From assembly GCA_005776395.1 (NCBI GenBank), contig SXPJ01000083.1, forward strand, positions 1 through 64,000: 64,000 nt of DNA. The letters are read 5' to 3'. The stretch's first letter is position 1. Each line of letters begins with the position of its first letter. A model generated the notes under the pieces. It was not told the origin of the DNA. It made no database searches and saw only the letters and a list, made by a program, of their open reading frames with translations. The translations under genes were made by a program, and so were the position numbers. Source of the stretch: Bdellovibrionales bacterium (GTDB taxonomy: Bacteria > Bdellovibrionota > FAC87 > UBA2466). This document shows, piece after piece, positions 1 to 64,000 of this stretch.

Positions 1-463
1 AAACTTTGGGTTGTCTGACCATAGCTCTTCCCATCGCAACCCTTTGTTTCTGCCCTCCGGAAAGCTGCCCTGGTTTTTTATCTAAGTGAACTCCAAGTCC
101 AAGAACCTCAGCAGCCTCCTTCACCCTTTTTTCAATTAATGAAGAATCGACTTTAGCGAGTTTGAGCCCAAACTTTAAATTATCTCTCACGGTCATATGC
201 GGATAAAGAGCATAGTTTTGAAACACCATCGCCACGCCACGAGATTTCGGGGCTACTGTGGTGACTACCTTAGAGTCAATGGAGATATTGCCTGAAGTTG
301 GCAGTTCTAGACCTGCGACCATTCGAAGCAATGTGCTTTTCCCGCATCCTGAAGGGCCCACTAAAACTACAAACTCACCCGACTTAATTGAGAGAGAGAC
401 CTCTTGAAGGACCTCCACCTCTCCAAAACACTTTCTAACCTTATCAATCTCAACACTAGCCAT
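1..463 (-). CDS. ABC transporter ATP-binding protein, MalK/UgpC type (partial, N-terminal 154 residues)
   Basis: This is the N-terminal part of an ATPase that would power import of a sugar or similar solute; the rest lies beyond the left edge. Read on the minus strand from the ATG at 463, it shows a Walker A motif (GPSGCGKST), a Q-loop ([11 protein letters not shown]) and the ABC signature [17 protein letters not shown]. The [11 protein letters not shown] form is typical of MalK/UgpC/MsmK-type importer ATPases. A GGGGGAG Shine-Dalgarno sequence sits just before the ATG. The substrate cannot be told, because the regulatory domain and the permease genes are outside the window. Confidence 0.9.
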
Positions 464-532
464 CTTCTACTCCCCCTGATCTCTTCTCGGGTTTTCCTTT
501 ACCCTTTTACACAACAAGCTACAATTCACGAG

Positions 533-882
533 ATGAGTATTTTACTATTAATCCTAGGATTGTTTCCATTAACTTCTTGGCCAGTCTCTGAGAAGACTTT
601 TTTAATCGAATCTTAGGCCCCTCAAACGTCTTAGGTGGAGCCCCTTTGACCGTGGTGGCAGAGGACTTCAGCCTCTATGGCTTAGAAGGCGTCCCCAGTG
701 TTATGTTTACTCTAGGAACCCTAAGCCATTCCGCTTGAAAAAATACCAAGAAAGGGGAATCATCCCCTCCCTTCATTCAGCTTTCTATTTTCCTAGTCCT
801 GAGGAGTCTCTTAAAGTAGCCATTCAAGCTACAGCTGAAAGTGTTATTGAACTTTTATTCTCGATAAAGAGAACTAATTAAT
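533..882 (+). pseudogene. Remnant of an M20-family amidohydrolase/peptidase
   Basis: No intact frame exists, but pieces of one family are readable. An ATG at 533 opens a signal-like stretch (MSILLLILGLFPLTSW). From 598, in another frame, comes FNRILGPSNVLGGAPLTVV then AEDFSLYGLEGVPSVMF, matching the metal-site GxEDF region of M20 amidohydrolases. After a stop and a further frame change comes LHSAFYFPSPEESLKVAIQ, matching the C-terminal LHsp.fdf segment. The family is normally about 400 residues, so most of the middle has been deleted. Homology is judged by motif only. Confidence 0.55.
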
Positions 883-910
883 CATGAATGGATTTATAAA
901 CTTTTAAAGG

Positions 911-940
911 CAAAAAAAAGGCCAGCTAAAAGCTGGCCTT
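911..940 (-). terminator. Intrinsic terminator of the SWIB gene
   Basis: A perfect 10-bp stem (918-927 with 931-940, loop AAA) is followed on the minus strand by eight T residues. It lies about 20 bases downstream of the stop codon of the minus-strand SWIB gene. Confidence 0.85.
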
Positions 941-960
941 CTCAACAATCTCAACAAAGA

Positions 961-1302
961 TTACGCTGTTAACTGTTTGTTAACTAGCTTTGTCATTTCA
1001 AACATAGAAACAACAGCTTTGCCTTTGAAAATATTTTTCAAAATTTCATCAGCTTTGATGTTTCTTTTGTTTTTAGGATCTTGAAGATTGTGCTTCTTAA
1101 TATAAAGCCACAATTTCTTGATCACTTGTGTACGTGGAAGTGGCTTTGCACCGACGATTTCAGCAAGTGCTGCACTTGGTTTTAAAGGAGCCATGAAAGC
1201 CGCATTTGGCTTACGCTTTCCAGCTGGCTTTTTTGTTACTTTTTTAACAGTTGTTTTTTTAGCAGCTGTTTTTTTAGTTGTTGTTTTCGTTGTTTTCTTC
1301 AT
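961..1302 (-). CDS. SWIB/MDM2-domain protein with lysine-rich N-terminal tail
   Basis: A 113-residue basic protein. Residues 1-32 are almost entirely Lys, Thr, Ala and Pro, like a histone H1 tail. Residues about 38-112 form a SWIB domain (KPSAALAEIVGAKPLPRTQ, LWLYIKKHNLQDPKNKR, then a terminal MFEMTKLVNKQL helix). Small SWIB proteins are known from Chlamydiae and several Bdellovibrionota-like bacteria and are thought to act in chromatin or DNA topology, but the bacterial role is not settled. The start is ATG at 1302 with a GGGG element upstream. The gene is monocistronic and ends in a strong terminator. Confidence 0.88.
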   Translation of the reverse strand: MKKTTKTTTKKTAAKKTTVKKVTKKPAGKRKPNAAFMAPLKPSAALAEIVGAKPLPRTQVIKKLWLYIKKHNLQDPKNKRNIKADEILKNIFKGKAVVSMFEMTKLVNKQLTA

Positions 1303-1444
1303 TTTACCCCCGAAAAGTTAGCGTTGAACTGCAACTACAGGGTAATGGTAAGCGCATTTTTAAAAAAAGTACAAACAAAATTTATCTTTTTTTTACTTTT
1401 TTTACATTTTCTCCCTCGAGGACTTTCTTATTTTTACTGTTTCC

Positions 1445-1606
1445 CCCTCTGAAATCGCCCTGTTTCCGCTGTACAAACTCACTTTTCCTTGCAATTTCCC
1501 CTCTAAAATCACCCTATTCTCCCTGAGTAAATTCACTTTTTATTAAAATCCCCCCCTTGAAATTGCATTTTTATCCTTTAACTCTATTTCAAAAAACCCA
1601 CAAAAG
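1445..1606. repeat. Three degenerate tandem copies of a 54-bp unit
   Basis: In this pyrimidine-rich, gene-free stretch the motif CCCTCTGAAATC recurs at 1445, at 1499 (CCCTCTAAAATC) and at 1553/1554 (CCCTTGAAATT), each 54 bases apart. Copies one and two also share the downstream AAACTCACTTTT / AAATTCACTTTT block. The unit length is a multiple of three, but neither strand has a convincing gene. The repeat lies between the SWIB promoter side and the transposase remnant. No function is claimed. Confidence 0.6.
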
Positions 1607-1756
1607 CTCTCTGCGCCTATGTTCGCCAGAAAAATCTCAACTATTATGCTTCTCATTTTATCAAGAGAGTAAATGAATATACTTGGCACCCTATACTGTT
1701 CGCGGCTTCATAACTCACCACAAACAACTTAAACACTTAAATGTTTTTTTATTAAC

Positions 1757-2363
1757 TATGGTTACTTTAAAACGAAGTGGAATGCCCAACCAGTCCCACG
1801 CTATCAGTGTAAAGCCTGTAAAAAAACTTTCTGCAACCACACAAAGACGAATGGCTATAGTGATGGAAGTCACTCACAGAACCATTGTTAGAAAATTCCT
1901 ATTCATGGCTTGGCAAGCAAGTCTTGAACATAATCGAGTCATAGAGGCTTAAGCCCTTATCCATTGCTTTGGCCGTTCGTGGTAAGGATGATCAAAATAT
2001 TGATGCTCAGGTAGCAGAAATGAATTACAAGGGGCACCTGGCCCTGATTTCACAGTACAAATAGGGCTTTAGAAAGGATAATCGCGATATCGCTAGAGAG
2101 AACGTGTTATCGATGGGAAAAGCCTGTTCTCGTAAGAGCATTCTAATCGTAAGGGATAAAAAAACTGATTATCCCGCTGCCGTCTCTAAGTGGGTTCCGC
2201 ACAGTAAGATTCATCAAGTGAAATAAGTTGAAAGATTACCTAGCAAAGTAAGTGTCTACAGAAAAAAAATGACGCACTTTTCACCTTAGACTATACCGCA
2301 GCGAAAATCAGATATGATATTTTCAGAATAATGCGAAAAGTTTGGGTAACCATAAAAAAAGAG
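1757..2363 (+). pseudogene. Decayed insertion-sequence transposase
   Basis: Pieces of one transposase are spread over several frames. From 1757: YGYFKTKWNAQPVPRYQCK followed by ACKKTFC, a zinc-binding N-terminal knuckle. From 1972: AVRGKDDQNIDAQVAEMNYKG, then after an in-frame stop GFRKDNRDIARENV and SILIVRDKKTDYPAAVSKWVP. From 2271: DALFTLDYTAAKIRYDIF then RIMRKVWVTIKKE. The order matches IS transposases that end in a (D)PLFSLNHTxAxLRxxINRL segment and a WCTTKK-like end. Stops and at least two frame changes make it inactive. Terminal inverted repeats were not resolved. Confidence 0.65.
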
Positions 2364-2390
2364 CTAAGAGGCTTCAAGCCCTCTTAGCTC
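2353..2390 (-). terminator. Intrinsic terminator of the SYLF gene
   Basis: An 11-bp stem (2361-2371 with 2380-2390) is followed on the minus strand by a run of seven T. It lies about 35 bases downstream of the SYLF gene stop and touches the last recognisable codons of the transposase remnant. Confidence 0.85.
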
Positions 2391-2423
2391 TCTATATTAC
2401 CTTTAGGGTACCAATATTTGTGA

Positions 2424-3101
2424 TTACTTTGGGGCCACCCATCCTGCATAGTACTCAAGGACATTCAGAAAAGGTTTTGCTACAGAAGGCACAAAGACCC
2501 CAGGAGTGGAAAGTAACTGATCTGGGCTGAAGTATTTTCCGTAAAGTATTTGGTTACGATCATGCCCATGGGTCATTACAGTTCCGTTAAGTGAGAATCC
2601 AGCATAAAGTCCAGTACCAGATGAATAAACAAGCACATGAGCCATAGGGGCCACATTAGTTCCAACACCTTGACCCAATGGACCTGCAGCCACACTTAAA
2701 TCAATTCCAAACTGCAAAGAACCTCTATTCAGCATCTGGCGAGAATAAGGGCTCATAAATAAAAGGACGTTGTCCACCACCTGTCCCCCAATAAGAAGGC
2801 CAAAACTTACTCCCCCGGTATTTAAAAAGGAGGGAACGCTCCAGCCGCCATTAAGCCTGCAACTCACAAGCCCAGTACTTCCTTCGCCTCCAAAAATAAA
2901 ACCTGCTTTTACATTTCTCATGACGGCGATACATTGAGCCTGATCCAAAAGATACTTGGGAATTGAATATCTAGATGACATTCGATCCACTAAAATCTGA
3001 CGAGAAATTGCGACTCTTCGTTCAACATTGAAAGCTTGAGCTGAGGTTGAAACAGCCCCTAAAACAACCATTCCAAACATGAATCCTTTTAATAACTTCA
3101 C
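2424..3101 (-). CDS. Ysc84/SYLF-domain lipid-binding protein, exported
   Basis: A 225-residue protein with a Sec signal peptide (residues 1-23, cleavage after AQA). The mature part is a SYLF (Ysc84/DUF500) domain: the QAQCIAVMRNVKAGFIFGGEG segment starting near residue 54, the W-S-V-P-S-F motif, GVSFGLLIGGQVVDNVLLFM, and the later SVAAGPLGQGVGTNV segment. In eukaryotes the domain binds phosphoinositides; bacterial members are periplasmic and their ligand is unknown. Monocistronic, with its own terminator. The start is ATG at 3101 with AGGAGT upstream. Confidence 0.9.
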   Translation of the reverse strand: MKLLKGFMFGMVVLGAVSTSAQAFNVERRVAISRQILVDRMSSRYSIPKYLLDQAQCIAVMRNVKAGFIFGGEGSTGLVSCRLNGGWSVPSFLNTGGVSFGLLIGGQVVDNVLLFMSPYSRQMLNRGSLQFGIDLSVAAGPLGQGVGTNVAPMAHVLVYSSGTGLYAGFSLNGTVMTHGHDRNQILYGKYFSPDQLLSTPGVFVPSVAKPFLNVLEYYAGWVAPK

Positions 3102-3256
3102 ACGACACTCCTAAAGCTAAAAGTTAATAGTCATGGCTATATAATCAAATTTTATGCTTCGCGGCAAGTTCAATATCTAGCTGCAGAGCGCTATAAACCT
3201 ATTGCTACCTTAGACGTTTTATAGTAAGTCCTCGAACTATAAATCAGGAGACAGTA

Positions 3257-3589
3257 ATGAACTATTTTCTACGTTTCATTGGAGTAACCCTATTATCAAT
3301 CGGGCTTTTTCTTAGTGTTTCCACCCCAACTCACGCCACTGAAGACACAGAGGTCGAAGCTATTCCCTCCTCAAATAGAGACTTTGAAGATACAGAAGTT
3401 GAAGGTGCCGAATCTCGGCATGGATATTCGATGTGGAGATGCGATGCATGGCCCATATCAGGCCCATGGGTAAGCTTCTATTGGGTTCACTCTAATATTT
3501 ATATAGCTCAAAGAAATGCTGTCAGGGTCTGCAACTCCCAAACATTCCAGCCCTGCATTTATCAATGTTACTTACTTCAGTACTGGTAA
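3257..3589 (+). CDS. Small exported protein of unknown function
   Basis: A 110-residue protein with a clear signal peptide (residues 1-27, ending THA). The mature N-terminus has two acidic copies of EDTEVE (residues 29-34 and 44-49). The C-terminal half is rich in Trp and Tyr and has four cysteines, probably two disulfides. A good Shine-Dalgarno (CAGGAGACAGTA) precedes the ATG. It ends three bases from the convergent response regulator with no terminator between them. I recognise no family. Confidence 0.75.
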   Translation: MNYFLRFIGVTLLSIGLFLSVSTPTHATEDTEVEAIPSSNRDFEDTEVEGAESRHGYSMWRCDAWPISGPWVSFYWVHSNIYIAQRNAVRVCNSQTFQPCIYQCYLLQYW

Positions 3590-3592
3590 AAA

Positions 3593-4960
3593 TTAACGAA
3601 TTCCTAATTCCTTTATTTTAAGCTGAAGTCCCTTTCGGCTTATATTGAGTTTTCTTGCAGCTTGAGTCACATTGTTATGAGTCTCTAAAAGAGCCTCTTC
3701 AATCGCTTTTTTCTCAATCCGGCGTGTAGCGTCCTTAACCAACTCTTTTAGAGAGCCTCCATAGCCCCCCTGTCGCTCCACAAACCTCTGCTCCTCAAAC
3801 TCTAGAATCTCATCGGGTAACTGTTCTGGAGTCACCATTCCACCTTTGTTCAACACCATAACTCGTTCAATCACGTTTTCTAACTGACGTATATTTCCCG
3901 GCCAAGGATACTGCATTAAAAGCTCTAAAGTCTCAGGCTGCATTATCAGCGCTGGTTTTTTCATGCGATCACTCATCTTCTGGAGAAAAAATGCGGTCAG
4001 TCTAGGAATATCCTCAAGACGTTCTCTTAAAGGGGGAAGCTCCAGTGGAACCACATTAAGACGATAAAACAGATCTCTTCTAAAGTTTCCCTCTCTAACC
4101 TCTTTTTCAAGCTCTCGATTAGTCGCAGCGATAAGCCTAACATCCACGGTGTGAGTTCTAAGCCCCCCAACTCTCTCAAAACTTCTTTCCTGAAGAACTC
4201 GAAGAAGCTTTACCTGCATCTCAACACTCATCTCTCCAATTTCATCCAAAAAAAGAGTTCCTTTATCGGCCAACTCAAATCTTCCGGGTTTTGAACTAAC
4301 GGCCCCAGTAAAAGCCCCTCTCTCATGACCGAAAAGTTCACTTTCCATTAAATTATCGGGTATCGCAGCACAATTAATTTTAATAAACGGATTTGAGGCG
4401 CGTGAACTTTTCTCGTGAATAGCTGCGGCAATGAGTTCTTTGCCAGTTCCACTCTCTCCAAGAATCAAAACTGTAGAATCACTCACTGCAATTTTATCTA
4501 GCATTCCATAGAGCTTAAGCATTTTAGAAGTCTCCCCAATCATGGGAATCGGACTTCCAGCAGTTTTCCAATTCTTCAATTCCTCACTCTGAAACTTGTA
4601 AGCCAACACGGCTTTCTTTATCACTCGAACCAATTCTGCTCGATCAAAAGGCTTACTTAAATAATCAAACGCCCCTTGTTTCATCGCATCCACTGCTGAG
4701 TCGATAGTGCCATGAGCGGTTAAGATAATCACTGGAACTGAGAGTTGTTCATCGCGAACCCACTTTAACAACTGCAACCCATCTTCACGGGTTAGCCTCA
4801 AATCAGAAAGTACCGCCTGAATTTTTTCTGTTTTTAGTTTTTCTTTAGCCTCAGCAATAGTTGCCACCTTGTGAACACAATAACCTTCTGCTTCCAACAT
4901 CGCTGAAAGAATTTTTCTAATATTAAGCTCATCATCTAGAACTAAAACTTCAGCACTCAT
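3593..4960 (-). CDS. Sigma-54-dependent response regulator, NtrC family
   Basis: A 455-residue activator with three standard domains. A receiver domain (1-115) has acidic D9/D10, the phospho-acceptor D53, T81 and K103. An AAA+ sigma-54 interaction domain (about 140-370) carries Walker A GESGTGKE (168-175), the sigma-54-contacting GAFTGA loop (215-220) and FLDEIGEM as Walker B. A Fis-type helix-turn-helix is at the C-terminus (NVTQAARKLNISRKGLQLKIK). Its start overlaps the kinase stop by four bases, so the two form a coupled two-component pair. By architecture it resembles PrsR or AtoC; the target genes are unknown. Confidence 0.95.
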   Translation of the reverse strand: MSAEVLVLDDELNIRKILSAMLEAEGYCVHKVATIAEAKEKLKTEKIQAVLSDLRLTREDGLQLLKWVRDEQLSVPVIILTAHGTIDSAVDAMKQGAFDYLSKPFDRAELVRVIKKAVLAYKFQSEELKNWKTAGSPIPMIGETSKMLKLYGMLDKIAVSDSTVLILGESGTGKELIAAAIHEKSSRASNPFIKINCAAIPDNLMESELFGHERGAFTGAVSSKPGRFELADKGTLFLDEIGEMSVEMQVKLLRVLQERSFERVGGLRTHTVDVRLIAATNRELEKEVREGNFRRDLFYRLNVVPLELPPLRERLEDIPRLTAFFLQKMSDRMKKPALIMQPETLELLMQYPWPGNIRQLENVIERVMVLNKGGMVTPEQLPDEILEFEEQRFVERQGGYGGSLKELVKDATRRIEKKAIEEALLETHNNVTQAARKLNISRKGLQLKIKELGIR

Positions 4961-7113
4961 AGAGGCCTCTCCTGTAGAGATTCTAATTCCAACCTAGAAC
5001 CTGATATTGATCTTTTAATCGGAAGATGAAGAACAAAGGTTGTCCCTTGCCCTAATTTAGATTTAACCTGAATAGTTCCGCTCATTGATTCGACCAATTG
5101 ACGACAAATAGCAAGCCCAAGACCCGAACCTTTGGGTTTCGTTGTAAAAAAAGGAATGAATAGGCGCCGCTGAGTTTCAGCGTCAATTCCTGGACCATTA
5201 TCCTTAACTTCGATTTCCAGGTGTTCTTCAGGGGAACTAATATTTTCAGTTTTCCAACCCTCCCACACCTTGAAAAGAGGAATAGAATCCAATGAAAAAA
5301 ATCTTTTTCCTCTAATTCGTTTTAGACGCACCTTGAGTGAGGACCGATCTGTCCCATCCATAGCCTGAACAGAATTAAGAAATAAATTCAAAAGAATCTG
5401 CTTTAATACTTCGGGATCCATCTCAACTTGAAAACCTTTCTCTTCGGATTCAATTTCAAACTGAACTCGAGTTCCAGTTAGAACCAGTTGAGCTGTATGC
5501 TCTATCACTTTAAGAGGATCACAATTTCCATAAGGCTGAAATTTTCTAGGTTTCGCATAATCAAGGAACTTAGTCACCACAGTCGATAAACGCTGTGTCT
5601 CATCGATAATAATCTGTAAAAACTCGTTAGAAGACTTATTATCCGATTGCTGATCCTTCAAAAGCTCAGCGGCCCCTTTAATGGCCCCCAGAGGATTCTT
5701 AATTTCATGAGCTAATCCGGCCGCCATTTCTCCCACCGCAGCCAACTTGTCACGGTCTTTTAAATAATCAAAAGTTTGAGCGTTTTTTAAGAGAAATCCA
5801 AGTTGTCGAGCCACAGGAATAAAAACTCGCATCTCTTCATTCGAGAGAATAATACGTTCCCCCGCACGAACTGCACAAAAAGCAATCGGCTTAGAATCAT
5901 AGGTAATGGGAATAACAAAATCGGCGCCCAAAGTTCTCATCGTCTCAAGACAGGTTTCACAGAACTTCTGTGCGGAAGAAGAGCGAAAGAAGTCTCGATC
6001 ATTTTCGATGGTTTCAAGTACGAAGGGACGTCCCCTTCGAAGAGCCATATACTCGACTAAAGCATTAGAAGAAGGGAGCTCCTCAAGAGCCTCTTGGGTC
6101 GAAAGAGAGATCCTGCTATAGCTAAGCCCGTCCTTTTCTAAAAGAAATAAGCTGCAAGCTTCAACGCCAAGGCATTTTTTTAAGATCGTTTGAATTCTTC
6201 GAGAGAGCTCTACAGCTTCAAAAGTCCCTACTAGATTTTCAAGAAACTCATTAAGTTCCTTTTCAAGCAGTAAATATTTTCTCAAAAACAGTCGCCGAGT
6301 CCCTCGAGTAATCACACGTTTCAGCGGTTCAAATAAAATCATAATCACAAATGATGCAATAAAAGTATTAAAATAAAACAATCCCGATTGATCACCTACC
6401 CAGCTAACTAAGGTCGAATAAATAACAGTAAGAACAAGGGCAATTCCGCCAAATAAGGTCAATTTGGTAAAAACCTCTTGTGAGGTCATAACCTCTTTCT
6501 GAATAAAAATATGAAAAACAAAAATGGAGTAAAGCACCCGAGCTAAAGTCCCTAGGGGAGGCATCTGCTCTATGCCAGAGTAATGAATCGCATTAGTAAC
6601 GAAGGCTGACAATGCCACTACACCTCCAAGCGCGGCAAAATGCAGTCTCATCTTTTCTCGGGGCAGCTTCACTATCCCACTAGCTCTATCCAAGGTTAAT
6701 AGAAAAACTACAAAAGGAACCAGCAGTAAGGCATGGGCTGCAAAATTAAAGGAAGATTCATACCGCGTGTAAGTGGGAAAGGACATGAACAACAAAACAA
6801 CGGCTAGAAAAGGGATATAAAAAGCGATCCACTTATTGAGTATCTTATCTTTAGCCCCTAGAAGCTCTTTTCCAAAAACCAATAACGGAAGCCCGATAAG
6901 CAAAGTGATAAAAGTATGCCACGAGGTCTTGATCCAAGTTTCATATGCGCTAAATCCCTGCAATGTTCCGATAGAATCATGAAGGGTTAAAGAGGCCATT
7001 AGGGCCGTAAAAGATAAGGTAAGCCTACTTCGAAAATTTCGAAGCACTGCAGCAACCCCTAAGGAGACAGAGACAAAGGCGGCTATGATTAAACATATAG
7101 TTTCAATTCGCAT
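4957..7113 (-). CDS. Membrane sensor histidine kinase with GAF domain, PrsK-like
   Basis: A 718-residue kinase. Residues 1-265 contain about eight hydrophobic segments, and residues about 290-450 form a GAF domain. HisKA follows, with the phospho-accepting H469 in GLAHEIKNPLGAIKG. The HATPase domain has the N-box (LLNLFLNSVQAMDG), VKDNGPGID and FFTTKPKGSGLGLAICRQLVE. Multi-TM plus GAF plus HisKA is the layout of PrsK, the kinase of XrtA/PEP-CTERM loci, but no exosortase genes are visible here, so the role may differ. It is the first gene of a two-gene operon with the NtrC-type regulator. Confidence 0.92.
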   Translation of the reverse strand: MRIETICLIIAAFVSVSLGVAAVLRNFRSRLTLSFTALMASLTLHDSIGTLQGFSAYETWIKTSWHTFITLLIGLPLLVFGKELLGAKDKILNKWIAFYIPFLAVVLLFMSFPTYTRYESSFNFAAHALLLVPFVVFLLTLDRASGIVKLPREKMRLHFAALGGVVALSAFVTNAIHYSGIEQMPPLGTLARVLYSIFVFHIFIQKEVMTSQEVFTKLTLFGGIALVLTVIYSTLVSWVGDQSGLFYFNTFIASFVIMILFEPLKRVITRGTRRLFLRKYLLLEKELNEFLENLVGTFEAVELSRRIQTILKKCLGVEACSLFLLEKDGLSYSRISLSTQEALEELPSSNALVEYMALRRGRPFVLETIENDRDFFRSSSAQKFCETCLETMRTLGADFVIPITYDSKPIAFCAVRAGERIILSNEEMRVFIPVARQLGFLLKNAQTFDYLKDRDKLAAVGEMAAGLAHEIKNPLGAIKGAAELLKDQQSDNKSSNEFLQIIIDETQRLSTVVTKFLDYAKPRKFQPYGNCDPLKVIEHTAQLVLTGTRVQFEIESEEKGFQVEMDPEVLKQILLNLFLNSVQAMDGTDRSSLKVRLKRIRGKRFFSLDSIPLFKVWEGWKTENISSPEEHLEIEVKDNGPGIDAETQRRLFIPFFTTKPKGSGLGLAICRQLVESMSGTIQVKSKLGQGTTFVLHLPIKRSISGSRLELESLQERPL

Positions 7114-7350
7114 ACTAACTAACTTATTTTATAGTATTTTATTTTACTCATAGCTACCACGGCTCGATTTTTTAATCAAAGAATCGTGTTGGAATTTCCC
7201 ACTGACAGATTCAACTCTTTTATTAAGAATCATTCTGTCACAGAGCGTTTGAGTTTTATGAGAATGTCCCGCATAATTAAGAGGTAACGCAATTCGTTTT
7301 AGCTTGCCACTCTACCATCCGAACCCATCAAAGAAACAAGGAAGTCTGAA

Positions 7351-8355
7351 TTGGGACTTTTTAAAAGAGAATTGATTGTACCTTCCCCTTCAATAGGCTC
7401 AAGTGCAACCCTCAATCTGCCCAATCGAAATCTGACGGCTGTTCCCTCGACATCGAAAGCTATTTGGGCTATCGGAGGCGGAAAGGGGGGGGTCGGGAAG
7501 ACATTGCTTACTTCAAACTTAGCTGTATTCCTAAGTTGGCTAAATAAGAAAGTAGTTGTAATTGACATGGACTTAGGTGGAGCCAATCTCCATACGAGCT
7601 TAGGAGTCAGCAATCCAACTCAGACTCTAAGCGACCTTCTCTATAAAAGAGTAGATGATCCCAATTTACTCTTACAGCCCACCTCATTTAAAAATCTATC
7701 TTTGATCTCTGGAGCCCATGATCCCACGAGTATCGCTAACATGCCCCATGTTCAAAAGACTCGACTTAGCCGAAAGTTTCGGGAGATTGATGCCGACTTC
7801 ATCCTTTTGGACCTAGGGGCAGGAACCACTCACAACACCCTAGATTTTTTCCTTTTAGCCGATCAAAAAATTATCGTGGTCACTCCTGAACCTACCAGCG
7901 TGGAAAACGCCTATCGTTTTATTAAGGCCGCCTTCTACCGAATGCTAAGATCTGTAACCCCCACCCCTTACGTTCGACAACTCATAGAACAGGCCATGGA
8001 TGAAAAAAACACACGTGGAATCTCATCCCCTCGACAGTTATTAAACGAAGTCGCAAGGCTCTCTCCAAGCGATGGGGAAGAGCTGAAAAACAAAATGGAT
8101 TCATTCACTTTCTCTCTAATTGTAAATCAAGTTCGAGCCAAAACTGAGGGGGACATCGGCAAATCTATTCAGATCGTCTGTGAACGATACTTTGGAATGA
8201 ACGTTGATTATGCCGGTTTTATTCCCTATGATAATTCTGTTTGGCAATCGATTCGAAAAAGAGTTCCTTTTTTAATTGATGCCCCCAACAGCACAGCGGT
8301 AACTCATCTAGAGGATGTTTTAAGAAATATTTTAAAATCCCAAGTTAAGAAATAA
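7351..8355 (+). CDS. MinD/ParA-family P-loop ATPase (FlhG-like)
   Basis: A 334-residue SIMIBI ATPase with deviant Walker A GGGKGGVGKT (42-51), switch I VIDMDLGGANLH and switch II FILLDLGAGTTHNTLDFF. There is a family-typical insertion of about 60 residues after VTPEPTSVENAYRFIKAAF. The best matches by pattern are the FlhG/MinD-like ATPases of delta-type proteobacteria. The start is TTG at 7351 with AAGGA upstream; no in-frame ATG fits. It leads a run with a J-like/HTH protein seven bases downstream, an RluD-type enzyme and PgeF. A role in positioning or polarity is inferred from the family only. Confidence 0.88.
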   Translation: MGLFKRELIVPSPSIGSSATLNLPNRNLTAVPSTSKAIWAIGGGKGGVGKTLLTSNLAVFLSWLNKKVVVIDMDLGGANLHTSLGVSNPTQTLSDLLYKRVDDPNLLLQPTSFKNLSLISGAHDPTSIANMPHVQKTRLSRKFREIDADFILLDLGAGTTHNTLDFFLLADQKIIVVTPEPTSVENAYRFIKAAFYRMLRSVTPTPYVRQLIEQAMDEKNTRGISSPRQLLNEVARLSPSDGEELKNKMDSFTFSLIVNQVRAKTEGDIGKSIQIVCERYFGMNVDYAGFIPYDNSVWQSIRKRVPFLIDAPNSTAVTHLEDVLRNILKSQVKK

Positions 8356-8361
8356 TCTCCT

Positions 8362-8988
8362 ATGAGCAAACTCAACTCTGAAGAAACTCTCTATGACATC
8401 TTACGAATTAGCCCCCGAGCTACATTCTCTGAAATTACATCTGCCTACCATACTGCCAAAAACGCCTTTTCGAAAGACTCTCTAGCCACCTATTCCTTAA
8501 TGCCTGAAGAGGATTCTGCGGCCTTTTTAACTCAGCTAGAGACAGCTTACATGACCTTAACCAATCCTGATAAACGAAGAGCCTACGATAATCGTTTGGC
8601 CTCTGGCGGGACTATTCAAGAAGAGGCGTCTATGACCCATACACAACCCACTCTCCAGAGTTCATTGTCCACTGCTCCTCCCATAAATATTCCCACCCAA
8701 CCTCAAATAGAAACTAATTTTTCAGATTCGACTCTTATAATTGGTCTTAATTTAGTTCAAATTCGAGAGAGTAAGGGGCTTACTTTAAGTGATGTGTCTC
8801 GCATTACAAAGATTCCTATTCGTTATTTAAAAGCTCTCGAAGAATATGACTCTAAGGCTTTGCCCGCCAAGGTCTACATTCAAGGTTTTTTGAGAAATCT
8901 GGTACAACTCTATCGACTGGACCCAAAAAACACAGTATCTAGCTATATGGAACAACTGGAAAAACTCTCTGGATCCTCGCAAACTTGA
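8362..8988 (+). CDS. J-like domain plus RodZ-type helix-turn-helix protein
   Basis: A 208-residue protein with two parts. Residues about 8-78 fold like a DnaJ J-domain (YDILRISPRATFSEITSAYH and LTNPDKRRAYDNRL), but the HPD tripeptide that stimulates Hsp70 is absent; the loop reads FSKDS. After a Pro/Gln-rich linker, residues about 126-200 are an HTH_25 domain as in RodZ (LVQIRESKGLTLSDVSRITK and LPAKVYIQGFLRNLVQLY). It lacks a transmembrane segment, unlike RodZ. It sits directly behind the ParA-like ATPase, a likely partner. Its stop overlaps the next TTG start. Confidence 0.85.
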   Translation: MSKLNSEETLYDILRISPRATFSEITSAYHTAKNAFSKDSLATYSLMPEEDSAAFLTQLETAYMTLTNPDKRRAYDNRLASGGTIQEEASMTHTQPTLQSSLSTAPPINIPTQPQIETNFSDSTLIIGLNLVQIRESKGLTLSDVSRITKIPIRYLKALEEYDSKALPAKVYIQGFLRNLVQLYRLDPKNTVSSYMEQLEKLSGSSQT

Positions 8989-9941
8989 AATTAAATTACT
9001 CTTCTACAACTACTACCCGACTCGACTCATTTCTTTCAGAAAAAGCTGAAAAAAGCCGTTCATTCATCCAGGAACAAATTAAAAACGGGAAGGTCTCGGT
9101 TAATGAAACTCTCTGTCTTAAATCCAGCCATCGATTAAAGCCCCAGGATTCAGTTTCAATTGAATTAACCGAAGAGATTATTCCAAGTTATCTCACGCCA
9201 ACTCCGGGCTCTCTTGATATTTTATTTGAAGATGAATTTCTGTTAGCTATCAATAAGTCAGCTGGAGTGATCGTTCATCCCGGCGCAGGACAAAAAGAAA
9301 ACACCCTAGTTCATCATCTTCTCCATTATTTAAAGACTTCTGAGTTCAGCACACTTTCCCAAGAACGACCCGGCATTGTACATCGCTTAGATCAAGGGAC
9401 TACCGGTGTTTTACTTGTCGCTAAAACCGAAAAGACTCAAATTCTTCTTTCAGAAATGTTCAAGAATCGCTCGATAAAAAAAAGCTACCAAGCTATCACC
9501 TGGGGAAGAATGAACCTATCAGGCACTATGAATTCAGCCATAGGCCGAGATCGTAGAGATCGCAAAAAAATGAGCTCTCGAACTCAAAAAGCACGACCCG
9601 CAATCACCCAATGGAGGTCTTTAGATAGGTTTCGTCACTTCACTCATGTAGCCTTGTTCCCTCATACGGGACGAACCCATCAACTCCGAGTCCATCTATC
9701 CGAAAACCATTTTCCGATTGTAGGAGATCCCACCTATGGTCGAGGACGAACTAAAGGAAGTCTCATCCCTCAAGAACTCACCCATTGGATTTCACTTTTA
9801 GACCACACACTTCTTCATGCCTATTCCCTGGAATTTACTCATCCCAAAACTGAAAAACCCCTAACTATCTCAGCTCCCCTTCCAGTCGACTTTTCTATTT
9901 TTTTAAAACTCCTTAAGGATTATGACCCATGCCTCGATTGA
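8985..9941 (+). CDS. RluA/RluD-family 23S rRNA pseudouridine synthase
   Basis: A 318-residue enzyme with an N-terminal S4 RNA-binding domain (about 12-70) and a catalytic domain containing the signature HRLDQGTTG, whose Asp136 is the catalytic nucleophile. Later motifs GRTHQLRVHL and GDPTYG are typical of the RluD branch. The start is TTG, overlapping the previous stop (TTGA), which implies coupled translation. Its end overlaps pgeF by 13 bases. RluD modifies helix 69 of 23S rRNA in E. coli; which paralogue this is cannot be settled by eye. Confidence 0.93.
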   Translation: MKLNYSSTTTTRLDSFLSEKAEKSRSFIQEQIKNGKVSVNETLCLKSSHRLKPQDSVSIELTEEIIPSYLTPTPGSLDILFEDEFLLAINKSAGVIVHPGAGQKENTLVHHLLHYLKTSEFSTLSQERPGIVHRLDQGTTGVLLVAKTEKTQILLSEMFKNRSIKKSYQAITWGRMNLSGTMNSAIGRDRRDRKKMSSRTQKARPAITQWRSLDRFRHFTHVALFPHTGRTHQLRVHLSENHFPIVGDPTYGRGRTKGSLIPQELTHWISLLDHTLLHAYSLEFTHPKTEKPLTISAPLPVDFSIFLKLLKDYDPCLD

Positions 9942-10558
9942 AACATATTGAATATGCTTTTGTTACAGAACCCAAAGGATTAACTCGACCTCTTTACAAA
10001 CAGGTTCATGGAAATGCTTTAATGGAAGTTACCGAAAGAAATCTAAGTGAGCTTTATCAAAATGCTCCAGAGGCCGACGGGGCCTTTACCTCAGTTTCAA
10101 ACCTAAAACTATCGGTCTTTACTGCCGATTGCCTGCCTTTGCTTTTTTTTACTGAAGATCCAAAAGGCCCCATTGCATCGGTTCATTGCGGATGGAGAGG
10201 AGCTCTTCAATCCATCGTAAGTACATTTGAGGATCTGTGGATAGATTACCAAAACCAGATTCACGTGATCCTTGGCCCCTGTTTAGAGCCCTGTTGTTTC
10301 GAGGTAAAAGAGGACCTGATTACAAACTTTAAATCCAGAGATCACAATATTGAACCCTATCTGATCCACAGAGATGGACACCTGTTTTTTCATATGAGTT
10401 CATTTGTAATCAAAGAACAGCTCACATTTATATCTAAAGAGAAGATCCACACAGAAGAACTACGATGCACTTATTGTTCAGTTCCTACATTACCATCTTA
10501 TCGTAGAAACAAAGGCACCGATCCGAGAATTCGTGGGTGGATCTATAAAGTCGATTAA
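9929..10558 (+). CDS. pgeF: PgeF/YfiH-family protein (peptidoglycan editing factor, multicopper-oxidoreductase laccase domain)
   Basis: A 209-residue member of the YfiH family, which removes or prevents wrongly incorporated residues in peptidoglycan precursors and shows purine nucleoside phosphorylase activity in some homologues. Visible motifs are KQVHGNAL, TADCLPLLF, SVHCGWRGA (His and Cys of the active site), GPCLEPCCFEV and a final CTYC..PSYRRNKGTDPR. It is somewhat shorter than the usual 240-260 residues, mainly at the N-terminus. It overlaps the upstream pseudouridine synthase and, convergently by four bases, rimI; rluD-pgeF adjacency is common. Confidence 0.92.
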   Translation: MPRLKHIEYAFVTEPKGLTRPLYKQVHGNALMEVTERNLSELYQNAPEADGAFTSVSNLKLSVFTADCLPLLFFTEDPKGPIASVHCGWRGALQSIVSTFEDLWIDYQNQIHVILGPCLEPCCFEVKEDLITNFKSRDHNIEPYLIHRDGHLFFHMSSFVIKEQLTFISKEKIHTEELRCTYCSVPTLPSYRRNKGTDPRIRGWIYKVD

Positions 10559-11040
10559 TTCTTTTCACGTTTCATTAACACCGCATCTTTTTTACCTGCG
10601 TAGTATTTTCGTCGAAGTCCATATCTAGAAAACCCAGATTTCTCATAGAGTTTAATTGCAGCCCTATTTTCCAATTCCACTTCCAAAAAAGCTTTCTTTA
10701 CCTGAAGAATATCCCATAGAAACTTAATAAGTGACTCTCCAGCCCCACGCCTACGAAACTCTTTTGCTACAGCAATAGATACGATATCTAGCTCCTCCAA
10801 CACAAGAAGCCCTAAAAAATATCCAATAAGTCTATCTTGATAAAAAAGGCCCCAGCAGCTCCCAGATTCATGCGAAATAAAATACTGAAAATCTTTTTCA
10901 CTCCAGACCTTATCGAATGAATATTGGGCTATCTCGATAATGCTCTTGATATCTTGGGAATTTAAAACGCGCAGTGTAACTTCTATTAACTGTCCAGAAG
11001 CATCGTGACTTCGTATTTGTCTTTTAAAGATTTTATCCAT
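10555..11040 (-). CDS. rimI: GNAT acetyltransferase, RimI-like
   Basis: A 161-residue N-acetyltransferase. The acetyl-CoA loop reads VAKEFRRRGAGESLIKFL, preceded by LEELDIVSIAV, and the C-terminal part FLEVELENRAAIKLYEKSGF followed by SRYGLRRKYYAGKKDAVLM is diagnostic of the RimI branch, which acetylates the N-terminal alanine of ribosomal protein S18. The first 18 residues are an extension, and the gene overlaps the upstream exported-protein gene by 55 bases; no other in-frame ATG is available. The exact substrate is inferred. Confidence 0.82.
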   Translation of the reverse strand: MDKIFKRQIRSHDASGQLIEVTLRVLNSQDIKSIIEIAQYSFDKVWSEKDFQYFISHESGSCWGLFYQDRLIGYFLGLLVLEELDIVSIAVAKEFRRRGAGESLIKFLWDILQVKKAFLEVELENRAAIKLYEKSGFSRYGLRRKYYAGKKDAVLMKREKN

Positions 11041-11630
11041 TCCTCTAAATTTTTTTGAACCGCCTGTTTTTTTAACAGGACAACTATAGTTGGCTTCAGA
11101 TTCTCATAACTCCGACCCCGAAACTGAGCTTCATTACGCTTGAAATATTTCTGAACCTCATCCTCAGTAATAACCGGAGTCACCGTCTCAATCTTTAACT
11201 GAACAAATCTATCAGCACTGAGAGTCTTTGCTATTTTTTTTAAAATCTCTGCATCGGTCTGGCTATAATGCTTCTTAATAAGCTCTAGTCCTTTAGCCTT
11301 TCCCTTTTTATCCTTAAACCACCGATCAACCTCATTTTGAACATTAATTTCTTTCTGAATACTTTTCATTTCGGCGAAAACCATCTCTTCAAAGACAATT
11401 TTTTGTATCGTTTTTTTTAGTTCATCCCCTTCTTCTTCTAAAACCACAGGTTCTAAACCAGTTTTTAATCGCTGAAGAGCTTTAAAGATAAACGCATCTT
11501 GAACTGTAACTACTTTTTTATTGATAATCGCCGCAGTCCCATTCATAAGCTTCCCAGGATCCTGGGCTAAGCTCGTTACAGACCCTAAAATAACAAGACA
11601 GTTAAGGAACCAGTTTCTAAAGAGTCTCAT
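10986..11630 (-). CDS. Exported SurA-N-like protein, probable periplasmic chaperone
   Basis: A 214-residue protein with a signal peptide (residues 1-22, ending SLAQ). The mature part resembles the N-terminal chaperone module of SurA-type proteins: GTAAIINKKVVTVQDAFIF near the start, a long helical middle, and ITEDEVQKYFKRNEAQFRG, which is typical of the segment just before a PPIase domain. No parvulin domain follows, so it would be chaperone-only. It starts one base into the stop of the upstream ridA (TAATG) and overlaps rimI downstream. Confidence 0.7.
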   Translation of the reverse strand: MRLFRNWFLNCLVILGSVTSLAQDPGKLMNGTAAIINKKVVTVQDAFIFKALQRLKTGLEPVVLEEEGDELKKTIQKIVFEEMVFAEMKSIQKEINVQNEVDRWFKDKKGKAKGLELIKKHYSQTDAEILKKIAKTLSADRFVQLKIETVTPVITEDEVQKYFKRNEAQFRGRSYENLKPTIVVLLKKQAVQKNLEEWIKSLKDKYEVTMLLDS

Positions 11631-12013
11631 TAAGCAATAACCGCTATAGCTTCAATTTCAACCTGAACACCCTTCGGAAGTTTTCCCACTTCAACGGTCG
11701 CTCTAGCGGGATATGGAGTTCTCATGTACTTGGCGTAAACTTCATTAAACCTAGGAAACTCACTCATCTGAGTTAAAAATACAGTTGTCTTTACAACATG
11801 CTCAAGACCTAAGTTCTGAGAGGCTAAAATAGAGGTTAGGTTTTTCATTACCTGTTCAGTCTGTTCCTCAATGGTGCCCCCTACGACTGTTCCAGTTTTG
11901 GGATCTAACGGAATCTGTCCTGAGATAAAAATAAATCCACCGGCTTTAATAGCTTGAGAATAGGGCCCAATAGCTTGAGGAGCCTCCAAAGTTGAAATGA
12001 CCTCTTTTTTCAT
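11630..12013 (-). CDS. ridA: RidA-family enamine/imine deaminase
   Basis: A 127-residue RidA (YjgF/YER057c/UK114) protein that hydrolyses reactive enamines and imines produced by PLP enzymes. Motifs: APQAIGPYSQAIKAGGFIF, SGQIPLDPKTG, the Arg of ARATVEVGKLPKGVQVEIE that binds the substrate carboxylate, and EAIAV at the end. Length and motifs are canonical. It overlaps the upstream small-protein gene by four bases and the downstream gene by one, so it sits in the middle of a tight operon. Confidence 0.95.
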   Translation of the reverse strand: MKKEVISTLEAPQAIGPYSQAIKAGGFIFISGQIPLDPKTGTVVGGTIEEQTEQVMKNLTSILASQNLGLEHVVKTTVFLTQMSEFPRFNEVYAKYMRTPYPARATVEVGKLPKGVQVEIEAIAVIA

Positions 12014-12363
12014 TCTGACTCCTTACGTTCAAAGGATATTTGAACATTTACTTTGTGTTTTTCCATGAACTTTGTGATCTCTTGAGAAAGATCGATCTTC
12101 CCTAAAACCCGTCCAAACTCTTTTGCGAGAAGAGCATAAAAATCATCTTTTTTCTTTCCGATACTTTCAAGAACCAAACTCACCAATTCTTTGGGAAGCT
12201 TCTTGTCTTTTAGATAGGAACGCACAGAATCCTCAGTCATAAAAATAGTGGCCAATCCGGTTAAGGTGAGCTCCTTCATCATCTCACTCCACCACGGTTT
12301 CTCTGAGCCCTTATCGGTCTCTTTTTCATCTTCTGAGGTGCCTTTTAATTCTTCCTGAGCCAT
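12010..12363 (-). CDS. Small acidic-tailed protein of unknown function
   Basis: A 117-residue soluble protein. The first 22 residues are Glu, Asp and Lys rich and probably disordered. The rest is predicted helical (MMKELTLTGLATIFMTEDSV and LPKELVSLVLESIGKKKDDF) and ends with KHKVNVQISFERKE. There is no signal peptide or membrane segment. The layout loosely recalls phasin-like helical proteins, but I do not recognise a family. It is translationally coupled to ridA and lies 14 bases below the SRPBCC gene. Confidence 0.7.
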   Translation of the reverse strand: MAQEELKGTSEDEKETDKGSEKPWWSEMMKELTLTGLATIFMTEDSVRSYLKDKKLPKELVSLVLESIGKKKDDFYALLAKEFGRVLGKIDLSQEITKFMEKHKVNVQISFERKESE

Positions 12364-12377
12364 TGAGTCCCCCTTCT

Positions 12378-12815
12378 CTAATCTTTAACGAGCTCTTTAG
12401 CTCTGGTTTCAAAACTATCAAACATTTTTGGCAGATTAACTTCAGTCAATTTTTTTGAAATCCAAGATGGAATTAAAAAAACAACCGCCACATCTAATTC
12501 ATAATGGACCTCAGTCTCTTGAGGTCCCTTGGATTGCAAAACCCATCGTCCTTCATTTTTCTTAAAAAAATCGCTCTCAAGGAGCTTCCATTGGATCTCT
12601 TGGTTTCCATTTATTTTAAATTCAAGAGTGTAGACAAATTTTTTCACTACTTCGATTTCAAATTGAACCAGAACGGTTTTAGGATCCGGTTTTTTGACTA
12701 CTTTAGCCCCGACCACCTCGCCTAAAAAATCGGGGTACTTTTCAAATTCAGTAATAGCCTGAAAGAGTGCCTCAAGGGGCACCGACATCAGTTTATCTCG
12801 AAAGACTGCAGCCAT
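12378..12815 (-). CDS. SRPBCC (START/COQ10-like) ligand-binding protein
   Basis: A 145-residue single-domain protein of the SRPBCC fold, close in pattern to the COQ10/RatA/polyketide cyclase group: an N-terminal strand and helix VPLEALFQAITEFEKYPDFL, the following VVGAKVV strand, W-K-L-L-E and the long C-terminal helix LPKMFDSFETRAKELVKD. Such proteins bind a hydrophobic ligand in a helix-grip cavity. The ligand cannot be told. It sits six bases below glpX and heads toward ridA. Confidence 0.8.
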   Translation of the reverse strand: MAAVFRDKLMSVPLEALFQAITEFEKYPDFLGEVVGAKVVKKPDPKTVLVQFEIEVVKKFVYTLEFKINGNQEIQWKLLESDFFKKNEGRWVLQSKGPQETEVHYELDVAVVFLIPSWISKKLTEVNLPKMFDSFETRAKELVKD

Positions 12816-12821
12816 AATTTT

Positions 12822-13781
12822 TTACCAACCGTACCGAGGTTTATGATCAAAATAATGCATTGTCTTAATTTCACGGATAGTCATTGTTTCCGATCTCATT
12901 ACAATTGAATGGGTATGAGCTCCGCCACCGAAGTATCTAACCCCACTAAGATAACTCCCATTGGTAATCCCGGTCGCAATAAACATCACATTACCACGGG
13001 CCAACTCTTCTATTCCGTAAACTCTATTCTCATCTTTGATACCCATCGCTTTAGCGCGTACTCTTTCCTGATCGTTTCTAAACTTTAATATGCCCTGCAT
13101 ATCTCCACCAAGGCACTTAAGAGCGGCAGCAGCAATCACACCTTCAGGAGCCCCCCCAATCCCCATCAGAGCATCAATACCCGTTTCCTCTTGAGCTGCT
13201 GCAATGGCAGCAGAAACATCGCCATCACCAATTAATCGAATTCTACAGCCTGCAGCTCGTACCTCAGCAATAAGGTCAGCGTGTCGGGGTCTATCTAGAA
13301 TAATCACCATGAGATCTCCGATGCTTTTATTAGTGGCCTTTGCGATCTCTTTTAAATTCCAGCTAGGACTCTTAGTAATATCAATAGCCCCCTTAGCCTG
13401 AGCCCCTACCGCAATTTTATCCATATAGGTATCGGGAGCATGAAGAAAATTACCCTCTTCAGCCGCAGCAATAACTGAGAGAGCTTCGCTTCTTCCTAAT
13501 GCGGTAATGGTAGTTCCTTCTAGCGGATCGCAGGCGATATCGATGTTGGGCCCTTCTCCACCACCTACCTGCTCTCCAATGTAAAGCATAGGGGCTTCAT
13601 CTCGTTCCCCTTCCCCAATCTTAATAGTTCCACAAAACCTGATAGAATCAAAAGCCTTCCTCATGGACTCCACAGCAGCATGATCGGCTGCTTTTTCATC
13701 GCCTCGACCAATCCAACGGCCTACGCTTAGAGCGGCGGCTTCAGTCACTCTGACAAATTCCAAGGCTAAATTTCTATCCAT
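12822..13781 (-). CDS. glpX: Fructose-1,6-bisphosphatase class II
   Basis: A 319-residue GlpX-type phosphatase that dephosphorylates fructose-1,6-bisphosphate in gluconeogenesis. Family motifs seen: WIGRGDEKAADHAAVESMR, IKIGEGERDEAPMLYIGE, the metal-binding DPLEGTT, GDGDVSAAIA, GIGGAPEGVIAAAALKCLGG and a final VMRSETMTIREIKTMH. The length is canonical. It is the first gene of a minus-strand run through rimI. The 259-base divergent gap to dciA holds the promoter side. Confidence 0.96.
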   Translation of the reverse strand: MDRNLALEFVRVTEAAALSVGRWIGRGDEKAADHAAVESMRKAFDSIRFCGTIKIGEGERDEAPMLYIGEQVGGGEGPNIDIACDPLEGTTITALGRSEALSVIAAAEEGNFLHAPDTYMDKIAVGAQAKGAIDITKSPSWNLKEIAKATNKSIGDLMVIILDRPRHADLIAEVRAAGCRIRLIGDGDVSAAIAAAQEETGIDALMGIGGAPEGVIAAAALKCLGGDMQGILKFRNDQERVRAKAMGIKDENRVYGIEELARGNVMFIATGITNGSYLSGVRYFGGGAHTHSIVMRSETMTIREIKTMHYFDHKPRYGW

Positions 13782-13900
13782 AAGTACTCCTTTTGAGATG
13801 GGAGAAAGGTAGCACAGAAACCTCTAAAGTGAAATGGCGCCTATTATAGCGCTAACCAGTTAACCCAGTACCAGATCGGTAAGTTGATTTTGGGTAGCAA

Positions 13901-13945
13901 AGGGTTAACGGATGAGTTCTAGGGTTCAACGGACAGCTGATTTCT
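13901..13945. repeat. Imperfect direct repeat in the glpX/dciA divergent gap
   Basis: The motif AGGGTTAACGGATGAGTTCT at 13901 is followed immediately by AGGGTTCAACGGA at 13921, which continues to TTTCT at about 13945. A further related CAGTTAACC lies at about 13857. Repeated GTTAAC-containing elements between two divergent genes could be binding sites for a regulator. This is pattern only; no regulator is assigned. Confidence 0.35.
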
Positions 13946-14040
13946 AGAAGAGAGAAGAGAAAAGCATTCTATTCCTTCAGATAAAACGTTTTCTCGCGGA
14001 GTGGTATGACATTAAAAGAAGAGTAGCCTAGTTTGCGGCC

Positions 14041-14424
14041 ATGGCATCAGAAGTCGAAAAGGACCTTAAAAAACTTTACGCAGACCGTTTAAAGGATAGA
14101 CGGCAAAGTAAAACAAGAAGAAGGCTCCGTGCCGAAGCAAGCCCTCAAGCTCTAACTCAGCTTCTTCCTATCTATTTTGATAAAAGCCCTCAGACACTCT
14201 CAAAGATCGAAGAAACGCGTGCTTTAATATCCTGGGAAAAATATGTGGGGGAGTCCGCAGCCTCTCAATCTCAGGCTGTAAGATTAAGAGCTGGCACCTT
14301 GACCGTTAAGGTCCTAAGCCCTATCTGGATGCAGCAACTCTCTTTATTTAAAGATAGAATATTAAAACATTATCGGAGAGATTTCCCCAACTTAAAGATC
14401 AGGAATATTTTTTTTACTAGTTAG
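14041..14424 (+). CDS. DUF721 protein, DciA-like
   Basis: A 127-residue protein of the DUF721 family, whose best-known member DciA loads the replicative helicase DnaB in bacteria lacking DnaC. After a basic N-terminus (KDRRQSKTRRRLR), the domain reads ALISWEKYVGESAASQSQAV, LRAGTLTVKVLSPIWMQQLS and LKIRNIFF, matching the conserved W..vvG..a..t.p..l..g.L.v...s..W.qeL pattern. A dnaB gene is present at 61198. It overlaps dut convergently by eight bases. Confidence 0.8.
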   Translation: MASEVEKDLKKLYADRLKDRRQSKTRRRLRAEASPQALTQLLPIYFDKSPQTLSKIEETRALISWEKYVGESAASQSQAVRLRAGTLTVKVLSPIWMQQLSLFKDRILKHYRRDFPNLKIRNIFFTS

Positions 14425-14866
14425 TTGCAGTGACGCCCGTACTTCCAAACCCACCCGCCCCACGCTCAGTTGCATTGAGACTTTCAACTTCCTGCCATTG
14501 AATCTGGTCAACTTTCTGTAGCACTAACTGGGCAATTCGATCCTGAGAAGCAATTTCAACGTTTTCATTTCCCAAATTGATCACAAGAACTTTAACTTCA
14601 CCTCGATAATCACTGTCGATGGTTCCGGGAGCATTAACGACTGTAAGTCCCTTTTTAAAAGCCAATCCGCTTCTGGGTCTAACTTGAATTTCGTAGCCTT
14701 CAGGAATCTCAACACTCAAACCTGTAGGAACCGCAAATCTCTCTCCAGGCTTAATAACTAGAGAGGCCTCCAAACAGGCGTGAGCATCACAACCCGCAGC
14801 CCCCATCGACATATAAGAAGGAATTAATGCCTGTTTATTTAGTTTAATAACCTTAACTTTAATCAT
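14417..14866 (-). CDS. dut: Deoxyuridine 5'-triphosphate nucleotidohydrolase
   Basis: A 149-residue trimeric-type dUTPase that converts dUTP to dUMP and keeps uracil out of DNA. All five motifs are visible: AAGCDAHA, the motif 2 RPRSGLAFK, the uridine-binding GTIDSDYRGEVKV, RIAQLVL and the P-loop-like C-terminal RGAGGFGSTG. It overlaps the upstream peptidase gene by four bases (ATGA) and is the last gene of the long minus-strand run that begins at rimP. Confidence 0.97.
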   Translation of the reverse strand: MIKVKVIKLNKQALIPSYMSMGAAGCDAHACLEASLVIKPGERFAVPTGLSVEIPEGYEIQVRPRSGLAFKKGLTVVNAPGTIDSDYRGEVKVLVINLGNENVEIASQDRIAQLVLQKVDQIQWQEVESLNATERGAGGFGSTGVTATN

Positions 14867-16143
14867 GAAAATATCGAGACCTCTTTTTGTTTAGGTTTAA
14901 CACGAGATAATGTCACCGTGCTTTCTTTAGACGGATTAAAAATTCTTTTCGCAACAGCTTGAACCTGTTCCACTGTTACATTTTTAATTTCATGCACAAT
15001 CTCTTCGGGCGTAAAATGTCTTCCAAAAAACACTTCATTTCTTCCCAAACTCTCTTGGCGAGATTCCATATGTTCTGAACCCAACACAATAGAACCTTTG
15101 ATTTGATTTTTTATCGAATTCAACGCCTCTAGCGAAATGGGAACGCTCGAGACTTCACAAATCTCTTTACCTAATATTTTTAAACATTGCCCTAGAGATT
15201 TCGGTTTTAAAGTAAGATAAATCGCACAGAGCCCTGTCTGGGCAAAAGAGATAAAATCACAGTCTACATTGTAGGCCAATCCTGCCTTTTCTCTTATTTC
15301 TTGGAATAATCGACTACTCATTCCCCCGCCCAAATAGACATTAAGAACTAAAGCAGCATATCTGTCAGGATCATGCATCGACAATCCATCAAATCCTACA
15401 ATCAAATGCAATTGATCGGTCTCCATAATCGTTTTTTTGTGAATCGCATGATAGAGAACTTTCTGATTTAGCTTTGGAATCACACTCCTTGTTTCGCGAT
15501 ACGCAAATAACTCTTCACACTTTTCAATAATCTGTTGAGGGTGAATATAGCCCGCCACACTAATAACCATATTACTAGGGTGATAATATTTCTTAAACAC
15601 CTTAAGGGCGGTAGCTCTATTAAAGCTCGTAATGGTAGACTTACTTCCAATGACGGGTTGACCTAGCGGCTGGTTTTTCCACACATTCCTAAAAAAAACA
15701 TCGTAAATCTGATCATCGGGAGACTCTTCGATCATTGAAAGCTCCTGAAGCAGAACTCTCTTTTCACTTTCGATTTCTTGTTTTGGAAATGTGGGTTTAA
15801 GAGTGAGATCACTTAAGACATCTAGGGCAATATCGATATGTTCACTGAGAACGGTAGCGTGATAACAGGTGACTTCCCGATCAGTGAAAGCATTTAAATC
15901 CCCCCCTAGGGACTCTAGAATGGTGGCAATTTCAAGGTTTGAGCGCTTCTCAGTCCCCTTGAACACCATATGTTCCAGAAAGTGGCTGACCCCATTAAAT
16001 GATTGGGTTTCGGCTCCACTGCCTACTTTAACCCAAACGCCCACTGAAACAGAACGAACAGATTCATTTCGCTCCATTACAAGCGTTGCGCCGTTTTTTA
16101 AACGAACTTTACTATATTGAGCTGGACGATGCTGAGCTGGCAC
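14863..16143 (-). CDS. M16-family zinc peptidase (processing-peptidase-like)
   Basis: A 426-residue insulinase-type peptidase. The inverted zinc motif HFLEH is at residues 54-58 (H54, E57, H58), followed by MVFKGTEKRS, and a second conserved block DREVTCYHATVL contributes the third ligand region. The C-terminal M16C domain has GLSMHDPDRYAALVLNVYLG and SSRLFQEIREKAGLAY. The start is GTG at 16143 with GGGGGA upstream. Placement between pnp and dut is common in many bacteria. Natural substrates are unknown. There is no signal peptide, so it is probably cytoplasmic. Confidence 0.92.
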   Translation of the reverse strand: MPAQHRPAQYSKVRLKNGATLVMERNESVRSVSVGVWVKVGSGAETQSFNGVSHFLEHMVFKGTEKRSNLEIATILESLGGDLNAFTDREVTCYHATVLSEHIDIALDVLSDLTLKPTFPKQEIESEKRVLLQELSMIEESPDDQIYDVFFRNVWKNQPLGQPVIGSKSTITSFNRATALKVFKKYYHPSNMVISVAGYIHPQQIIEKCEELFAYRETRSVIPKLNQKVLYHAIHKKTIMETDQLHLIVGFDGLSMHDPDRYAALVLNVYLGGGMSSRLFQEIREKAGLAYNVDCDFISFAQTGLCAIYLTLKPKSLGQCLKILGKEICEVSSVPISLEALNSIKNQIKGSIVLGSEHMESRQESLGRNEVFFGRHFTPEEIVHEIKNVTVEQVQAVAKRIFNPSKESTVTLSRVKPKQKEVSIFS

Positions 16144-16198
16144 TACCAGTCCCCCTGTCTTAAAGAAGGGGTTCCCCTACTACTACAGGGCTAACCGA

Positions 16199-18838
16199 CT
16201 AATCCTCATCATCCCGACCGTATCTGCCACCACGATCTTCATCCATGAAGTCAGCGTTAAATCCACGATCATCGGGTTCTCTTCGATAGCCTCTATCTTC
16301 ACGATCCCTACCTCCGCGGTCTTCACGAGCTGCATAGCCACGATCTTGTCTTGGACCACGATCTTGTCGCTCTGGACGATCTTGTCTTGGACCACGATCT
16401 TGTCGCTCTGGACGATCTTGTCTTGGACCACGATCTCCTCGGTCTCCGCCTTGGAACCTATCTCGGTCGGGCTCTCTATCACGATTATCTCTCGCCTCTC
16501 TAGGCCCTCTTCCACCCCGATCTCCGCCTCTATCTCGTTCGGAATGTTCGCGTCTAGGACCTCGATCACCTCGGTCTGGGCCTCGGAATCTATCTCTGTC
16601 CCCTCCGCGATCACGATCTCTGCCTCTATCACCTCGATCGGATCTAGCGTCAATACGATTTCCGCGATCTTCATCACTCGGATGGTCTTCAGAAGGAGAA
16701 CCTTCAGCTCTTGGGGTTGGGGCTACTGCAGGTGGTGCCTCTTTAGTTAGAAGTGCTTTACGTGAAAGTCTAATTTTTCCAGAGGGATCAACTTCAAGAC
16801 ATTTAACTTGAATGATATCTCCCATTTTAACCACGTCTTCAACTTGACGAACTCTAAAGTGCTCTAGTTCAGAGATATGACAGAGCCCTTCGGTCCCAGG
16901 AATAATTTCAACGAAAGCACCGAAATCTGCGATTCGGGTAATCTTCCCTTCATAAACCTTTCCAGCTTCAGGCTCCTCAACAATCTGATTAATGATATCA
17001 ATTGCTTTTTGAGCACTGGTTTCATCGGCAGACGCAATATGAATGGTTCCGTCGTCCTCGATATCAATCTTAACTCCAGTTCTCTCAATAATGCTTCGAA
17101 TAACTTTACCACCCGAACCGATAACTTCTCTGACTTTGTCCTGTTTTACCTTCACGGTAAAGATGCGAGGAGCATATTTTGAGAAGTTAGAACGAGCCTC
17201 AGTTAAGGCTTCTGCCATCTTAGTAAGAATATGAAGTCGACCTTCTCTAGCTTGCGCTAAGGCACTCTCCATAATTTCGCGACTGACTCCACCGATTTTT
17301 AAATCCATTTGGAAAGCCGTAACACCATCGGCAGTACCACAGACTTTAAAATCCATATCGCCTAAATGGTCTTCATCGCCAAGGATATCTGAAAGAACAG
17401 CAATTTTGTCGCCCTCTTTAATTAATCCCATCGCAACCCCAGCCACTGGCTTAGGCACAGGAACCCCGGCATCCATTAGCGCTAAGGAACCACTGCAGAC
17501 AGTAGCCATGGACGAACTTCCGTTAGATTCCAATACTTCGGATACAATTCTCACCGTATATGGGAACTTTTCTTTGGGGGGAATGACAAAAGCAAGAGCT
17601 CTCTCAGCTAAAAATCCGTGTCCAATCTCTCTTCTTCCTGGCGGACGAAGAGGTCTAGCTTCACCTACCGAGAAGGGAGGAAAGTTATAGTGGAGTAGAA
17701 AACTTTTGTTATACACGCCACTAATAGAATCAATCTTTTGCTCATCATCAGCAGTTCCTAGAGTCACAGTAGCTAATACCTGGGTTTCGCCACGGGTAAA
17801 CAGTGCTGAACCGTGAACTCGAGGTAATAAACCTGTTTCACAAGTGATCGGACGAATTTCATTAAAAGGTCTTCCGTCGATACGAGCTTTAGTATTAACC
17901 GTTTTTTCTCTGGCGTAAGCTGCTTTAACCTCTTCAAAATACAGCCCAACAAGTTTGTTTCGTTTTTTATCCTGGTCAGTCTTAGGTTCTTTAGTTGCGA
18001 ACTTCTCAGTTACTTTTTTGCTAACTGTACTTAGAGCTTCATAGCGATTTAATTTTTCTTTAATCGCAAAAGCTTTTTCTAAATCACTCCAGCTAAACTT
18101 TCTGATTTCAGTTTTCAGAGCTTCATCACGAAGAGGCGTTTCATACTCACGCTTTTCTGTTCCAGCCTTAGCTTTCAATTCATCTTGAAGATCGAATACA
18201 ATCTTCATTTCATTGTGAGCAAAATCTATAGCGTCCATCATCTCTTTTTCAGAGGCTTCTTTGGCGCTTCCTTCAACCATTACAACCCCGGTCTTAACAC
18301 CAGAGACTAATAGGTCAATTTTGCTATTAACCATTTCCGCTGGAGGGGGATTAGCGACCCATTGGTCATTTAAATATCCCACTCTCAGAGTTCCCACTGG
18401 ACCGTTAAAAGGAATATCAGAAATATGTAGAGCTGCACTGGCAGCAATTGAGGCTAAATAGTCAGGTTCGTTGACTCCATCCACTGAAAGAACAGTAGCC
18501 ACGACGTTGGTCTCATAGAGGTAATCTTCAGGAAAAAGAGGTCGACAGGGTCGATCTATCAATCGAGCTGATAAAGTGGCTCGATCAGAAGGTTTTGCTT
18601 CTCGTTTAAAAAAGCCCCCTGGTAATCTTCCTGCCGAGTAATACTTTTCTTGAAAATCTACAGTCAAAGGAAAAAAGTCTTGGTTTTCTCCTAATTTGTG
18701 ACTCGATACTACAGTGACTAGCACTACCGTTTCACCGCAAGTCGCTAAAACCGATGCATCCGCCTGTTTAGCTAACTTACCAGTTTGGAGCGTTAATACA
18801 CGCCCCCCATAGTTGGCACTAACTTCGACGACACCCAT
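16199..18838 (-). CDS. pnp: Polyribonucleotide nucleotidyltransferase (PNPase) with long Arg/Asp/Gly-rich tail
   Basis: An 879-residue 3'-5' phosphorolytic exoribonuclease, about 170-180 residues longer than usual. In order: first RNase PH domain with FFKREAKPSDRATLSARLID, helical linker, second catalytic RNase PH domain (INGRP-like RIDGRPFNEIRPI and LPRVHGSALFTRGETQ), KH domain (VREVIGSGGKVIRSIIE), and S1 domain (GKVYEGKITRIADFGAFVEI). From about residue 700 onward a tail of Asp, Arg and Gly repeats resembles RGG-type RNA-binding regions and includes tandem 12-residue units. The ATG at 18838 has GGGAG upstream. It follows rpsO as in many bacteria. Confidence 0.97.
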   Translation of the reverse strand: MGVVEVSANYGGRVLTLQTGKLAKQADASVLATCGETVVLVTVVSSHKLGENQDFFPLTVDFQEKYYSAGRLPGGFFKREAKPSDRATLSARLIDRPCRPLFPEDYLYETNVVATVLSVDGVNEPDYLASIAASAALHISDIPFNGPVGTLRVGYLNDQWVANPPPAEMVNSKIDLLVSGVKTGVVMVEGSAKEASEKEMMDAIDFAHNEMKIVFDLQDELKAKAGTEKREYETPLRDEALKTEIRKFSWSDLEKAFAIKEKLNRYEALSTVSKKVTEKFATKEPKTDQDKKRNKLVGLYFEEVKAAYAREKTVNTKARIDGRPFNEIRPITCETGLLPRVHGSALFTRGETQVLATVTLGTADDEQKIDSISGVYNKSFLLHYNFPPFSVGEARPLRPPGRREIGHGFLAERALAFVIPPKEKFPYTVRIVSEVLESNGSSSMATVCSGSLALMDAGVPVPKPVAGVAMGLIKEGDKIAVLSDILGDEDHLGDMDFKVCGTADGVTAFQMDLKIGGVSREIMESALAQAREGRLHILTKMAEALTEARSNFSKYAPRIFTVKVKQDKVREVIGSGGKVIRSIIERTGVKIDIEDDGTIHIASADETSAQKAIDIINQIVEEPEAGKVYEGKITRIADFGAFVEIIPGTEGLCHISELEHFRVRQVEDVVKMGDIIQVKCLEVDPSGKIRLSRKALLTKEAPPAVAPTPRAEGSPSEDHPSDEDRGNRIDARSDRGDRGRDRDRGGDRDRFRGPDRGDRGPRREHSERDRGGDRGGRGPREARDNRDREPDRDRFQGGDRGDRGPRQDRPERQDRGPRQDRPERQDRGPRQDRGYAAREDRGGRDREDRGYRREPDDRGFNADFMDEDRGGRYGRDDED
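16341..16436. repeat. 36-bp tandem repeat (about 2.7 copies) inside pnp
   Basis: Two perfect 36-bp copies (16341-16376 and 16377-16412) and a partial third encode repeated RGPRQDRPERQD units in the PNPase tail. Near-identity at DNA level, including silent positions, suggests recent slippage expansion. Confidence 0.9.
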
Positions 18839-18865
18839 TGTTGTCTCCCTTAATATTTTTTAAGA

Positions 18866-18896
18866 AAAATAGTCCTAAGCCGTAGGAAACTATTTT
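18866..18896 (-). terminator. rpsO-pnp intercistronic hairpin
   Basis: On the minus strand AAAATAG pairs with CTATTTT and TCCTA with TAGGA, with a two-base bulge and a five-base loop, and a T-rich stretch follows. The upstream arm contains the rpsO stop codon. Hairpins at the rpsO-pnp junction act as partial terminators or RNase processing sites in other bacteria; that role is inferred here. Confidence 0.6.
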
Positions 18897-19159
18897 CTGA
18901 TATTTAATCGCTCAATGAGCTTTTGATAGCGAGTGGAGTCTACTTTTTTTAAGTAGTCCAACTGACGCCGCCTGGAACTCACAAGCATTAGTAGACCACG
19001 TCGTGAATGATGGTCTTTCTTGTGAAACTTAAAATGTGGCGTCAAACTATTAATTCGCTCAGTTAAAAGTGCGACTTGTACTTCAGGCGATCCGGTATCA
19101 CCGTCATGAAGTTTATGGTTTTTGATAAGCTCTGTCTTTTTTTCCTTTAATAGACTCAA
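18890..19159 (-). CDS. rpsO: 30S ribosomal protein S15
   Basis: An 89-residue canonical S15, which binds the 16S rRNA central domain. Motifs: [39 protein letters not shown] and [15 protein letters not shown]. The start is TTG at 19159, with GAGGG upstream, giving the usual MSLLKEKK-like N-terminus. It lies between truB and pnp as in many bacteria. Confidence 0.98.
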
Positions 19160-19182
19160 CGTTTATCCCTCTGTTATTCCTT

Positions 19183-20040
19183 TTAATTTAGGATGCTCAT
19201 ATCATTGTTAATTTGTCTTGGCAAATGGCTAGATTGAAACCTGTTTATTCCCTGCCCACCACCGCTCAATTCAGCCCTTTCGAAACTTCTAGAGTATTCC
19301 ATCTCTCTCGGCTTTGTCGGTTTATGTGTTTGAACTGCGCTTTCAGAGCTCAATAATTTCACATAATTACGGTATCCTTGGGTTTTCCAGTCAGTTTGTT
19401 CATTTATCAATTGTTCAACCGTAAAACTATCATCCAAAGAAAACCCTCCACAACTAAGCCTTCGTAACTCCACTAGATGCCCCACCGTTTCGAGTTTTCT
19501 AGCTATTTCATCGGCCAAACTCCGAATGTAGGTCCCTTTGGAACAATGGACTTCGAACTTCAAAAATTGATTATCCAAAGACAAAAGTTTGAGTTCATAT
19601 AACTGAACCGGAATGGATTCTCTAGGAATTGAGATGTTCTTTCGGGCTAGTTCATAGAGTCTAACCCCTTGAACCTTTTTCGCGCTAAACATCGGCGGAA
19701 TTTGATGCCACTCTCCCTGAAAAGATTTAAGAACCGCCTCTACCTGCGCCTGGGTTAATGTGGGCACGGCAAGCGTTTCAACCACCTTTCCAGTACAATC
19801 CATGGAATCGGTAGATTCCCCCAACTTAATAACAGCTTGATAGCGCTTATCTGCATTAATAAGAGCGTTAGATAATTTAGTTGCTCGACCCGTCAAAAGG
19901 ACCAAGACTCCAGTCGCAAAAGGATCCAATGTTCCCGCATGTCCGACCTTTTTGATTTTAACGAAATTTCTAACCTTTCGAACCACATCAAAACTTGAGG
20001 GTCCTACGGATTTATCGATAATTAAAACTGCTTCATCCAT
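19183..20040 (-). CDS. truB: tRNA pseudouridine-55 synthase
   Basis: A 285-residue TruB that makes pseudouridine 55 in the T-loop of tRNAs. The catalytic region reads KKVGHAGTLDPFATGVLVL with nucleophile Asp39; QIPPMFSAKKVQGVRLYELAR and CSKGTYIRSLADEIA are also family signatures. The C-terminal 50 residues (after DWKTQGYRNYVKL) are low in similarity to anything I recognise and replace the usual PUA-like end. It lies 27 bases below rbfA. Confidence 0.95.
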   Translation of the reverse strand: MDEAVLIIDKSVGPSSFDVVRKVRNFVKIKKVGHAGTLDPFATGVLVLLTGRATKLSNALINADKRYQAVIKLGESTDSMDCTGKVVETLAVPTLTQAQVEAVLKSFQGEWHQIPPMFSAKKVQGVRLYELARKNISIPRESIPVQLYELKLLSLDNQFLKFEVHCSKGTYIRSLADEIARKLETVGHLVELRRLSCGGFSLDDSFTVEQLINEQTDWKTQGYRNYVKLLSSESAVQTHKPTKPREMEYSRSFERAELSGGGQGINRFQSSHLPRQINNDMSILN

Positions 20041-20067
20041 AAAAAATATTTTAGTTCCTGTTTATTC

Positions 20068-20436
20068 TCACTCTTCAGCTGACGGCTTAGCTCGCCCCTC
20101 AGTTTCAATAAGATGCAAAAGACGATTTAACTCTTCGTTATGATTATCCCTCTCAAAGCGTAACTCCGGAACACTTCTCAATTCTAGATTTTCTCCAACC
20201 ATTTTCCTTAAATAGGGAGAGGCTTTTTTAAAGCCCTGAAGAGCTTCTTTTTCCTGCCATCCCGCCTCTACTTCATTTTTCGTGAAATACACACGAGCCA
20301 CTTTAAGATCAGAGGACATTTGAACTTCCGTTACTACGATATTCTGAAGCCTAGGATCAGAGACCTGCTTCAACAACAGGCGGGCCAAAGTCTCTTGTAT
20401 TAAAGAGCCCATCTGCTTAGTTCTTCGAGAACTCAT
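20068..20436 (-). CDS. rbfA: Ribosome-binding factor A
   Basis: A 122-residue RbfA, a KH-like factor for 30S maturation and cold growth. The sequence shows SRRTKQMGSLIQETLARLLL, DPRLQNIVVTEVQMSSDL and the C-terminal LRSVPELRFERDNH, all in family order. It sits between infB and truB in the standard order. Confidence 0.95.
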   Translation of the reverse strand: MSSRRTKQMGSLIQETLARLLLKQVSDPRLQNIVVTEVQMSSDLKVARVYFTKNEVEAGWQEKEALQGFKKASPYLRKMVGENLELRSVPELRFERDNHNEELNRLLHLIETEGRAKPSAEE

Positions 20437-20458
20437 ACAACTACCACCCTACTAAATC

Positions 20459-23128
20459 TCAAAGAGAACTTTTTACTTCCTCTTTTAAGAAAGCCTCGAA
20501 TTGATCTCCAAGTTTCAGATCATTAAAGTTCTCAAGCCCAATACCGCATTCGAATCCAGTCGCAACCTCTTTAACATCTTCTTTAAACCGCTTAAGGCTC
20601 GACAGCTTCCCTTCATAAACCACGCGATTATCTCTAAGAAGTCGCAAGTAGCATCCACGAGTTACCTTACCATCAATAACTGCACTACCGGCAATGGCTC
20701 CAATTTTCGGAATATTAAAGACGCTGCGGATCTCAGCTCTTCCGATAACACGTTCCTTAATCTCGGCAGACAGAAGACCTTCGGCCAATCTTTTAATATC
20801 CTCAAGAAGATCATAAATAATACTGTAGGTCTTAATCTGAACGCCTTCTTGTTCAGCCATTCGCTGCGCTTTAATATCAGGTCGAATATTGAATCCTAAA
20901 ATAACAGCTTCACTAGCTGCAGCCAGCATCACGTCACTCTCGTTAATTCCACCGGTTCCTGTGTGAAGAATTTTTAACTTTACTTTCTCTGAAGTAAATT
21001 TATTTAAAGATTCTTTAAGGGCTTCGGTTGAGCCCGCAACATCTGCTTTAAGAATAATTCGCAGCTCCTTATCGGGACCTGCTGAAGCGTTCATCATATC
21101 TTCAAGAGTTAGTTTTGGCTTATTTTCTATAGCTTGTTGTTTAGCTTTTAGCATTCTAGCCTCAACAAGTTCTTTCGCTGATTTCTCATCCGTCATGACA
21201 AAAAACTCATCGCCGACAGCAGGAACGGCGGGTAAGCCAAGAATCTCAACTGGTTCACTAGGCAACGCCTCGGTAACTCTGGCCCCTTCAGGGTTTGTCA
21301 TTGCACGAATTTTGCCGTAACACGTTCCAGAGACTAAATGGGTCCCCGTAACTAATTTTCCATGTTGAACTAAAACTGAAGCAATGGCTCCCCGGTTTTT
21401 ATCCAAACGGGATTCAATCACGACACCTCGAGCTGGGGTATCATAATTAGCTTTAAGCTCCATCATTTCTGCCTGGAGAAGGATGTTATCTAAGAGTATA
21501 TCAAGCCCTTTTCCTATCTTAGCAGAGACAGGAACATAGATTGTATCCCCACCCCATTCCTCAGGGGACAATCCATGGCCAGCTAGTGTTTGTTTAATAC
21601 GATCAGGGTTTCCATCGGGAAGATCTATCTTATTCACCGCAACGATGATGGGAACATTCGCAGCTTTAGCGTGATTGATAGATTCTAACGTCTGAGGCAT
21701 TACCCCATCTACAGCTGAAACCACTAAAATTACGATGTCAGTGACCTTGGCCCCTCGAGCTCTCATCGCAGTAAAGGCTTCATGGCCAGGAGTGTCCACA
21801 AAGGTAATTTTTCCCTTAGAGAGATTTACAGTATAGGCACCCACATGTTGTGTAATTCCACCTGCTTCGCCAGCAGCCACCTTAGTTTTCCTTATGGCAT
21901 CAAGAAGCGAGGTTTTACCATGGTCAACATGCCCCATAATAGTCACCACAGGACCTCGAGATCTCATCTGGCCTTCTTCAACGGCTACCTGAGGAATAAA
22001 CTCTTCCTCTTTGAATACATTTTGCTTAACTTCGAAACCTAGTTCTTGTGCTAAAAGCGAAGCGATATCATGATCGATATTTTCATTAATTGAAGCTGTC
22101 ACACCCATACCCATCAATTTGGCAATGATGGCACCGGCTTTTTGGCTTACCTGTTTTGAAAACTCGCCTACAGCAATAGTGGCCCCCATCTCGACAACTC
22201 TTTTATGTTCGCTTGGAGTTGTAATTTGAGTTTTCATCGCAGGACGACTCACCGTTCCTTTCTTTCTCCTGGTTGAGTGAACCAATTCTCTTTTTAAGAA
22301 ATCAGCACTCTTAAAAACGGTATTTTGTCGCTCAAGTAGACGGCGTTTTCCTTGCTCCTTAGCCACTTCTTGTGCTGCTACCGCAAAGTCCACTTCTTTA
22401 ACACGTTTCGATAGAATTCCAGTAGAAGCAGGCCCCTGGGGCGTTACAGCAGGCTTTGCACCGGGAAGAGTTTTAACTGCAGGTGCTGGCTTTGAATCTC
22501 TTTTAATCTTCTCAATTTTGGGCCCCACCTTAGCTCCCAAATACTCCTCAGTCGCAACCTTTTTAATAATGGAGGGAAAGAACCTTTTAGGTCTAGGAGC
22601 AACCACTTCGACTACAGGTTTTGCCGCGATTACAATTTTTTCCTCTTCCGGTTTAGCCACTTCAACAATTGCTACCTCTACCGTACTTTCCTGAATTTGA
22701 ATGAGCTCTTCCTGAATATCTTTTTCCACTTCGACAGTTTCAGTAGCAGTGATTTCAACCTCTGGAGATTCCTCTATTGGAACCATTATCTCCGAAACTT
22801 CTGCTATCGACTCGACAACTACAGGAGCACTGGGTTCTGCCTCAACCACAGGAGATTCTTCAACAGCCTTAGCTGAACGACGACGAATCACCGTGGTCCC
22901 AACTCGTTTCTCTGTCACTGCTGGTTTAGCAGGAACTGCCGAAACTGAGGTTTTGGTGAGCCCCTTATTTTTTCGATGATGCTCGCGAATCGTTCGAACC
23001 TCTTCAGTACCGAGAATACTCATCGTGTTTTTGACGTCAATACCTAGCCTTTGGGCAAGATCTACTAAATGCTGTCCATCCATGCTGAGTTCTTTTGAGA
23101 GTTCATATACTTTTAATTTAGTACTCAT
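20459..23128 (-). CDS. infB: Translation initiation factor IF-2
   Basis: An 889-residue IF-2. The N-terminus carries an IF2_N module ([20 protein letters not shown]), then a long Val/Glu/Pro-rich linker to about residue 220, and a second IF2_N region. The G domain has [22 protein letters not shown] and NKIDLP. Domains II-IV follow, ending with [16 protein letters not shown] as usual. It recruits initiator tRNA to the 30S subunit. Position after nusA and before rbfA is canonical. Confidence 0.98.
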
Positions 23129-23142
23129 TCGTCCTTTATTTT

Positions 23143-24561
23143 TTAGGATTTATTTACATCCTCACCAGAAGCTTCCATGTTCGCATTAGCTTCAGTTTTT
23201 TCTTTTTCCTGAAGAGCTTTCATTTCAGCTTTTAATTGTTCATCTAAATTATTTTTACTTCGTTTTCCGCCGCTCATTTGAGTCGCTTTTGCAGCTTCAA
23301 ACTGTTTCGCTTTAGCTTCGCTATACTTACCTGAAGCAATTAATTCTTTGGCTTTTCCTTGTACATCCTTAGCTTTTTCCTCATTAAATCCGGGAACCGT
23401 TGCAATGACTGCAACATCATTATTAGCCAACTGCTCAATGGTAAAACCATACTGATACAAGCTCTGAGCTAAAGTGTCGTTAACACCTTCAATAATTTTG
23501 AGAAGATCTTTAGCATCATCTTGTCGTTGAGCCATTTTAGTTTCAGATACGATATCCAACTTCCAGCCGGTTAACATTGAGGCCAGCTTCACGTTTTGAC
23601 CCCGTTTTCCAATAGCTAAAGACAACTGACTGTCCTCCACCACGATATCCATTGAGTGATTATCCTCATCCACTCTTACTTTGATGACTTCAGCAGGGGA
23701 TAATGCATTACACACAAATCGCGTTTCGTCCTCTTCCCACGGAACAATATCAATCTTTTCACCACGTAGTTCTTGAACTACATTTTGAACTCTTGAACCT
23801 TTAACTCCAACGCAGGCTCCTACGGGATCAACATCAGAGTCCGTCGAAGTAACCGCAATTTTAGCTCTCATACCAGGCTCTCGTGCGGCGCTCTTAATCT
23901 GTACGATTCCTTCACTTACTTCTGGAACCTCTTGCTTAAACAACTGAATCAACAACTCCGGGCAGGTCCTGGAAAGAACAATTTTAGGACCTCTAGGTGT
24001 TTGTTGAACATCAATTAAGTACCCAGTAACCCGATCATGAGTTCTGAAAGTTTCACCAGGAATCTGTTCCCTAGTGGGCAGAATAGCATCGGTTCTTCCA
24101 AGATTTACCACGACACAGCCCTTTTCAACTCGTCGGCACTCACCGTTTACAACTTCACCCTTACGAATATTAAATTCGTTATAAATAATATCTCGCTCAG
24201 CATCTCTTACTTTTTGAATAATAACCTGTTTTGCGGTCTGAGCTGCAATTCTACCAAACTGATTAGTGTCCAGTTTAACCCCAATACTATCCCCTGCGGT
24301 TACATCAGGATCGAGTTCCTTAGCATTTTCAAAAGAGATTTCGGTGGCTTCGTCATCAACCTCTTCCACCACGGTTTTAAACTGGAAAAGCTCAATCTCC
24401 CCTAAGTCTTCATTAAAATGGGCTTCAATCTCTTTATCAATGCCGTACTTTTTCTTCGCGGCCATTACTAAGGCGGATTCTAACGCTTCAATCAAAATCG
24501 CTTTATCGATACTTTTATCTTTTTCAACCTGTTCAATAACTCTAGCTAACTCTGATGCCAT
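23143..24561 (-). CDS. nusA: Transcription termination/antitermination factor NusA
   Basis: A 472-residue NusA. It has an N-terminal RNA-polymerase-binding domain, an S1 domain (EVVNGECRRVEKGCVVVNLG then RTDAILP), and two KH domains (REPGMRAKIAVTS...GACVGVKGSRVQ; SLAIGKRGQNVKLASMLTGW). One C-terminal helix-hairpin-helix repeat follows (IEQLANNDVAVIATVPGFN), then a lysine/glutamate-rich end. It lies 14 bases below infB's upstream side and 12 bases below rimP. Confidence 0.97.
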   Translation of the reverse strand: MASELARVIEQVEKDKSIDKAILIEALESALVMAAKKKYGIDKEIEAHFNEDLGEIELFQFKTVVEEVDDEATEISFENAKELDPDVTAGDSIGVKLDTNQFGRIAAQTAKQVIIQKVRDAERDIIYNEFNIRKGEVVNGECRRVEKGCVVVNLGRTDAILPTREQIPGETFRTHDRVTGYLIDVQQTPRGPKIVLSRTCPELLIQLFKQEVPEVSEGIVQIKSAAREPGMRAKIAVTSTDSDVDPVGACVGVKGSRVQNVVQELRGEKIDIVPWEEDETRFVCNALSPAEVIKVRVDEDNHSMDIVVEDSQLSLAIGKRGQNVKLASMLTGWKLDIVSETKMAQRQDDAKDLLKIIEGVNDTLAQSLYQYGFTIEQLANNDVAVIATVPGFNEEKAKDVQGKAKELIASGKYSEAKAKQFEAAKATQMSGGKRSKNNLDEQLKAEMKALQEKEKTEANANMEASGEDVNKS

Positions 24562-24573
24562 AACTACTTCCTT

Positions 24574-25080
24574 TTATTTACTTCCTTTGATTTCAAAATC
24601 CCAAACTTTGTTAGCTCGTTTGATGTTTTGAAAAGGAATTTCAAATTCTTTCCTGTTCTTGGTTCCTTGAGCAATGTTTAGTTGGTTATTTTCAACTTTA
24701 ACCAACAAACCTTTCACATTAGCTCCAATACCAGGCACACTCTCGTACAAATTGAGAGAGATCTCTTTTCCGACCTCTTTTTCAAAATCGGTAGACAGTC
24801 TCAATCTTCGATCTAATCCGGGAGAAGAGACTTCCAGATTATATGAGCCCTGAGTGAAGTTAGAAGCTTCGATCAGAGGATCCAGCTTTCGACTTAACTC
24901 CGCGACCTCTTCGAGAGAAGGCCCGTTTTCTGTGCCAGATTTATCAATAAATATACGTATCAACGAACTTGAAGCGACTCGAGCATCTACGTCTAAGACT
25001 CTAAAAGCAGTTTCTTTAAGAAATTCTTCGCACAATGCAAGAATCTTAAATTCTACTTCCGATTTTCTTATCGACTCCAT
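24574..25080 (-). CDS. rimP: Ribosome maturation factor RimP
   Basis: A 168-residue RimP for 30S assembly. Signatures: FRVLDVDARVASSSLIRIFI, DKSG, VAELSRKLDPLIEA and the conserved YNLEVSSPGLDRRLR. It is the first gene of the operon running to dut; the gap upstream contains the terminator of the PBP gene and should hold the operon promoter. Confidence 0.95.
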   Translation of the reverse strand: MESIRKSEVEFKILALCEEFLKETAFRVLDVDARVASSSLIRIFIDKSGTENGPSLEEVAELSRKLDPLIEASNFTQGSYNLEVSSPGLDRRLRLSTDFEKEVGKEISLNLYESVPGIGANVKGLLVKVENNQLNIAQGTKNRKEFEIPFQNIKRANKVWDFEIKGSK

Positions 25081-25103
25081 TCTGTTAACACTCCCTAGTT
25101 ACT

Positions 25104-25133
25104 AATAAACAAAAAGCGGGCACTGCCCGCTTT
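25104..25133 (-). terminator. Intrinsic terminator of the PBP1A gene
   Basis: A perfect 9-bp GC-rich stem (25113-25121 with 25125-25133, loop ACT) is followed on the minus strand by TTTTTGTTTATT. It lies about 125 bases downstream of the PBP stop and just upstream of rimP. Confidence 0.85.
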
Positions 25134-25256
25134 CACAACTAATACACAGAAGATGGGGATGTTTTAGCAGGTCTTTTGGATTAACACAAGATAAGAGGTG
25201 ACTTTTTTACGGGGGAGTATTTTAAGTTTGTGAATCATTCCAAATAGTTTGGATTC

Positions 25257-27977
25257 TTACTGAAATTCCTGTCTAATAAAATCGGATGTCTCTTCATCTT
25301 CAGCTGGCTTATGAGTAGGCTCACTACGATTTAAAGGCTCGGTAGAAGGGTTTAAACCCTGACTCATTCCAGTCGCAGTCCCTCTAACCCCAGGCTCACC
25401 CACCCTTAGAATATTATCGCCATTGGAATTGGGAACCGTTCCCACTTTAAAAGCCACCCTAACTCGATTCGAAGTTCCAGGACCGGCGAGCCTCCCCGTA
25501 CTGCGGTCTATATACGCAAATACGACATCGTCAGGGATCGGAAAATCAATATTAGGAGCCTGCTGAGTCGCTACTCGCATATAATCGGCCCAAATTGGAG
25601 CGGCTGCCTTCCCGCCTGTCTCCCCAATATCCAGGGTTTTGTCCTTCAAATATCCAATCCAAACACCACTCATTAAAGTGGGAGTGTACCCGATAAACCA
25701 GGCATCTCGATGATCATTTGAAGTTCCAGTTTTTCCCGCAATCTGACGGGAAACAACTCCCGCGGCATGACCGGTGCCTTGAGGATCACGAATAACCCCC
25801 TTAAGAACATCGGTCATGACATAAGCTGTTTGAGATGAAATCACATGGCCAGGGGGCAATGTGGGAATATTTTCTTCTATCGGTGTTTTCTCTGAACTAG
25901 TTTTCACATCCCCAAAAACTCCCCCCGCCTCTAAAGATTTATACGATTCAACAGATTCCACTTCAGAAACATCAGAAAAAGCCTCAATAACCTTTCCTTC
26001 GCTGTCTTCTACTCGCTTAATGTATCGCAAAGCTAATGGCTTACCCAGTCTGGGAAAGATCGCATAAGCTCTCATCAGCTCTTCAAGACTACTAGACCAA
26101 GAGCCTAAACCAATGGTGAGATCTCTAGGAAGCTGCGAAGCGATTCCTAAGGTCCTTGCATATTGAATGGCGTAATCCACACCAATCTCATTCAGCAGTT
26201 TAACAGTCGGAATATTCATCGATCGAATAATGGCTGTTCTTAAAAGAATATCCCCCTCAAACTTATTTCCGTAATTGTGAGGCTTCCATTCCTCTTCTGT
26301 TGCCCCCACAGTCTGAGCCTCTGTTTTACCCTCAGTTTTAAATACAATCGGAGAGTCGGTCACCATCGAAGCAGGCGAGAATCCCTTGTCGAATGCAGCT
26401 GCATAGAGCAGCGGTTTGAAAGTAGAACCTACTTGTCTCTTGGCTTGCAGGGCGCAATTAAACTTACTCTTGGTAAAATCAGTTCCTCCTACCATAGCTC
26501 TCACAAAGCCGTTCTGAACCTCATAGGACAATAAAGCCCCTTGAACTTCTGGTTCTTGCTCAAGCGTAACGGAAGCGTACTCAGTCTTTTTATCGATTTT
26601 ATCAACTCTTACATAGATAATGTCCCCCTGCTTGATGATCTGAGACAAATGTTTTAAAGGCTGCCCTTCCAACTTTACCCAACTGACTGAAGTTATAGGA
26701 AGAACAAGTGCAGTTTGACCTACACGAACAAAGGCCACATTTTTGTCATCTCGAACCTCGCTTACAATCGCTTTATAAAGTTGGCCTTCAGAGACAGGAG
26801 TAAACCCGAAATAACGACTATTTTTTTCATAATAAGATCTCAAGTCGTACTCTAAACCTTTAGCACCACTCTCAGCCTCGGGATAAAGCAATCTGACCGG
26901 GTTTAAATTCTCAACTACAGTCTTATGAGTATTGCGAATAAAGCCTTCTTGCATCGCAGGATCTTCAAGATGCTCTACAATTCCACGCCATCCAAGACGC
27001 TTATCAACTTCTCTAACACCTCGGTCAACTGACTTCTCAGCCGATTTTTGAAAGTCATATTTAACTGTAGTGTAGACACGATACCCCTGACTCAATATTT
27101 GTTCAGAACCATACTTAGCCATTAAGTACTGTCGAACATATTCCGTAAAGTAAGGAGCCGCAGTATTGTTAAGCTCCTCTAGATTTCTCAGTTTAAGAAT
27201 TTCTGAATAGGCTATCTGCTTCTGTTCAATAGAGATAAATTTTTCCTCAACCATTCGCTTTAAAACATAGGCTTGACGGCGTTTAGCCAAATGAGGATTT
27301 TTAATTGGATTCCATTCATTAGGCCTTTGGGGAAGACCTGCTAGCATTGAGGCTTCACCTAATGTTAACTGCTCAACCTTTTTTCCAAAGTAATTTCGAG
27401 CCGCGGAGGCCACACCGTAAGAGCCATGTCCCAAAAATATTTCATTCAAATAGAGATTTAAGATCTCATTCTTAGAAAGGCTCTTTTCCATCCGCCATGC
27501 CAAAACGATCTCTCTAATTTTCCGAGTAATCTCTTTCTTTTTTGTAGATAATAATAGGGCTCGAGCGACCTGCTGAGTAATAGTACTTCCCCCTTGAGCA
27601 AACCTTCCTCTGGCGACATTTGAAAAAACCGCCCGACCAATGCCATTAAAATCAACTCCATGATGCTCATAAAACTTCGCATCCTCAGCGGCCAAAAAAG
27701 CCTGGATGACATATTTGGGAAGACTCTCAAATAAAAAAGGATAGCGCCGCTCTGTCGTAAACTCGCCAATTTTCCGACCTTCATCGGAATAAACCTCTGT
27801 GGCTTTCACATGTTGAAAACCTTTAAGTTTATTCACGTCAGGGAGTGTGTTTGTTAAATAAGATAAAATCCCCAATCCAAAAACTACCATCAAAATAAAA
27901 ACTCCAAGAAACGATAGCGATACCGTTCTAAAAACGCGCTGCAATTTTGTTTTGATTTCATCAGGATTAATTTTCAT
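25257..27977 (-). CDS. Class A penicillin-binding protein (PBP1A type)
   Basis: A 906-residue bifunctional peptidoglycan synthase. It has a short cytoplasmic N-terminus and one transmembrane anchor (about residues 18-42). The GT51 glycosyltransferase domain carries AAEDAKFYEHHGVD (catalytic E98), GGSTITQQVAR and EIFLGHGSYGVASAA. A PBP1A-type OB-like insert (about 320-480) follows. The transpeptidase domain has the active-site serine in GSTFKPLLYAAAFD, SMN in IRSMNIPTVKLL, and AGKTGTSNDHRDAWFIGYTP. The C-terminal 50 residues are Pro/Ser/Glu rich. It is monocistronic. Confidence 0.96.
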   Translation of the reverse strand: MKINPDEIKTKLQRVFRTVSLSFLGVFILMVVFGLGILSYLTNTLPDVNKLKGFQHVKATEVYSDEGRKIGEFTTERRYPFLFESLPKYVIQAFLAAEDAKFYEHHGVDFNGIGRAVFSNVARGRFAQGGSTITQQVARALLLSTKKKEITRKIREIVLAWRMEKSLSKNEILNLYLNEIFLGHGSYGVASAARNYFGKKVEQLTLGEASMLAGLPQRPNEWNPIKNPHLAKRRQAYVLKRMVEEKFISIEQKQIAYSEILKLRNLEELNNTAAPYFTEYVRQYLMAKYGSEQILSQGYRVYTTVKYDFQKSAEKSVDRGVREVDKRLGWRGIVEHLEDPAMQEGFIRNTHKTVVENLNPVRLLYPEAESGAKGLEYDLRSYYEKNSRYFGFTPVSEGQLYKAIVSEVRDDKNVAFVRVGQTALVLPITSVSWVKLEGQPLKHLSQIIKQGDIIYVRVDKIDKKTEYASVTLEQEPEVQGALLSYEVQNGFVRAMVGGTDFTKSKFNCALQAKRQVGSTFKPLLYAAAFDKGFSPASMVTDSPIVFKTEGKTEAQTVGATEEEWKPHNYGNKFEGDILLRTAIIRSMNIPTVKLLNEIGVDYAIQYARTLGIASQLPRDLTIGLGSWSSSLEELMRAYAIFPRLGKPLALRYIKRVEDSEGKVIEAFSDVSEVESVESYKSLEAGGVFGDVKTSSEKTPIEENIPTLPPGHVISSQTAYVMTDVLKGVIRDPQGTGHAAGVVSRQIAGKTGTSNDHRDAWFIGYTPTLMSGVWIGYLKDKTLDIGETGGKAAAPIWADYMRVATQQAPNIDFPIPDDVVFAYIDRSTGRLAGPGTSNRVRVAFKVGTVPNSNGDNILRVGEPGVRGTATGMSQGLNPSTEPLNRSEPTHKPAEDEETSDFIRQEFQ

Positions 27978-28117
27978 AACGCCAATCTATTCTTACTGAG
28001 ATCTTATCTTAAGGTCCCTATCATACCAGACTTTTCTCTAAAGTTCTGTTCATCAAGCGCTAAAAATCAGACTAAGAAGCTTGACCGATTTAGGTAAGAA
28101 GTTATCATATTAAAACC

Positions 28118-28306
28118 ATGACAAACAAAACAGCCCCATCAAACAAACCGACACAACTCAGCGTAACAATCAAGGAACACATCGTTCAGGATTTAAAAGA
28201 GATGGAAAAAAACACAAAAATACCACTCGACGAACTGGTTACTAAGGCACTGCAATTTTTTATCGCCACTCACAACGACTATTTGGGGCGAAATCGATTG
28301 ATGTAG
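28118..28306 (+). CDS. Small ribbon-helix-helix-like protein
   Basis: A 62-residue protein whose core reads QLSVTIKEHIVQDLKEMEKN then TKIPLDELVTKALQFFIATH, fitting a beta strand followed by two helices as in ribbon-helix-helix DNA-binding proteins. These often act as antitoxins or local repressors, but no toxin gene is adjacent. No clear Shine-Dalgarno sequence precedes the ATG. Divergent from the PBP gene. Confidence 0.55.
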   Translation: MTNKTAPSNKPTQLSVTIKEHIVQDLKEMEKNTKIPLDELVTKALQFFIATHNDYLGRNRLM

Positions 28307-28426
28307 GAACGAGTTTAACAGAAAATTTTTTTGATAATCCACGATAGTATTATGCATCCTTGTTCTCGCTTGCCTCACTAAATAGGCATTACGCCCTACC
28401 CAATTTGCCGAATTTCACGCAAGGAA

Positions 28427-28455
28427 TTGACACGATACGTTAGTTCGCATATTGA
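28427..28455 (+). promoter_or_regulatory. Possible sigma-70 promoter for the small exported protein
   Basis: A perfect TTGACA (28427-28432) is followed after 17 bases by TATTGA. The -10 match is weak. A short GAAG/CTTC hairpin (about 28465-28482) follows. The gene it would serve starts at 28568. Confidence 0.35.
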
Positions 28456-28567
28456 TAAAACACTCTTCTTCGTGAAGAAGGGGACTGGCAATTGATAGTG
28501 AATGTCGACTCGTCAAAATAAGATTTTTATCGGGAGTGTTCACGAAAAAACAAAGGAGACTATAGTC

Positions 28568-29014
28568 ATGAAACAATTATTATTAGTTCTTATCTCGATC
28601 GGTTCTCTGTCTGCAATGGCAACGAACAAACTTGGTTCGAAATGCGGCTTAACCAATTTTAAAGAAGATGGAAAATGGAAACTGCTAAATAGGATTGACT
28701 TGGGAACGGCAAAAGACTCCAAAATTCAAGAGCTCCCCACATTGATCAAACAGCAGATTATTATCGCCGCAAAGAAAATTGCTAATAAGAGAGAAGAAGA
28801 AGGTTTAGATATAAAGAATACTCTAGATGCGGTAAATAACCTGCGAAACAACAGCGAAGGGGAAGACCTTTCAATAGATTATTACAAAGTAAAAGAACTG
28901 AAAATCACTGAGGTTGTTCACTATCCTGGTGGAAACCCAGTGGGGGTGTTCTTCATTCAGGGAACAACGCATATTCAAGCTTACGACGAGGACAGCACCA
29001 TAATTTGCAAGTAG
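28568..29014 (+). CDS. Small exported protein of unknown function
   Basis: A 148-residue protein starting at the ATG at 28568, chosen because AAAGGAGAC lies eight bases upstream and a signal peptide follows at once (MKQLLLVLISIGSLSAMA). An in-frame ATG at 28502 would bury the signal. The mature protein has two cysteines, C26 and the penultimate residue, which could join the two ends. The middle is helical and charged. The C-terminal part (VVHYPGGNPVGVFFIQGT) is strand-like. No family is recognised. Confidence 0.75.
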   Translation: MKQLLLVLISIGSLSAMATNKLGSKCGLTNFKEDGKWKLLNRIDLGTAKDSKIQELPTLIKQQIIIAAKKIANKREEEGLDIKNTLDAVNNLRNNSEGEDLSIDYYKVKELKITEVVHYPGGNPVGVFFIQGTTHIQAYDEDSTIICK

Positions 29015-29027
29015 AATCTTATCTTTC

Positions 29028-29061
29028 TCTCCAGGGCTCAGAATATTTCGTGCCCTGGAGA
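29028..29061 (+). terminator. Probable terminator of the small exported protein gene
   Basis: A 10-bp perfect stem (29028-29037 with 29052-29061) with a 14-base loop begins 14 bases after the stop codon. The following tract ATTTCTATCT is only moderately T-rich. Confidence 0.6.
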
Positions 29062-29452
29062 ATTTCTATCTAGTATTTCAGACTTAAAATCATGCAAACT
29101 CGGAGATAATTAAAATTACTTTTTATTCCAAAAGCTCAGAAAACTTCGAGTGAATGCTCATCTTTAAAACAGTAAGCACAGTTTAGTTACCATACCTAAC
29201 ATCCTAATATTGTTCTATTTTCTTAGTAAGCTCTTCTCAATATCAAAATTTAAGACACCCACCATCAGTATGCTATTGAAACTACAAAGCTATTTTAAAT
29301 GGCACTCGAGTTGCTTTACTAGACACTGCGACGAGATAAACCGATACAAAAAAGTAATGTAACTAGATGTGGAAGCGAAGAGTTCAATTAAGCTTTTGAG
29401 AGGATTTTGAAGTGAAAATTTTTAAAGGTTTGCCTCGTCCCTACCCCCCAAT

Positions 29453-29519
29453 GCTCTTGAAAAAGAGCTTAGAATGTAGCTTGGCAGAAGGTGTCTTCTA
29501 GATAGCTTCTACCAAGCTA
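29453..29519. other. Structured segment in the 29015-29557 gene-free gap
   Basis: The 543-base gap between the small exported gene and ppsR has no credible ORF. Near its right end lie a 6-bp stem with GAAA tetraloop (29453-29468) and a longer hairpin pairing 29477-29484 with 29512-29519, plus AGAAG (29486-29490) with CTTCT (29506-29510). TAGCTT occurs twice (29477 and 29503) and AGAAG can alternatively pair with CTTCT at 29495, so two exclusive folds exist. It may be a 3' structure of ppsR or a small RNA. The rest of the gap is AT-rich and featureless to me. Confidence 0.4.
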
Positions 29520-29557
29520 TAATCTAAATTCAAGTTTTGATCCCATGACAGATTAAA

Positions 29558-30397
29558 TCACGTTACGTGGCCCCACTTTTCGGGTAGCGCACTCTTAATC
29601 ACCTTTTCAACTTCGCTTGCAGTTTCCTCAAGTGCTTTTCCAGTAATATCAAATACAGGCCACCGGCGATTTCGTCTAAAAAGATCTTTGCAAAAATCTA
29701 TCTCCGCAATTACGTGATTGAGATTGGCATAATCACCACTGGGGCTCTCCCCCATTTTAACCAATCGCTCTCTTCGAATTTTTGCCAGTGTCTCGGGATC
29801 GATAAGTAGCCCAATAATTTTTCTTTGATCGGTCTGAAACAATTCTGGGGGAGGCTCGATGTCCTTAACTAACGGAACATTCGCAACCTTCCATCCCTTA
29901 TAAGATAAATAAACACTCAAAGGAGTTTTGGAGGTTCTTGAAAGACCGACTAAAATAATATCTGCACGATCTAGGCTGTCCGCATATTTGCCATCATCAT
30001 GTTTTACAGTGAATTCAATGGCTTCAATCCTCTTAAAATAATTCTCGTTAACCTGATGAAACAACCCAGGCTGAGATTGAGGGTTCTTCTTAAGATACCT
30101 AGAAAGTTTTTCAAGCAGAGGGCCTAACAGATCCACTGTGGGTACCCCGGTCTGTTGACTTATTGAATCGATGAATTTTCTAAGATTGTCTGAAACCACA
30201 GTGTAAACCACAATGGCGTTAACCGCGTGAGCCTCCTCAAAAATTGATCTCACCTGAATTTCGGTCCGAATATTCTTAAACCTAATAATTTTTAATCCCT
30301 CTCTCACATATTGCAAAAGAGCTGCTTTAATCATCTGATCTGCGGTTTCCCCGGTTCCATCAGATATGACATAAATTTGGAGATCTATTTCACTCAT
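29558..30397 (-). CDS. ppsR: Pyruvate, water dikinase regulatory protein (DUF299 kinase/pyrophosphorylase)
   Basis: A 279-residue member of the PpsR/PDRP family, which inactivates PEP synthase or PPDK by ADP-dependent phosphorylation and reverses this by phosphorolysis. Signatures: YVISDGTGETADQMIKAAL at the N-terminus, DLLGPLLEKL, the P-loop-like GLSRTSKTPLSVYLSYKGW and VANVPLVKDIEPP, and GLLIDPETLAKIRRERL. Whether the target is PpsA or PpdK is not decidable here. It lies 39 bases downstream of hflX on the same strand. Confidence 0.93.
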   Translation of the reverse strand: MSEIDLQIYVISDGTGETADQMIKAALLQYVREGLKIIRFKNIRTEIQVRSIFEEAHAVNAIVVYTVVSDNLRKFIDSISQQTGVPTVDLLGPLLEKLSRYLKKNPQSQPGLFHQVNENYFKRIEAIEFTVKHDDGKYADSLDRADIILVGLSRTSKTPLSVYLSYKGWKVANVPLVKDIEPPPELFQTDQRKIIGLLIDPETLAKIRRERLVKMGESPSGDYANLNHVIAEIDFCKDLFRRNRRWPVFDITGKALEETASEVEKVIKSALPEKWGHVT

Positions 30398-30436
30398 AGA
30401 GGATCCTCATAGGAAGTTGTCGGAGTACAGCGAGCT

Positions 30437-31732
30437 TCATGGAGTCTTAGGTTCCTCAATCAATTTTAACCAACTCGCAGTCGAACGCATGATTCGAATT
30501 TTAAACTTAGCCCCCTCTTCTAAATACTCTTTCTTTAACACTTTAGAGTACTCATGAATTTGAGATTGCAACCATGTGTTCTCATAAGAAATTACAATTT
30601 CAAGTTCGATCATGTCCCTTTCGAAGTATCCAAAAATAGTATTTCTTAACCTCTTCATGTCTTCAGGATTCAATGAAGATACGACAAGGCTATCAATATA
30701 TTTTCGTTCTAATATCTTCGGCAAAAAGACCTCTTGCACAAGATCAGCTTTATTAAATACCCACATAGTAGGTTTCGAACCCGCCCCAATATCATCCAGT
30801 ACCTTTGTCGTCACTTCCAGATGACGAGAATAGCTCTCCGAAGAAAGATCGACTACGTGAAGTAAAAGATCTGCCTCAAGAACCTCTGCCAGTGTCGAAC
30901 GAAATGAAGCCACCAAACTATGGGGCAATTTATCAATAAACCCCACAGTATCGCTCAATAGAATCGGAGGACGGGTTTTCGGATCTATAACTTTAACAGT
31001 CGAATCTAAGGTCGCAAACAATCGATCGTCTACATAAACCTGACTGGTCGTCAAATTGTTCATAAGAGTAGATTTCCCTGCATTGGTATATCCCACAATG
31101 GCCACACGAAGGAACTTATCCCCTCGATGAGCACGCTGAATCTGTCTCTCTGTCGCTGTATGAGCCATCTCTTCTTTGAGACGGGAAATACGATTTCGAA
31201 TCAAACGTCGGTCCAACTCAATCTGTCTTTCACCGACCCCTTTTAAACCAATCCCCCCTTTTTGCCGTTCTAAGTGGGTCCATCGGCGTGTTAAGTGGGT
31301 CGCAAGGTACTCAAGACTTGCGAGTTCGACCTGATTCTTGGCCTCTTTGGTTCGCGCGTGTTTCGAGAAGATTTCAAGAATAACACCGGTTCGATCGACA
31401 ACGCGACACTGGAAGACCTTTTCTAAATTTTTCTGTTGGGTTCCCGTAAGTTCATTATCAAACGCCACAATGGAACAACCATGCTCTTTAACTAACTGAC
31501 CAATCTCTTCTGCTTTACCTGTACCGACATACATCGCTGGATGGGGTTTATCCTTTTTTTGAATTAAGGAGTGAGTAACCTCCCCCCCTAAGGTATCAAT
31601 TAAGCGATTAAGTTCGGCTAAACTACTTTCAATTTCCTGTGTAGTTTCCCCAGAGAGCTGCATTCCCACCATCAAAACTTTCTCTTTTTGTTCCAAAGAG
31701 ATCGTAGGACGATTTTTATGACTTGAGCTCAA
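30437..31732 (-). CDS. hflX: GTPase HflX
   Basis: A 431-residue ribosome-associated GTPase that splits or rescues stalled 50S/70S particles. The N-terminal HflX domain contains HPAMYVGTGKAEEI and VVDRTGVILEIFSKHARTKE. The coiled linker has GGIGLKGVGERQIELDRRL. The G domain has GYTNAGKSTLMNNL, DTVGFIDKLPHSLVASF and NKADL. The start is TTG, overlapping the upstream stop as TTGA. Confidence 0.95.
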   Translation of the reverse strand: MSSSHKNRPTISLEQKEKVLMVGMQLSGETTQEIESSLAELNRLIDTLGGEVTHSLIQKKDKPHPAMYVGTGKAEEIGQLVKEHGCSIVAFDNELTGTQQKNLEKVFQCRVVDRTGVILEIFSKHARTKEAKNQVELASLEYLATHLTRRWTHLERQKGGIGLKGVGERQIELDRRLIRNRISRLKEEMAHTATERQIQRAHRGDKFLRVAIVGYTNAGKSTLMNNLTTSQVYVDDRLFATLDSTVKVIDPKTRPPILLSDTVGFIDKLPHSLVASFRSTLAEVLEADLLLHVVDLSSESYSRHLEVTTKVLDDIGAGSKPTMWVFNKADLVQEVFLPKILERKYIDSLVVSSLNPEDMKRLRNTIFGYFERDMIELEIVISYENTWLQSQIHEYSKVLKKEYLEEGAKFKIRIMRSTASWLKLIEEPKTP

Positions 31733-32148
31733 TTACGCTCACCTTGCTCTTGATCTCTAACCTCACAAAGATAGATAGAGGTAAGTCCCTGACAGGTCCA
31801 TTCACACCACTCAGAGGGAAGTTGACCCTTTTCAGAGATAATCGCTAGAGACTTTAAAGCCAGGGTCTGACAATTTTGTTCCAAACTTTTTTTACCACTC
31901 ATTGCCGAACATAATACCACATATGGAGCTTTTATCTTATTCATTGAAGGCACAAAAACGGGCAGTTCCCCCATCTTCTCAAGAGCGCGACGAAGTTGAT
32001 GGTTTAATGTCCAATCCAAGCAACGAAGACTCTCATTGCTCCAGTCTTGCTGACTCTTCGGTTCTACCAACACCACCACACCGTCAACTTCAAAAGTTCC
32101 TAAGGCTTCGGGATTATTGTCCAGTGTCACTCTAACAATTTCAGCCAT
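31729..32148 (-). CDS. Conserved-looking hypothetical protein between nusB and hflX
   Basis: A 139-residue soluble protein starting MAEIVRVTLDNN. The ATG at 32148 is chosen because GAGGAAGG lies just upstream; an in-frame ATG at 32175 has no such site. The sequence alternates strand-like and helical parts (FEVDGVVVLVEPK, YVVLCSAMSGKKSLEQN, ICEV-like end) and could be a macro- or aminopeptidase-N-domain-like alpha/beta fold, but I do not recognise it. Translation is coupled to hflX by a four-base overlap. Confidence 0.65.
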   Translation of the reverse strand: MAEIVRVTLDNNPEALGTFEVDGVVVLVEPKSQQDWSNESLRCLDWTLNHQLRRALEKMGELPVFVPSMNKIKAPYVVLCSAMSGKKSLEQNCQTLALKSLAIISEKGQLPSEWCEWTCQGLTSIYLCEVRDQEQGERN

Positions 32149-32183
32149 AAAGCCTTCCTCATCAGTGGGTTTCATTTTTAAGA

Positions 32184-32615
32184 CTACTTGGCTTTATTAG
32201 GATTGGGATTCAACTGCCGAATTTTATCTAATATTCCGTTAATAAAGCTTGGACTACTCTCCGACCCAAACTGCTTTGCAACTTCAATCATTTCATTAAT
32301 AGAAACTGTAGCCGGAATATCATCACAAAAAAGAATCTCATAAACACCTAATCGAAGTGCATTTCTATCCACTGCTGCCATGCGATCTGGTCGCCAATTT
32401 TCAGATGCTTCCTTGAGAACAGTATCAATACTTTCAAGCTTTTCAGTAACGCCCATCACTAAACGGTGGGTGAACTCATCCACCTGTTTTTTATCTAATG
32501 AGTAAAAATCTTCAAAGTGTTTAAGCGCCTTTTGAATAGAGAGTTCTTGATTAAGATCCAGCTGGAACAAAACCTGAAGAGCTTCGATTCTATTTTTCCT
32601 ACGTGTTGATTTCAT
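32184..32615 (-). CDS. nusB: Transcription antitermination factor NusB
   Basis: A 143-residue all-helical NusB, part of the boxA antitermination complex for rRNA operons. Conserved segments: [59 protein letters not shown] and FINGILDKI. It overlaps glyA by four bases. Confidence 0.95.
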
Positions 32616-33850
32616 AATTCACTATAGATAGGGAATCGACGGCATAACTCCATCACTTCCCCTTTTACCTGCTTCACAGTGGACTCACTATAATCCGAAA
32701 TAACTCTTGAAATAGACTTAGCTAGCCAAGCCATTTCCGACTCTTTAAGCCCTCGAGTAGTTATTGCAGGGGTTCCAATTCGAATACCACTGGTGACAAA
32801 TGCACTTGCAGTTTCAAAAGGAACCGTATTTTTATTGGCCGTGAGTCCCACGCGATCTAAACGCTCCTCGGCCTCTTTACCCGTGATCCCCTTGTTACGC
32901 AAGTCAATCAGGATAAGATGATTATCCGTTCCCCCACTCACCAGAGTAAAACCCTCTCCAAGAAGGTGTTCTGCCAAACTTTTACAATTTTTAACCACTT
33001 GAACTTGATAGTCTCGAAACTCAGGGCTCATGGCCTCTTTAAATGCTACGGCCTTAGCCGCAATCACATGCATTAACGGCCCCCCTTGAATTCCAGGAAA
33101 AATTCTAGAGTTAATCTTTGCCTTTTGAGGTTCTTTAAAAAGAATAATTCCCCCTCTTGGCCCTCTGAGTGTTTTATGGGTTGTACTCGTGACAATATCG
33201 GCATGCCCCACAGGGGTAGGATGTAATTTTGCGGCTACCAATCCAGCGATATGGGCCATGTCCACAAGGAAGAAGGCTCCCACATCTCTGGCTATCACAC
33301 CCAATTTTTCAAAATCAATAATACGGGAATAGGCACTGGCCCCTGCAATAATAAGTTTAGGCTTGTGCTTGTGGGCTAAGTCTCTGACCTCATCATAATC
33401 AATCAGATGAGTATCTGGCCTGACTCCATAAGAAACCACCTTAAATAAAAGCCCAGAGAAATTAACTGGGTGACCATGAGTTAAATGGCCTCCGTGAGAT
33501 AGATTCATGCCCAAAATGGTATCCCCTGGAGACAAGAGAGCTAGGTAGGAAGCCATATTGGCCTGGCTCCCTGAATGGGGCTGAACATTAGCAAAATCGG
33601 CCCCAAATAATTGGCAGACTCGCTCTATCGCTAAAGCTTCAACTTTATCAACAAACTCGCAGCCTCCGTAATACCGTTTTCCGGGATAGCCTTCCGCATA
33701 TTTATTTGTAAGGACTGTTCCCTGAGCCTCCATTACGGCTCTTGAGGCGATGTTTTCACTGGGAATCAGTTCTAATGAATTTTGCTGCCTGTACAGCTCT
33801 TCCTGAATAAAGCCTGCGATAACGGGATCAGTCTCTCTAAGATGCTCCAT
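32612..33850 (-). CDS. glyA: Serine hydroxymethyltransferase
   Basis: A 412-residue PLP enzyme that interconverts serine and glycine and loads tetrahydrofolate with a C1 unit. The ATG at 33850 gives the usual MEHL...[11 protein letters not shown] start and has TTGGAG upstream; an in-frame upstream start would run far into rpiB. Signatures: [66 protein letters not shown] and the PLP lysine in [14 protein letters not shown]. It overlaps rpiB by 14 bases and nusB by four. Confidence 0.97.
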
Positions 33851-34298
33851 GTTTTTTCTCCAAGGCTGTAATAAGATCAATTCGTCGTTGGTGTCGCCCA
33901 CCCGCAAATTCGGTTTTCAACCAGCTAGAAGCTGCCTCAACCGCAGTTTCTAAAGTTATCAGTCTTGCTCCAAAAGTGATCACATTGGTATTGTTATGTT
34001 CCTTCGAGAGTTTAGCAGAGATGGTGTCCCACACAGCAACAGCTCTAATTCCAGGTATTTTATTGGCCGCTATAGCCACTCCAATACCCGAACCACAAAT
34101 TAAAATTCCTCGAGCTGAGTTTTTAACTACACTGTCGGCTACTTTCTCGGCAAACTCAGGATAATCACACGACCCCTCGCTATGACAACCCACATCTTGC
34201 CAGACCATTTCAGGGAATTTTTTTTTTATTTGGTCTAAAAAAGCTAACTTGAAGCAATACCCCGCGTGATCGGATCCTACATATATTAAATTGTTCAT
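33837..34298 (-). CDS. rpiB: Ribose-5-phosphate isomerase B
   Basis: A 153-residue RpiB/LacAB-family isomerase of the pentose phosphate pathway. Signatures: [27 protein letters not shown], the phosphate-binding [17 protein letters not shown] and the [11 protein letters not shown] block. The ATG at 34298 gives the normal N-terminus; an in-frame TTG at 34310 would overlap the fabF stop (TTGA) and is also possible. It is followed by glyA, a common pairing. Confidence 0.93.
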
Positions 34299-34306
34299 GC
34301 TTGGGC

Positions 34307-35539
34307 TCAAATCTTTTTAAAGATGAGTGTAGCGTTTGTTCCACCAAAACCAAAGGAATTCGACATGGCATAGTCAATTTTCATTGCCTGAGGAATATGA
34401 GGAACATAATTCAAATCACATTCGGGACTCGGATTTTCCAAATTAAGGGTAGGAGGTGCTATTTGATGTTCAATGGCTTTCACACAATAAACGGCTTCAA
34501 TAGCTCCAGCCGCACCTAATAGATGTCCAGTCATAGATTTTGTTGAACTGACAGCAAGCTTTTTCGCGTGATCTTTAAAAACACTCTTTACCGCGATCGT
34601 TTCATTCGTATCCCCCATAGGCGTCGATGTCCCGTGGGCGTTGATATACTGGATCTGTTCGATATTGAGTTTAGCATCATTTAAAGCAAGCTTCATACAA
34701 CGAGCAGCCCCTTCCCCCTCTGGAGCAGGCTGAGTAATATGGTAAGCATCGCAGTTTAGACCATACCCCACAACTTCAGCTAGGATTTTGGCCCCTCTTT
34801 TCTTAGCGTGTTCATATTCCTCGAGCACCATGATGGCAGAACCTTCAGCTATAACAAAACCATCCCGATCCCTATCGAAAGGTCGAGATGCTTTAGAGGG
34901 CTCGTCATTACGAGTAGATAAAGCTCTTAAGGCACAAAAACCACCTACACCCAATTCACAGATGACAGCCTCGGCCCCACCCGCAAACATGACATCTGCC
35001 ACGCCACTCTGAATGGACTTAAAAGACTCTCCGATTGCGTGAGAACTTGAGGAACAGGCAGTGGTGATACAGGTGTTGGCCCCTTTTAATCCATACTTTA
35101 AAGAGAGCTGCCCAGCAGCTAGATTTCCAATAACCGCAGGGATAAAAAAGGGGCTGATTCTGCGTGGCCCCTTCTCTAATAACTCTTTGTATTGGGCCTG
35201 AATTTCAGGAAGCCCACCAATACCAACCCCTACAATAGATCCGATTCGCTCCAGGTTCTCTTGGGCTAAATCTAACCCAGAGTCCCCCATGGCCTCAGTA
35301 CCAGCCACCAAGCAGAGCTGGATAAAACGATCCATCTTCTTTAGGTCTTTGACCTGGAAATGCTCTTCGGCTTTGTACCTAACCACCTCTCCACCTATTC
35401 GGGAAGAGTATTGGGAGGCATCAAAAAGTGTAATCGGACGGATACCCGACTTTGACTGCGTCAATGACTCCCAGTTCTCTTTAACTGTAAGTCCAATGGG
35501 ACTAAGAGCCCCAGTTCCTGTGACGACTACCCGTCTCAT
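34307..35539 (-). CDS. fabF: Beta-ketoacyl-ACP synthase II
   Basis: A 410-residue elongating condensing enzyme of type II fatty acid synthesis. The catalytic cysteine lies in TACSSSSHAIGESFK, the two histidines in NAHGTSTPMGD and KSMTGHLLGAAGAIE, and the C-terminal NSFGFGGTNATLIF is diagnostic. It lies six bases below acpP, as in most fab operons. Confidence 0.97.
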   Translation of the reverse strand: MRRVVVTGTGALSPIGLTVKENWESLTQSKSGIRPITLFDASQYSSRIGGEVVRYKAEEHFQVKDLKKMDRFIQLCLVAGTEAMGDSGLDLAQENLERIGSIVGVGIGGLPEIQAQYKELLEKGPRRISPFFIPAVIGNLAAGQLSLKYGLKGANTCITTACSSSSHAIGESFKSIQSGVADVMFAGGAEAVICELGVGGFCALRALSTRNDEPSKASRPFDRDRDGFVIAEGSAIMVLEEYEHAKKRGAKILAEVVGYGLNCDAYHITQPAPEGEGAARCMKLALNDAKLNIEQIQYINAHGTSTPMGDTNETIAVKSVFKDHAKKLAVSSTKSMTGHLLGAAGAIEAVYCVKAIEHQIAPPTLNLENPSPECDLNYVPHIPQAMKIDYAMSNSFGFGGTNATLIFKKI

Positions 35540-35545
35540 ATTTTT

Positions 35546-35779
35546 TTAGTTCACTTTTGTTTTGATGTAACTGATAACGTCGTTGACCGTTTTGATCTTC
35601 TCAGCATCTTCATCTGGAATTTCTAGATCAAACTCTTCTTCCATGGTCATGACCAATTCAACGATGTCTAAAGAATCGGCTCCAAGATCATCAATAAAGG
35701 AGGCTTCTGGAATTACGGTTTCCATATCTACGCCTAATTGCTCAACAATAATACTTTTAACTTTTTCTTCTACAGACAT
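35546..35779 (-). CDS. acpP: Acyl carrier protein
   Basis: A 77-residue acidic ACP with the phosphopantetheine serine in [15 protein letters not shown]. Length and charge are canonical. It heads the minus-strand run acpP-fabF-rpiB-glyA-nusB-unknown-hflX; the 237-base gap upstream (35780-36016) would carry its promoter, and no other gene is visible there. Confidence 0.97.
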
Positions 35780-36016
35780 TGCGATTTTCCTCCGCTGTAA
35801 ATTCTGTATTTTTCACAAAACACTGATTCGGGGAGGCAGACTAGCAGTGAAAAGCTCACCTTGCAAGTATTCCTTCCCTTACTCAAACCATGAAAATAGT
35901 TCATGAAAAAGTATAACCTAAAAAAGTCTAACTCAAAAAACCATCAAATGCGAGCAATGTCCTTGTCTTCTCTGTACTATCGATGTGGAAAGCCATTTTT
36001 ACGAATTTTAAAAAGA

Positions 36017-36625
36017 TTAATGGAGTCTAAACCACTCTGAAACAGGCTTAAGCTCAGGTTTAAAGATCATCAAAACGAAAATCATAATAAGAGGAAAAAG
36101 GCTGAATAAGTTAACCCCTAACCGAAACCACAACAGCTGTGTGATTTGCGTTGGCAGAATTTGCGACTTTTCGTCTAACGTATTAAACAATTTATTAACT
36201 CGATACTGAGTAGGGATATCCAAAACCACCCATACAACGCCAGAGAATAAAAAGGTCACAAAAGCACAGCTTAACCAACCTATATTCCACACCCCCCCTA
36301 AACTGGTCGCCATTAATATCCCTGAGACTACAGCGATTAAAATAAGTGGTGCAGTTAAAACCGAATCCATCCAAGTCACCGTTTGGTAAGTATATCGGAT
36401 AACATCTGCTCTCTTTGAGATAAGCCCACGGGTTTCCCAAAGAGTTCCAATGACCGCATTAGCAAAAACCGTACTTACCGATAAGACATGAAAAAATTTT
36501 GCGTAGAGATGAATTTCTGGATGCGAAAAAAGAGTTTTGAAATAGGACGGAAAAAGCAGCCCAAAACCAATTAAAGAGGCCATACTCCCCAAACAACCTT
36601 TGAGTGCCGGAGAGACTCTAGACAT
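36017..36625 (-). CDS. DUF2269-type integral membrane protein
   Basis: A 202-residue protein with about four to five transmembrane helices. The pattern YAKFFHVLSVSTVFANAVIG, TWMDSVLTAPLILIAVVSGI and WVVLDIPTQYRVNKL fits the DUF2269 (predicted membrane) family. Function unknown. It overlaps the upstream unknown gene by eight bases and is the last gene of a three-gene operon. Confidence 0.75.
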   Translation of the reverse strand: MSRVSPALKGCLGSMASLIGFGLLFPSYFKTLFSHPEIHLYAKFFHVLSVSTVFANAVIGTLWETRGLISKRADVIRYTYQTVTWMDSVLTAPLILIAVVSGILMATSLGGVWNIGWLSCAFVTFLFSGVVWVVLDIPTQYRVNKLFNTLDEKSQILPTQITQLLWFRLGVNLFSLFPLIMIFVLMIFKPELKPVSEWFRLH

Positions 36626-37418
36626 GAGACAGCCCTTTAATTAAACCTCGATTCATCGAGTTAACCAAATAAGAGATCTCTCCACGGTGAGCTAGTATGT
36701 GATCAGGCTTTCTTTTAAAAAAAGGCCCTTCACAAAGGACATTCCCCTCAGTAAGTGAAACAGAAAAGAATTCAGCCTTATAAAAAGAGCTGTTCACATT
36801 GACATAATCAAAGGTTTTACCCTGATTAAAAAAAGAGATGTCGTTAAACAAACAATAGTCGCTTGATAGTTTAACGATTTCAGCTTCCCTTGAGTCTGAA
36901 GTTGGAAGATCAATCTCTACTTGATGAGTTAAAGTACTAAAAGCCACTTTAAGGCGATCGGACAATAGATACTGAAGAGGAACAAGTTTTCCACAGCCGT
37001 ATATTTGGGTAACTAACCATTCAGCAAAATCACAGATAAGACCTATCAGGCTTTTCTTAGACTCCTTTGAAACAAAGGGAGACTCACAGAAAACAAAAAT
37101 TCCCTTACGACCCAAAGAATCCTCAACAAACGTATTAATCTCTAATCTAGACTTCTTAATAGCGGACAACTCAGGCTTCGGATAACGAAGCTCATAAAAA
37201 TTATAACTAACCCAATAATGAGGGGTTTCATCTAAGTGAGTGAATCTGATGGGAAGCAACTTAAATCCGTCTGGGAGAACAGCTTTAACCTTTTCAATTT
37301 CATCGGGGCTTAACTTAAAATTTACAAAGATAGGATCCTTAGTTTCCAAGCTAAAACAGGTCCTAAGCCCCAGCCCCAACTCCATAAATTTAAAAATAAC
37401 CTTTTTTATAAAAAACAT
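36618..37418 (-). CDS. Hypothetical protein, possibly acetoacetate-decarboxylase-like fold
   Basis: A 266-residue soluble protein. The part HYWVSYNFYELRYPKPELSA then RLEINTFVED recalls DUF2071/acetoacetate-decarboxylase-like proteins in which a tyrosine/arginine-rich strand precedes a conserved N-T-F/Y segment, but this is weak. There is no signal peptide; the first 15 residues are hydrophobic and basic. It lies six bases below the NTF2-like gene and overlaps the DUF2269 gene, so the three are probably one functional unit. Confidence 0.6.
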   Translation of the reverse strand: MFFIKKVIFKFMELGLGLRTCFSLETKDPIFVNFKLSPDEIEKVKAVLPDGFKLLPIRFTHLDETPHYWVSYNFYELRYPKPELSAIKKSRLEINTFVEDSLGRKGIFVFCESPFVSKESKKSLIGLICDFAEWLVTQIYGCGKLVPLQYLLSDRLKVAFSTLTHQVEIDLPTSDSREAEIVKLSSDYCLFNDISFFNQGKTFDYVNVNSSFYKAEFFSVSLTEGNVLCEGPFFKRKPDHILAHRGEISYLVNSMNRGLIKGLSHV

Positions 37419-37424
37419 CGGTGA

Positions 37425-37877
37425 CTAACCCATTTTCAAAACAAGTTTATAAAGAAACCCTATCCCAGGTATTACTCCGATGGACTCCATAGGATCGTAA
37501 TACTCTCTTTGTCGGACTATTTTCCCCTTTTCAATTTCAGCATGAACTAGCCCATGAATGGTAAACCGAAATGGCGTAAAGCGGATTTTCATATTAAGAA
37601 CCCACTTCCAAACAACGTAAGACTCCCCATCATGAACTAAAGAAAATTCAAAGGGCTCATTTTTAAGTCGAGGAACATATTTTCGAAGCATCTCTAGAAC
37701 ACCGACTTTTCCGTGGATCTCATGAACGGGATCAATGTAATGAATGAGATCAGCAAACACGCTTCCCATACAGGCTAAATAGGGTTCAAGATCACCTTTT
37801 TTTAAAAGAACCTTAGAAGCATACTCCACCCTTTGGCCCACAGTAGAGTACTGAGAAAAATCTGGGATTGTGTTCAT
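37425..37877 (-). CDS. NTF2/SnoaL-like protein
   Basis: A 150-residue small protein of the SnoaL-like NTF2 fold: VFADLIHYIDPVHEIHGKVG then VLEMLRKYVPRL early on, then VWKWVLNMKIRFTPFRF and the HGLVHAEIEKGKIVRQREYYDP strand pair. The pattern matches nuclear-transport-factor-2-like proteins that bind or isomerise small molecules. It is the first gene of the operon with the unknown protein and the DUF2269 protein. Confidence 0.75.
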   Translation of the reverse strand: MNTIPDFSQYSTVGQRVEYASKVLLKKGDLEPYLACMGSVFADLIHYIDPVHEIHGKVGVLEMLRKYVPRLKNEPFEFSLVHDGESYVVWKWVLNMKIRFTPFRFTIHGLVHAEIEKGKIVRQREYYDPMESIGVIPGIGFLYKLVLKMG

Positions 37878-37923
37878 TTTACAACCTTAGTAATCCGTTC
37901 ATAAGTAAACAGGAGAGAAATTC

Positions 37924-38391
37924 TCAAAACATCATCCCGCGAGTGAAGGCCAATTTATCTGTCCCTTTTAATCGAATGGCTTCAATAATCCATCCTCCAG
38001 AAATTTTTCTCAATTGAACCTCTCGCTCGTTGATCTCATGGGTAGTTTCAGTCCCCTGTTTATTCTCGAGCGTTACTTGATAATGAACCCAAGCAGTATC
38101 ATCCTGCGTGGTTGCATTTTTAATTTCAATTTTTTCTATTTTCAATTGGCTACTTAAGTAGGCTAATTTAAACTCCTCTTCTGACATGCGTTCAAACGCT
38201 CTTCTTAAATCCCCCCCGCAAGATTCAATTAATCTTTTTTTGTCATCCGTAGTTCTAGCTGAAGCTGAGAGTTCCACAAAGGCTTTTACAACCCCCGAAG
38301 GATTAAGCTCCGATAAAGAAGCTGTTTGACTTTGCTGATGCTTGGTACATCCCAGGAAGAAAATTAAAAATGCAAAAATTAGATTTTTCAT
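37924..38391 (-). CDS. Probable lipoprotein
   Basis: A 155-residue protein starting at ATG 38391, chosen because MKNLIFAFLIFFLGC is a lipoprotein signal with a lipobox (FLGC). Upstream in-frame starts would place extra residues before it. The mature part, PSGVVKAFVELSASARTTDD and WVHYQVTLENKQGTE plus GGWIIEAIR, resembles DUF4878/NTF2-like periplasmic domains. Function unknown. Confidence 0.7.
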   Translation of the reverse strand: MKNLIFAFLIFFLGCTKHQQSQTASLSELNPSGVVKAFVELSASARTTDDKKRLIESCGGDLRRAFERMSEEEFKLAYLSSQLKIEKIEIKNATTQDDTAWVHYQVTLENKQGTETTHEINEREVQLRKISGGWIIEAIRLKGTDKLAFTRGMMF

Positions 38392-38521
38392 AGTAATCAA
38401 TTGTAAACGACAAATCGAATAACTGGCAAAAAAAAAAGCTTTTAAGAGCCCTTTCATGAACCTGCTTTTTCCGCTAGACTGTCGTCTTGCATTAAACAAA
38501 GGGCGGAGGTAATTCTACTCT

Positions 38522-39730
38522 ATGAAAGTAAATGGGATCATTATCGGAGCCGGAATTATCGGAAGTGCCATTGCCTACGAATTGTCTCGCCAAGGCATGT
38601 CCGATCTGCATGTAATTGATCCAGACCTTGAAGGGCCCTTAAGCAGCACAGAAAGGAATGCGGGAGGTGTTCGTCACCTTTGGCAACAACCTATCAACCG
38701 AGAGCTTTCTAAACACTCTATTGCTCTATTTGAAAAGTTAAAAACCGAAATCGGTTTTAATCAAACGGGCTATCTCTGGCTTTTTGGTAAAGGTGAAGAA
38801 AAGGCCGGAAAAGAGATGTTAGCCCGAACCCAAGGCCACAACTTAAGCTACGAGGAGCTCTCTGTTTCCGAGATCAGATCTCGATATCCTTTTCTGGATA
38901 AAACTGATGATTTGGCTTTCGCCATCTTTGGAGCAAAAGACGGGCTCATCAATTCAAATAGCCTTAAACAATATTACAGAACAGAAGCCAAAAAGCAGGG
39001 GGTCATTTTCCATGACCGCCATGTGGTTCATTCGATGTTAGAAAAAGCAGGAAAAGCTCAAATTACTCTCTCTACAGTCACTTCAGATATAGCTGCCCAG
39101 GACCATTTAAAAAACCCCGAGTCTTTGCTAAAAAAATCGGGCCCAATAACTTGGACCGCCGACTTTGTTATTTTAGCAGCTGGAGCTTGGTCCAGAGAAT
39201 TACTCATTCCTCATTTAACTCACCCTTTAATCGAGCCTATTCGAAGGCAGATTATTTTATTTAAGGCCGAGAACTTCCATATGAATGAATATGGCATGAT
39301 AGTCGATACCTCTAGAGTCTATTTTCATCCCGAAGGAGGAAATATTCTAGCGGGACTCGTTCTTAAGAACGAAAAACCCGGCTTTAATTTTGATGTAGAT
39401 CCTGACTTCTTTGAATCCCATATCTGGCCCGCATTATATGAGCGTTCCTCCTCGCTAGAGAAATTAAAGGCTATCACGGGTTGGGGTGGGCTCTACAGCT
39501 ACACTCCTGACACCTCCGGAATTCTTGGAAAAGTACCAGGAGCCCAGACTCTTTATGAATGCCATAGTTTCACAGGACGTGGCGTCATGCAAAGCTATGG
39601 AGCTGCAATTGCCTTAAGTGAACTTATTCTGAAGAAACAATTCCAAACCATTGATGCTTCATGTCTATCTAGAGATCGATTCCTAACTGGCCATAGCGAA
39701 GAGTTGCTTCCAGAGGGACTTCATATTTAA
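38522..39730 (+). CDS. FAD-dependent oxidoreductase, DAO family (FOXRED1/sarcosine-oxidase-like)
   Basis: A 402-residue flavoenzyme with the dinucleotide motif IGAGIIGSAIAYELSRQG at residues 7-24 and the family stretch STERNAGGVRHLWQQPINRE. A flavin-contact block ADFVILAAGAWSRELL and C-terminal GWGGLYSYTPDTSGILGKVP and CHSFTGRGVMQSYG are typical of DAO/glycine-sarcosine oxidase relatives, close in pattern to FOXRED1. The substrate is unknown; an amino acid or N-methyl amino acid is plausible. GGAGGT lies 11 bases before the ATG. Confidence 0.9.
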   Translation: MKVNGIIIGAGIIGSAIAYELSRQGMSDLHVIDPDLEGPLSSTERNAGGVRHLWQQPINRELSKHSIALFEKLKTEIGFNQTGYLWLFGKGEEKAGKEMLARTQGHNLSYEELSVSEIRSRYPFLDKTDDLAFAIFGAKDGLINSNSLKQYYRTEAKKQGVIFHDRHVVHSMLEKAGKAQITLSTVTSDIAAQDHLKNPESLLKKSGPITWTADFVILAAGAWSRELLIPHLTHPLIEPIRRQIILFKAENFHMNEYGMIVDTSRVYFHPEGGNILAGLVLKNEKPGFNFDVDPDFFESHIWPALYERSSSLEKLKAITGWGGLYSYTPDTSGILGKVPGAQTLYECHSFTGRGVMQSYGAAIALSELILKKQFQTIDASCLSRDRFLTGHSEELLPEGLHI

Positions 39731-39830
39731 ATGTTAAAAAACTGTACCCCATAAATAAGCGAATTTTTCCACAATCTCTTAATAGTTTTTCACGATCTTC
39801 CGACAAGGAGTCATACCTTTAGGAGATTCT

Positions 39831-40223
39831 ATGAAAAAACCAGTCGTAAAAAGTGAAAAGACAGCAAAAGCAAAAAAAACAAAATCGGTCGCTACTTCCG
39901 AAAACAAATCTTCTGACAAATCATTAAAAAAAGTGGTCGCTAAAGCCAATAGTTCAGGGAAGGCTTGCAAAGTCTCCTCATGTAAAAAAGAGTATCGTGC
40001 CAAAGGCTATTGCAAGGCTCACTACAAAAAGTGGAGACAAGGGACTTTTGGAATCGCCCGATACAAAACCTGCGGATCTTTAGATTGTCGCAAACCTATG
40101 CTTATGAACCGTCATGGTTACTGCGAAGACCATTATCAAAGTTACTATGTCAAAGGCATAGAGGTAGCTAGAGCAGCTCCTGCTCAAAAACCGGCCGCCG
40201 AGAAAAAAGAGGCAACTGGCTAG
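39831..40223 (+). CDS. Duplicated zinc-knuckle protein with lysine/alanine-rich tails
   Basis: A 130-residue protein. Residues 1-42 are Lys, Ser, Ala rich like histone H1. Two similar zinc-binding-like units follow: CKVSSCKKEYRAKGYCKAHY then KKWRQG, and CGSLDCRKPMLMNRHGYCED followed by HYQSYYVKG, each C-x4-C...GYC-x2-HY. The C-terminus is Ala/Pro/Lys rich. The layout suggests a nucleoid- or RNA-binding protein and recalls proteins annotated as vegetative proteins in Bdellovibrio relatives. AGGAG precedes the ATG. Monocistronic with a strong terminator. Confidence 0.78.
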   Translation: MKKPVVKSEKTAKAKKTKSVATSENKSSDKSLKKVVAKANSSGKACKVSSCKKEYRAKGYCKAHYKKWRQGTFGIARYKTCGSLDCRKPMLMNRHGYCEDHYQSYYVKGIEVARAAPAQKPAAEKKEATG

Positions 40224-40251
40224 TCTTAGGCTCTGACTTAAAATTATTTTC

Positions 40252-40290
40252 AAGGGGATCTTCTAACAATGAAGATTCCCTTTTTCTTTT
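40252..40290 (+). terminator. Intrinsic terminator of the zinc-knuckle gene
   Basis: An 11-12 bp stem with one G-U pair (about 40252-40263 with 40271-40282, loop TAACAAT) is followed by TTTTTCTTTT. Confidence 0.85.
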
Positions 40291-40324
40291 CAAGCCCCCT
40301 CTTTTGAGTTACCGTTTCAAATGA

Positions 40325-41227
40325 ATGGGCAATCTAAAGGAAAAATTATTCTCTAATACCCTAGTAATCACTGCTGAGATTACCCCTCCCAAAGGGATTG
40401 GAATTAAAAAACTAGTTAAACATGCAGAACTTCTAAAACCTTTAGTAGATGCCCTTAATATCACCGACTGTCAGCGCGCTTTAGTAAAGATGTCTAGCTT
40501 GGCCGCATGTCGTGTTCTCATGGATAACGGCATTGAACCTGTGTACCAACTGACCTGTCGAGATAGAAATCGAATTGCCCTTCAATCAGATCTCATGGGA
40601 GCAGGCGCATTAGGAATTACCAATGTCCTTTGCCTTACAGGAGATCCGGTTAAAGTAGGCGATTGCCCTGATGCTAAATCCGTTTTTGAACTAGAATCGA
40701 TGAAACTTTTACAGCTTGCTCAAAAACTGCAAAAAGGAACCGATGACAGCGGGCATAAGTTAAATGCCTCGACCCGTTTCTTTTTGGGGGCAGCCATCAA
40801 TCCAACCCTAAGAGGAAATACCCATCAACTTTCTCGGATGGCAAAAAAAATTGAGGCTGGCGCCTCATTTTTTCAGACTCAAGCAAACTATGACTTAGAG
40901 GATTTTAGATCTTTTAGCGTAGAAGCAAAACAGTTACAGACTAAACTTATCGCAGGAATTTTAATTCTCCACTCTTACGAAGCCGCAAAATATATTCACG
41001 AAAACATTCCAGGGATACAAATTCCTCTCAATATTCTAGAGCGGTTTAAAAACTCGCCGAACCCAATTCAGACTGGAATTGATTTGGCCGTGGAAACTAT
41101 GTTTCATTTAAAACCTTCAGTCGATGGATTTCATATCATGTCCATTCGACAAGAAGAGCTTATTGCCAAGGTTTTGGAGACTTATCATGGAAAATATAGC
41201 ACTCAAAAGAACCCCACTTTACTCTAG
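40325..41227 (+). CDS. Methylenetetrahydrofolate reductase family protein
   Basis: A 300-residue TIM-barrel MetF-type protein that would reduce 5,10-methylene-THF to 5-methyl-THF. Signatures: VITAEITPPKG near the start, ALNITDCQRALVKMSSLAAC, IEPVYQLTCRDRNRIALQSD, GITNVLCLTGDPV and GASFFQTQANYDLEDF. The LTGDP and FQTQ blocks correspond to folate and flavin contacts. It overlaps gcvT by 41 bases, so the two folate enzymes are coupled. Some relatives of this subtype work without NADH; that cannot be told here. Confidence 0.85.
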   Translation: MGNLKEKLFSNTLVITAEITPPKGIGIKKLVKHAELLKPLVDALNITDCQRALVKMSSLAACRVLMDNGIEPVYQLTCRDRNRIALQSDLMGAGALGITNVLCLTGDPVKVGDCPDAKSVFELESMKLLQLAQKLQKGTDDSGHKLNASTRFFLGAAINPTLRGNTHQLSRMAKKIEAGASFFQTQANYDLEDFRSFSVEAKQLQTKLIAGILILHSYEAAKYIHENIPGIQIPLNILERFKNSPNPIQTGIDLAVETMFHLKPSVDGFHIMSIRQEELIAKVLETYHGKYSTQKNPTLL

Positions 41228-42302
41228 TCATTTAGAACTCAAAGCGAGAATGGTTCCATTTGCTGGTTATGACATGCCCGTCCAATATGTGGGTCTTCTT
41301 GAAGAGACTAGGGCCTGCAGAAAAGATATCGGACTATTTGATGTGAGCCACATGGGACAATTTTCAATTCAAGGAAAAGCAGCCCTCGAAGAGGTTCAAA
41401 AACTTGTCACCAATGATCTTTCAAAAATTCAGATTGGGCAAGCTCAATACAATATGCTTTGCAATGAGGCTGGCGGAGTTATCGATGATTTAGTGATCTA
41501 CCGTCGAGGGGAAGAGCATATTTACATCTGTGTTAACGCATCTAACCGTGACACCGATTTTGCCTGGATGAAAAGCCACCTACCCCCCACAGTGTCCCTT
41601 GAAGACGAAAGCGATTCTACTGCACTCATAGCAGTTCAAGGTCCCAAAGCAGAAAAGCTTTTATCTACCATTGCAGATCAAGAACTGATTTACACCTTAA
41701 AATATTATTGGGCACGAGAAGGCTTAATCGCTGGTATACCCACCTATATTTCACGAACGGGCTATACTGGAGAAGATGGTTTTGAACTCTATGTTCCCGC
41801 AGAGAAGGCCTCTTTTTTATGGAATGCTTTACTCTCTCACGGTAAGCCCTTTAACCTAACTCCCTGTGGATTGGGGGCCAGAGATACCCTCAGACTCGAA
41901 ATGGGCTATCCCTTACATGGCCATGAATTATCACCTTCGATCACCCCATTACAGGCGGGGCTGTCTTGGGTAGTTAAACTTCAAAAGCCCCTACCCTTCA
42001 TTGGCCAACCCGCACTAAAGGAAGAGGCGAGTGTAGGCCCCAGAAAACTTTTAAGAGCCTATCGTATCAACGACCGAAGAATTGCGCGTCAAGGATATCC
42101 AGTATTCGATAAGTCAGGAAGAAAAGTGGGAGAGATCACAAGCGGAACTCACAGCCCTCACTTAGAGGCCCCCATTGCACTTGGATTTATAGATAAAGAA
42201 GTCGCCGAAGAAGAAACTTTATGGGTAGAAATTCGTCAGAGCAAAATCCAAATAACAAAAACAAAACTTCCCTTTGTGCAGTCTCATGCTAAAAAAGTTT
42301 AA
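41187..42302 (+). CDS. gcvT: Aminomethyltransferase (glycine cleavage system T protein)
   Basis: A 371-residue T-protein that releases ammonia from the aminomethyl-lipoyl H-protein and passes the C1 unit to THF. The ATG at 41187 gives the usual start (LKRTPLYSSHLELKARMVPF then AGYDMP) and has GGAG eight bases upstream. Signatures: DIGLFDVSHMGQ, GVIDDLVIYR, ISRTGYTGEDGFELYVP, CGLGARDTLRLEMGYPLHG and EITSGTHSPHLEAPIALGF. No gcvH or gcvP is in the window. It overlaps the convergent phosphoesterase by four bases. Confidence 0.95.
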   Translation: MENIALKRTPLYSSHLELKARMVPFAGYDMPVQYVGLLEETRACRKDIGLFDVSHMGQFSIQGKAALEEVQKLVTNDLSKIQIGQAQYNMLCNEAGGVIDDLVIYRRGEEHIYICVNASNRDTDFAWMKSHLPPTVSLEDESDSTALIAVQGPKAEKLLSTIADQELIYTLKYYWAREGLIAGIPTYISRTGYTGEDGFELYVPAEKASFLWNALLSHGKPFNLTPCGLGARDTLRLEMGYPLHGHELSPSITPLQAGLSWVVKLQKPLPFIGQPALKEEASVGPRKLLRAYRINDRRIARQGYPVFDKSGRKVGEITSGTHSPHLEAPIALGFIDKEVAEEETLWVEIRQSKIQITKTKLPFVQSHAKKV

Positions 42303-43135
42303 AATGTGTGGGGCTGATAACTTAAGTTAGAGCCCTGAACAGTTGCTCTTACGTAGAAGAAATCTTTTAGAGGCTCCATTCGTCTTCCTCCTCCTCCCCC
42401 CGCAACCAAATAGGTCACATTTTCAATCTCTTGTTTTATAAAGCTGTGGTAGTGACTCCCTAGCCAAGCCTTAACTCCAAATCGACTCATCATTTTCATG
42501 AGATGAGTGGCCTCTGTCTCATTTGAAAGCCTCAGATAAGTTCTTTGTCCTGGAATTAACGGCATGTAGTGACTTAAAATAAATGTATGAGCGGGGCCCG
42601 TCTCTTTCAGGCGAGCTTCTAACCATTCAGTTTGTTCCTCACCTACAATTCCATCTGCAGAATCGATCACTAAAAAGCGGCAATTGCCAAAGGTTATCTC
42701 ATAATGACTAGGCCCTAGAAGATCACGATAAGATGACCACCCCTCATCAAAAATATCGTGATTGCCGATAACATAAATGGCTTTATCTTGAAATCCAAAA
42801 TCATTCACCTGAGCTTTGAATGTTTCAAAATCTGCCCGGACTCCCTTATCCACCATGTCACCCAGAAATATAATAAAGGCATCCCCATTATCTCTAGCTG
42901 CCTGCAAAACGGTTCGAAGCCTTGAGGTATCCGTTCCCCCTAAGTGAATATCCCCTACAAATGAAAAGGTAAAATTACCTGTCGATACACCTGAAACACC
43001 AAAAGTAGGAACCGCTAAATCGGAACTTTCACGAAAACGCAGTTTATGGCCGGATTTGGCCATGCATCCGACAAAAAAACACACCCCTAAGATAAAAACA
43101 AAAAAAAGGGGGTTTTTACCCCTTCTTAGGTTCAT
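42299..43135 (-). CDS. Metallophosphoesterase lipoprotein
   Basis: A 278-residue calcineurin-like phosphoesterase anchored as a lipoprotein. From ATG 43135 the N-terminus is basic, then hydrophobic, with a lipobox (FVGC); an in-frame ATG at 43168 is possible but leaves a longer n-region. Metal motifs: GDIHLGGTD, FLGDMVDKG, GNHDIFD, LSHYMP and GSHYHSF. Substrate unknown; an envelope phosphoester is plausible given the partly overlapping upstream zinc-PLC-like gene. There is no Shine-Dalgarno before either start. Confidence 0.85.
   Translation of the reverse strand: MNLRRGKNPLFFVFILGVCFFVGCMAKSGHKLRFRESSDLAVPTFGVSGVSTGNFTFSFVGDIHLGGTDTSRLRTVLQAARDNGDAFIIFLGDMVDKGVRADFETFKAQVNDFGFQDKAIYVIGNHDIFDEGWSSYRDLLGPSHYEITFGNCRFLVIDSADGIVGEEQTEWLEARLKETGPAHTFILSHYMPLIPGQRTYLRLSNETEATHLMKMMSRFGVKAWLGSHYHSFIKQEIENVTYLVAGGGGGRRMEPLKDFFYVRATVQGSNLSYQPHTF
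43098..43124 (-). terminator. Terminator-like hairpin at the zinc-PLC/phosphoesterase junction
   Basis: On the minus strand AGGGGT pairs with ACCCCT around a four-base loop and is followed by a long T-tract. The stop codon of the upstream gene lies inside the hairpin, and the T-tract encodes Phe codons of the next protein's signal peptide. It may limit read-through into the phosphoesterase. Confidence 0.45.
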
Positions 43136-44060
43136 GAAAATGTATTGATGTATGAAATGTTTCATCATGAATTCGATAGTGATCGAAATATTGTTTTCTC
43201 ACATGTTGCCGAAAACGATCGCACTCAGCTTCAACTATATTTTCGGTTAATTCATTTTTCTTTTCTAGCTTCTTTAGCATAGCTCGAATCTCTGTCGCCT
43301 CCTGGATTGTTTGCATCCCTGTAGGATCTACACGATAAACTGGAGACTGGGTGGTTTCACTTAAAAACAGAATAATTCCACTAAGCGCCAGACGATTGTA
43401 TTCTGCAAGGTGATGAGAGTTCACCTTTCCCGTTGAAACCACATCTGTTCTTTTTACTAAAGCTTGCCACTTTTTTAATCTCTGAATGGCCAACATACTG
43501 CTAAATAAAATTTTATTCGTTTTAAAAGAAAAAAATGTGTCTTTTAGCGCCCCATCTAACAATTGATCATGCCCATGGGTTCTTGGATTTCTAATAATCT
43601 CCTCAATCCCCTGCCATGCGTGCTCACCGTAATATTGATCTACACTCACTTCCCAAAAGGCGTGAGTAAAGCTCCCCCTCCCCGAATACTGAGAGATATT
43701 TTGGTAAGGAACAAAAAAGTTATGAGAAACAGTATCGGCCGCAAGATGGGAAAGATATCCATAGACAAAGGCCTTCTCAGCGGGGGTCTTTGCATGGGAA
43801 ACAAGCCCCAACCCTACATCAAAGTTATGACAGTTATAGAGATATTCAACATAAGCTTTTCCAATGGTAATATCTGCCGCAATACAACCGTACAAATAAT
43901 CAAATCGAAACTCCTGAATTAGCGAACTTAAAGAGACAGGTAAAAGATGGGCAAATGAAAAAATCTCTTTAGCATAAAAAAGATGGGTCGCTGGAGCCCA
44001 AGCCCAAGCCTCTCTGGGAACTAGCATACAAAGGGCTAACAAACTAAGGAGAGACTTCAT
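43116..44060 (-). CDS. Exported zinc-dependent phospholipase C-like protein
   Basis: A 314-residue protein with a signal peptide (residues 1-19) and a mature start at WAWAPATHLFYAKEI, where the N-terminal Trp and nearby His are metal ligands in the zinc-dependent phospholipase C/S1-P1 nuclease fold. GYLSHLAADTVSHNFFVPYQ supplies H..aD..H ligands, and further His residues lie in FTHAFWEVSVDQYYGEHAW. Many bacterial members are uncharacterised. Overlaps the lipoprotein phosphoesterase by 20 bases. Confidence 0.8.
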   Translation of the reverse strand: MKSLLSLLALCMLVPREAWAWAPATHLFYAKEIFSFAHLLPVSLSSLIQEFRFDYLYGCIAADITIGKAYVEYLYNCHNFDVGLGLVSHAKTPAEKAFVYGYLSHLAADTVSHNFFVPYQNISQYSGRGSFTHAFWEVSVDQYYGEHAWQGIEEIIRNPRTHGHDQLLDGALKDTFFSFKTNKILFSSMLAIQRLKKWQALVKRTDVVSTGKVNSHHLAEYNRLALSGIILFLSETTQSPVYRVDPTGMQTIQEATEIRAMLKKLEKKNELTENIVEAECDRFRQHVRKQYFDHYRIHDETFHTSIHFHEPKKG

Positions 44061-44141
44061 ATGGGCATCATAACTCTTTTTTAACCTTTTTCATCAACTC
44101 TTGTTGCCGGATCCCCTCCTCTTATTTATGCTTCGATTGCG

Positions 44142-44840
44142 ATGGCACAGAATAACTCTAATTTAGTTGGGGAATACATGGCACTTTGGCAAGAGCACGG
44201 CATTGAAGAGATCCCATCTAAGAAAAAATCTAGAACAAAAAGAAAACGGAAGCCACCTCAAACTCAACCACAATACAAATCCTTAACCGATTTACAGAAT
44301 GAATTGAGAGATTGCCGTAGATGCGGACTCTGCAAGGAAAGAAACAAGATCGTTTTCGGTAGTGGTAATCCTAAAACTAAGCTCTTATTTGTGGGAGAGG
44401 GGCCGGGAGCCAATGAAGACAAAACAGGGCTTCCCTTTGTGGGGCGCGCAGGCGATCTTTTAAACAAAATTATTGAAGCTATGGCGCTGACTCGTGACGA
44501 GGTTTATATTGCTAACATCGTTAAATGTCGCCCCCCAAGCAATCGAGTTCCACTTCCAGAAGAGATCGAAGAGTGCCTCCCTTTTTTAAAAGCACAAATT
44601 GAATTAATTAAACCTCAAATGATTGTTGCGTTAGGATTAACTGCGGCCTCAACTCTGACTGGAGAGGATGCAACGATGGGCATGCTGAGAGGAAAATTTC
44701 ACAACCTTGTTTGGAATAACTCTATTCCTTTAATGGCGACCTATCATCCGGCCTATTTACTTAGAAATCCGGCTGCAAAGAAAGTGGTATGGGAAGATAT
44801 GAAGCTTGTGATTAAGAAGATGGGACCCTCAAAAAAATGA
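44142..44840 (+). CDS. Uracil-DNA glycosylase, family 4 (iron-sulfur)
   Basis: A 232-residue enzyme that removes uracil from DNA. Family 4 features: cluster cysteines in DCRRCGLCKERN and later NIVKCRPPSNR and EECLPFL; motif A GEGPGANEDKTGLPFVGRAG; and the C-terminal TYHPAYLLRNP with the catalytic-region histidine. The first 45 residues are basic and linker-like. It starts at ATG 44142 and overlaps nfeD by four bases. Confidence 0.93.
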   Translation: MAQNNSNLVGEYMALWQEHGIEEIPSKKKSRTKRKRKPPQTQPQYKSLTDLQNELRDCRRCGLCKERNKIVFGSGNPKTKLLFVGEGPGANEDKTGLPFVGRAGDLLNKIIEAMALTRDEVYIANIVKCRPPSNRVPLPEEIEECLPFLKAQIELIKPQMIVALGLTAASTLTGEDATMGMLRGKFHNLVWNNSIPLMATYHPAYLLRNPAAKKVVWEDMKLVIKKMGPSKK

Positions 44841-46123
44841 ACCGTTTAAAGAGTTTTCTTCTTATCCTTTTATTCTCAGCGGCTAGCTGGGCCGAAACTG
44901 AAGCCTCAATAATTCAAGTTTCAGACACTATCAATCCAGGAACAGCGGACTACATCGTCGCTGAAATTAATAAAAGTAATTTGGCTAAGGCCCCCTATCT
45001 GATTCTGCAATTAGATACACCGGGGGGATTGCTCAACTCCACCCGTAAGATTGTTCAAGCCATGCTCAATAGTAAGATCCCTATTGTTGTTTGGATTGGC
45101 CCTAAGGGAGCTCAAGCGGGAAGTGCAGGAGCCCTAATCACATTTGCAGCGGATGTAGCCACCATGGCCACAGGAACCAATATTGGAGCGGCTCATCCTG
45201 TCGATGCAAGCGGACGATCTATGGATAAAACCATGAGTGATAAGATCACCCATGACACCGCAGCCTTTGCCAGCAGCTTAGCTAAGGCGAAAGGGCGAAA
45301 TATCGAATGGGCTAAGGAATCGGTCTACTCAAATAAATCCATTTCCTCAGATGAAGCGGTTAAACTTAAAGTAATTGATTTTATTGCTGACGATCTGACC
45401 GATTTAGAACTCAAACTTCGAGGCTACCGTCTCACAGTCCCGAAAGAGGGGATCTCTCAACTCCCAAGTTCAGCTCAAAAAACTCAGCTTTTTCCAGCTA
45501 CGATTAAACAAAAGATCGTCTCTTTTTTCGCTAACCCTTCCCTAGCCTATCTTATTCTAAGCCTCGGAGGATTGTGTATTTGGATTGAGCTCTCACATCC
45601 TGGCCTGATATTCCCAGGTGTTTTGGGAGCTCTTTGCGTACTGATAAGTCTAGTCTCTTTTCAATTACTCCCTATTCGGTTTGGTGCTCTAGGCATGTTG
45701 TTATTGGGAATTGCTCTACTTATCGCTGAGCTTTACGTAACCTCTTATGGGGTTCTTGGTATCGGGGGAATTCTTTCTTTTGTGTTGGGCTCTCTCTATT
45801 TAATGGATACAAATGTCCCAGAATTTCAGATCTCACTTTCCCTTATTTTTCCAGTGGCCACCTGTTTAGCTCTATCGGTGTTTATCCTAAGCTATATTAT
45901 TTGGAAGAGCCGCCATTTAAAAGTAGCTGACGGTTATCACAGTCTTATTGGAACCACGACCGAGGCCCACTCAGAGATCACAAAGATTTCCGGAAATATT
46001 TTTATTCAAGGAGAACTCTGGTCAGCTCGTAGTGAGGATGGACTCCCTATCAAACAGGGGGCTTTAGTGCAGGTTCAAGAAGTTAGAGGATTACAACTTA
46101 TAGTTAAAAAGAAGGAGAATTAG
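44837..46123 (+). CDS. NfeD-like membrane serine protease (ClpP-class)
   Basis: A 428-residue NfeD long form. A signal peptide is at 1-19. The ClpP-like protease domain (about 25-205) reads [19 protein letters not shown], the nucleophile serine in [15 protein letters not shown], and [11 protein letters not shown]. Four transmembrane helices follow (about 230-350), then a C-terminal OB-fold NfeD domain ([18 protein letters not shown]). Paired with the slipin gene two bases downstream, the classic NfeD-stomatin operon of membrane quality control. Confidence 0.93.
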
Positions 46124-46125
46124 AG

Positions 46126-46869
46126 ATGTTTAGTTTTGCATTTATCGTTTTGGTGTTTTTTGGCGGGCTTCTACTCTCATCAATTAAAGTACTTCAAGAG
46201 TACGAGCGGGGAGTTATTTTTAGATTAGGAAGGCTGATTGGAGCTAAAGGACCCGGTCTTGTAATCCTTTTACCTGGAATCGATCGCATGGTGAAGGTTG
46301 GGCAAAGGGTCATTACAACCGACATCCCGCCACAAGATGTGGTCACTAAAGATAACGTTTCAATTGCGGTTAATGCCGTACTTTTATTTCGCGTAATAGA
46401 TCCAGTTAAAGCTATTCTCAATGTAGAAAGTTATCTTGAAAGCACTTACCAATATGCTCAGACCACATTACGATCGGTCCTAGGCTCTGTAGAGCTCGAT
46501 GAAGTTTTAAGTGAACGAGAAAGTTTAAACAGAAGAGTTCAAGAGATCTTAGATCTTCATACCGACCCCTGGGGAGTTAAAGTTTCTGCGGTGGAGATTA
46601 AACAGGTAGATCTTCCTAAAGAGATGCAACGAGCGATGGCGACTCAGGCTGAAGCTGAAAGACAACGACGAGCCAAGGTGATTGCCGCAGCCGGGGAGTT
46701 CCAGGCAGCAGAAAAACTGGTGGAGGCCGCTAAAGCCATCCAAGGCCACCCTGAAGCTCTTCAACTACGTTATTTGCAAACCCTTCAAGAGGTCGCAAGC
46801 GAAAATAACTCGACGACTATTTTCCCCATTCCTATTGATCTTTTTAGACCGTTCTTAGAGAGAAAATAG
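46126..46869 (+). CDS. SPFH/stomatin-like slipin
   Basis: A 247-residue slipin with an N-terminal membrane segment and SPFH domain: [56 protein letters not shown] and [21 protein letters not shown] coiled-coil PQ-type end follows ([21 protein letters not shown]). It is the usual partner and substrate of NfeD; GGAG precedes the ATG. Confidence 0.95.
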
Positions 46870-46896
46870 GGCTATTAATTTAAACCGATTCTTTCC

Positions 46897-46929
46897 CTCA
46901 AGGCTCTGATAAATATTCAGAGCCTTGAG
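46897..46929. terminator. Bidirectional hairpin between convergent slipin and CADD genes
   Basis: A perfect 13-bp stem (46897-46909 with 46917-46929, loop TAAATAT) lies in the 70-base gap between the two convergent genes. No strong T-tract follows on either side. Confidence 0.7.
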
Positions 46930-46939
46930 AGGTTAAAAT

Positions 46940-47620
46940 TCAAGCAACCGTTTCCGCTCTATACCGACGCTCAACTCCATCGAGAAAGTCGTATAAAGTA
47001 TTTAATGTTTTCTCCACCACTTCAACGGCTCGATCTTCATCCTTCTCTGAAGTGCAGAGTTGAGAAAGTAAGTTCATTTCGGTCTCGGAATGATAGACAT
47101 CGTAGACTTGGTGAGTCTTGAAAAACTCCACCGTTTTTTCATCACTCACTCCATAAAAACATTTCAAGCCATCGATCTTTGTACGAGCTACATCCGGCTG
47201 TTGTCTCTCATAAGAATATAGGGCCGCTAAGCCATCAATAGGATTTTCCGAACTCATATAATCTCTAAAAACCTTAAGAAGATTTTGAGTTTCATCGGAG
47301 AAAAAATGCTTCGGTAATTCTAAGCGATCCACCCCCATACCTTCAGCAAATCGGCTCCATAATTCCAAGTGGTTCTCATCTCCTTGCTCTTCATGAATTA
47401 GATTTTCAAGAAGCGCTTGTCGCATCTTAGGATCTTCACATTTGGTGTGTAGAGCACTGAGAAATCTAGGAAACTCTTTTTCAAATGCATAATACTCTTT
47501 AGCATAACCCTGAAGCTCGTTACGGGATAACTCTCCACAGACCCATCTTGTATAAAATGAATGGGACAATAAATGTTTCTGTTGAATTTTATCCTCAAGA
47601 CGTGATCTTAAAGTGCGCAT
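46940..47620 (-). CDS. CADD-family haem-oxygenase-fold protein, probable self-sacrificing pABA synthase
   Basis: A 226-residue helical protein of the TENA/PqqC/CADD fold. The metal ligands of Chlamydia CADD appear at constant offset: E77, H84 (HEEQGDENH), E138 (YSYERQ), H170, D174 and H177 (HQVYDVYH). The residues reported as sacrificed or needed for p-aminobenzoate formation have counterparts Y23, Y39 and K148. From this I infer it makes pABA for folate from its own tyrosine, replacing PabABC. The correspondence relies on my memory of CADD numbering. Monocistronic. Confidence 0.85.
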   Translation of the reverse strand: MRTLRSRLEDKIQQKHLLSHSFYTRWVCGELSRNELQGYAKEYYAFEKEFPRFLSALHTKCEDPKMRQALLENLIHEEQGDENHLELWSRFAEGMGVDRLELPKHFFSDETQNLLKVFRDYMSSENPIDGLAALYSYERQQPDVARTKIDGLKCFYGVSDEKTVEFFKTHQVYDVYHSETEMNLLSQLCTSEKDEDRAVEVVEKTLNTLYDFLDGVERRYRAETVA

Positions 47621-47763
47621 CTTCTCTCCTTTTAAAAAAAGCTACTATAACAACGAGATCTTTTTAAAGCACAGAAATTTTTCTATAAACAAATACCGCT
47701 TTGCGCCACCTTTCTAATAAAGTCTATTGCCATCCCAGGTTGGGCTCGTTAATTTGAGACTCT

Positions 47764-48936
47764 ATGCAAACAAAGGTTAAATGGTTTCTTATTATCGCCC
47801 TTCTAATCCCCTGTTGGGTTATCGGTATTAAGTATGAAATTGATCTTGTCGTTCTTCATGCCACCGCTCAGTTTCTTAATAATGACTTTACCCGGGTGTA
47901 TATGCAAAATGGGGATTTAGGCCGCTATTTTTATGGCCCCTTCTCGCTTATTTTAATTAAGCCTTTAGGCTATTTGTCATTTCCTGTGGTTAAATATTTT
48001 TGGCTCTGCTTACAAACGGTCTGTTATTTTGCCTTTGGATCTATTCTTACCGACCTCTATCCTTTTCTAAAAGAGAAGAGGTATTTTTGGGGGTGGGTTC
48101 TCATTTGGATTATTGCTATTAATCCCATTCATAATAATTACCAAAGCAATAACATTCAACTCATGCTCGCTACACTTTTGGTCTTAGCTGAAAAGCTAAC
48201 AAGAAGTTCATCCTCTTCAAAACAGATCCTAGGTGGGATTCTTGTCACCTTTACTGCGGGCATCAAGGTTTTTCCTGCGTTTTTGGTGCTCTACTATTTC
48301 ATTGCAAAGAATAATGCCACTAGAAAAGGGATTCTTTTAGGCGGACTTATCGTTATTGCAAGCCCCTTTCTTTTTTTAGGTCCAGACAAGGCTCTGTTTT
48401 TATACCAAGGATTTTTTAGTAATCTAATCACCTACTCAGCTGAAAACAGTCTAACCAAGATCAATGATATTCTTTGTCTCCCCTCTCTCCTTGCTAGAAT
48501 AGGTTGGAGCTCTAAAGCCATTAATATTTGTGTTTTAATAATTTCAGCTCTGTTTTACTTGTGGGTTTATTTATCTAGACTTTCATTTAAGCAGGGAAGA
48601 ACCGAATATCACCTTCTAGCGATGGCATGGGCTCTAAGTGTTCTATTAAACCCCAGCACTCGACCCCACTATTTTATTTTTTATATTCCTGCGTTCTGCT
48701 CGATTTTGGAGGTTATCTATTCAAACAGCTACTCAAAAGTTTTAACATGGGGGCTCATCTTCTCAACACTTCTTATTGCTTTTACAGCGGAGGGGGTTGT
48801 AGGAAAACAGTGGAATGAATGGTTAGAGCATGCAAATTTTCCAACCTATGGAATGGTATTGCTCTGCTTAGTGCTGACAGTGGCAGTGCTAGCAACTCAG
48901 AACTCTCGAGACAATCAAAGAGTGCTTACAAATTAA
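47764..48936 (+). CDS. GT87-like polyprenol-linked glycosyltransferase, multipass membrane
   Basis: A 390-residue protein with about ten hydrophobic segments. The arrangement of an early DLVVLHATAQFLNN loop, FYGPFSLILIKPLG and NPIHNNYQSNNIQLMLATLL, then a later LLNPSTRPHYFIFYIPAF, fits the DUF2029/GT87 family, whose mannosyltransferases act in the outer leaflet with lipid-linked sugars. Donor and acceptor are unknown. It overlaps the next convergent gene by four bases. Confidence 0.8.
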   Translation: MQTKVKWFLIIALLIPCWVIGIKYEIDLVVLHATAQFLNNDFTRVYMQNGDLGRYFYGPFSLILIKPLGYLSFPVVKYFWLCLQTVCYFAFGSILTDLYPFLKEKRYFWGWVLIWIIAINPIHNNYQSNNIQLMLATLLVLAEKLTRSSSSSKQILGGILVTFTAGIKVFPAFLVLYYFIAKNNATRKGILLGGLIVIASPFLFLGPDKALFLYQGFFSNLITYSAENSLTKINDILCLPSLLARIGWSSKAINICVLIISALFYLWVYLSRLSFKQGRTEYHLLAMAWALSVLLNPSTRPHYFIFYIPAFCSILEVIYSNSYSKVLTWGLIFSTLLIAFTAEGVVGKQWNEWLEHANFPTYGMVLLCLVLTVAVLATQNSRDNQRVLTN

Positions 48937-49247
48937 TGACGCGAACGATGTCTTCGCCGGCTAGAGTGCTTTCGAGCATGATGGCGACGATGGCTCTTTT
49001 TATGTCCTGCTCTTGAAATACGATGTGAAGATCTTACTGAAGATTGACCTGTGCCAAAGGTTTTCATGGAAAACTTAGAACCAAAGAACGGTATCTTCTG
49101 ACCAAAAGAGGTAATCTGATAAGTTATTTTCCTACCAAATAATCCACGCTTATAAGCGGTAAATCCTCCATAGCAAAGCCCTACAATTAAAGCGATAGGA
49201 ATAATTTTTCTAAAAAGCTGCTTTATTTTCCAAATCAATTCTGACAT
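48933..49247 (-). CDS. Small membrane protein with Arg/His-rich tail
   Basis: A 104-residue protein starting at ATG 49247, chosen because GAGGAG lies just upstream; an in-frame ATG at 49277 lacks this. It has one transmembrane helix (PIALIVGLCYGGFTAY), then a neutral stretch with KIPFFGSKFSMKTFG, and the last 35 residues are dense in Arg, His, Ser and Lys (HRRHHARKHSSRRRHRSRH). Such a tail could bind nucleic acid or acidic lipids. No family recognised. Confidence 0.65.
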   Translation of the reverse strand: MSELIWKIKQLFRKIIPIALIVGLCYGGFTAYKRGLFGRKITYQITSFGQKIPFFGSKFSMKTFGTGQSSVRSSHRISRAGHKKSHRRHHARKHSSRRRHRSRH

Positions 49248-49467
49248 CAACTCCTCACTCTCCAACAAGGCAGACAAGACTCAAACACGAGGGCGCTTCT
49301 GCCACGAGATCTCTACGCAACTCCTATGCCCGAGAACTTAATTTGTCTAGCCAAAGGGCTTAGTTGTTCGTTTCAAAGGGGTTAGGAGAGAATCAAGTCT
49401 TTTGTCCGAAGCTAAAACAGCTGTCTAATTGTTAAACAGCAGTGCCTATTTGGGAGCTACCCTTTAT

Positions 49468-52400
49468 TTACGGGGTTGACGGGACCTTCAATACCGTAAT
49501 GACGATAACATCCTGGAGGCCATTCATGTTCACTGGCTCTAGTCGAGTTCTTATCACTATAATGTTATCTTTCGGTTGAAACATTAGGCCCACTTCGTTA
49601 GTGACGGAGCCAGCTTTTTGATAGCCCTTTGAGTGGGCTAAGACCTGTTGGCGTGTATTGGCGCTATTGAATACAGGACCTTCGCCACTTATTAGGACTC
49701 CATCAAAATAAAGGCCTCCCTCAGGATTCGGCAGATACTCTATAATAGCTTTCTTTGTTGACCATTGTTCCGTGTTAAAAACAGAAACTCCTTCTATCGA
49801 TGGGCCTACGCTCTTTACCCCTTCGAGTTGCCGACTTATAAGGCTCCTTGCTTGACCGTTATTCTTAGCCATGAATGCTGACATGAGGCCTTGCGGTTCT
49901 TCAATTAATCGATACTGAGTTTTGTTGATTGGGGAGCGAATCCTCTCAAAGATCGAAAGGTTAAAAGCGATGTCATCGGTATAATCTGGTAGAGTTTTTG
50001 ACCCAATTTTAGTTGTGATTGTTGCTGGCGATGTAATTTCAGCCGCGACCTTCGAGAAATCTTTGTAGTCGGGAACTCGTCCTTCGGCATGCGCTCGTTT
50101 AGAAGCTTCGGCATAAACTTCACTGGCAGCCTGATGCATCTCGTTTACGACACCTCTCTTCATCTGGACCAACTGTTGGGTGTTACTTCCCGCAAACCAG
50201 AAGCCTAAATCATCGATAAGTTTGCGAGCTTCGTTATAAGACCAGCCCTCTTCTTTCATTAATTGGGTAGCTTCTTGAAAACGCTTTTTGAATGAGCTTA
50301 TTTCGAATTCGGAGAGAGGTTTGCCTTTCCTGGCTTGAAACTGTGCTATTTGAGCCTCTGCCCCCCCTTCCAAAACCCTCATTAATTCTCCAGATTTCCT
50401 GGAATCGCCCTTGATTATGTTTATAACTCTTGGGTCCTGAGGATCAAAGCCAGGGGCCTGGGCCGCTTTCAATTTCTGAAAAAGTTGTGCGCTTCTTATT
50501 TCTATGGGGGCAGTAGAATCGTAAGGTAGATTATGGATTTTTTGAATCTCACTCCCAATATTCTTATCTCCGATTTTAGCAATCTCTTCCAATTGCTTGG
50601 CTTGATAGGGATCTCTATCAAGGAAGCCCTCCTTTGAAGGTTTTTTTTCATTCAAAAGATCGTGAACTGTTTTACCCGTATTTTCTTTGAATTCGCTTAG
50701 TTTTTTTCCAGTTTCAGCAAAGACCTCTCTAGGACGATTCCAGAAATTCTTCTCGGTTTCATTTCCATTTTCCAAGTTAAAAAGGGGGTCTGCTCCTTTA
50801 GAGAAGGCAGAACCTTCGGCTAGTTTGGGATTAATCTCATAGAGAAGTCTCGCGTAGGCGGTTGTCAGGGCATCTTGTCTAGACGGATCTTTCATTACCT
50901 CTCTAGCAAAGGCATGGGAGAGATCTCTTTCCTTAAGAGCCTTAGGGTTGACTCCAAGCTCCTTGGCAGCCTTGCTGAGTTCGTATTTTCTGATGACATT
51001 GCCACCCAATTTCTGAACTTTATGCATCACCGCGGGGAGGCCGGCGACGCCAAAGGCACCGACCCCGGCTTGGTAATAATCTCCACTATTAACATTCTCG
51101 AGCACCTGGCCGCCAGTCTGGTAATTGAGATAAGCTCCGATGAGATCTCCCACCGGTTTTGATATTCCAGAGGCAGCTCCGAGTAAGACACCACCGCGAG
51201 CCGTTTCTGTGACTTCGTCCCAATCGAGAGAGGTCTTGGCATTGACTCCTTCGGGGAGTGATCCACTTTCTAATTTTCTCCGATCGTCCTTAATCTTAGC
51301 CCACTGATCCGCCAGAGAGAATCCGGCACCAAGACTAGATCCCGCGAGGGCACCTCCCCCTATTTGAATCCCCTTGGCGGTGTACCAGGCTCGTGTTCCA
51401 ATCGCGGCAAAAGTGACGGCTTGAGTACCTTTAGTGGCAGCGGCGAAGGCCGCTCCAGCCCCCATAGTGGCTACCGTCGCGACCGCTCCGCCGATTTTCT
51501 GACGAACCTCCGACGCATATTGTTCGGCCTTTCCCTGAGCCATTTCAGCCAAGCCATTGCTCGCATCGCTAGCGAGTTTTCTATATTGTTCGGCTGCTTC
51601 AGGATCAATGGCTTGTAATCTCGCTGCTGATTTAGAAATTTCATCTATCTGATTTTGAGCCTCTTTCATGGTCGGGTTTTCCTTACTATAGGAAATGCCT
51701 TTTGCTAAATGAATCAAAGCAGACATCACTGGAATGGGCGTTTTTTCGGAGGGAATTCCGCTTTGGAAATTAACAAAACCAGATGCCGAGGCGGTAGTTG
51801 CGTTGTCGAAGAGTTCCTGTAACGAAAGAGATTTCGACTTTTCTTCTCCTGCTCCTTTCAAGATATCAGAAATGAGTTTTCTTTCACTCTCAATAATCTC
51901 TAATTTTCTGAAGGGAGAAATAATATGCTTCTCATTTTGTTTTTCGGATAAAACTCGAAAGTCATCTTCATAACCTTTTCGATTTTTGGCTAGGAATTTC
52001 TCTGCGACGCTCCGAAGAGATGCAAAAGACTTAAACTGATAAGGATTAAGCTCCCTCTGTTCGGTGCGATCGAGTTCTTTCTTGATTAAAGAAAAGATCA
52101 TGAACTCTGTCTCTTTCATTGAGAAACGTTTCTCTGGAGTAAGATCAACGCCCCTCTCCTTGAGATCAGCTTCGAGGTTTCGGTAGCTTTGAAGTTTATC
52201 AAAGGCTTCTCGCAGTGATGGGGGTAACCGTTCAGCGGCCATACTCGAGAAGGTCTCTCCTTTATTGGCCTGGTCAAAAATTTCTTTTGCCCAATCAAAT
52301 TCGAACCCCTTGACTTGAACAGAATCTGCCTTGGTGACTGGATGTGTTCGAACAGTGATGCGGGCCCTGGTAGCGTCGACGTGCAGAGAATCGATCAGGA

Positions 52401-53880
52401 TCTGAGAACCCAGTCCATTGTATTGTCTATCGAGCGCTTTCCGTAAAGCCTTAGAGTCTTTTAACTTGGCTAAGAATTGAGGATCGAATTCACCTTTATT
52501 AAAAGGAAGAATCGGGAGCTCTTCTTCTTTATTTGTTTCTTTATGGGTCTCTTTTTTGAAAATGATTCCCGATTTCTCGAGAAGAGCCCGATCGTCTTTC
52601 GCATAAGCGTATCGCTCTTTGATTCCAGAGATCTCTTTTTCGTATTCTTTTTTAGTTGTGACTTGAACTTTATTGTCGTTATCCTTGGGAAAAATAATGT
52701 GTTCTCCCAGGCGAATAGGCTCTTTTTGTTTCTGAGTAAGTTCTCCAAGTCCCGCTTTAATGAGAATCGTTCGCTTCTCATCTTGAGAGGCATTATCTCC
52801 CAAGGAAAGGCCTGATAAAAATTCAGAAAACTTCTTAGGATCGGCTAGGGTGTAAGTTAGAGATTGAGCGTCCTCTTGGTTTACTCCATACTGAATCAGC
52901 TTAGAAACTGCCTCAGTTCTTTCTTTAAGGATTTCATTTTTTGATAAAATTCGAATCTCGCCCATTTTGAGATCAGGGGGAAGGATAAAGTTTTTCACAT
53001 TCCAATCTGCTTCTTTTTCATTCAGCGGAATCGAAAAGATTCGATTCTTGTCAAAAATCACTTTCGAAAACTCAGGGTTGATTAAAGTATTGAGAATTTT
53101 TTGGCTGTGGGCTCTCTTTTCCGGATCCTCACTCCTAGCAAGAGAGAAAAGTTTAGTTAAGTTTTCTGGCGAAAGACGCTTAAAAGGATCGGATGTGAGA
53201 TCTAGTTTTTTTTCAGCTTCATTGAGTTGTTCGACCGTTCTAAACTTATGAACGGGGGGCTGGAACTCTATAAAAGGAACATTGTAGGGGGTCGTGAGAG
53301 CTGGGTTTTTATTGGATTCTTTACCCCCCTCATTTCTTTCAGCTTCTTCGCCAAAAGAATTCTCTTCCTTTTTTTGAACTACTAATTGATTCTTTAGTTT
53401 TTTTAGATTCTCTTCCAAGACAAAAAGGTCCTTGGCTATTTCTTCTAGGATTGTCTCACGCCCGTTTTTTTCAATAGGATCTTTTTTTTCTTCTATCTTA
53501 GATTTCTTTCTATCCTCCTCATAATCTCCATGTTTTATCCCCTGGTTTTCGTGATCTGTAAGTGGAGAGATATTAGGTCCTGGATCCAGCTCTCTTTCTT
53601 TTCGCTCTTGGTACTTGATAAATTCATTGTACTCTTTCAGAAGTTTTAGCTCTTTGGAGATTGTTTGAACCTGTTGAAACTGAGCAACTTTATTTTTCTC
53701 TTTATCGACCTGACTGAGTTGAATCTGCAGATTCCTGATTGAATCGCTCAATCCTTTTCGGGTGAGAAGGTTGGAGTTAGTAACCTCGTTGGCCTTAGAA
53801 TGAATTGCAAATATAAAAAAAACAGAGAAAAAGACTAAGGGAAATAAAAATCGTTTATTTAAACGCCATTGATGTTTCAT
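49468..53880 (-). CDS. Giant exported protein of unknown function (1470 residues, no cysteine)
   Basis: A 1470-residue protein with a signal peptide (about 1-30, ending HSKA). Residues 40-190 are charged and coiled-coil-like. From about 200 to 760 it is helical and polar. Residues about 785-870 are an Ala/Gly-rich hydrophobic stretch (VATVATMGAGAAFAAATKG, then IQIGGGALAGSSLGAGFSLA), like the hairpin regions of polymorphic toxins or channel-forming proteins. The C-terminal 200 residues are strand-rich (YLPNPEGGLYFDGVLISGEG). I find no cysteine anywhere. I do not recognise a domain; toxin-like, adhesin-like or predation-related roles are guesses. Confidence 0.85.
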   Translation of the reverse strand: MKHQWRLNKRFLFPLVFFSVFFIFAIHSKANEVTNSNLLTRKGLSDSIRNLQIQLSQVDKEKNKVAQFQQVQTISKELKLLKEYNEFIKYQERKERELDPGPNISPLTDHENQGIKHGDYEEDRKKSKIEEKKDPIEKNGRETILEEIAKDLFVLEENLKKLKNQLVVQKKEENSFGEEAERNEGGKESNKNPALTTPYNVPFIEFQPPVHKFRTVEQLNEAEKKLDLTSDPFKRLSPENLTKLFSLARSEDPEKRAHSQKILNTLINPEFSKVIFDKNRIFSIPLNEKEADWNVKNFILPPDLKMGEIRILSKNEILKERTEAVSKLIQYGVNQEDAQSLTYTLADPKKFSEFLSGLSLGDNASQDEKRTILIKAGLGELTQKQKEPIRLGEHIIFPKDNDNKVQVTTKKEYEKEISGIKERYAYAKDDRALLEKSGIIFKKETHKETNKEEELPILPFNKGEFDPQFLAKLKDSKALRKALDRQYNGLGSQILIDSLHVDATRARITVRTHPVTKADSVQVKGFEFDWAKEIFDQANKGETFSSMAAERLPPSLREAFDKLQSYRNLEADLKERGVDLTPEKRFSMKETEFMIFSLIKKELDRTEQRELNPYQFKSFASLRSVAEKFLAKNRKGYEDDFRVLSEKQNEKHIISPFRKLEIIESERKLISDILKGAGEEKSKSLSLQELFDNATTASASGFVNFQSGIPSEKTPIPVMSALIHLAKGISYSKENPTMKEAQNQIDEISKSAARLQAIDPEAAEQYRKLASDASNGLAEMAQGKAEQYASEVRQKIGGAVATVATMGAGAAFAAATKGTQAVTFAAIGTRAWYTAKGIQIGGGALAGSSLGAGFSLADQWAKIKDDRRKLESGSLPEGVNAKTSLDWDEVTETARGGVLLGAASGISKPVGDLIGAYLNYQTGGQVLENVNSGDYYQAGVGAFGVAGLPAVMHKVQKLGGNVIRKYELSKAAKELGVNPKALKERDLSHAFAREVMKDPSRQDALTTAYARLLYEINPKLAEGSAFSKGADPLFNLENGNETEKNFWNRPREVFAETGKKLSEFKENTGKTVHDLLNEKKPSKEGFLDRDPYQAKQLEEIAKIGDKNIGSEIQKIHNLPYDSTAPIEIRSAQLFQKLKAAQAPGFDPQDPRVINIIKGDSRKSGELMRVLEGGAEAQIAQFQARKGKPLSEFEISSFKKRFQEATQLMKEEGWSYNEARKLIDDLGFWFAGSNTQQLVQMKRGVVNEMHQAASEVYAEASKRAHAEGRVPDYKDFSKVAAEITSPATITTKIGSKTLPDYTDDIAFNLSIFERIRSPINKTQYRLIEEPQGLMSAFMAKNNGQARSLISRQLEGVKSVGPSIEGVSVFNTEQWSTKKAIIEYLPNPEGGLYFDGVLISGEGPVFNSANTRQQVLAHSKGYQKAGSVTNEVGLMFQPKDNIIVIRTRLEPVNMNGLQDVIVITVLKVPSTP

Positions 53881-54262
53881 TCCAAATGTCTCTCTAGTTG
53901 TCTCTATTCCTTTAATAAAACATGCAATTCAAGCACCAGAATTAGGCCAGGGAATTGAAAGAGAAAAAGCAATAAACTATCCAAGATATATACAGGGTAT
54001 TCCAATATAACTTCGAAATCGCTCGTGGTATTAAGGACTTAAATACCCGTTGAATACGAAAGAAAAAGTACCGATAAATTAGACAATGAATCCCGCCTAA
54101 ATCACCCTCTCATTTCGACTTATAAAAACCACATAAAAATAGTGAAATCTTCACAGTTGCTTCATTGAAAAAAAAACTTCTAAAATCAAGTTGAGTAGCA
54201 AAAAAAATAAAGTTTTTCTTAAAAAAACTCTCAAATTAAAAACAAGTTCATACAGGTGATAT
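53881..54262. other. AT-rich divergent intergenic region
   Basis: 382 bases between the giant exported gene and the cysteine-rich pair. It has no credible ORF. Long A and T tracts between about 54160 and 54240 can form weak hairpins. It must hold both divergent promoters, but I see no confident -35/-10 pair. AGGTGAT lies just before the ATG at 54263. Confidence 0.6.
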
Positions 54263-54634
54263 ATGAATAGCCGTTTTTTAAAGTTTTTCGTTTTCTTCTT
54301 TCTTCTCTCAAACCAAATTGCGGTTGCGATCGAGGCCGGAGGAATTGATAGGCCCCAATCACGTCTGTCTCCAATCCAGAATCCTCCCCCCAATAGAATT
54401 CCCTGGAGCGATTGCATGGCATCGGTCCTTGAGTGCAACCCATACGTAGTAGCAGAGATGTGCACCAGACAACTTAGGAGAGACAACCTTGAGTGCGCCA
54501 CAAAAGCGCTAAGTACCGCCTACGACCTAAAAATACTATACGATATTACCCAAGTGTTACTGGGCTATATGGATAATAACCCGGCGAAGGAGTCTACCTA
54601 TGCTGGTAAGGTTATCAGCAACCCTACTATCTGA
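54263..54634 (+). CDS. Exported cysteine-containing protein, first part of a possible split gene
   Basis: A 123-residue reading frame with a signal peptide (residues 1-22, ending AVA). The mature part has a Pro-rich start and four cysteines in a helical block (SDCMASVLECNPYVVAEMC and RRDNLECATKAL). Its last 35 bases overlap the next reading frame, which is shifted. Either it is a small protein coupled to the next gene, or the signal-peptide-bearing start of one larger secreted protein. No family recognised. Confidence 0.65.
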   Translation: MNSRFLKFFVFFFLLSNQIAVAIEAGGIDRPQSRLSPIQNPPPNRIPWSDCMASVLECNPYVVAEMCTRQLRRDNLECATKALSTAYDLKILYDITQVLLGYMDNNPAKESTYAGKVISNPTI

Positions 54635-55448
54635 TCCTCCCGCATCGCCATGCGTAACAGAAGCCTTAAAGACCGTTAAGGATGCATTCGGGGCGATAGG
54701 GGGACTGCTTAATTTAATCGATCGTAATGATTTTGGTTCGGTAATCAAATTAATAAATGACTTTCAAAAGTCCATTGCGGCTGGCGCGCTAGCGCTGTCG
54801 AGATGTTCTGGAGGCACCCTCGACCCAAAAACAACGGAAAAATTCAAAAATATCATCAGTGCCGCCGACAAGGTTTTAGTCATCGCCGAGTGCTCTCTCG
54901 CAATCGTAGAAGGTTTGGCTTTTTTGGGCCTCAATACGCGTTGTGCATGGTTCGACAGTATGGATGCTTTTCAGAGCGCCCGCGATGTACAGGCCGCTCG
55001 GCAACGTGCCTATCCGACTGATGGCAGCGCGACTCCCCTGGGTGATGTACAGGCCGCTCAGCAACAACCTGCCTATCCAACTGATGGCAACACGATTCAA
55101 TCGGCTGATGGTAGTGAGCTCCGCTCGACTAGAGTCAGCATCACCTGTGGTAATGAGCCCCCCTCCTGCTCGCGGTGGGCGATGGGAGTTCTAGGTCAGC
55201 GCTTGTGGGAAGAAGATATTTTGGGTTCGCGGTCCGGCTATTGCGCAAAGAGTTGCTCGAACAGCGGTTATGGCGGCGACTGCGCAAAATTCGCGCCCTA
55301 CATTTTCGCTTCGTCTCCCGCCTGCGGAGAGATCTGTAACACGAAGCAATGCCCAGCTGCTGTCCAACTCTGCGTTTCTATGTGCTGCAACCAAGACGGT
55401 GACTGCACCGCCAAAGCGAATAAAAAGATAAGAGAAAACGGATGGTAA
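54600..55448 (+). CDS. Cysteine-rich protein (16 Cys), second part of a possible split gene
   Basis: A 282-residue frame starting at ATG 54600 with a perfect AAGGAG seven bases upstream. It lacks a signal peptide, which is odd for a protein with 16 cysteines, most of them in the last 110 residues (PACGEICNTKQC, LCVSMCCNQDGDC). A helical N-terminal half is followed by a 20-residue repeat pair and the cysteine-rich end. Local base composition is visibly more GC-rich than the flanks. It is either translationally coupled to the upstream frame or joined to it by a frameshift. No family recognised. Confidence 0.6.
   Translation: MLVRLSATLLSDPPASPCVTEALKTVKDAFGAIGGLLNLIDRNDFGSVIKLINDFQKSIAAGALALSRCSGGTLDPKTTEKFKNIISAADKVLVIAECSLAIVEGLAFLGLNTRCAWFDSMDAFQSARDVQAARQRAYPTDGSATPLGDVQAAQQQPAYPTDGNTIQSADGSELRSTRVSITCGNEPPSCSRWAMGVLGQRLWEEDILGSRSGYCAKSCSNSGYGGDCAKFAPYIFASSPACGEICNTKQCPAAVQLCVSMCCNQDGDCTAKANKKIRENGW
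54984..55106 (+). repeat. Two tandem copies of a 20-21-codon repeat
   Basis: GATGTACAGGCCGCTC starts at 54984 and again at 55044. The copies encode DVQAARQRAYPTDGSATPLG and DVQAAQQQPAYPTDGNTIQS, the second with one extra codon. Confidence 0.85.
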
Positions 55449-55604
55449 GTCGCAATCGCGTTTTACGTTTCATCTGTGGATAAAAAAATATTTTTAAGCA
55501 GAACTCCGAATAAAAACCCCGAAATAAAAAACCTTTTCTCCATATTTCCTTCACATTTTTCATGTAGCCTTAGTTTAAGAGTGTTTATTTGAGGGGGACT
55601 ATAC

Positions 55605-58043
55605 ATGAGGGGATTCGCACATTACTCTGTGAGTATTATCACCGCCTTTGGCGTGTGGCTCTCCACCTATGGCTATCTTTCACTCGCTACATCCCCAGAA
55701 GAAAAACTTTTCGATAGTATTTCTCAACTTACTGTAACTGGAGATCGTGAACCTTCCACAGGAGCTATACGTACTGTTAAATCTGAAACCGACATACGAA
55801 AGCTCATTGAAGCCCCTGATCAACGGGAAGTTATCATCTCTATTTGGAGTCCTAGAGTTCATCCCTTTAAAGAGCCCCCCACTTATAGAGTGGCTCGTCA
55901 CTGTCGTTATGGTGAAATATTAGAATCTGCTATTGGAATCGTGGACACAACCAAAACACATATTTTAAGAAAAACTGGAAGAGATCAAAAACTACCTCAC
56001 GCATTTGAATGGAGCAACACAAAGTTTAGATTGGTTGAAATCTCTCCCCCTCAATCTATTCCCTTTAAATTTGATTATATTGGAAAGGTATTTGAATTTC
56101 TCAAAACAGGAAGTTGCCAATATCAACCTGCTCCATTGACGGCCAATGAAAACCCTCTTGTCTATTTTCAAAAACACTTAGAAATTGCAAAAAAAGTAAA
56201 CGCCACCGATATTCTTTTCCCCAAAACAACTTTTGATCTGATCTCAGGAAACAAAACTGCCATAGGAATCGAATACGCACTATCTGTCTCTGACCACAAA
56301 GATCTGGCGATCGATTTTAATGGCTCCTCATTTCTCATTCCTTCAGATAGGGGAGGCTTTGTTTTTGAAAACACCCAAAGACTCTCCATTAAAAATTTAT
56401 TCATCGAATGGGCCAAACCAGGCAAGGAAAATACCCCTTACTATTCTGGCCCTACGCTACATGGCTTTTATTCCCCTAGAAAAGATAATTCCGATTTATG
56501 GTTTGAAAATATCACCCTAAAAAGAGTTCCTGGCTGGGGCTTTTACTTCGACTCTATCCGAGGGGCCTTTATCGCCAATTCAAATATTTCTGCATTTTCA
56601 GGAGAATCACTTCCAGCCACCCGAGAAGGAGCCGTTAAAGCGATAAATAGCCAGGATATCATCGTAAGAAACAACACCTTTAAAAATCTGGGCGGGGATG
56701 GAATTTCACTGCACGGCCAATTTGCTGTAGTCGCAACCTCTCCCTACCTATCTAATCCCACACCGACTAAGTCACCCAGGCTAAGCTGTGTAGGCATGGG
56801 GAGCAGTTGGTCCCCATTTGCAGAAGAGGAACCCCTAGGATTTTTCAATGAAAAAATGGATTTCCAGGGGGAAACATCCATTAAAAAAATTACTCACTTC
56901 TCATTTTCCGATCCCAAACTCCCTCCTTACTGCAAAGGTTTTGCTCACTGTAGTGAAATTTGCTTTACACCTCAACTCGACCTTACTCCGGTGAAAGCTG
57001 GATTTGCTGCAAGTCTGAAAAATAATTCATCTCTCTTTTTAATCACAGATAATAAACTATCCGAGATCGCTGGAAGAGCTATCACCATTCAAGGAAGCAA
57101 CGGAGAGATCTCCGAAAACATAGTCAACAACTCTGGAGGTCCTGGAATACAACTTAGCGCTGACTTAGCTCATCAGCTTCAAGGTCCTGGCGCCTTTAAT
57201 ATTTTACTTAAAAATAATCAATTAAGACATGTAGTCTCAGCCACTCACTATTTACAGGCAGAAGAGCCCTATTTTGGGGGGATCTCAATTGGGGCAACTC
57301 AAAAAGAAAGCGATGGCAGAACCGTTCTTATTAAAGCCCCATTAATACAGCATATCCTAATTGAAGGGCCGAACTCCCTTGTAGAAGATTCTGGATCGGT
57401 CGCACTCTTAATTTCTTCGGCTAAATCTATCGAAGTCAGGGATTTAACCATTGGATCTGCAGGGCTCTCAAGAAACCTAAGTTCAGGTAGTTTATCTGGA
57501 AGTACAGCTGAAGGTTCTATTCTTCTCACGCACTGTCAGCAGATTGATCTCGCAGGCCTCACAACCCCCCCTCTTATAGAGAAACGTTACGCCAGAAGTA
57601 GAACTATTGTTATAGATTCTCAGAATGTCCTGCAGCTTCGAATTCCTCTCTCGATACGAGGGAAAAATGGAAAATCGGCCAATACTCTCTGGTACACAAC
57701 TTTCCGTAGTTGGTTCAAAGATGACGTTTCTAAAACTCCTAGTGAGGTTAATCTCATCCTTGAGTCTCCTGGATTATCTACCTTTCATAATAAACCTCCA
57801 CTCGAGGCATTCTCTATTATCACCCCCAAAGTGGGTGATAAAGAATCAACCCAGCTAGGAAAACCCCTTCCCCTTAACTCAACAGCCAACCGTTGGATCT
57901 CCACGGGAACATTAAGTTGGCAATCCCCCAATAGAATTCAGCTAAGACCTACTTTTAAAAACAACTACCCCAACCTTTTCCTATCGATAGGAAGTGCCAA
58001 TTTAACGCCCAAGAAACAGGCCCCTCTCCCATTCGAAAGTTGA
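55605..58043 (+). CDS. Exported right-handed parallel beta-helix protein
   Basis: An 812-residue protein with an N-terminal signal/anchor (about 1-29). From about 205 it carries repeated short strands and turns typical of pectate-lyase-like beta-helices: FDLISGNKTAIGIEYALSV, LFIEW, IANSNISAFSG, VKAINSQDIIVRNNTFKNLG then GDGISLHGQ, FLITDNKLSEIAGRAITIQG, and NGEISENIVNNSGGPGIQLS. Such folds act as polysaccharide lyases, epimerases or adhesins. I see no catalytic signature. It is cysteine-poor except for a short cluster (CKGFAHCSEICF). GAGGGGGAC precedes the ATG. Confidence 0.82.
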   Translation: MRGFAHYSVSIITAFGVWLSTYGYLSLATSPEEKLFDSISQLTVTGDREPSTGAIRTVKSETDIRKLIEAPDQREVIISIWSPRVHPFKEPPTYRVARHCRYGEILESAIGIVDTTKTHILRKTGRDQKLPHAFEWSNTKFRLVEISPPQSIPFKFDYIGKVFEFLKTGSCQYQPAPLTANENPLVYFQKHLEIAKKVNATDILFPKTTFDLISGNKTAIGIEYALSVSDHKDLAIDFNGSSFLIPSDRGGFVFENTQRLSIKNLFIEWAKPGKENTPYYSGPTLHGFYSPRKDNSDLWFENITLKRVPGWGFYFDSIRGAFIANSNISAFSGESLPATREGAVKAINSQDIIVRNNTFKNLGGDGISLHGQFAVVATSPYLSNPTPTKSPRLSCVGMGSSWSPFAEEEPLGFFNEKMDFQGETSIKKITHFSFSDPKLPPYCKGFAHCSEICFTPQLDLTPVKAGFAASLKNNSSLFLITDNKLSEIAGRAITIQGSNGEISENIVNNSGGPGIQLSADLAHQLQGPGAFNILLKNNQLRHVVSATHYLQAEEPYFGGISIGATQKESDGRTVLIKAPLIQHILIEGPNSLVEDSGSVALLISSAKSIEVRDLTIGSAGLSRNLSSGSLSGSTAEGSILLTHCQQIDLAGLTTPPLIEKRYARSRTIVIDSQNVLQLRIPLSIRGKNGKSANTLWYTTFRSWFKDDVSKTPSEVNLILESPGLSTFHNKPPLEAFSIITPKVGDKESTQLGKPLPLNSTANRWISTGTLSWQSPNRIQLRPTFKNNYPNLFLSIGSANLTPKKQAPLPFES

Positions 58044-58103
58044 AATCTCATCCTCTTCCAGATAAACTTTACCCAATCATTTATCGACTAGGAGCTTGCT
58101 ACT

Positions 58104-59906
58104 ATGGCACAAAATCTTTTCACTGACTTTCCTGAACGTGTGGAACAATTAAAAAAATATTGTAACCTAGCCCAGCTCTCGGCCCCTCTTGAAGAGACTT
58201 TTGGCGAGAAAGATTTTTTTAAAAACTCTAATGAAGCTATGGAATTCTACTATGGAGTTCTCGAGGAATTGGGCAAATTGGCCGCCACTGTCATCCGACC
58301 TAGCGCTCAAGTTATAGATCAAACGGGAGCTCACTTAAAAGACGGTGAAGTGATTCTACCGAAAGAGCTCGAAGAAAACATTGCACGATTAAAATATCTT
58401 GGGATTTTTAGTGGCCTTGCAAGCAGAGCTCAGGGGGGATTTAACCTACCTCAGGCCGTACAGGCAATAGCATTGGAGATCTTATCTCATGCGTGTCCCA
58501 ATACAGCTCTCACCGTGGCCTGTTATTCCATGGTTCCACTTCTAGAAACCTGGGGCACCGAAGAGCAAAAACAACGCATTCTCCCCAAACTAATTAATCT
58601 AGAATGGAAGTCCTCAATGGCTCTGACTGAGCCCAATGCCGGTTCGGACCTGGGAAAGCTCAGAACTTCAGCCAAAAGAGAAGGTGACCGCTACATTATT
58701 AATGGAAACAAAATATTTATTACTGGGGGCTCAGGAGATGTGACCTTTGCACTTGTGAGAACCGATTCCAATAGCCACGGCCTCGATGGACTTTCAGTTT
58801 TAATCGTTCCGAGAAAAATTGAAGGTAAAGACAATTACCGAGTTACAAAAATAGAGGACAAGATTTGTCTTCATGCCTCCCCCACCTGCGAAATTGTATT
58901 TGAAAATTCAGTAGGAGAGCTTCTAGGATCCGAGGGTCAGGGGTTCAAGGTTATGTTAGATCTCATGAACGATGCCCGACTTGCCATGGCTGCACTCGCC
59001 ATCGGAATTGCCACGAGTTCTCTAGAAGAGGCTCAGAATTATGCTCGACAACGTATCACCATGGGAAAGCCAATTATTCAACACCCTATGGTAGCTGACA
59101 TGATCTTTGAAATGGAATTAGAAACCAGAGCCATGAGAGCTATGGTTAATGAAGCCGCCATGTCTTTTGATTGGATGAAAGTTGCCAAGAAAAAAAACGA
59201 TGAAAAAACTTTCAAGAAATGGAGAAAAAGATATCGTCGTCTTACCCCTCTCTGCAAATATTACTGCTGTGAAAAAGCGATTACCATTTCCCGAAATGCA
59301 GTACAGATTTTTGGCGGTTATGGCGTTTGTAGAGAGTATCCCGTAGAAAGACTTTTAAGAGAGGCTCTCATCTACCCGATTTATGAAGGAACTTCCCAAA
59401 TTCAATCTCTAATGGTTTTAAAAGACTCTCTTAAAGATGTTGCTTTTCAAGCCACTGGATTTCTCAGTTCCCTGGCAGGGGCTTGGGCTGAGTCTAAAGT
59501 AGCTTTAAATCCAGTTAAATCTAATCTTCTTAAAGCCCGTAATGAGCTTAATATCGCCATTAAATCTATTTTAATGAGCATTATTAAGGATAAGTTCAAA
59601 AGCGATATTAATGCTCTTAAGAATTCCAATATTCAGCAATTCTTAAAAGAGTACTCTCTTAATCTCCTAACCGCGAAAACGGACCTAACCTACCCCTTTT
59701 TAGTGGCTGAGAGATTCACTCGAATCACTTGTGATTATTACGCTTTAAAATGCCTGAGCGATCAATTGCCTGACAAAGATAAGCCCCGTGAGAAATGGGT
59801 TGTAGATTTCGCGGATCTCGTTATTCCACGAATGAAGATGGAAAATGAATACATGTCCCACAGGTTACTTTCAACCTTAGATTACATGAGGCGTCATAAC
59901 GCTTAA
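58104..59906 (+). CDS. Acyl-CoA dehydrogenase
   Basis: A 600-residue flavoenzyme of fatty-acid beta-oxidation, in the longer class with a C-terminal extension of about 150 residues. FAD/substrate motifs: SSMALTEPNAGSDLGKLRTS, IINGNKIFITGGSGDVTF, MLDLMNDARLAMAALAIGIA, the C-terminal AVQIFGGYGVCREYPVERLL then REALIYPIYEGTSQIQ with the catalytic Glu in YEGT. Start is ATG 58104. Confidence 0.95.
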   Translation: MAQNLFTDFPERVEQLKKYCNLAQLSAPLEETFGEKDFFKNSNEAMEFYYGVLEELGKLAATVIRPSAQVIDQTGAHLKDGEVILPKELEENIARLKYLGIFSGLASRAQGGFNLPQAVQAIALEILSHACPNTALTVACYSMVPLLETWGTEEQKQRILPKLINLEWKSSMALTEPNAGSDLGKLRTSAKREGDRYIINGNKIFITGGSGDVTFALVRTDSNSHGLDGLSVLIVPRKIEGKDNYRVTKIEDKICLHASPTCEIVFENSVGELLGSEGQGFKVMLDLMNDARLAMAALAIGIATSSLEEAQNYARQRITMGKPIIQHPMVADMIFEMELETRAMRAMVNEAAMSFDWMKVAKKKNDEKTFKKWRKRYRRLTPLCKYYCCEKAITISRNAVQIFGGYGVCREYPVERLLREALIYPIYEGTSQIQSLMVLKDSLKDVAFQATGFLSSLAGAWAESKVALNPVKSNLLKARNELNIAIKSILMSIIKDKFKSDINALKNSNIQQFLKEYSLNLLTAKTDLTYPFLVAERFTRITCDYYALKCLSDQLPDKDKPREKWVVDFADLVIPRMKMENEYMSHRLLSTLDYMRRHNA

Positions 59907-59925
59907 GGCTTTTACATAGATTCTA

Positions 59926-59958
59926 AAATCATCGGCTGATATATTCGGCCGATGATTT
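59926..59958 (+). promoter_or_regulatory. Hairpin enclosing the rmuC start codon
   Basis: A perfect 11-bp stem, 59926-59936 with 59948-59958, has an 11-base loop. The right arm contains the rmuC ATG (59952-59954). No T-tract follows, so it is less likely to be a terminator; it may control initiation. Confidence 0.5.
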
Positions 59959-61145
59959 GGATTGCAATATCGTTAATAGGTCTGCTCCTGACAGGAGTTC
60001 TTTTTACTCTTCTTCATCGTTCTAACCAATCGCAGTTAGGTTCCGGCTTTAAAATGCTTCAGGAAACGGTCGAGGGTTTTCAACGAAACCTAATGGTAAC
60101 CCAAAAAGAGTTTGAAAAAACTTATGAAGTTCGAAACTCAACTTTTCGAATAGAACTCCAAGAGACCCTACAAAGCAGCCGAAAAGAGGTCCAATCAGGA
60201 CTCGCCCACACGACTTTACTGCTAGAGCAAAAAGTTTCACAAATCGACCAACGCTTAGATCAAAGACTAAATTCACTTACTCAAAACGTAGGGAATAAAC
60301 TAGAGCAGAATTTAAAAGACGGATTCCTTCATTTCGAAAAGATCCAAAACCATCTAAAACAGGCTGAACTTCAACTTCAACATTTAAACACCGTGGGACA
60401 GTCTATTAATGATCTGAACAATCTCTTAAAACTTCCCCACTTACGAGGTAATTTTGGAGAGGCCATCCTAGAACAGCTTTTAACCGATCTTCTCCCCCAA
60501 GATGCTTTTGAACTTCAATATCGAATTGTTCCCACTTCAACAGAACGGGTTGATGCTGTCATCAAATACCCACACAAAGTTCTTCCGATTGACAGTAAAT
60601 TTCCTAGAGAACAGGTATTGCCTCTTTTCGAGACCCATGATCCTTTGAAACTTGAAGAAGCTCGCAAAGATCTCGCTGATGTAATGAAAGGGCTCGCGAA
60701 ATCCATTCGCGATAAGTACATTCATCCAGAATATGGGACCACTGAAATAGCACTGCTTTTCGTTCCTAGCGAAACCCTCTACTTCGAAATTCTCAAAAAC
60801 TTAAAACTCTGCGAAGATCTAGCCAAACTAAAGATCTTTGCAGTTTCACCTAATACTTTAGCGATAACTTTGCACTCTTTAGCGTTATCAAGAAGCTACT
60901 ATGAAATGGCTAAAGGGGTTGAAAAGACAATCATCGAGATAAAGAAATCCCAACAACACTTCAAAAATTTTGAAGGTCGTTTTCTTGAAGTCGGAAATTC
61001 GCTTTCTAAAGCTCAAACCACTTTCAATACGGCTGCGACACATCTTTCAAGATATCAGTCTGCAGTCTCACGCTTAACAGGGGTCGAGGCCGAAGAACCA
61101 ATCCAACCTGAACTTAGCGCGCCGCTCCAACCCTTAAATTCATAA
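59952..61145 (+). CDS. rmuC: DNA recombination protein RmuC
   Basis: A 397-residue RmuC with an N-terminal transmembrane anchor (MIWIAISLIGLLLTGVLF), a long coiled-coil (about 35-155) and the nuclease-like RmuC domain: LPHLRGNFGEAILEQLLTDL, VDAVIKYPHKVLPIDSKFPR, PEYGTTEIALLFVPSETLYFE and SPNTLAITLHSLALS. The PIDSKFP stretch carries the PD-(D/E)xK-like residues. It limits inversions and repeat recombination in E. coli. No Shine-Dalgarno is visible, and the start lies in a hairpin. Confidence 0.95.
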   Translation: MIWIAISLIGLLLTGVLFTLLHRSNQSQLGSGFKMLQETVEGFQRNLMVTQKEFEKTYEVRNSTFRIELQETLQSSRKEVQSGLAHTTLLLEQKVSQIDQRLDQRLNSLTQNVGNKLEQNLKDGFLHFEKIQNHLKQAELQLQHLNTVGQSINDLNNLLKLPHLRGNFGEAILEQLLTDLLPQDAFELQYRIVPTSTERVDAVIKYPHKVLPIDSKFPREQVLPLFETHDPLKLEEARKDLADVMKGLAKSIRDKYIHPEYGTTEIALLFVPSETLYFEILKNLKLCEDLAKLKIFAVSPNTLAITLHSLALSRSYYEMAKGVEKTIIEIKKSQQHFKNFEGRFLEVGNSLSKAQTTFNTAATHLSRYQSAVSRLTGVEAEEPIQPELSAPLQPLNS

Positions 61146-61197
61146 TTTCATGCAAAGCAGATTGCCGGGAATCGGTATTTTGGAATAAGAAGACTTT

Positions 61198-62535
61198 ATG
61201 AATCATTTCAGTTCTAAAATGCCCCCTCAAAATCTGGATGCCGAACAATCAGTTCTTGGCAGTATCCTTATAGATAACCAAGTTTTTCACAAAGTCATAG
61301 ACTCCCTTTCACCTGAGGATTTCTACAGACCTGCCCACAGTAAAATTTTCGGTGCCATGATTGAATTGGTTTCCAAGAGTCAGCCTATCGACGTAGTGAC
61401 CCTGACATCCAAAATGAAATCACTGGGAATCTATGAAGAGGTAGGAGGAGCTGCCTATTTAGCTGAGCTTTTGGAGAGAGTGCCTACGGCTCTAAATGCT
61501 GAGTACCACGCTAAATTAATAAGAGATCAGGCAGTCAAACGAAATCTAGTTTCCCTTTGTACTGAAATTGCCAGCCGTGGCTTAGAGCCAGGAGAAACAA
61601 CAGAAGAACTGTTGGACTACGCTGAAAAAAGAATTTTTTCTCTTTCAAGTACGAAACAAACCCGCAGTCTAGTCCCTGTCCGAGATGTCGTTAAAGATGC
61701 CTTCAAGGAATTAGAAAAGCGATTTGAGAATCAAGGACAAATGACTGGAGTTGCCTCCGGATACATTGATCTAGATAAAATTACTCAAGGCTTTCAAAAA
61801 TCGGACCTTATTATTGTAGCCTGTCGTCCAGGGATGGGAAAAACCAGTTTTTCGCTGGGGGTCGCTCGCTATGCTGCGACTCACGTTAAATCACCTGTGG
61901 TTTTTTTCTCTCTTGAGATGGCCAAAGAACAGATTGTTTCTCGTCTCTTAGCCGCAGAAGGAAAGGTAGATTCAACTCGTTTAAGAACGGGAAAACTTAC
62001 TGAACAGGATTGGGACAGGCTAACTCGTGGAGCAGGAAGATTATCAGAAAGCCCCATCTATATCGACGATACCCCAGCCTTAACTGTTTTAGAAATGCGA
62101 AGCAAGGCTCGAAAACTAAAAAGCGAACTCGGTGAAATCGGAATTATTGTTGTGGACTATCTTCAGATTATGGGAGCTACAAACAAAAATGATAACCGTG
62201 AGAAGGTTATCGCCGATATTTCAAGATCATTAAAAGCACTCGCTAAAGAGCTTAATGTTCCTGTAGTCGCCCTTTCACAGCTTAACCGGCAAATCGAAAA
62301 TCGTCCGGACAAACGTCCTATGATGGCAGATCTTAGAGAGTCTGGAGCTATCGAACAAGATGCCGATATTATTCTATTCATTCACCGAGATGATATGGAA
62401 AATGTGCAACCCGGAGCTGTCAGCATGGCAGAGTTCATTGTTAGAAAACATAGGAATGGCCCTCAAGGGACTGTTAAAGTAGCTTGGTTGGGGCAATACA
62501 CTTCATTTGAAAATTTAAGTTCCCAAACGGTCTAA
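61198..62535 (+). CDS. dnaB: Replicative DNA helicase DnaB
   Basis: A 445-residue hexameric helicase. The N-terminal domain contains PPQNLDAEQSVLGSILIDNQ and DVVTLTSKMKSLG. After the linker, the RecA-like domain has Walker A with a slightly unusual CRPGMGKTS in place of the common GRPSMGKT, VVFFSLEMAKEQIVSRLLA, Walker B IIVVDYLQIM, and DLRESGAIEQDADIILFIHR. No intein. A DUF721/DciA-like loader gene is at 14041. Confidence 0.97.
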   Translation: MNHFSSKMPPQNLDAEQSVLGSILIDNQVFHKVIDSLSPEDFYRPAHSKIFGAMIELVSKSQPIDVVTLTSKMKSLGIYEEVGGAAYLAELLERVPTALNAEYHAKLIRDQAVKRNLVSLCTEIASRGLEPGETTEELLDYAEKRIFSLSSTKQTRSLVPVRDVVKDAFKELEKRFENQGQMTGVASGYIDLDKITQGFQKSDLIIVACRPGMGKTSFSLGVARYAATHVKSPVVFFSLEMAKEQIVSRLLAAEGKVDSTRLRTGKLTEQDWDRLTRGAGRLSESPIYIDDTPALTVLEMRSKARKLKSELGEIGIIVVDYLQIMGATNKNDNREKVIADISRSLKALAKELNVPVVALSQLNRQIENRPDKRPMMADLRESGAIEQDADIILFIHRDDMENVQPGAVSMAEFIVRKHRNGPQGTVKVAWLGQYTSFENLSSQTV

Positions 62536-62609
62536 TAAAAAATATCTTTTTTATTGGTCTTTGTGACTTTTCTTATGTTAGGATTTTTCTTAAGCTATGG
62601 GACTTTAAA

Positions 62610-62882
62610 TTGAAGAAGAGACCTAAAAAGAAACCCTCAGTACGCAAAAAAATCAAAGCCATCCCCAAGGGTGATGCGCTTCTTAACCACGTCATTAAAT
62701 TAACCGGCCTTCCTCACAAAACCTTAAAACATGAACTCAAAGAGATTCTGGAAAGAAAAAATATCAGTAGCCACAATTTAAATCTCGGACAATTGCGCTG
62801 CGCTGCTGCAAGCTATGTTCGAGAAATTATGACCTCTCTCGTAGATAAATGCGCTATGAAGAAGAGCGATTCCGTACATTAA
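62610..62882 (+). CDS. Small basic protein of unknown function
   Basis: A 90-residue protein starting at TTG 62610 with GGGA upstream. The first 25 residues are Lys/Arg/Pro rich. The rest is helical, with HVIKLTGLPHKTLKHELKEI then LGQLRCAAASYVREIMT, which could be a helix-turn-helix-like DNA-binding unit. It lies in a gap between dnaB and the transglycosylase. No family recognised. Confidence 0.6.
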   Translation: MKKRPKKKPSVRKKIKAIPKGDALLNHVIKLTGLPHKTLKHELKEILERKNISSHNLNLGQLRCAAASYVREIMTSLVDKCAMKKSDSVH

Positions 62883-62993
62883 TTCCCTTAAATTGAACCT
62901 CTTATTTTCTCAGTTTCAACTATTCGTTTCATTGAAAGACCATGATTGCTATGCTAACTTTAAACGTTTAGAAAACCCGGAAGGAAATGGTTC

Positions 62994-64000
62994 ATGCCCC
63001 TTAAACGTCACGGTTTATATTCTATTGTTCTTTTAATGGTAGGGTCGATTTTAATTTCCTGTGCCTCGGTGAGTAAACCCATATCCGATTCTTCGAAAAA
63101 CCCTTCAATACAGGTAGCTAAAAACGAAACGGAATCTACAACCCAAAACATTATTCCATTTCAAAAAGAATCAAGAGCCAGAACGGCTAGTGAGATTGAA
63201 AATCTGACTATCGATGACATTATAAGGTTGGAAGAGCCCAATACCCAAAACCTCTATGATAATAGCCGATATGATTTCCCTATTACTATGAATTCAAGAG
63301 TCGAGGGATGGATAGATTATTTTACTGGCAGAGGCCGTGGCCATATGGAGCGATATCTTTCTAGATCAAGCCGATATATGCCTGTAATGAAACAGATCTT
63401 TAAAAAAGCAGGTCTCCCGGAAGATCTAGTCTATTTAGCTTTGATTGAAAGTGGATTTAATCTACGTGCAAAATCTAGAGCTAAAGCTGTAGGCCCTTGG
63501 CAGTTTATGAAGGCCACGGGAAAACGTTATGGTCTGCGAGTTGATGCATGGGTTGATGAACGCAGAGATCCCTTGCGAAGCACTGAGGCTGCAGCCAATT
63601 ATCTCAAAGACCTCTATTTGATGTTTGAATCCTGGTATCTCGCAGCTAGCGCCTACAATGCCGGAGAGTATAAAGTTCTACGAGCTATTGAAGAAACGAA
63701 AACCAATAACTACTGGCGAATTTGTGAAACAAAAATGCTTCGTCGGGAAACTAAAGACTATGTTCCCAAATTAATTGCAGCAGCGATCATAGCTAAAAAC
63801 TCCACCAAATATGGTTTTTCTGAAGTCGATTACCAAGAGCCCTTGCAATTTGACAGTGTTGAGATAACCACGCCCGTCAAATTAAAATCGATAGCAAAAA
63901 TGGTTCATGCCTCTGAAGATGACATTCTAGAGTTAAATCCAGCTTATGCTCGCTCGGTCACCCCCCCTTCAGGAGGCCCCTACGAATTAAGAGTTCCTCC
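62994..64000 (+). CDS. Lytic transglycosylase, MltD type (partial, runs off the right edge)
   Basis: The first 335 residues of a lipoprotein murein hydrolase. The signal ends in a lipobox (LISC, Cys23). The SLT domain holds the catalytic Glu in LVYLALIESGFNLRAKSRAK and then AVGPWQFMKATGKRYG, DERRDPLRSTEAAANYL and ASAYNAGEYK. The final part (KSIAKMVHASEDDILELNPA) is the beginning of a LysM-like module. AAGGAAATGG precedes the ATG at 62994. Confidence 0.93.
   Translation, partial: MPLKRHGLYSIVLLMVGSILISCASVSKPISDSSKNPSIQVAKNETESTTQNIIPFQKESRARTASEIENLTIDDIIRLEEPNTQNLYDNSRYDFPITMNSRVEGWIDYFTGRGRGHMERYLSRSSRYMPVMKQIFKKAGLPEDLVYLALIESGFNLRAKSRAKAVGPWQFMKATGKRYGLRVDAWVDERRDPLRSTEAAANYLKDLYLMFESWYLAASAYNAGEYKVLRAIEETKTNNYWRICETKMLRRETKDYVPKLIAAAIIAKNSTKYGFSEVDYQEPLQFDSVEITTPVKLKSIAKMVHASEDDILELNPAYARSVTPPSGGPYELRVP

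Follow-up and report, generated by a model that had tools for sequence, protein, structure and literature searches.

Self-sacrificing synthesis of p-aminobenzoate (pABA) has been established for two enzymes (PMC11965152; PMC13108848), CADD of Chlamydia trachomatis (CT610; structures 1rcw, 8va9 and 8vag) and NePabS of Nitrosomonas europaea (NE1434). The gene for CT610 is clustered with folABKP (PMC1971073). NePabS belongs to a free-living host, and its gene is located apart from the folate biosynthesis genes, near the folate-using glyA (PMC11965152). The two proteins differ at a pair of positions that influence metal selection: CADD, with Tyr at both of them (141 and 170), shows a preference for Mn/Fe, whereas NePabS, with Phe at both (148 and 177), favours Fe/Fe; the NePabS variant F148Y works about equally well with Fe/Fe or Mn/Fe (PMC11965152). 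PqqC, BesC, UndA and FlcD share the heme-oxygenase-like helical bundle but, unlike the CADD type, they act on small-molecule substrates (PMC13108848).

We analyzed a window of 64 kb (the whole stretch of DNA considered here), in which a gene related to these enzymes is found on the minus strand, preceded by a Shine-Dalgarno sequence and placed between two genes that serve as markers of the locus:

46940..47620, minus strand: predicted CADD-family self-sacrificing p-aminobenzoate synthase gene, 226 aa (ATG start, profile score, PDB alignment, model)
47626..47630, minus strand: Shine-Dalgarno sequence AGGAG, 5 nt upstream of the ATG of the CADD-family gene (direct reading of the sequence)
46126..46869, plus strand: SPFH/Band 7 gene, convergent to the CADD gene, a conserved locus marker unrelated to folate
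47764..48936, plus strand: GT87 family membrane glycosyltransferase gene, divergent from the CADD gene, a conserved locus marker

In contrast to CT610, the gene lies outside any folate cluster; metF and gcvT are located at a distance of 7 kb or less from it. A scan of the window with Rfam gave no match, and nothing was found in the scan for promoters and terminators. The window also contains an ORF of 1470 aa (49468-53880, minus strand) without any Pfam match; its N-terminal part is charged and rich in helices, and its C-terminal region is large.

The 226-aa protein obtained 251.3 bits (E = 7e-75) against TIGR04305, the NCBIfam CADD family, for which the curated family cut-off is 200 bits; a chance match can be dismissed. 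Membership in the PqqC, BesC and TenA families was discarded, given that the scores (49.9 of 240, 38.9 of 500 and 23.9 of 130 bits, respectively) were far below the family cut-offs; the identity with PqqC, BesC, UndA and FlcD was only 15-20%. The identity with C. trachomatis CADD was about 39%, and a phmmer search against the PDB retrieved this protein as the nearest sequence (1rcw/8va9, E = 4e-48, query residues 7-215). The same search retrieved 9pj4, a '4-aminobenzoate synthase' of 267 residues (E = 2e-41). We take this entry to be NePabS itself (N. europaea) or a protein very closely related to it, given the presence of PDIAAVKIDGLAK and YIAWTEGK, peptides reported in PMC11965152; it reads HLLKHPF where the peptide in that work is HLLQHPF. 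The AlphaFold model of the protein had a pLDDT of 95.9, and its top four matches in the PDB were all C. trachomatis CADD (8vag, 1rcw and 8va9 among them), with rmsd values of 1.3-1.4 Å and TM scores of 0.91-0.97. By every criterion that can be evaluated from the sequence, the predicted product is a CADD-family pABA synthase.

The first-pass annotation of this DNA had proposed that nine residues of CADD reported for pABA synthesis have counterparts here, each shifted by minus four. The alignment with CADD confirmed this proposal, since it is free of gaps up to about residue 189, residue i of the query corresponds to residue i+4 of CADD, and all nine positions, including those of the Tyr/Lys set, are aligned. 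The six metal ligands (three His and three carboxylates) are all present in the query. The codons of these residues, and of those at the metal-selecting positions, are the following:

47552..47554, minus strand: Y23, predicted sacrificial Tyr that would become Gly (CADD Y27, NePabS Y25; alignment, role from PMC11965152)
47504..47506, minus strand: Y39, essential Tyr by alignment (CADD Y43, NePabS Y41; role from PMC11965152)
47177..47179, minus strand: K148, predicted amine donor (CADD K152, NePabS K159; alignment, role from PMC11965152)
47390..47392, minus strand: E77, metal ligand (CADD E81; alignment)
47369..47371, minus strand: H84, metal ligand (CADD H88; alignment)
47207..47212, minus strand: Y137, metal-selecting position (CADD Y141, NePabS Phe148), and E138, metal ligand (CADD E142; alignment, PMC11965152)
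47123..47125, minus strand: F166, metal-selecting position (NePabS F177, CADD Tyr170; alignment, PMC11965152)
47111..47113, minus strand: H170, metal ligand (CADD H174; alignment)
47099..47101, minus strand: D174, metal ligand (CADD D178; alignment)
47090..47092, minus strand: H177, metal ligand (CADD H181; alignment)

The query therefore resembles CADD in its fold, the six ligands, the sacrificial Tyr and Lys and the essential second Tyr, and it resembles NePabS in the ligands and the sacrificial Tyr and Lys; the loop insert that NePabS has after residue 58 is absent from it. The alignment of 31 intact homologues (30 sequences of the phylum and that of Nitrosomonas, 32-76% identical to the query) revealed 29 columns that are invariant in 31/31 sequences, including Y23, Y39, Y43, E77, H84, W88, E138, K148, F166, H170, D174 and H177. 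The ligands are generally retained in HDO-fold proteins, and this is so for two paralogues found in the class, L019 and L022 (with Glu at position 174 in L022, D174E), but the positions of Y23, Y39 and K148 are occupied in these two by Leu, Phe and Ile (L019) or by Phe, Phe and Leu (L022). Because these paralogues retain the ligands and not the Tyr/Lys set, the match at Y23, Y39 and K148 goes beyond mere ligand conservation. L019 (genome G004) and L022, the second HDO protein of the window's genome, encoded beside the homogentisate dioxygenase gene (hmgA), were rejected as additional pABA synthases, since in both of them the residues that would be sacrificed are neither Tyr nor Lys.

Regarding the metal-selecting pair, the query shares Y137 with CADD (Tyr141) but has F166 instead of the Y170 of CADD; it shares this Phe with NePabS (position 177) but differs from it at Y137 (F148 in NePabS), and hence matches the laboratory variant F148Y. 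Y137 is present in 30/30 intact phylum sequences, and all the intact phylum copies show the same arrangement, Tyr followed by Phe. By analogy with the two characterized enzymes, this pair is predicted to allow activity with either Fe/Fe or Mn/Fe, i.e., to be cambialistic.

The first reading of the gene had also suggested that pABA is made by consuming a side chain of the enzyme itself rather than from chorismate, and this idea is supported by the gene content of the genome (2.76 Mb in 106 contigs, 98% complete). Gene absences were deduced from family searches, for which 14 of 14 control genomes were positive for PF00425 and likewise for PF01264. In this 98%-complete genome, we did not detect any protein with the chorismate-binding domain PF00425 (PabB, TrpE, isochorismate synthases), nor a chorismate synthase (AroC, PF01264), and both families were absent from all 15 genomes of the class (0/15). 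A complete PabABC route was not found: two proteins with PF01063 were considered as PabC candidates, one of which (L002) is IlvE, above the cut-off, and the other (L003) a D-amino-acid/branched-chain-like transaminase, under every cut-off; these proteins do not constitute a pABA route because PabB is absent. The whole class of 15 genomes, without AroC and chorismate-binding enzymes, is probably auxotrophic for the aromatic amino acids, including Trp, and probably does not obtain menaquinone from chorismate via MenF.

The genes for dihydropteroate synthase (DHPS, folP), a PTPS/QueD-like protein and FolK are adjacent, in this order, on one contig of the same genome. The PTPS/QueD-like gene (L004:2273-2626, G000 contig C64) scored under both family cut-offs and possibly substitutes for FolB (dihydroneopterin aldolase); the replacement of FolB by PTPS-III has been described in other bacteria. 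Since DHPS, the PTPS-like protein and FolK are present, dihydropteroate is predicted to be makeable provided that pABA is available, and the usual supply of pABA appears to be missing at two levels. The genome also includes hmgA, which suggests that the cell imports tyrosine and breaks it down.

From these data, we consider it very probable that the gene encodes a self-sacrificing pABA synthase of the CADD/NePabS type, and that this protein is the only recognisable source of pABA in the lineage, because there is no detectable AroC to make chorismate nor PabB to use it. We infer that the enzyme described here is functional in the organism that carries it. The family membership, the residues, the fold, the missing chorismate enzymes, the folP-PTPS-folK arrangement and the folate context of the relatives come from this analysis, and the chemistry is taken from the literature on CADD and NePabS. 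According to the latter, each polypeptide of this heme-oxygenase-like dimetal oxygenase would produce pABA a single time. Its dimetal site, formed by E77, H84, E138, H170, D174 and H177, would react with O2 and a reductant, and a radical would reach Y23 by hopping along conserved aromatic side chains, among them W88, Y43 and Y39. The side chain of Y23 would then be cleaved off the backbone, leaving Gly, oxidised to the carboxylate with oxygens derived from O2, and aminated by K148. FolP, whose gene lies together with folK at another site of the genome, would then channel the resulting pABA into folate synthesis.

In the collection used, class and order are represented by one identical set of 15 genomes. 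A CADD-family gene was present in ten of them and a true DHPS in ten, with both in nine. All the genomes carrying a CADD with an intact active site have DHPS (8/8), as compared with 2/7 of the other genomes (hypergeometric test calculated by hand, p about 0.007, uncorrected for kinship and only indicative); folate synthesis and CADD thus tend to go together. The CADD copies of the class form a single clade (support 100/100), which, as expected, fits vertical inheritance. In the class, the gene is flanked by GT87 on one side and SPFH/NfeD on the other, an M48-peptidase-like gene is often present as well, and no folate synthesis genes adjoin it at the loci inspected.

Several relatives depart from this pattern. 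In G010, which belongs to the same genus, the CADD gene (L015, contig C174:53560-54192; L056) adjoins GT87 in the same place and its ORF is full-length, but it carries the changes Y23F, Y43C, E77Q, H84E, F166Q, H170N and H177Y, so that the sacrificial Tyr is lost along with four of the six metal ligands. Among the positions invariant in the class, 7 of the 13 in the active site are changed, compared with 16 of the 71 remaining ones (p 0.04), and DHPS was not detected in this genome by family search; this is a natural disarmed copy, possibly with another role. The only copy in G003 (L014/L057, contig C16) shows E138R, H170T, D174E and H177A, and this genome keeps folP-PTPS-folK. G011 (91% complete) also keeps folP-PTPS-folK, and CADD is absent: GT87 and SPFH abut in the middle of a contig (C20:41000-50000, L054), leaving the CADD site cleanly empty, and no other copy was found in this 91%-complete genome. 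The three genomes of genus g7 have neither CADD nor a true DHPS. When dN/dS was attempted, the synonymous sites of the decayed copies were saturated. Given that G003 and G011 keep DHPS without an intact CADD, some lineages must either salvage pABA or use another route.

These genomes bear on the main alternative, namely that the protein folds and binds metal but pABA is taken from the prey or the environment, the protein itself having a different HDO reaction or a regulatory role. The presence of DHPS without an intact CADD in G011 and G003 indicates that some relatives apparently live on salvage, the ORF of G010 has remained full-length despite the loss of its active site, and CADD is unlinked to folate genes in the class. 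However, the sacrificial Tyr and Lys, which an ordinary HDO would not need, are invariant in the intact copies and absent from the paralogues, and CADD occurs in operon-like arrangements with folB and folKP elsewhere in the phylum. The family cut-off was passed in 35 of the 369 phylum genomes, and in other families a fused folK-folP is located just downstream of CADD, on the same strand, in 16 of the 23 loci inspected; among the loci checked, folB is placed between CADD and the fusion in L077, L081 and L088. A similar clustering was reported in 2007 for Chlamydia and Wolbachia (PMC1971073). On balance, we regard this alternative as unlikely for the present copy.

It is less probable still that a canonical PabABC route resides in the unassembled part of the genome and renders CADD redundant; a gene can be missing from a 98% complete genome in 106 contigs, but AroC and all the chorismate-binding enzymes would have to be missing independently in 15 genomes. 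That the protein moonlights mainly as a host- or prey-directed factor, in line with the function in apoptosis originally suggested for the Chlamydia protein (PMC11965152), is scarcely credible in view of the folate genes found next to CADD in the phylum, of a conservation pattern concentrated in the active site and of the start of the enzyme domain directly at the beginning of the ORF.

A broader scenario can be put forward tentatively. A whole class of Bdellovibrionota would have lost chorismate synthesis entirely, leaving CADD as the sole pABA maker, and folate would be built from the tyrosine of proteins, whose ultimate origin would be food or prey; the naturally mixed Tyr/Phe enzyme would run on Fe/Fe or Mn/Fe, and the lineages that abandoned folate synthesis would keep, in another role, a full-length protein disarmed at the sacrificial and metal positions.

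The chemistry, the enzyme family and a free-living example, Nitrosomonas, were already known (PMC11965152). The published Nitrosomonas case reduces the novelty implied by the first-pass annotation, namely the occurrence of this route in bacteria that are not obligately intracellular. The new elements are the chorismate-free class, the CADD-folB-folKP arrangement, the uniform Tyr/Phe hybrid pair, the lineage and the natural decay series. No report of CADD in Bdellovibrionota was found in the literature searched, most subscription papers and preprints being outside this search. The self-sacrificing pABA route would be extended to Bdellovibrionota, together with genome-wide evidence for the lack of the chorismate route. 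The natural Y/F enzymes would make metal selection and the radical path testable without engineered mutants, and G010, G003 and G011 represent natural 'knock-outs' that illustrate the outcome of giving up the pathway.

Besides CADD, the HDO-fold proteins of about 300 aa, L022 (G000 contig C78), L016, L017, L020, L021 and L023, largely keep the ligands and do not have the sacrificial Tyr and Lys. A gene of this type is located directly 3' of the homogentisate 1,2-dioxygenase gene in all six genomes of the genus (6/6).
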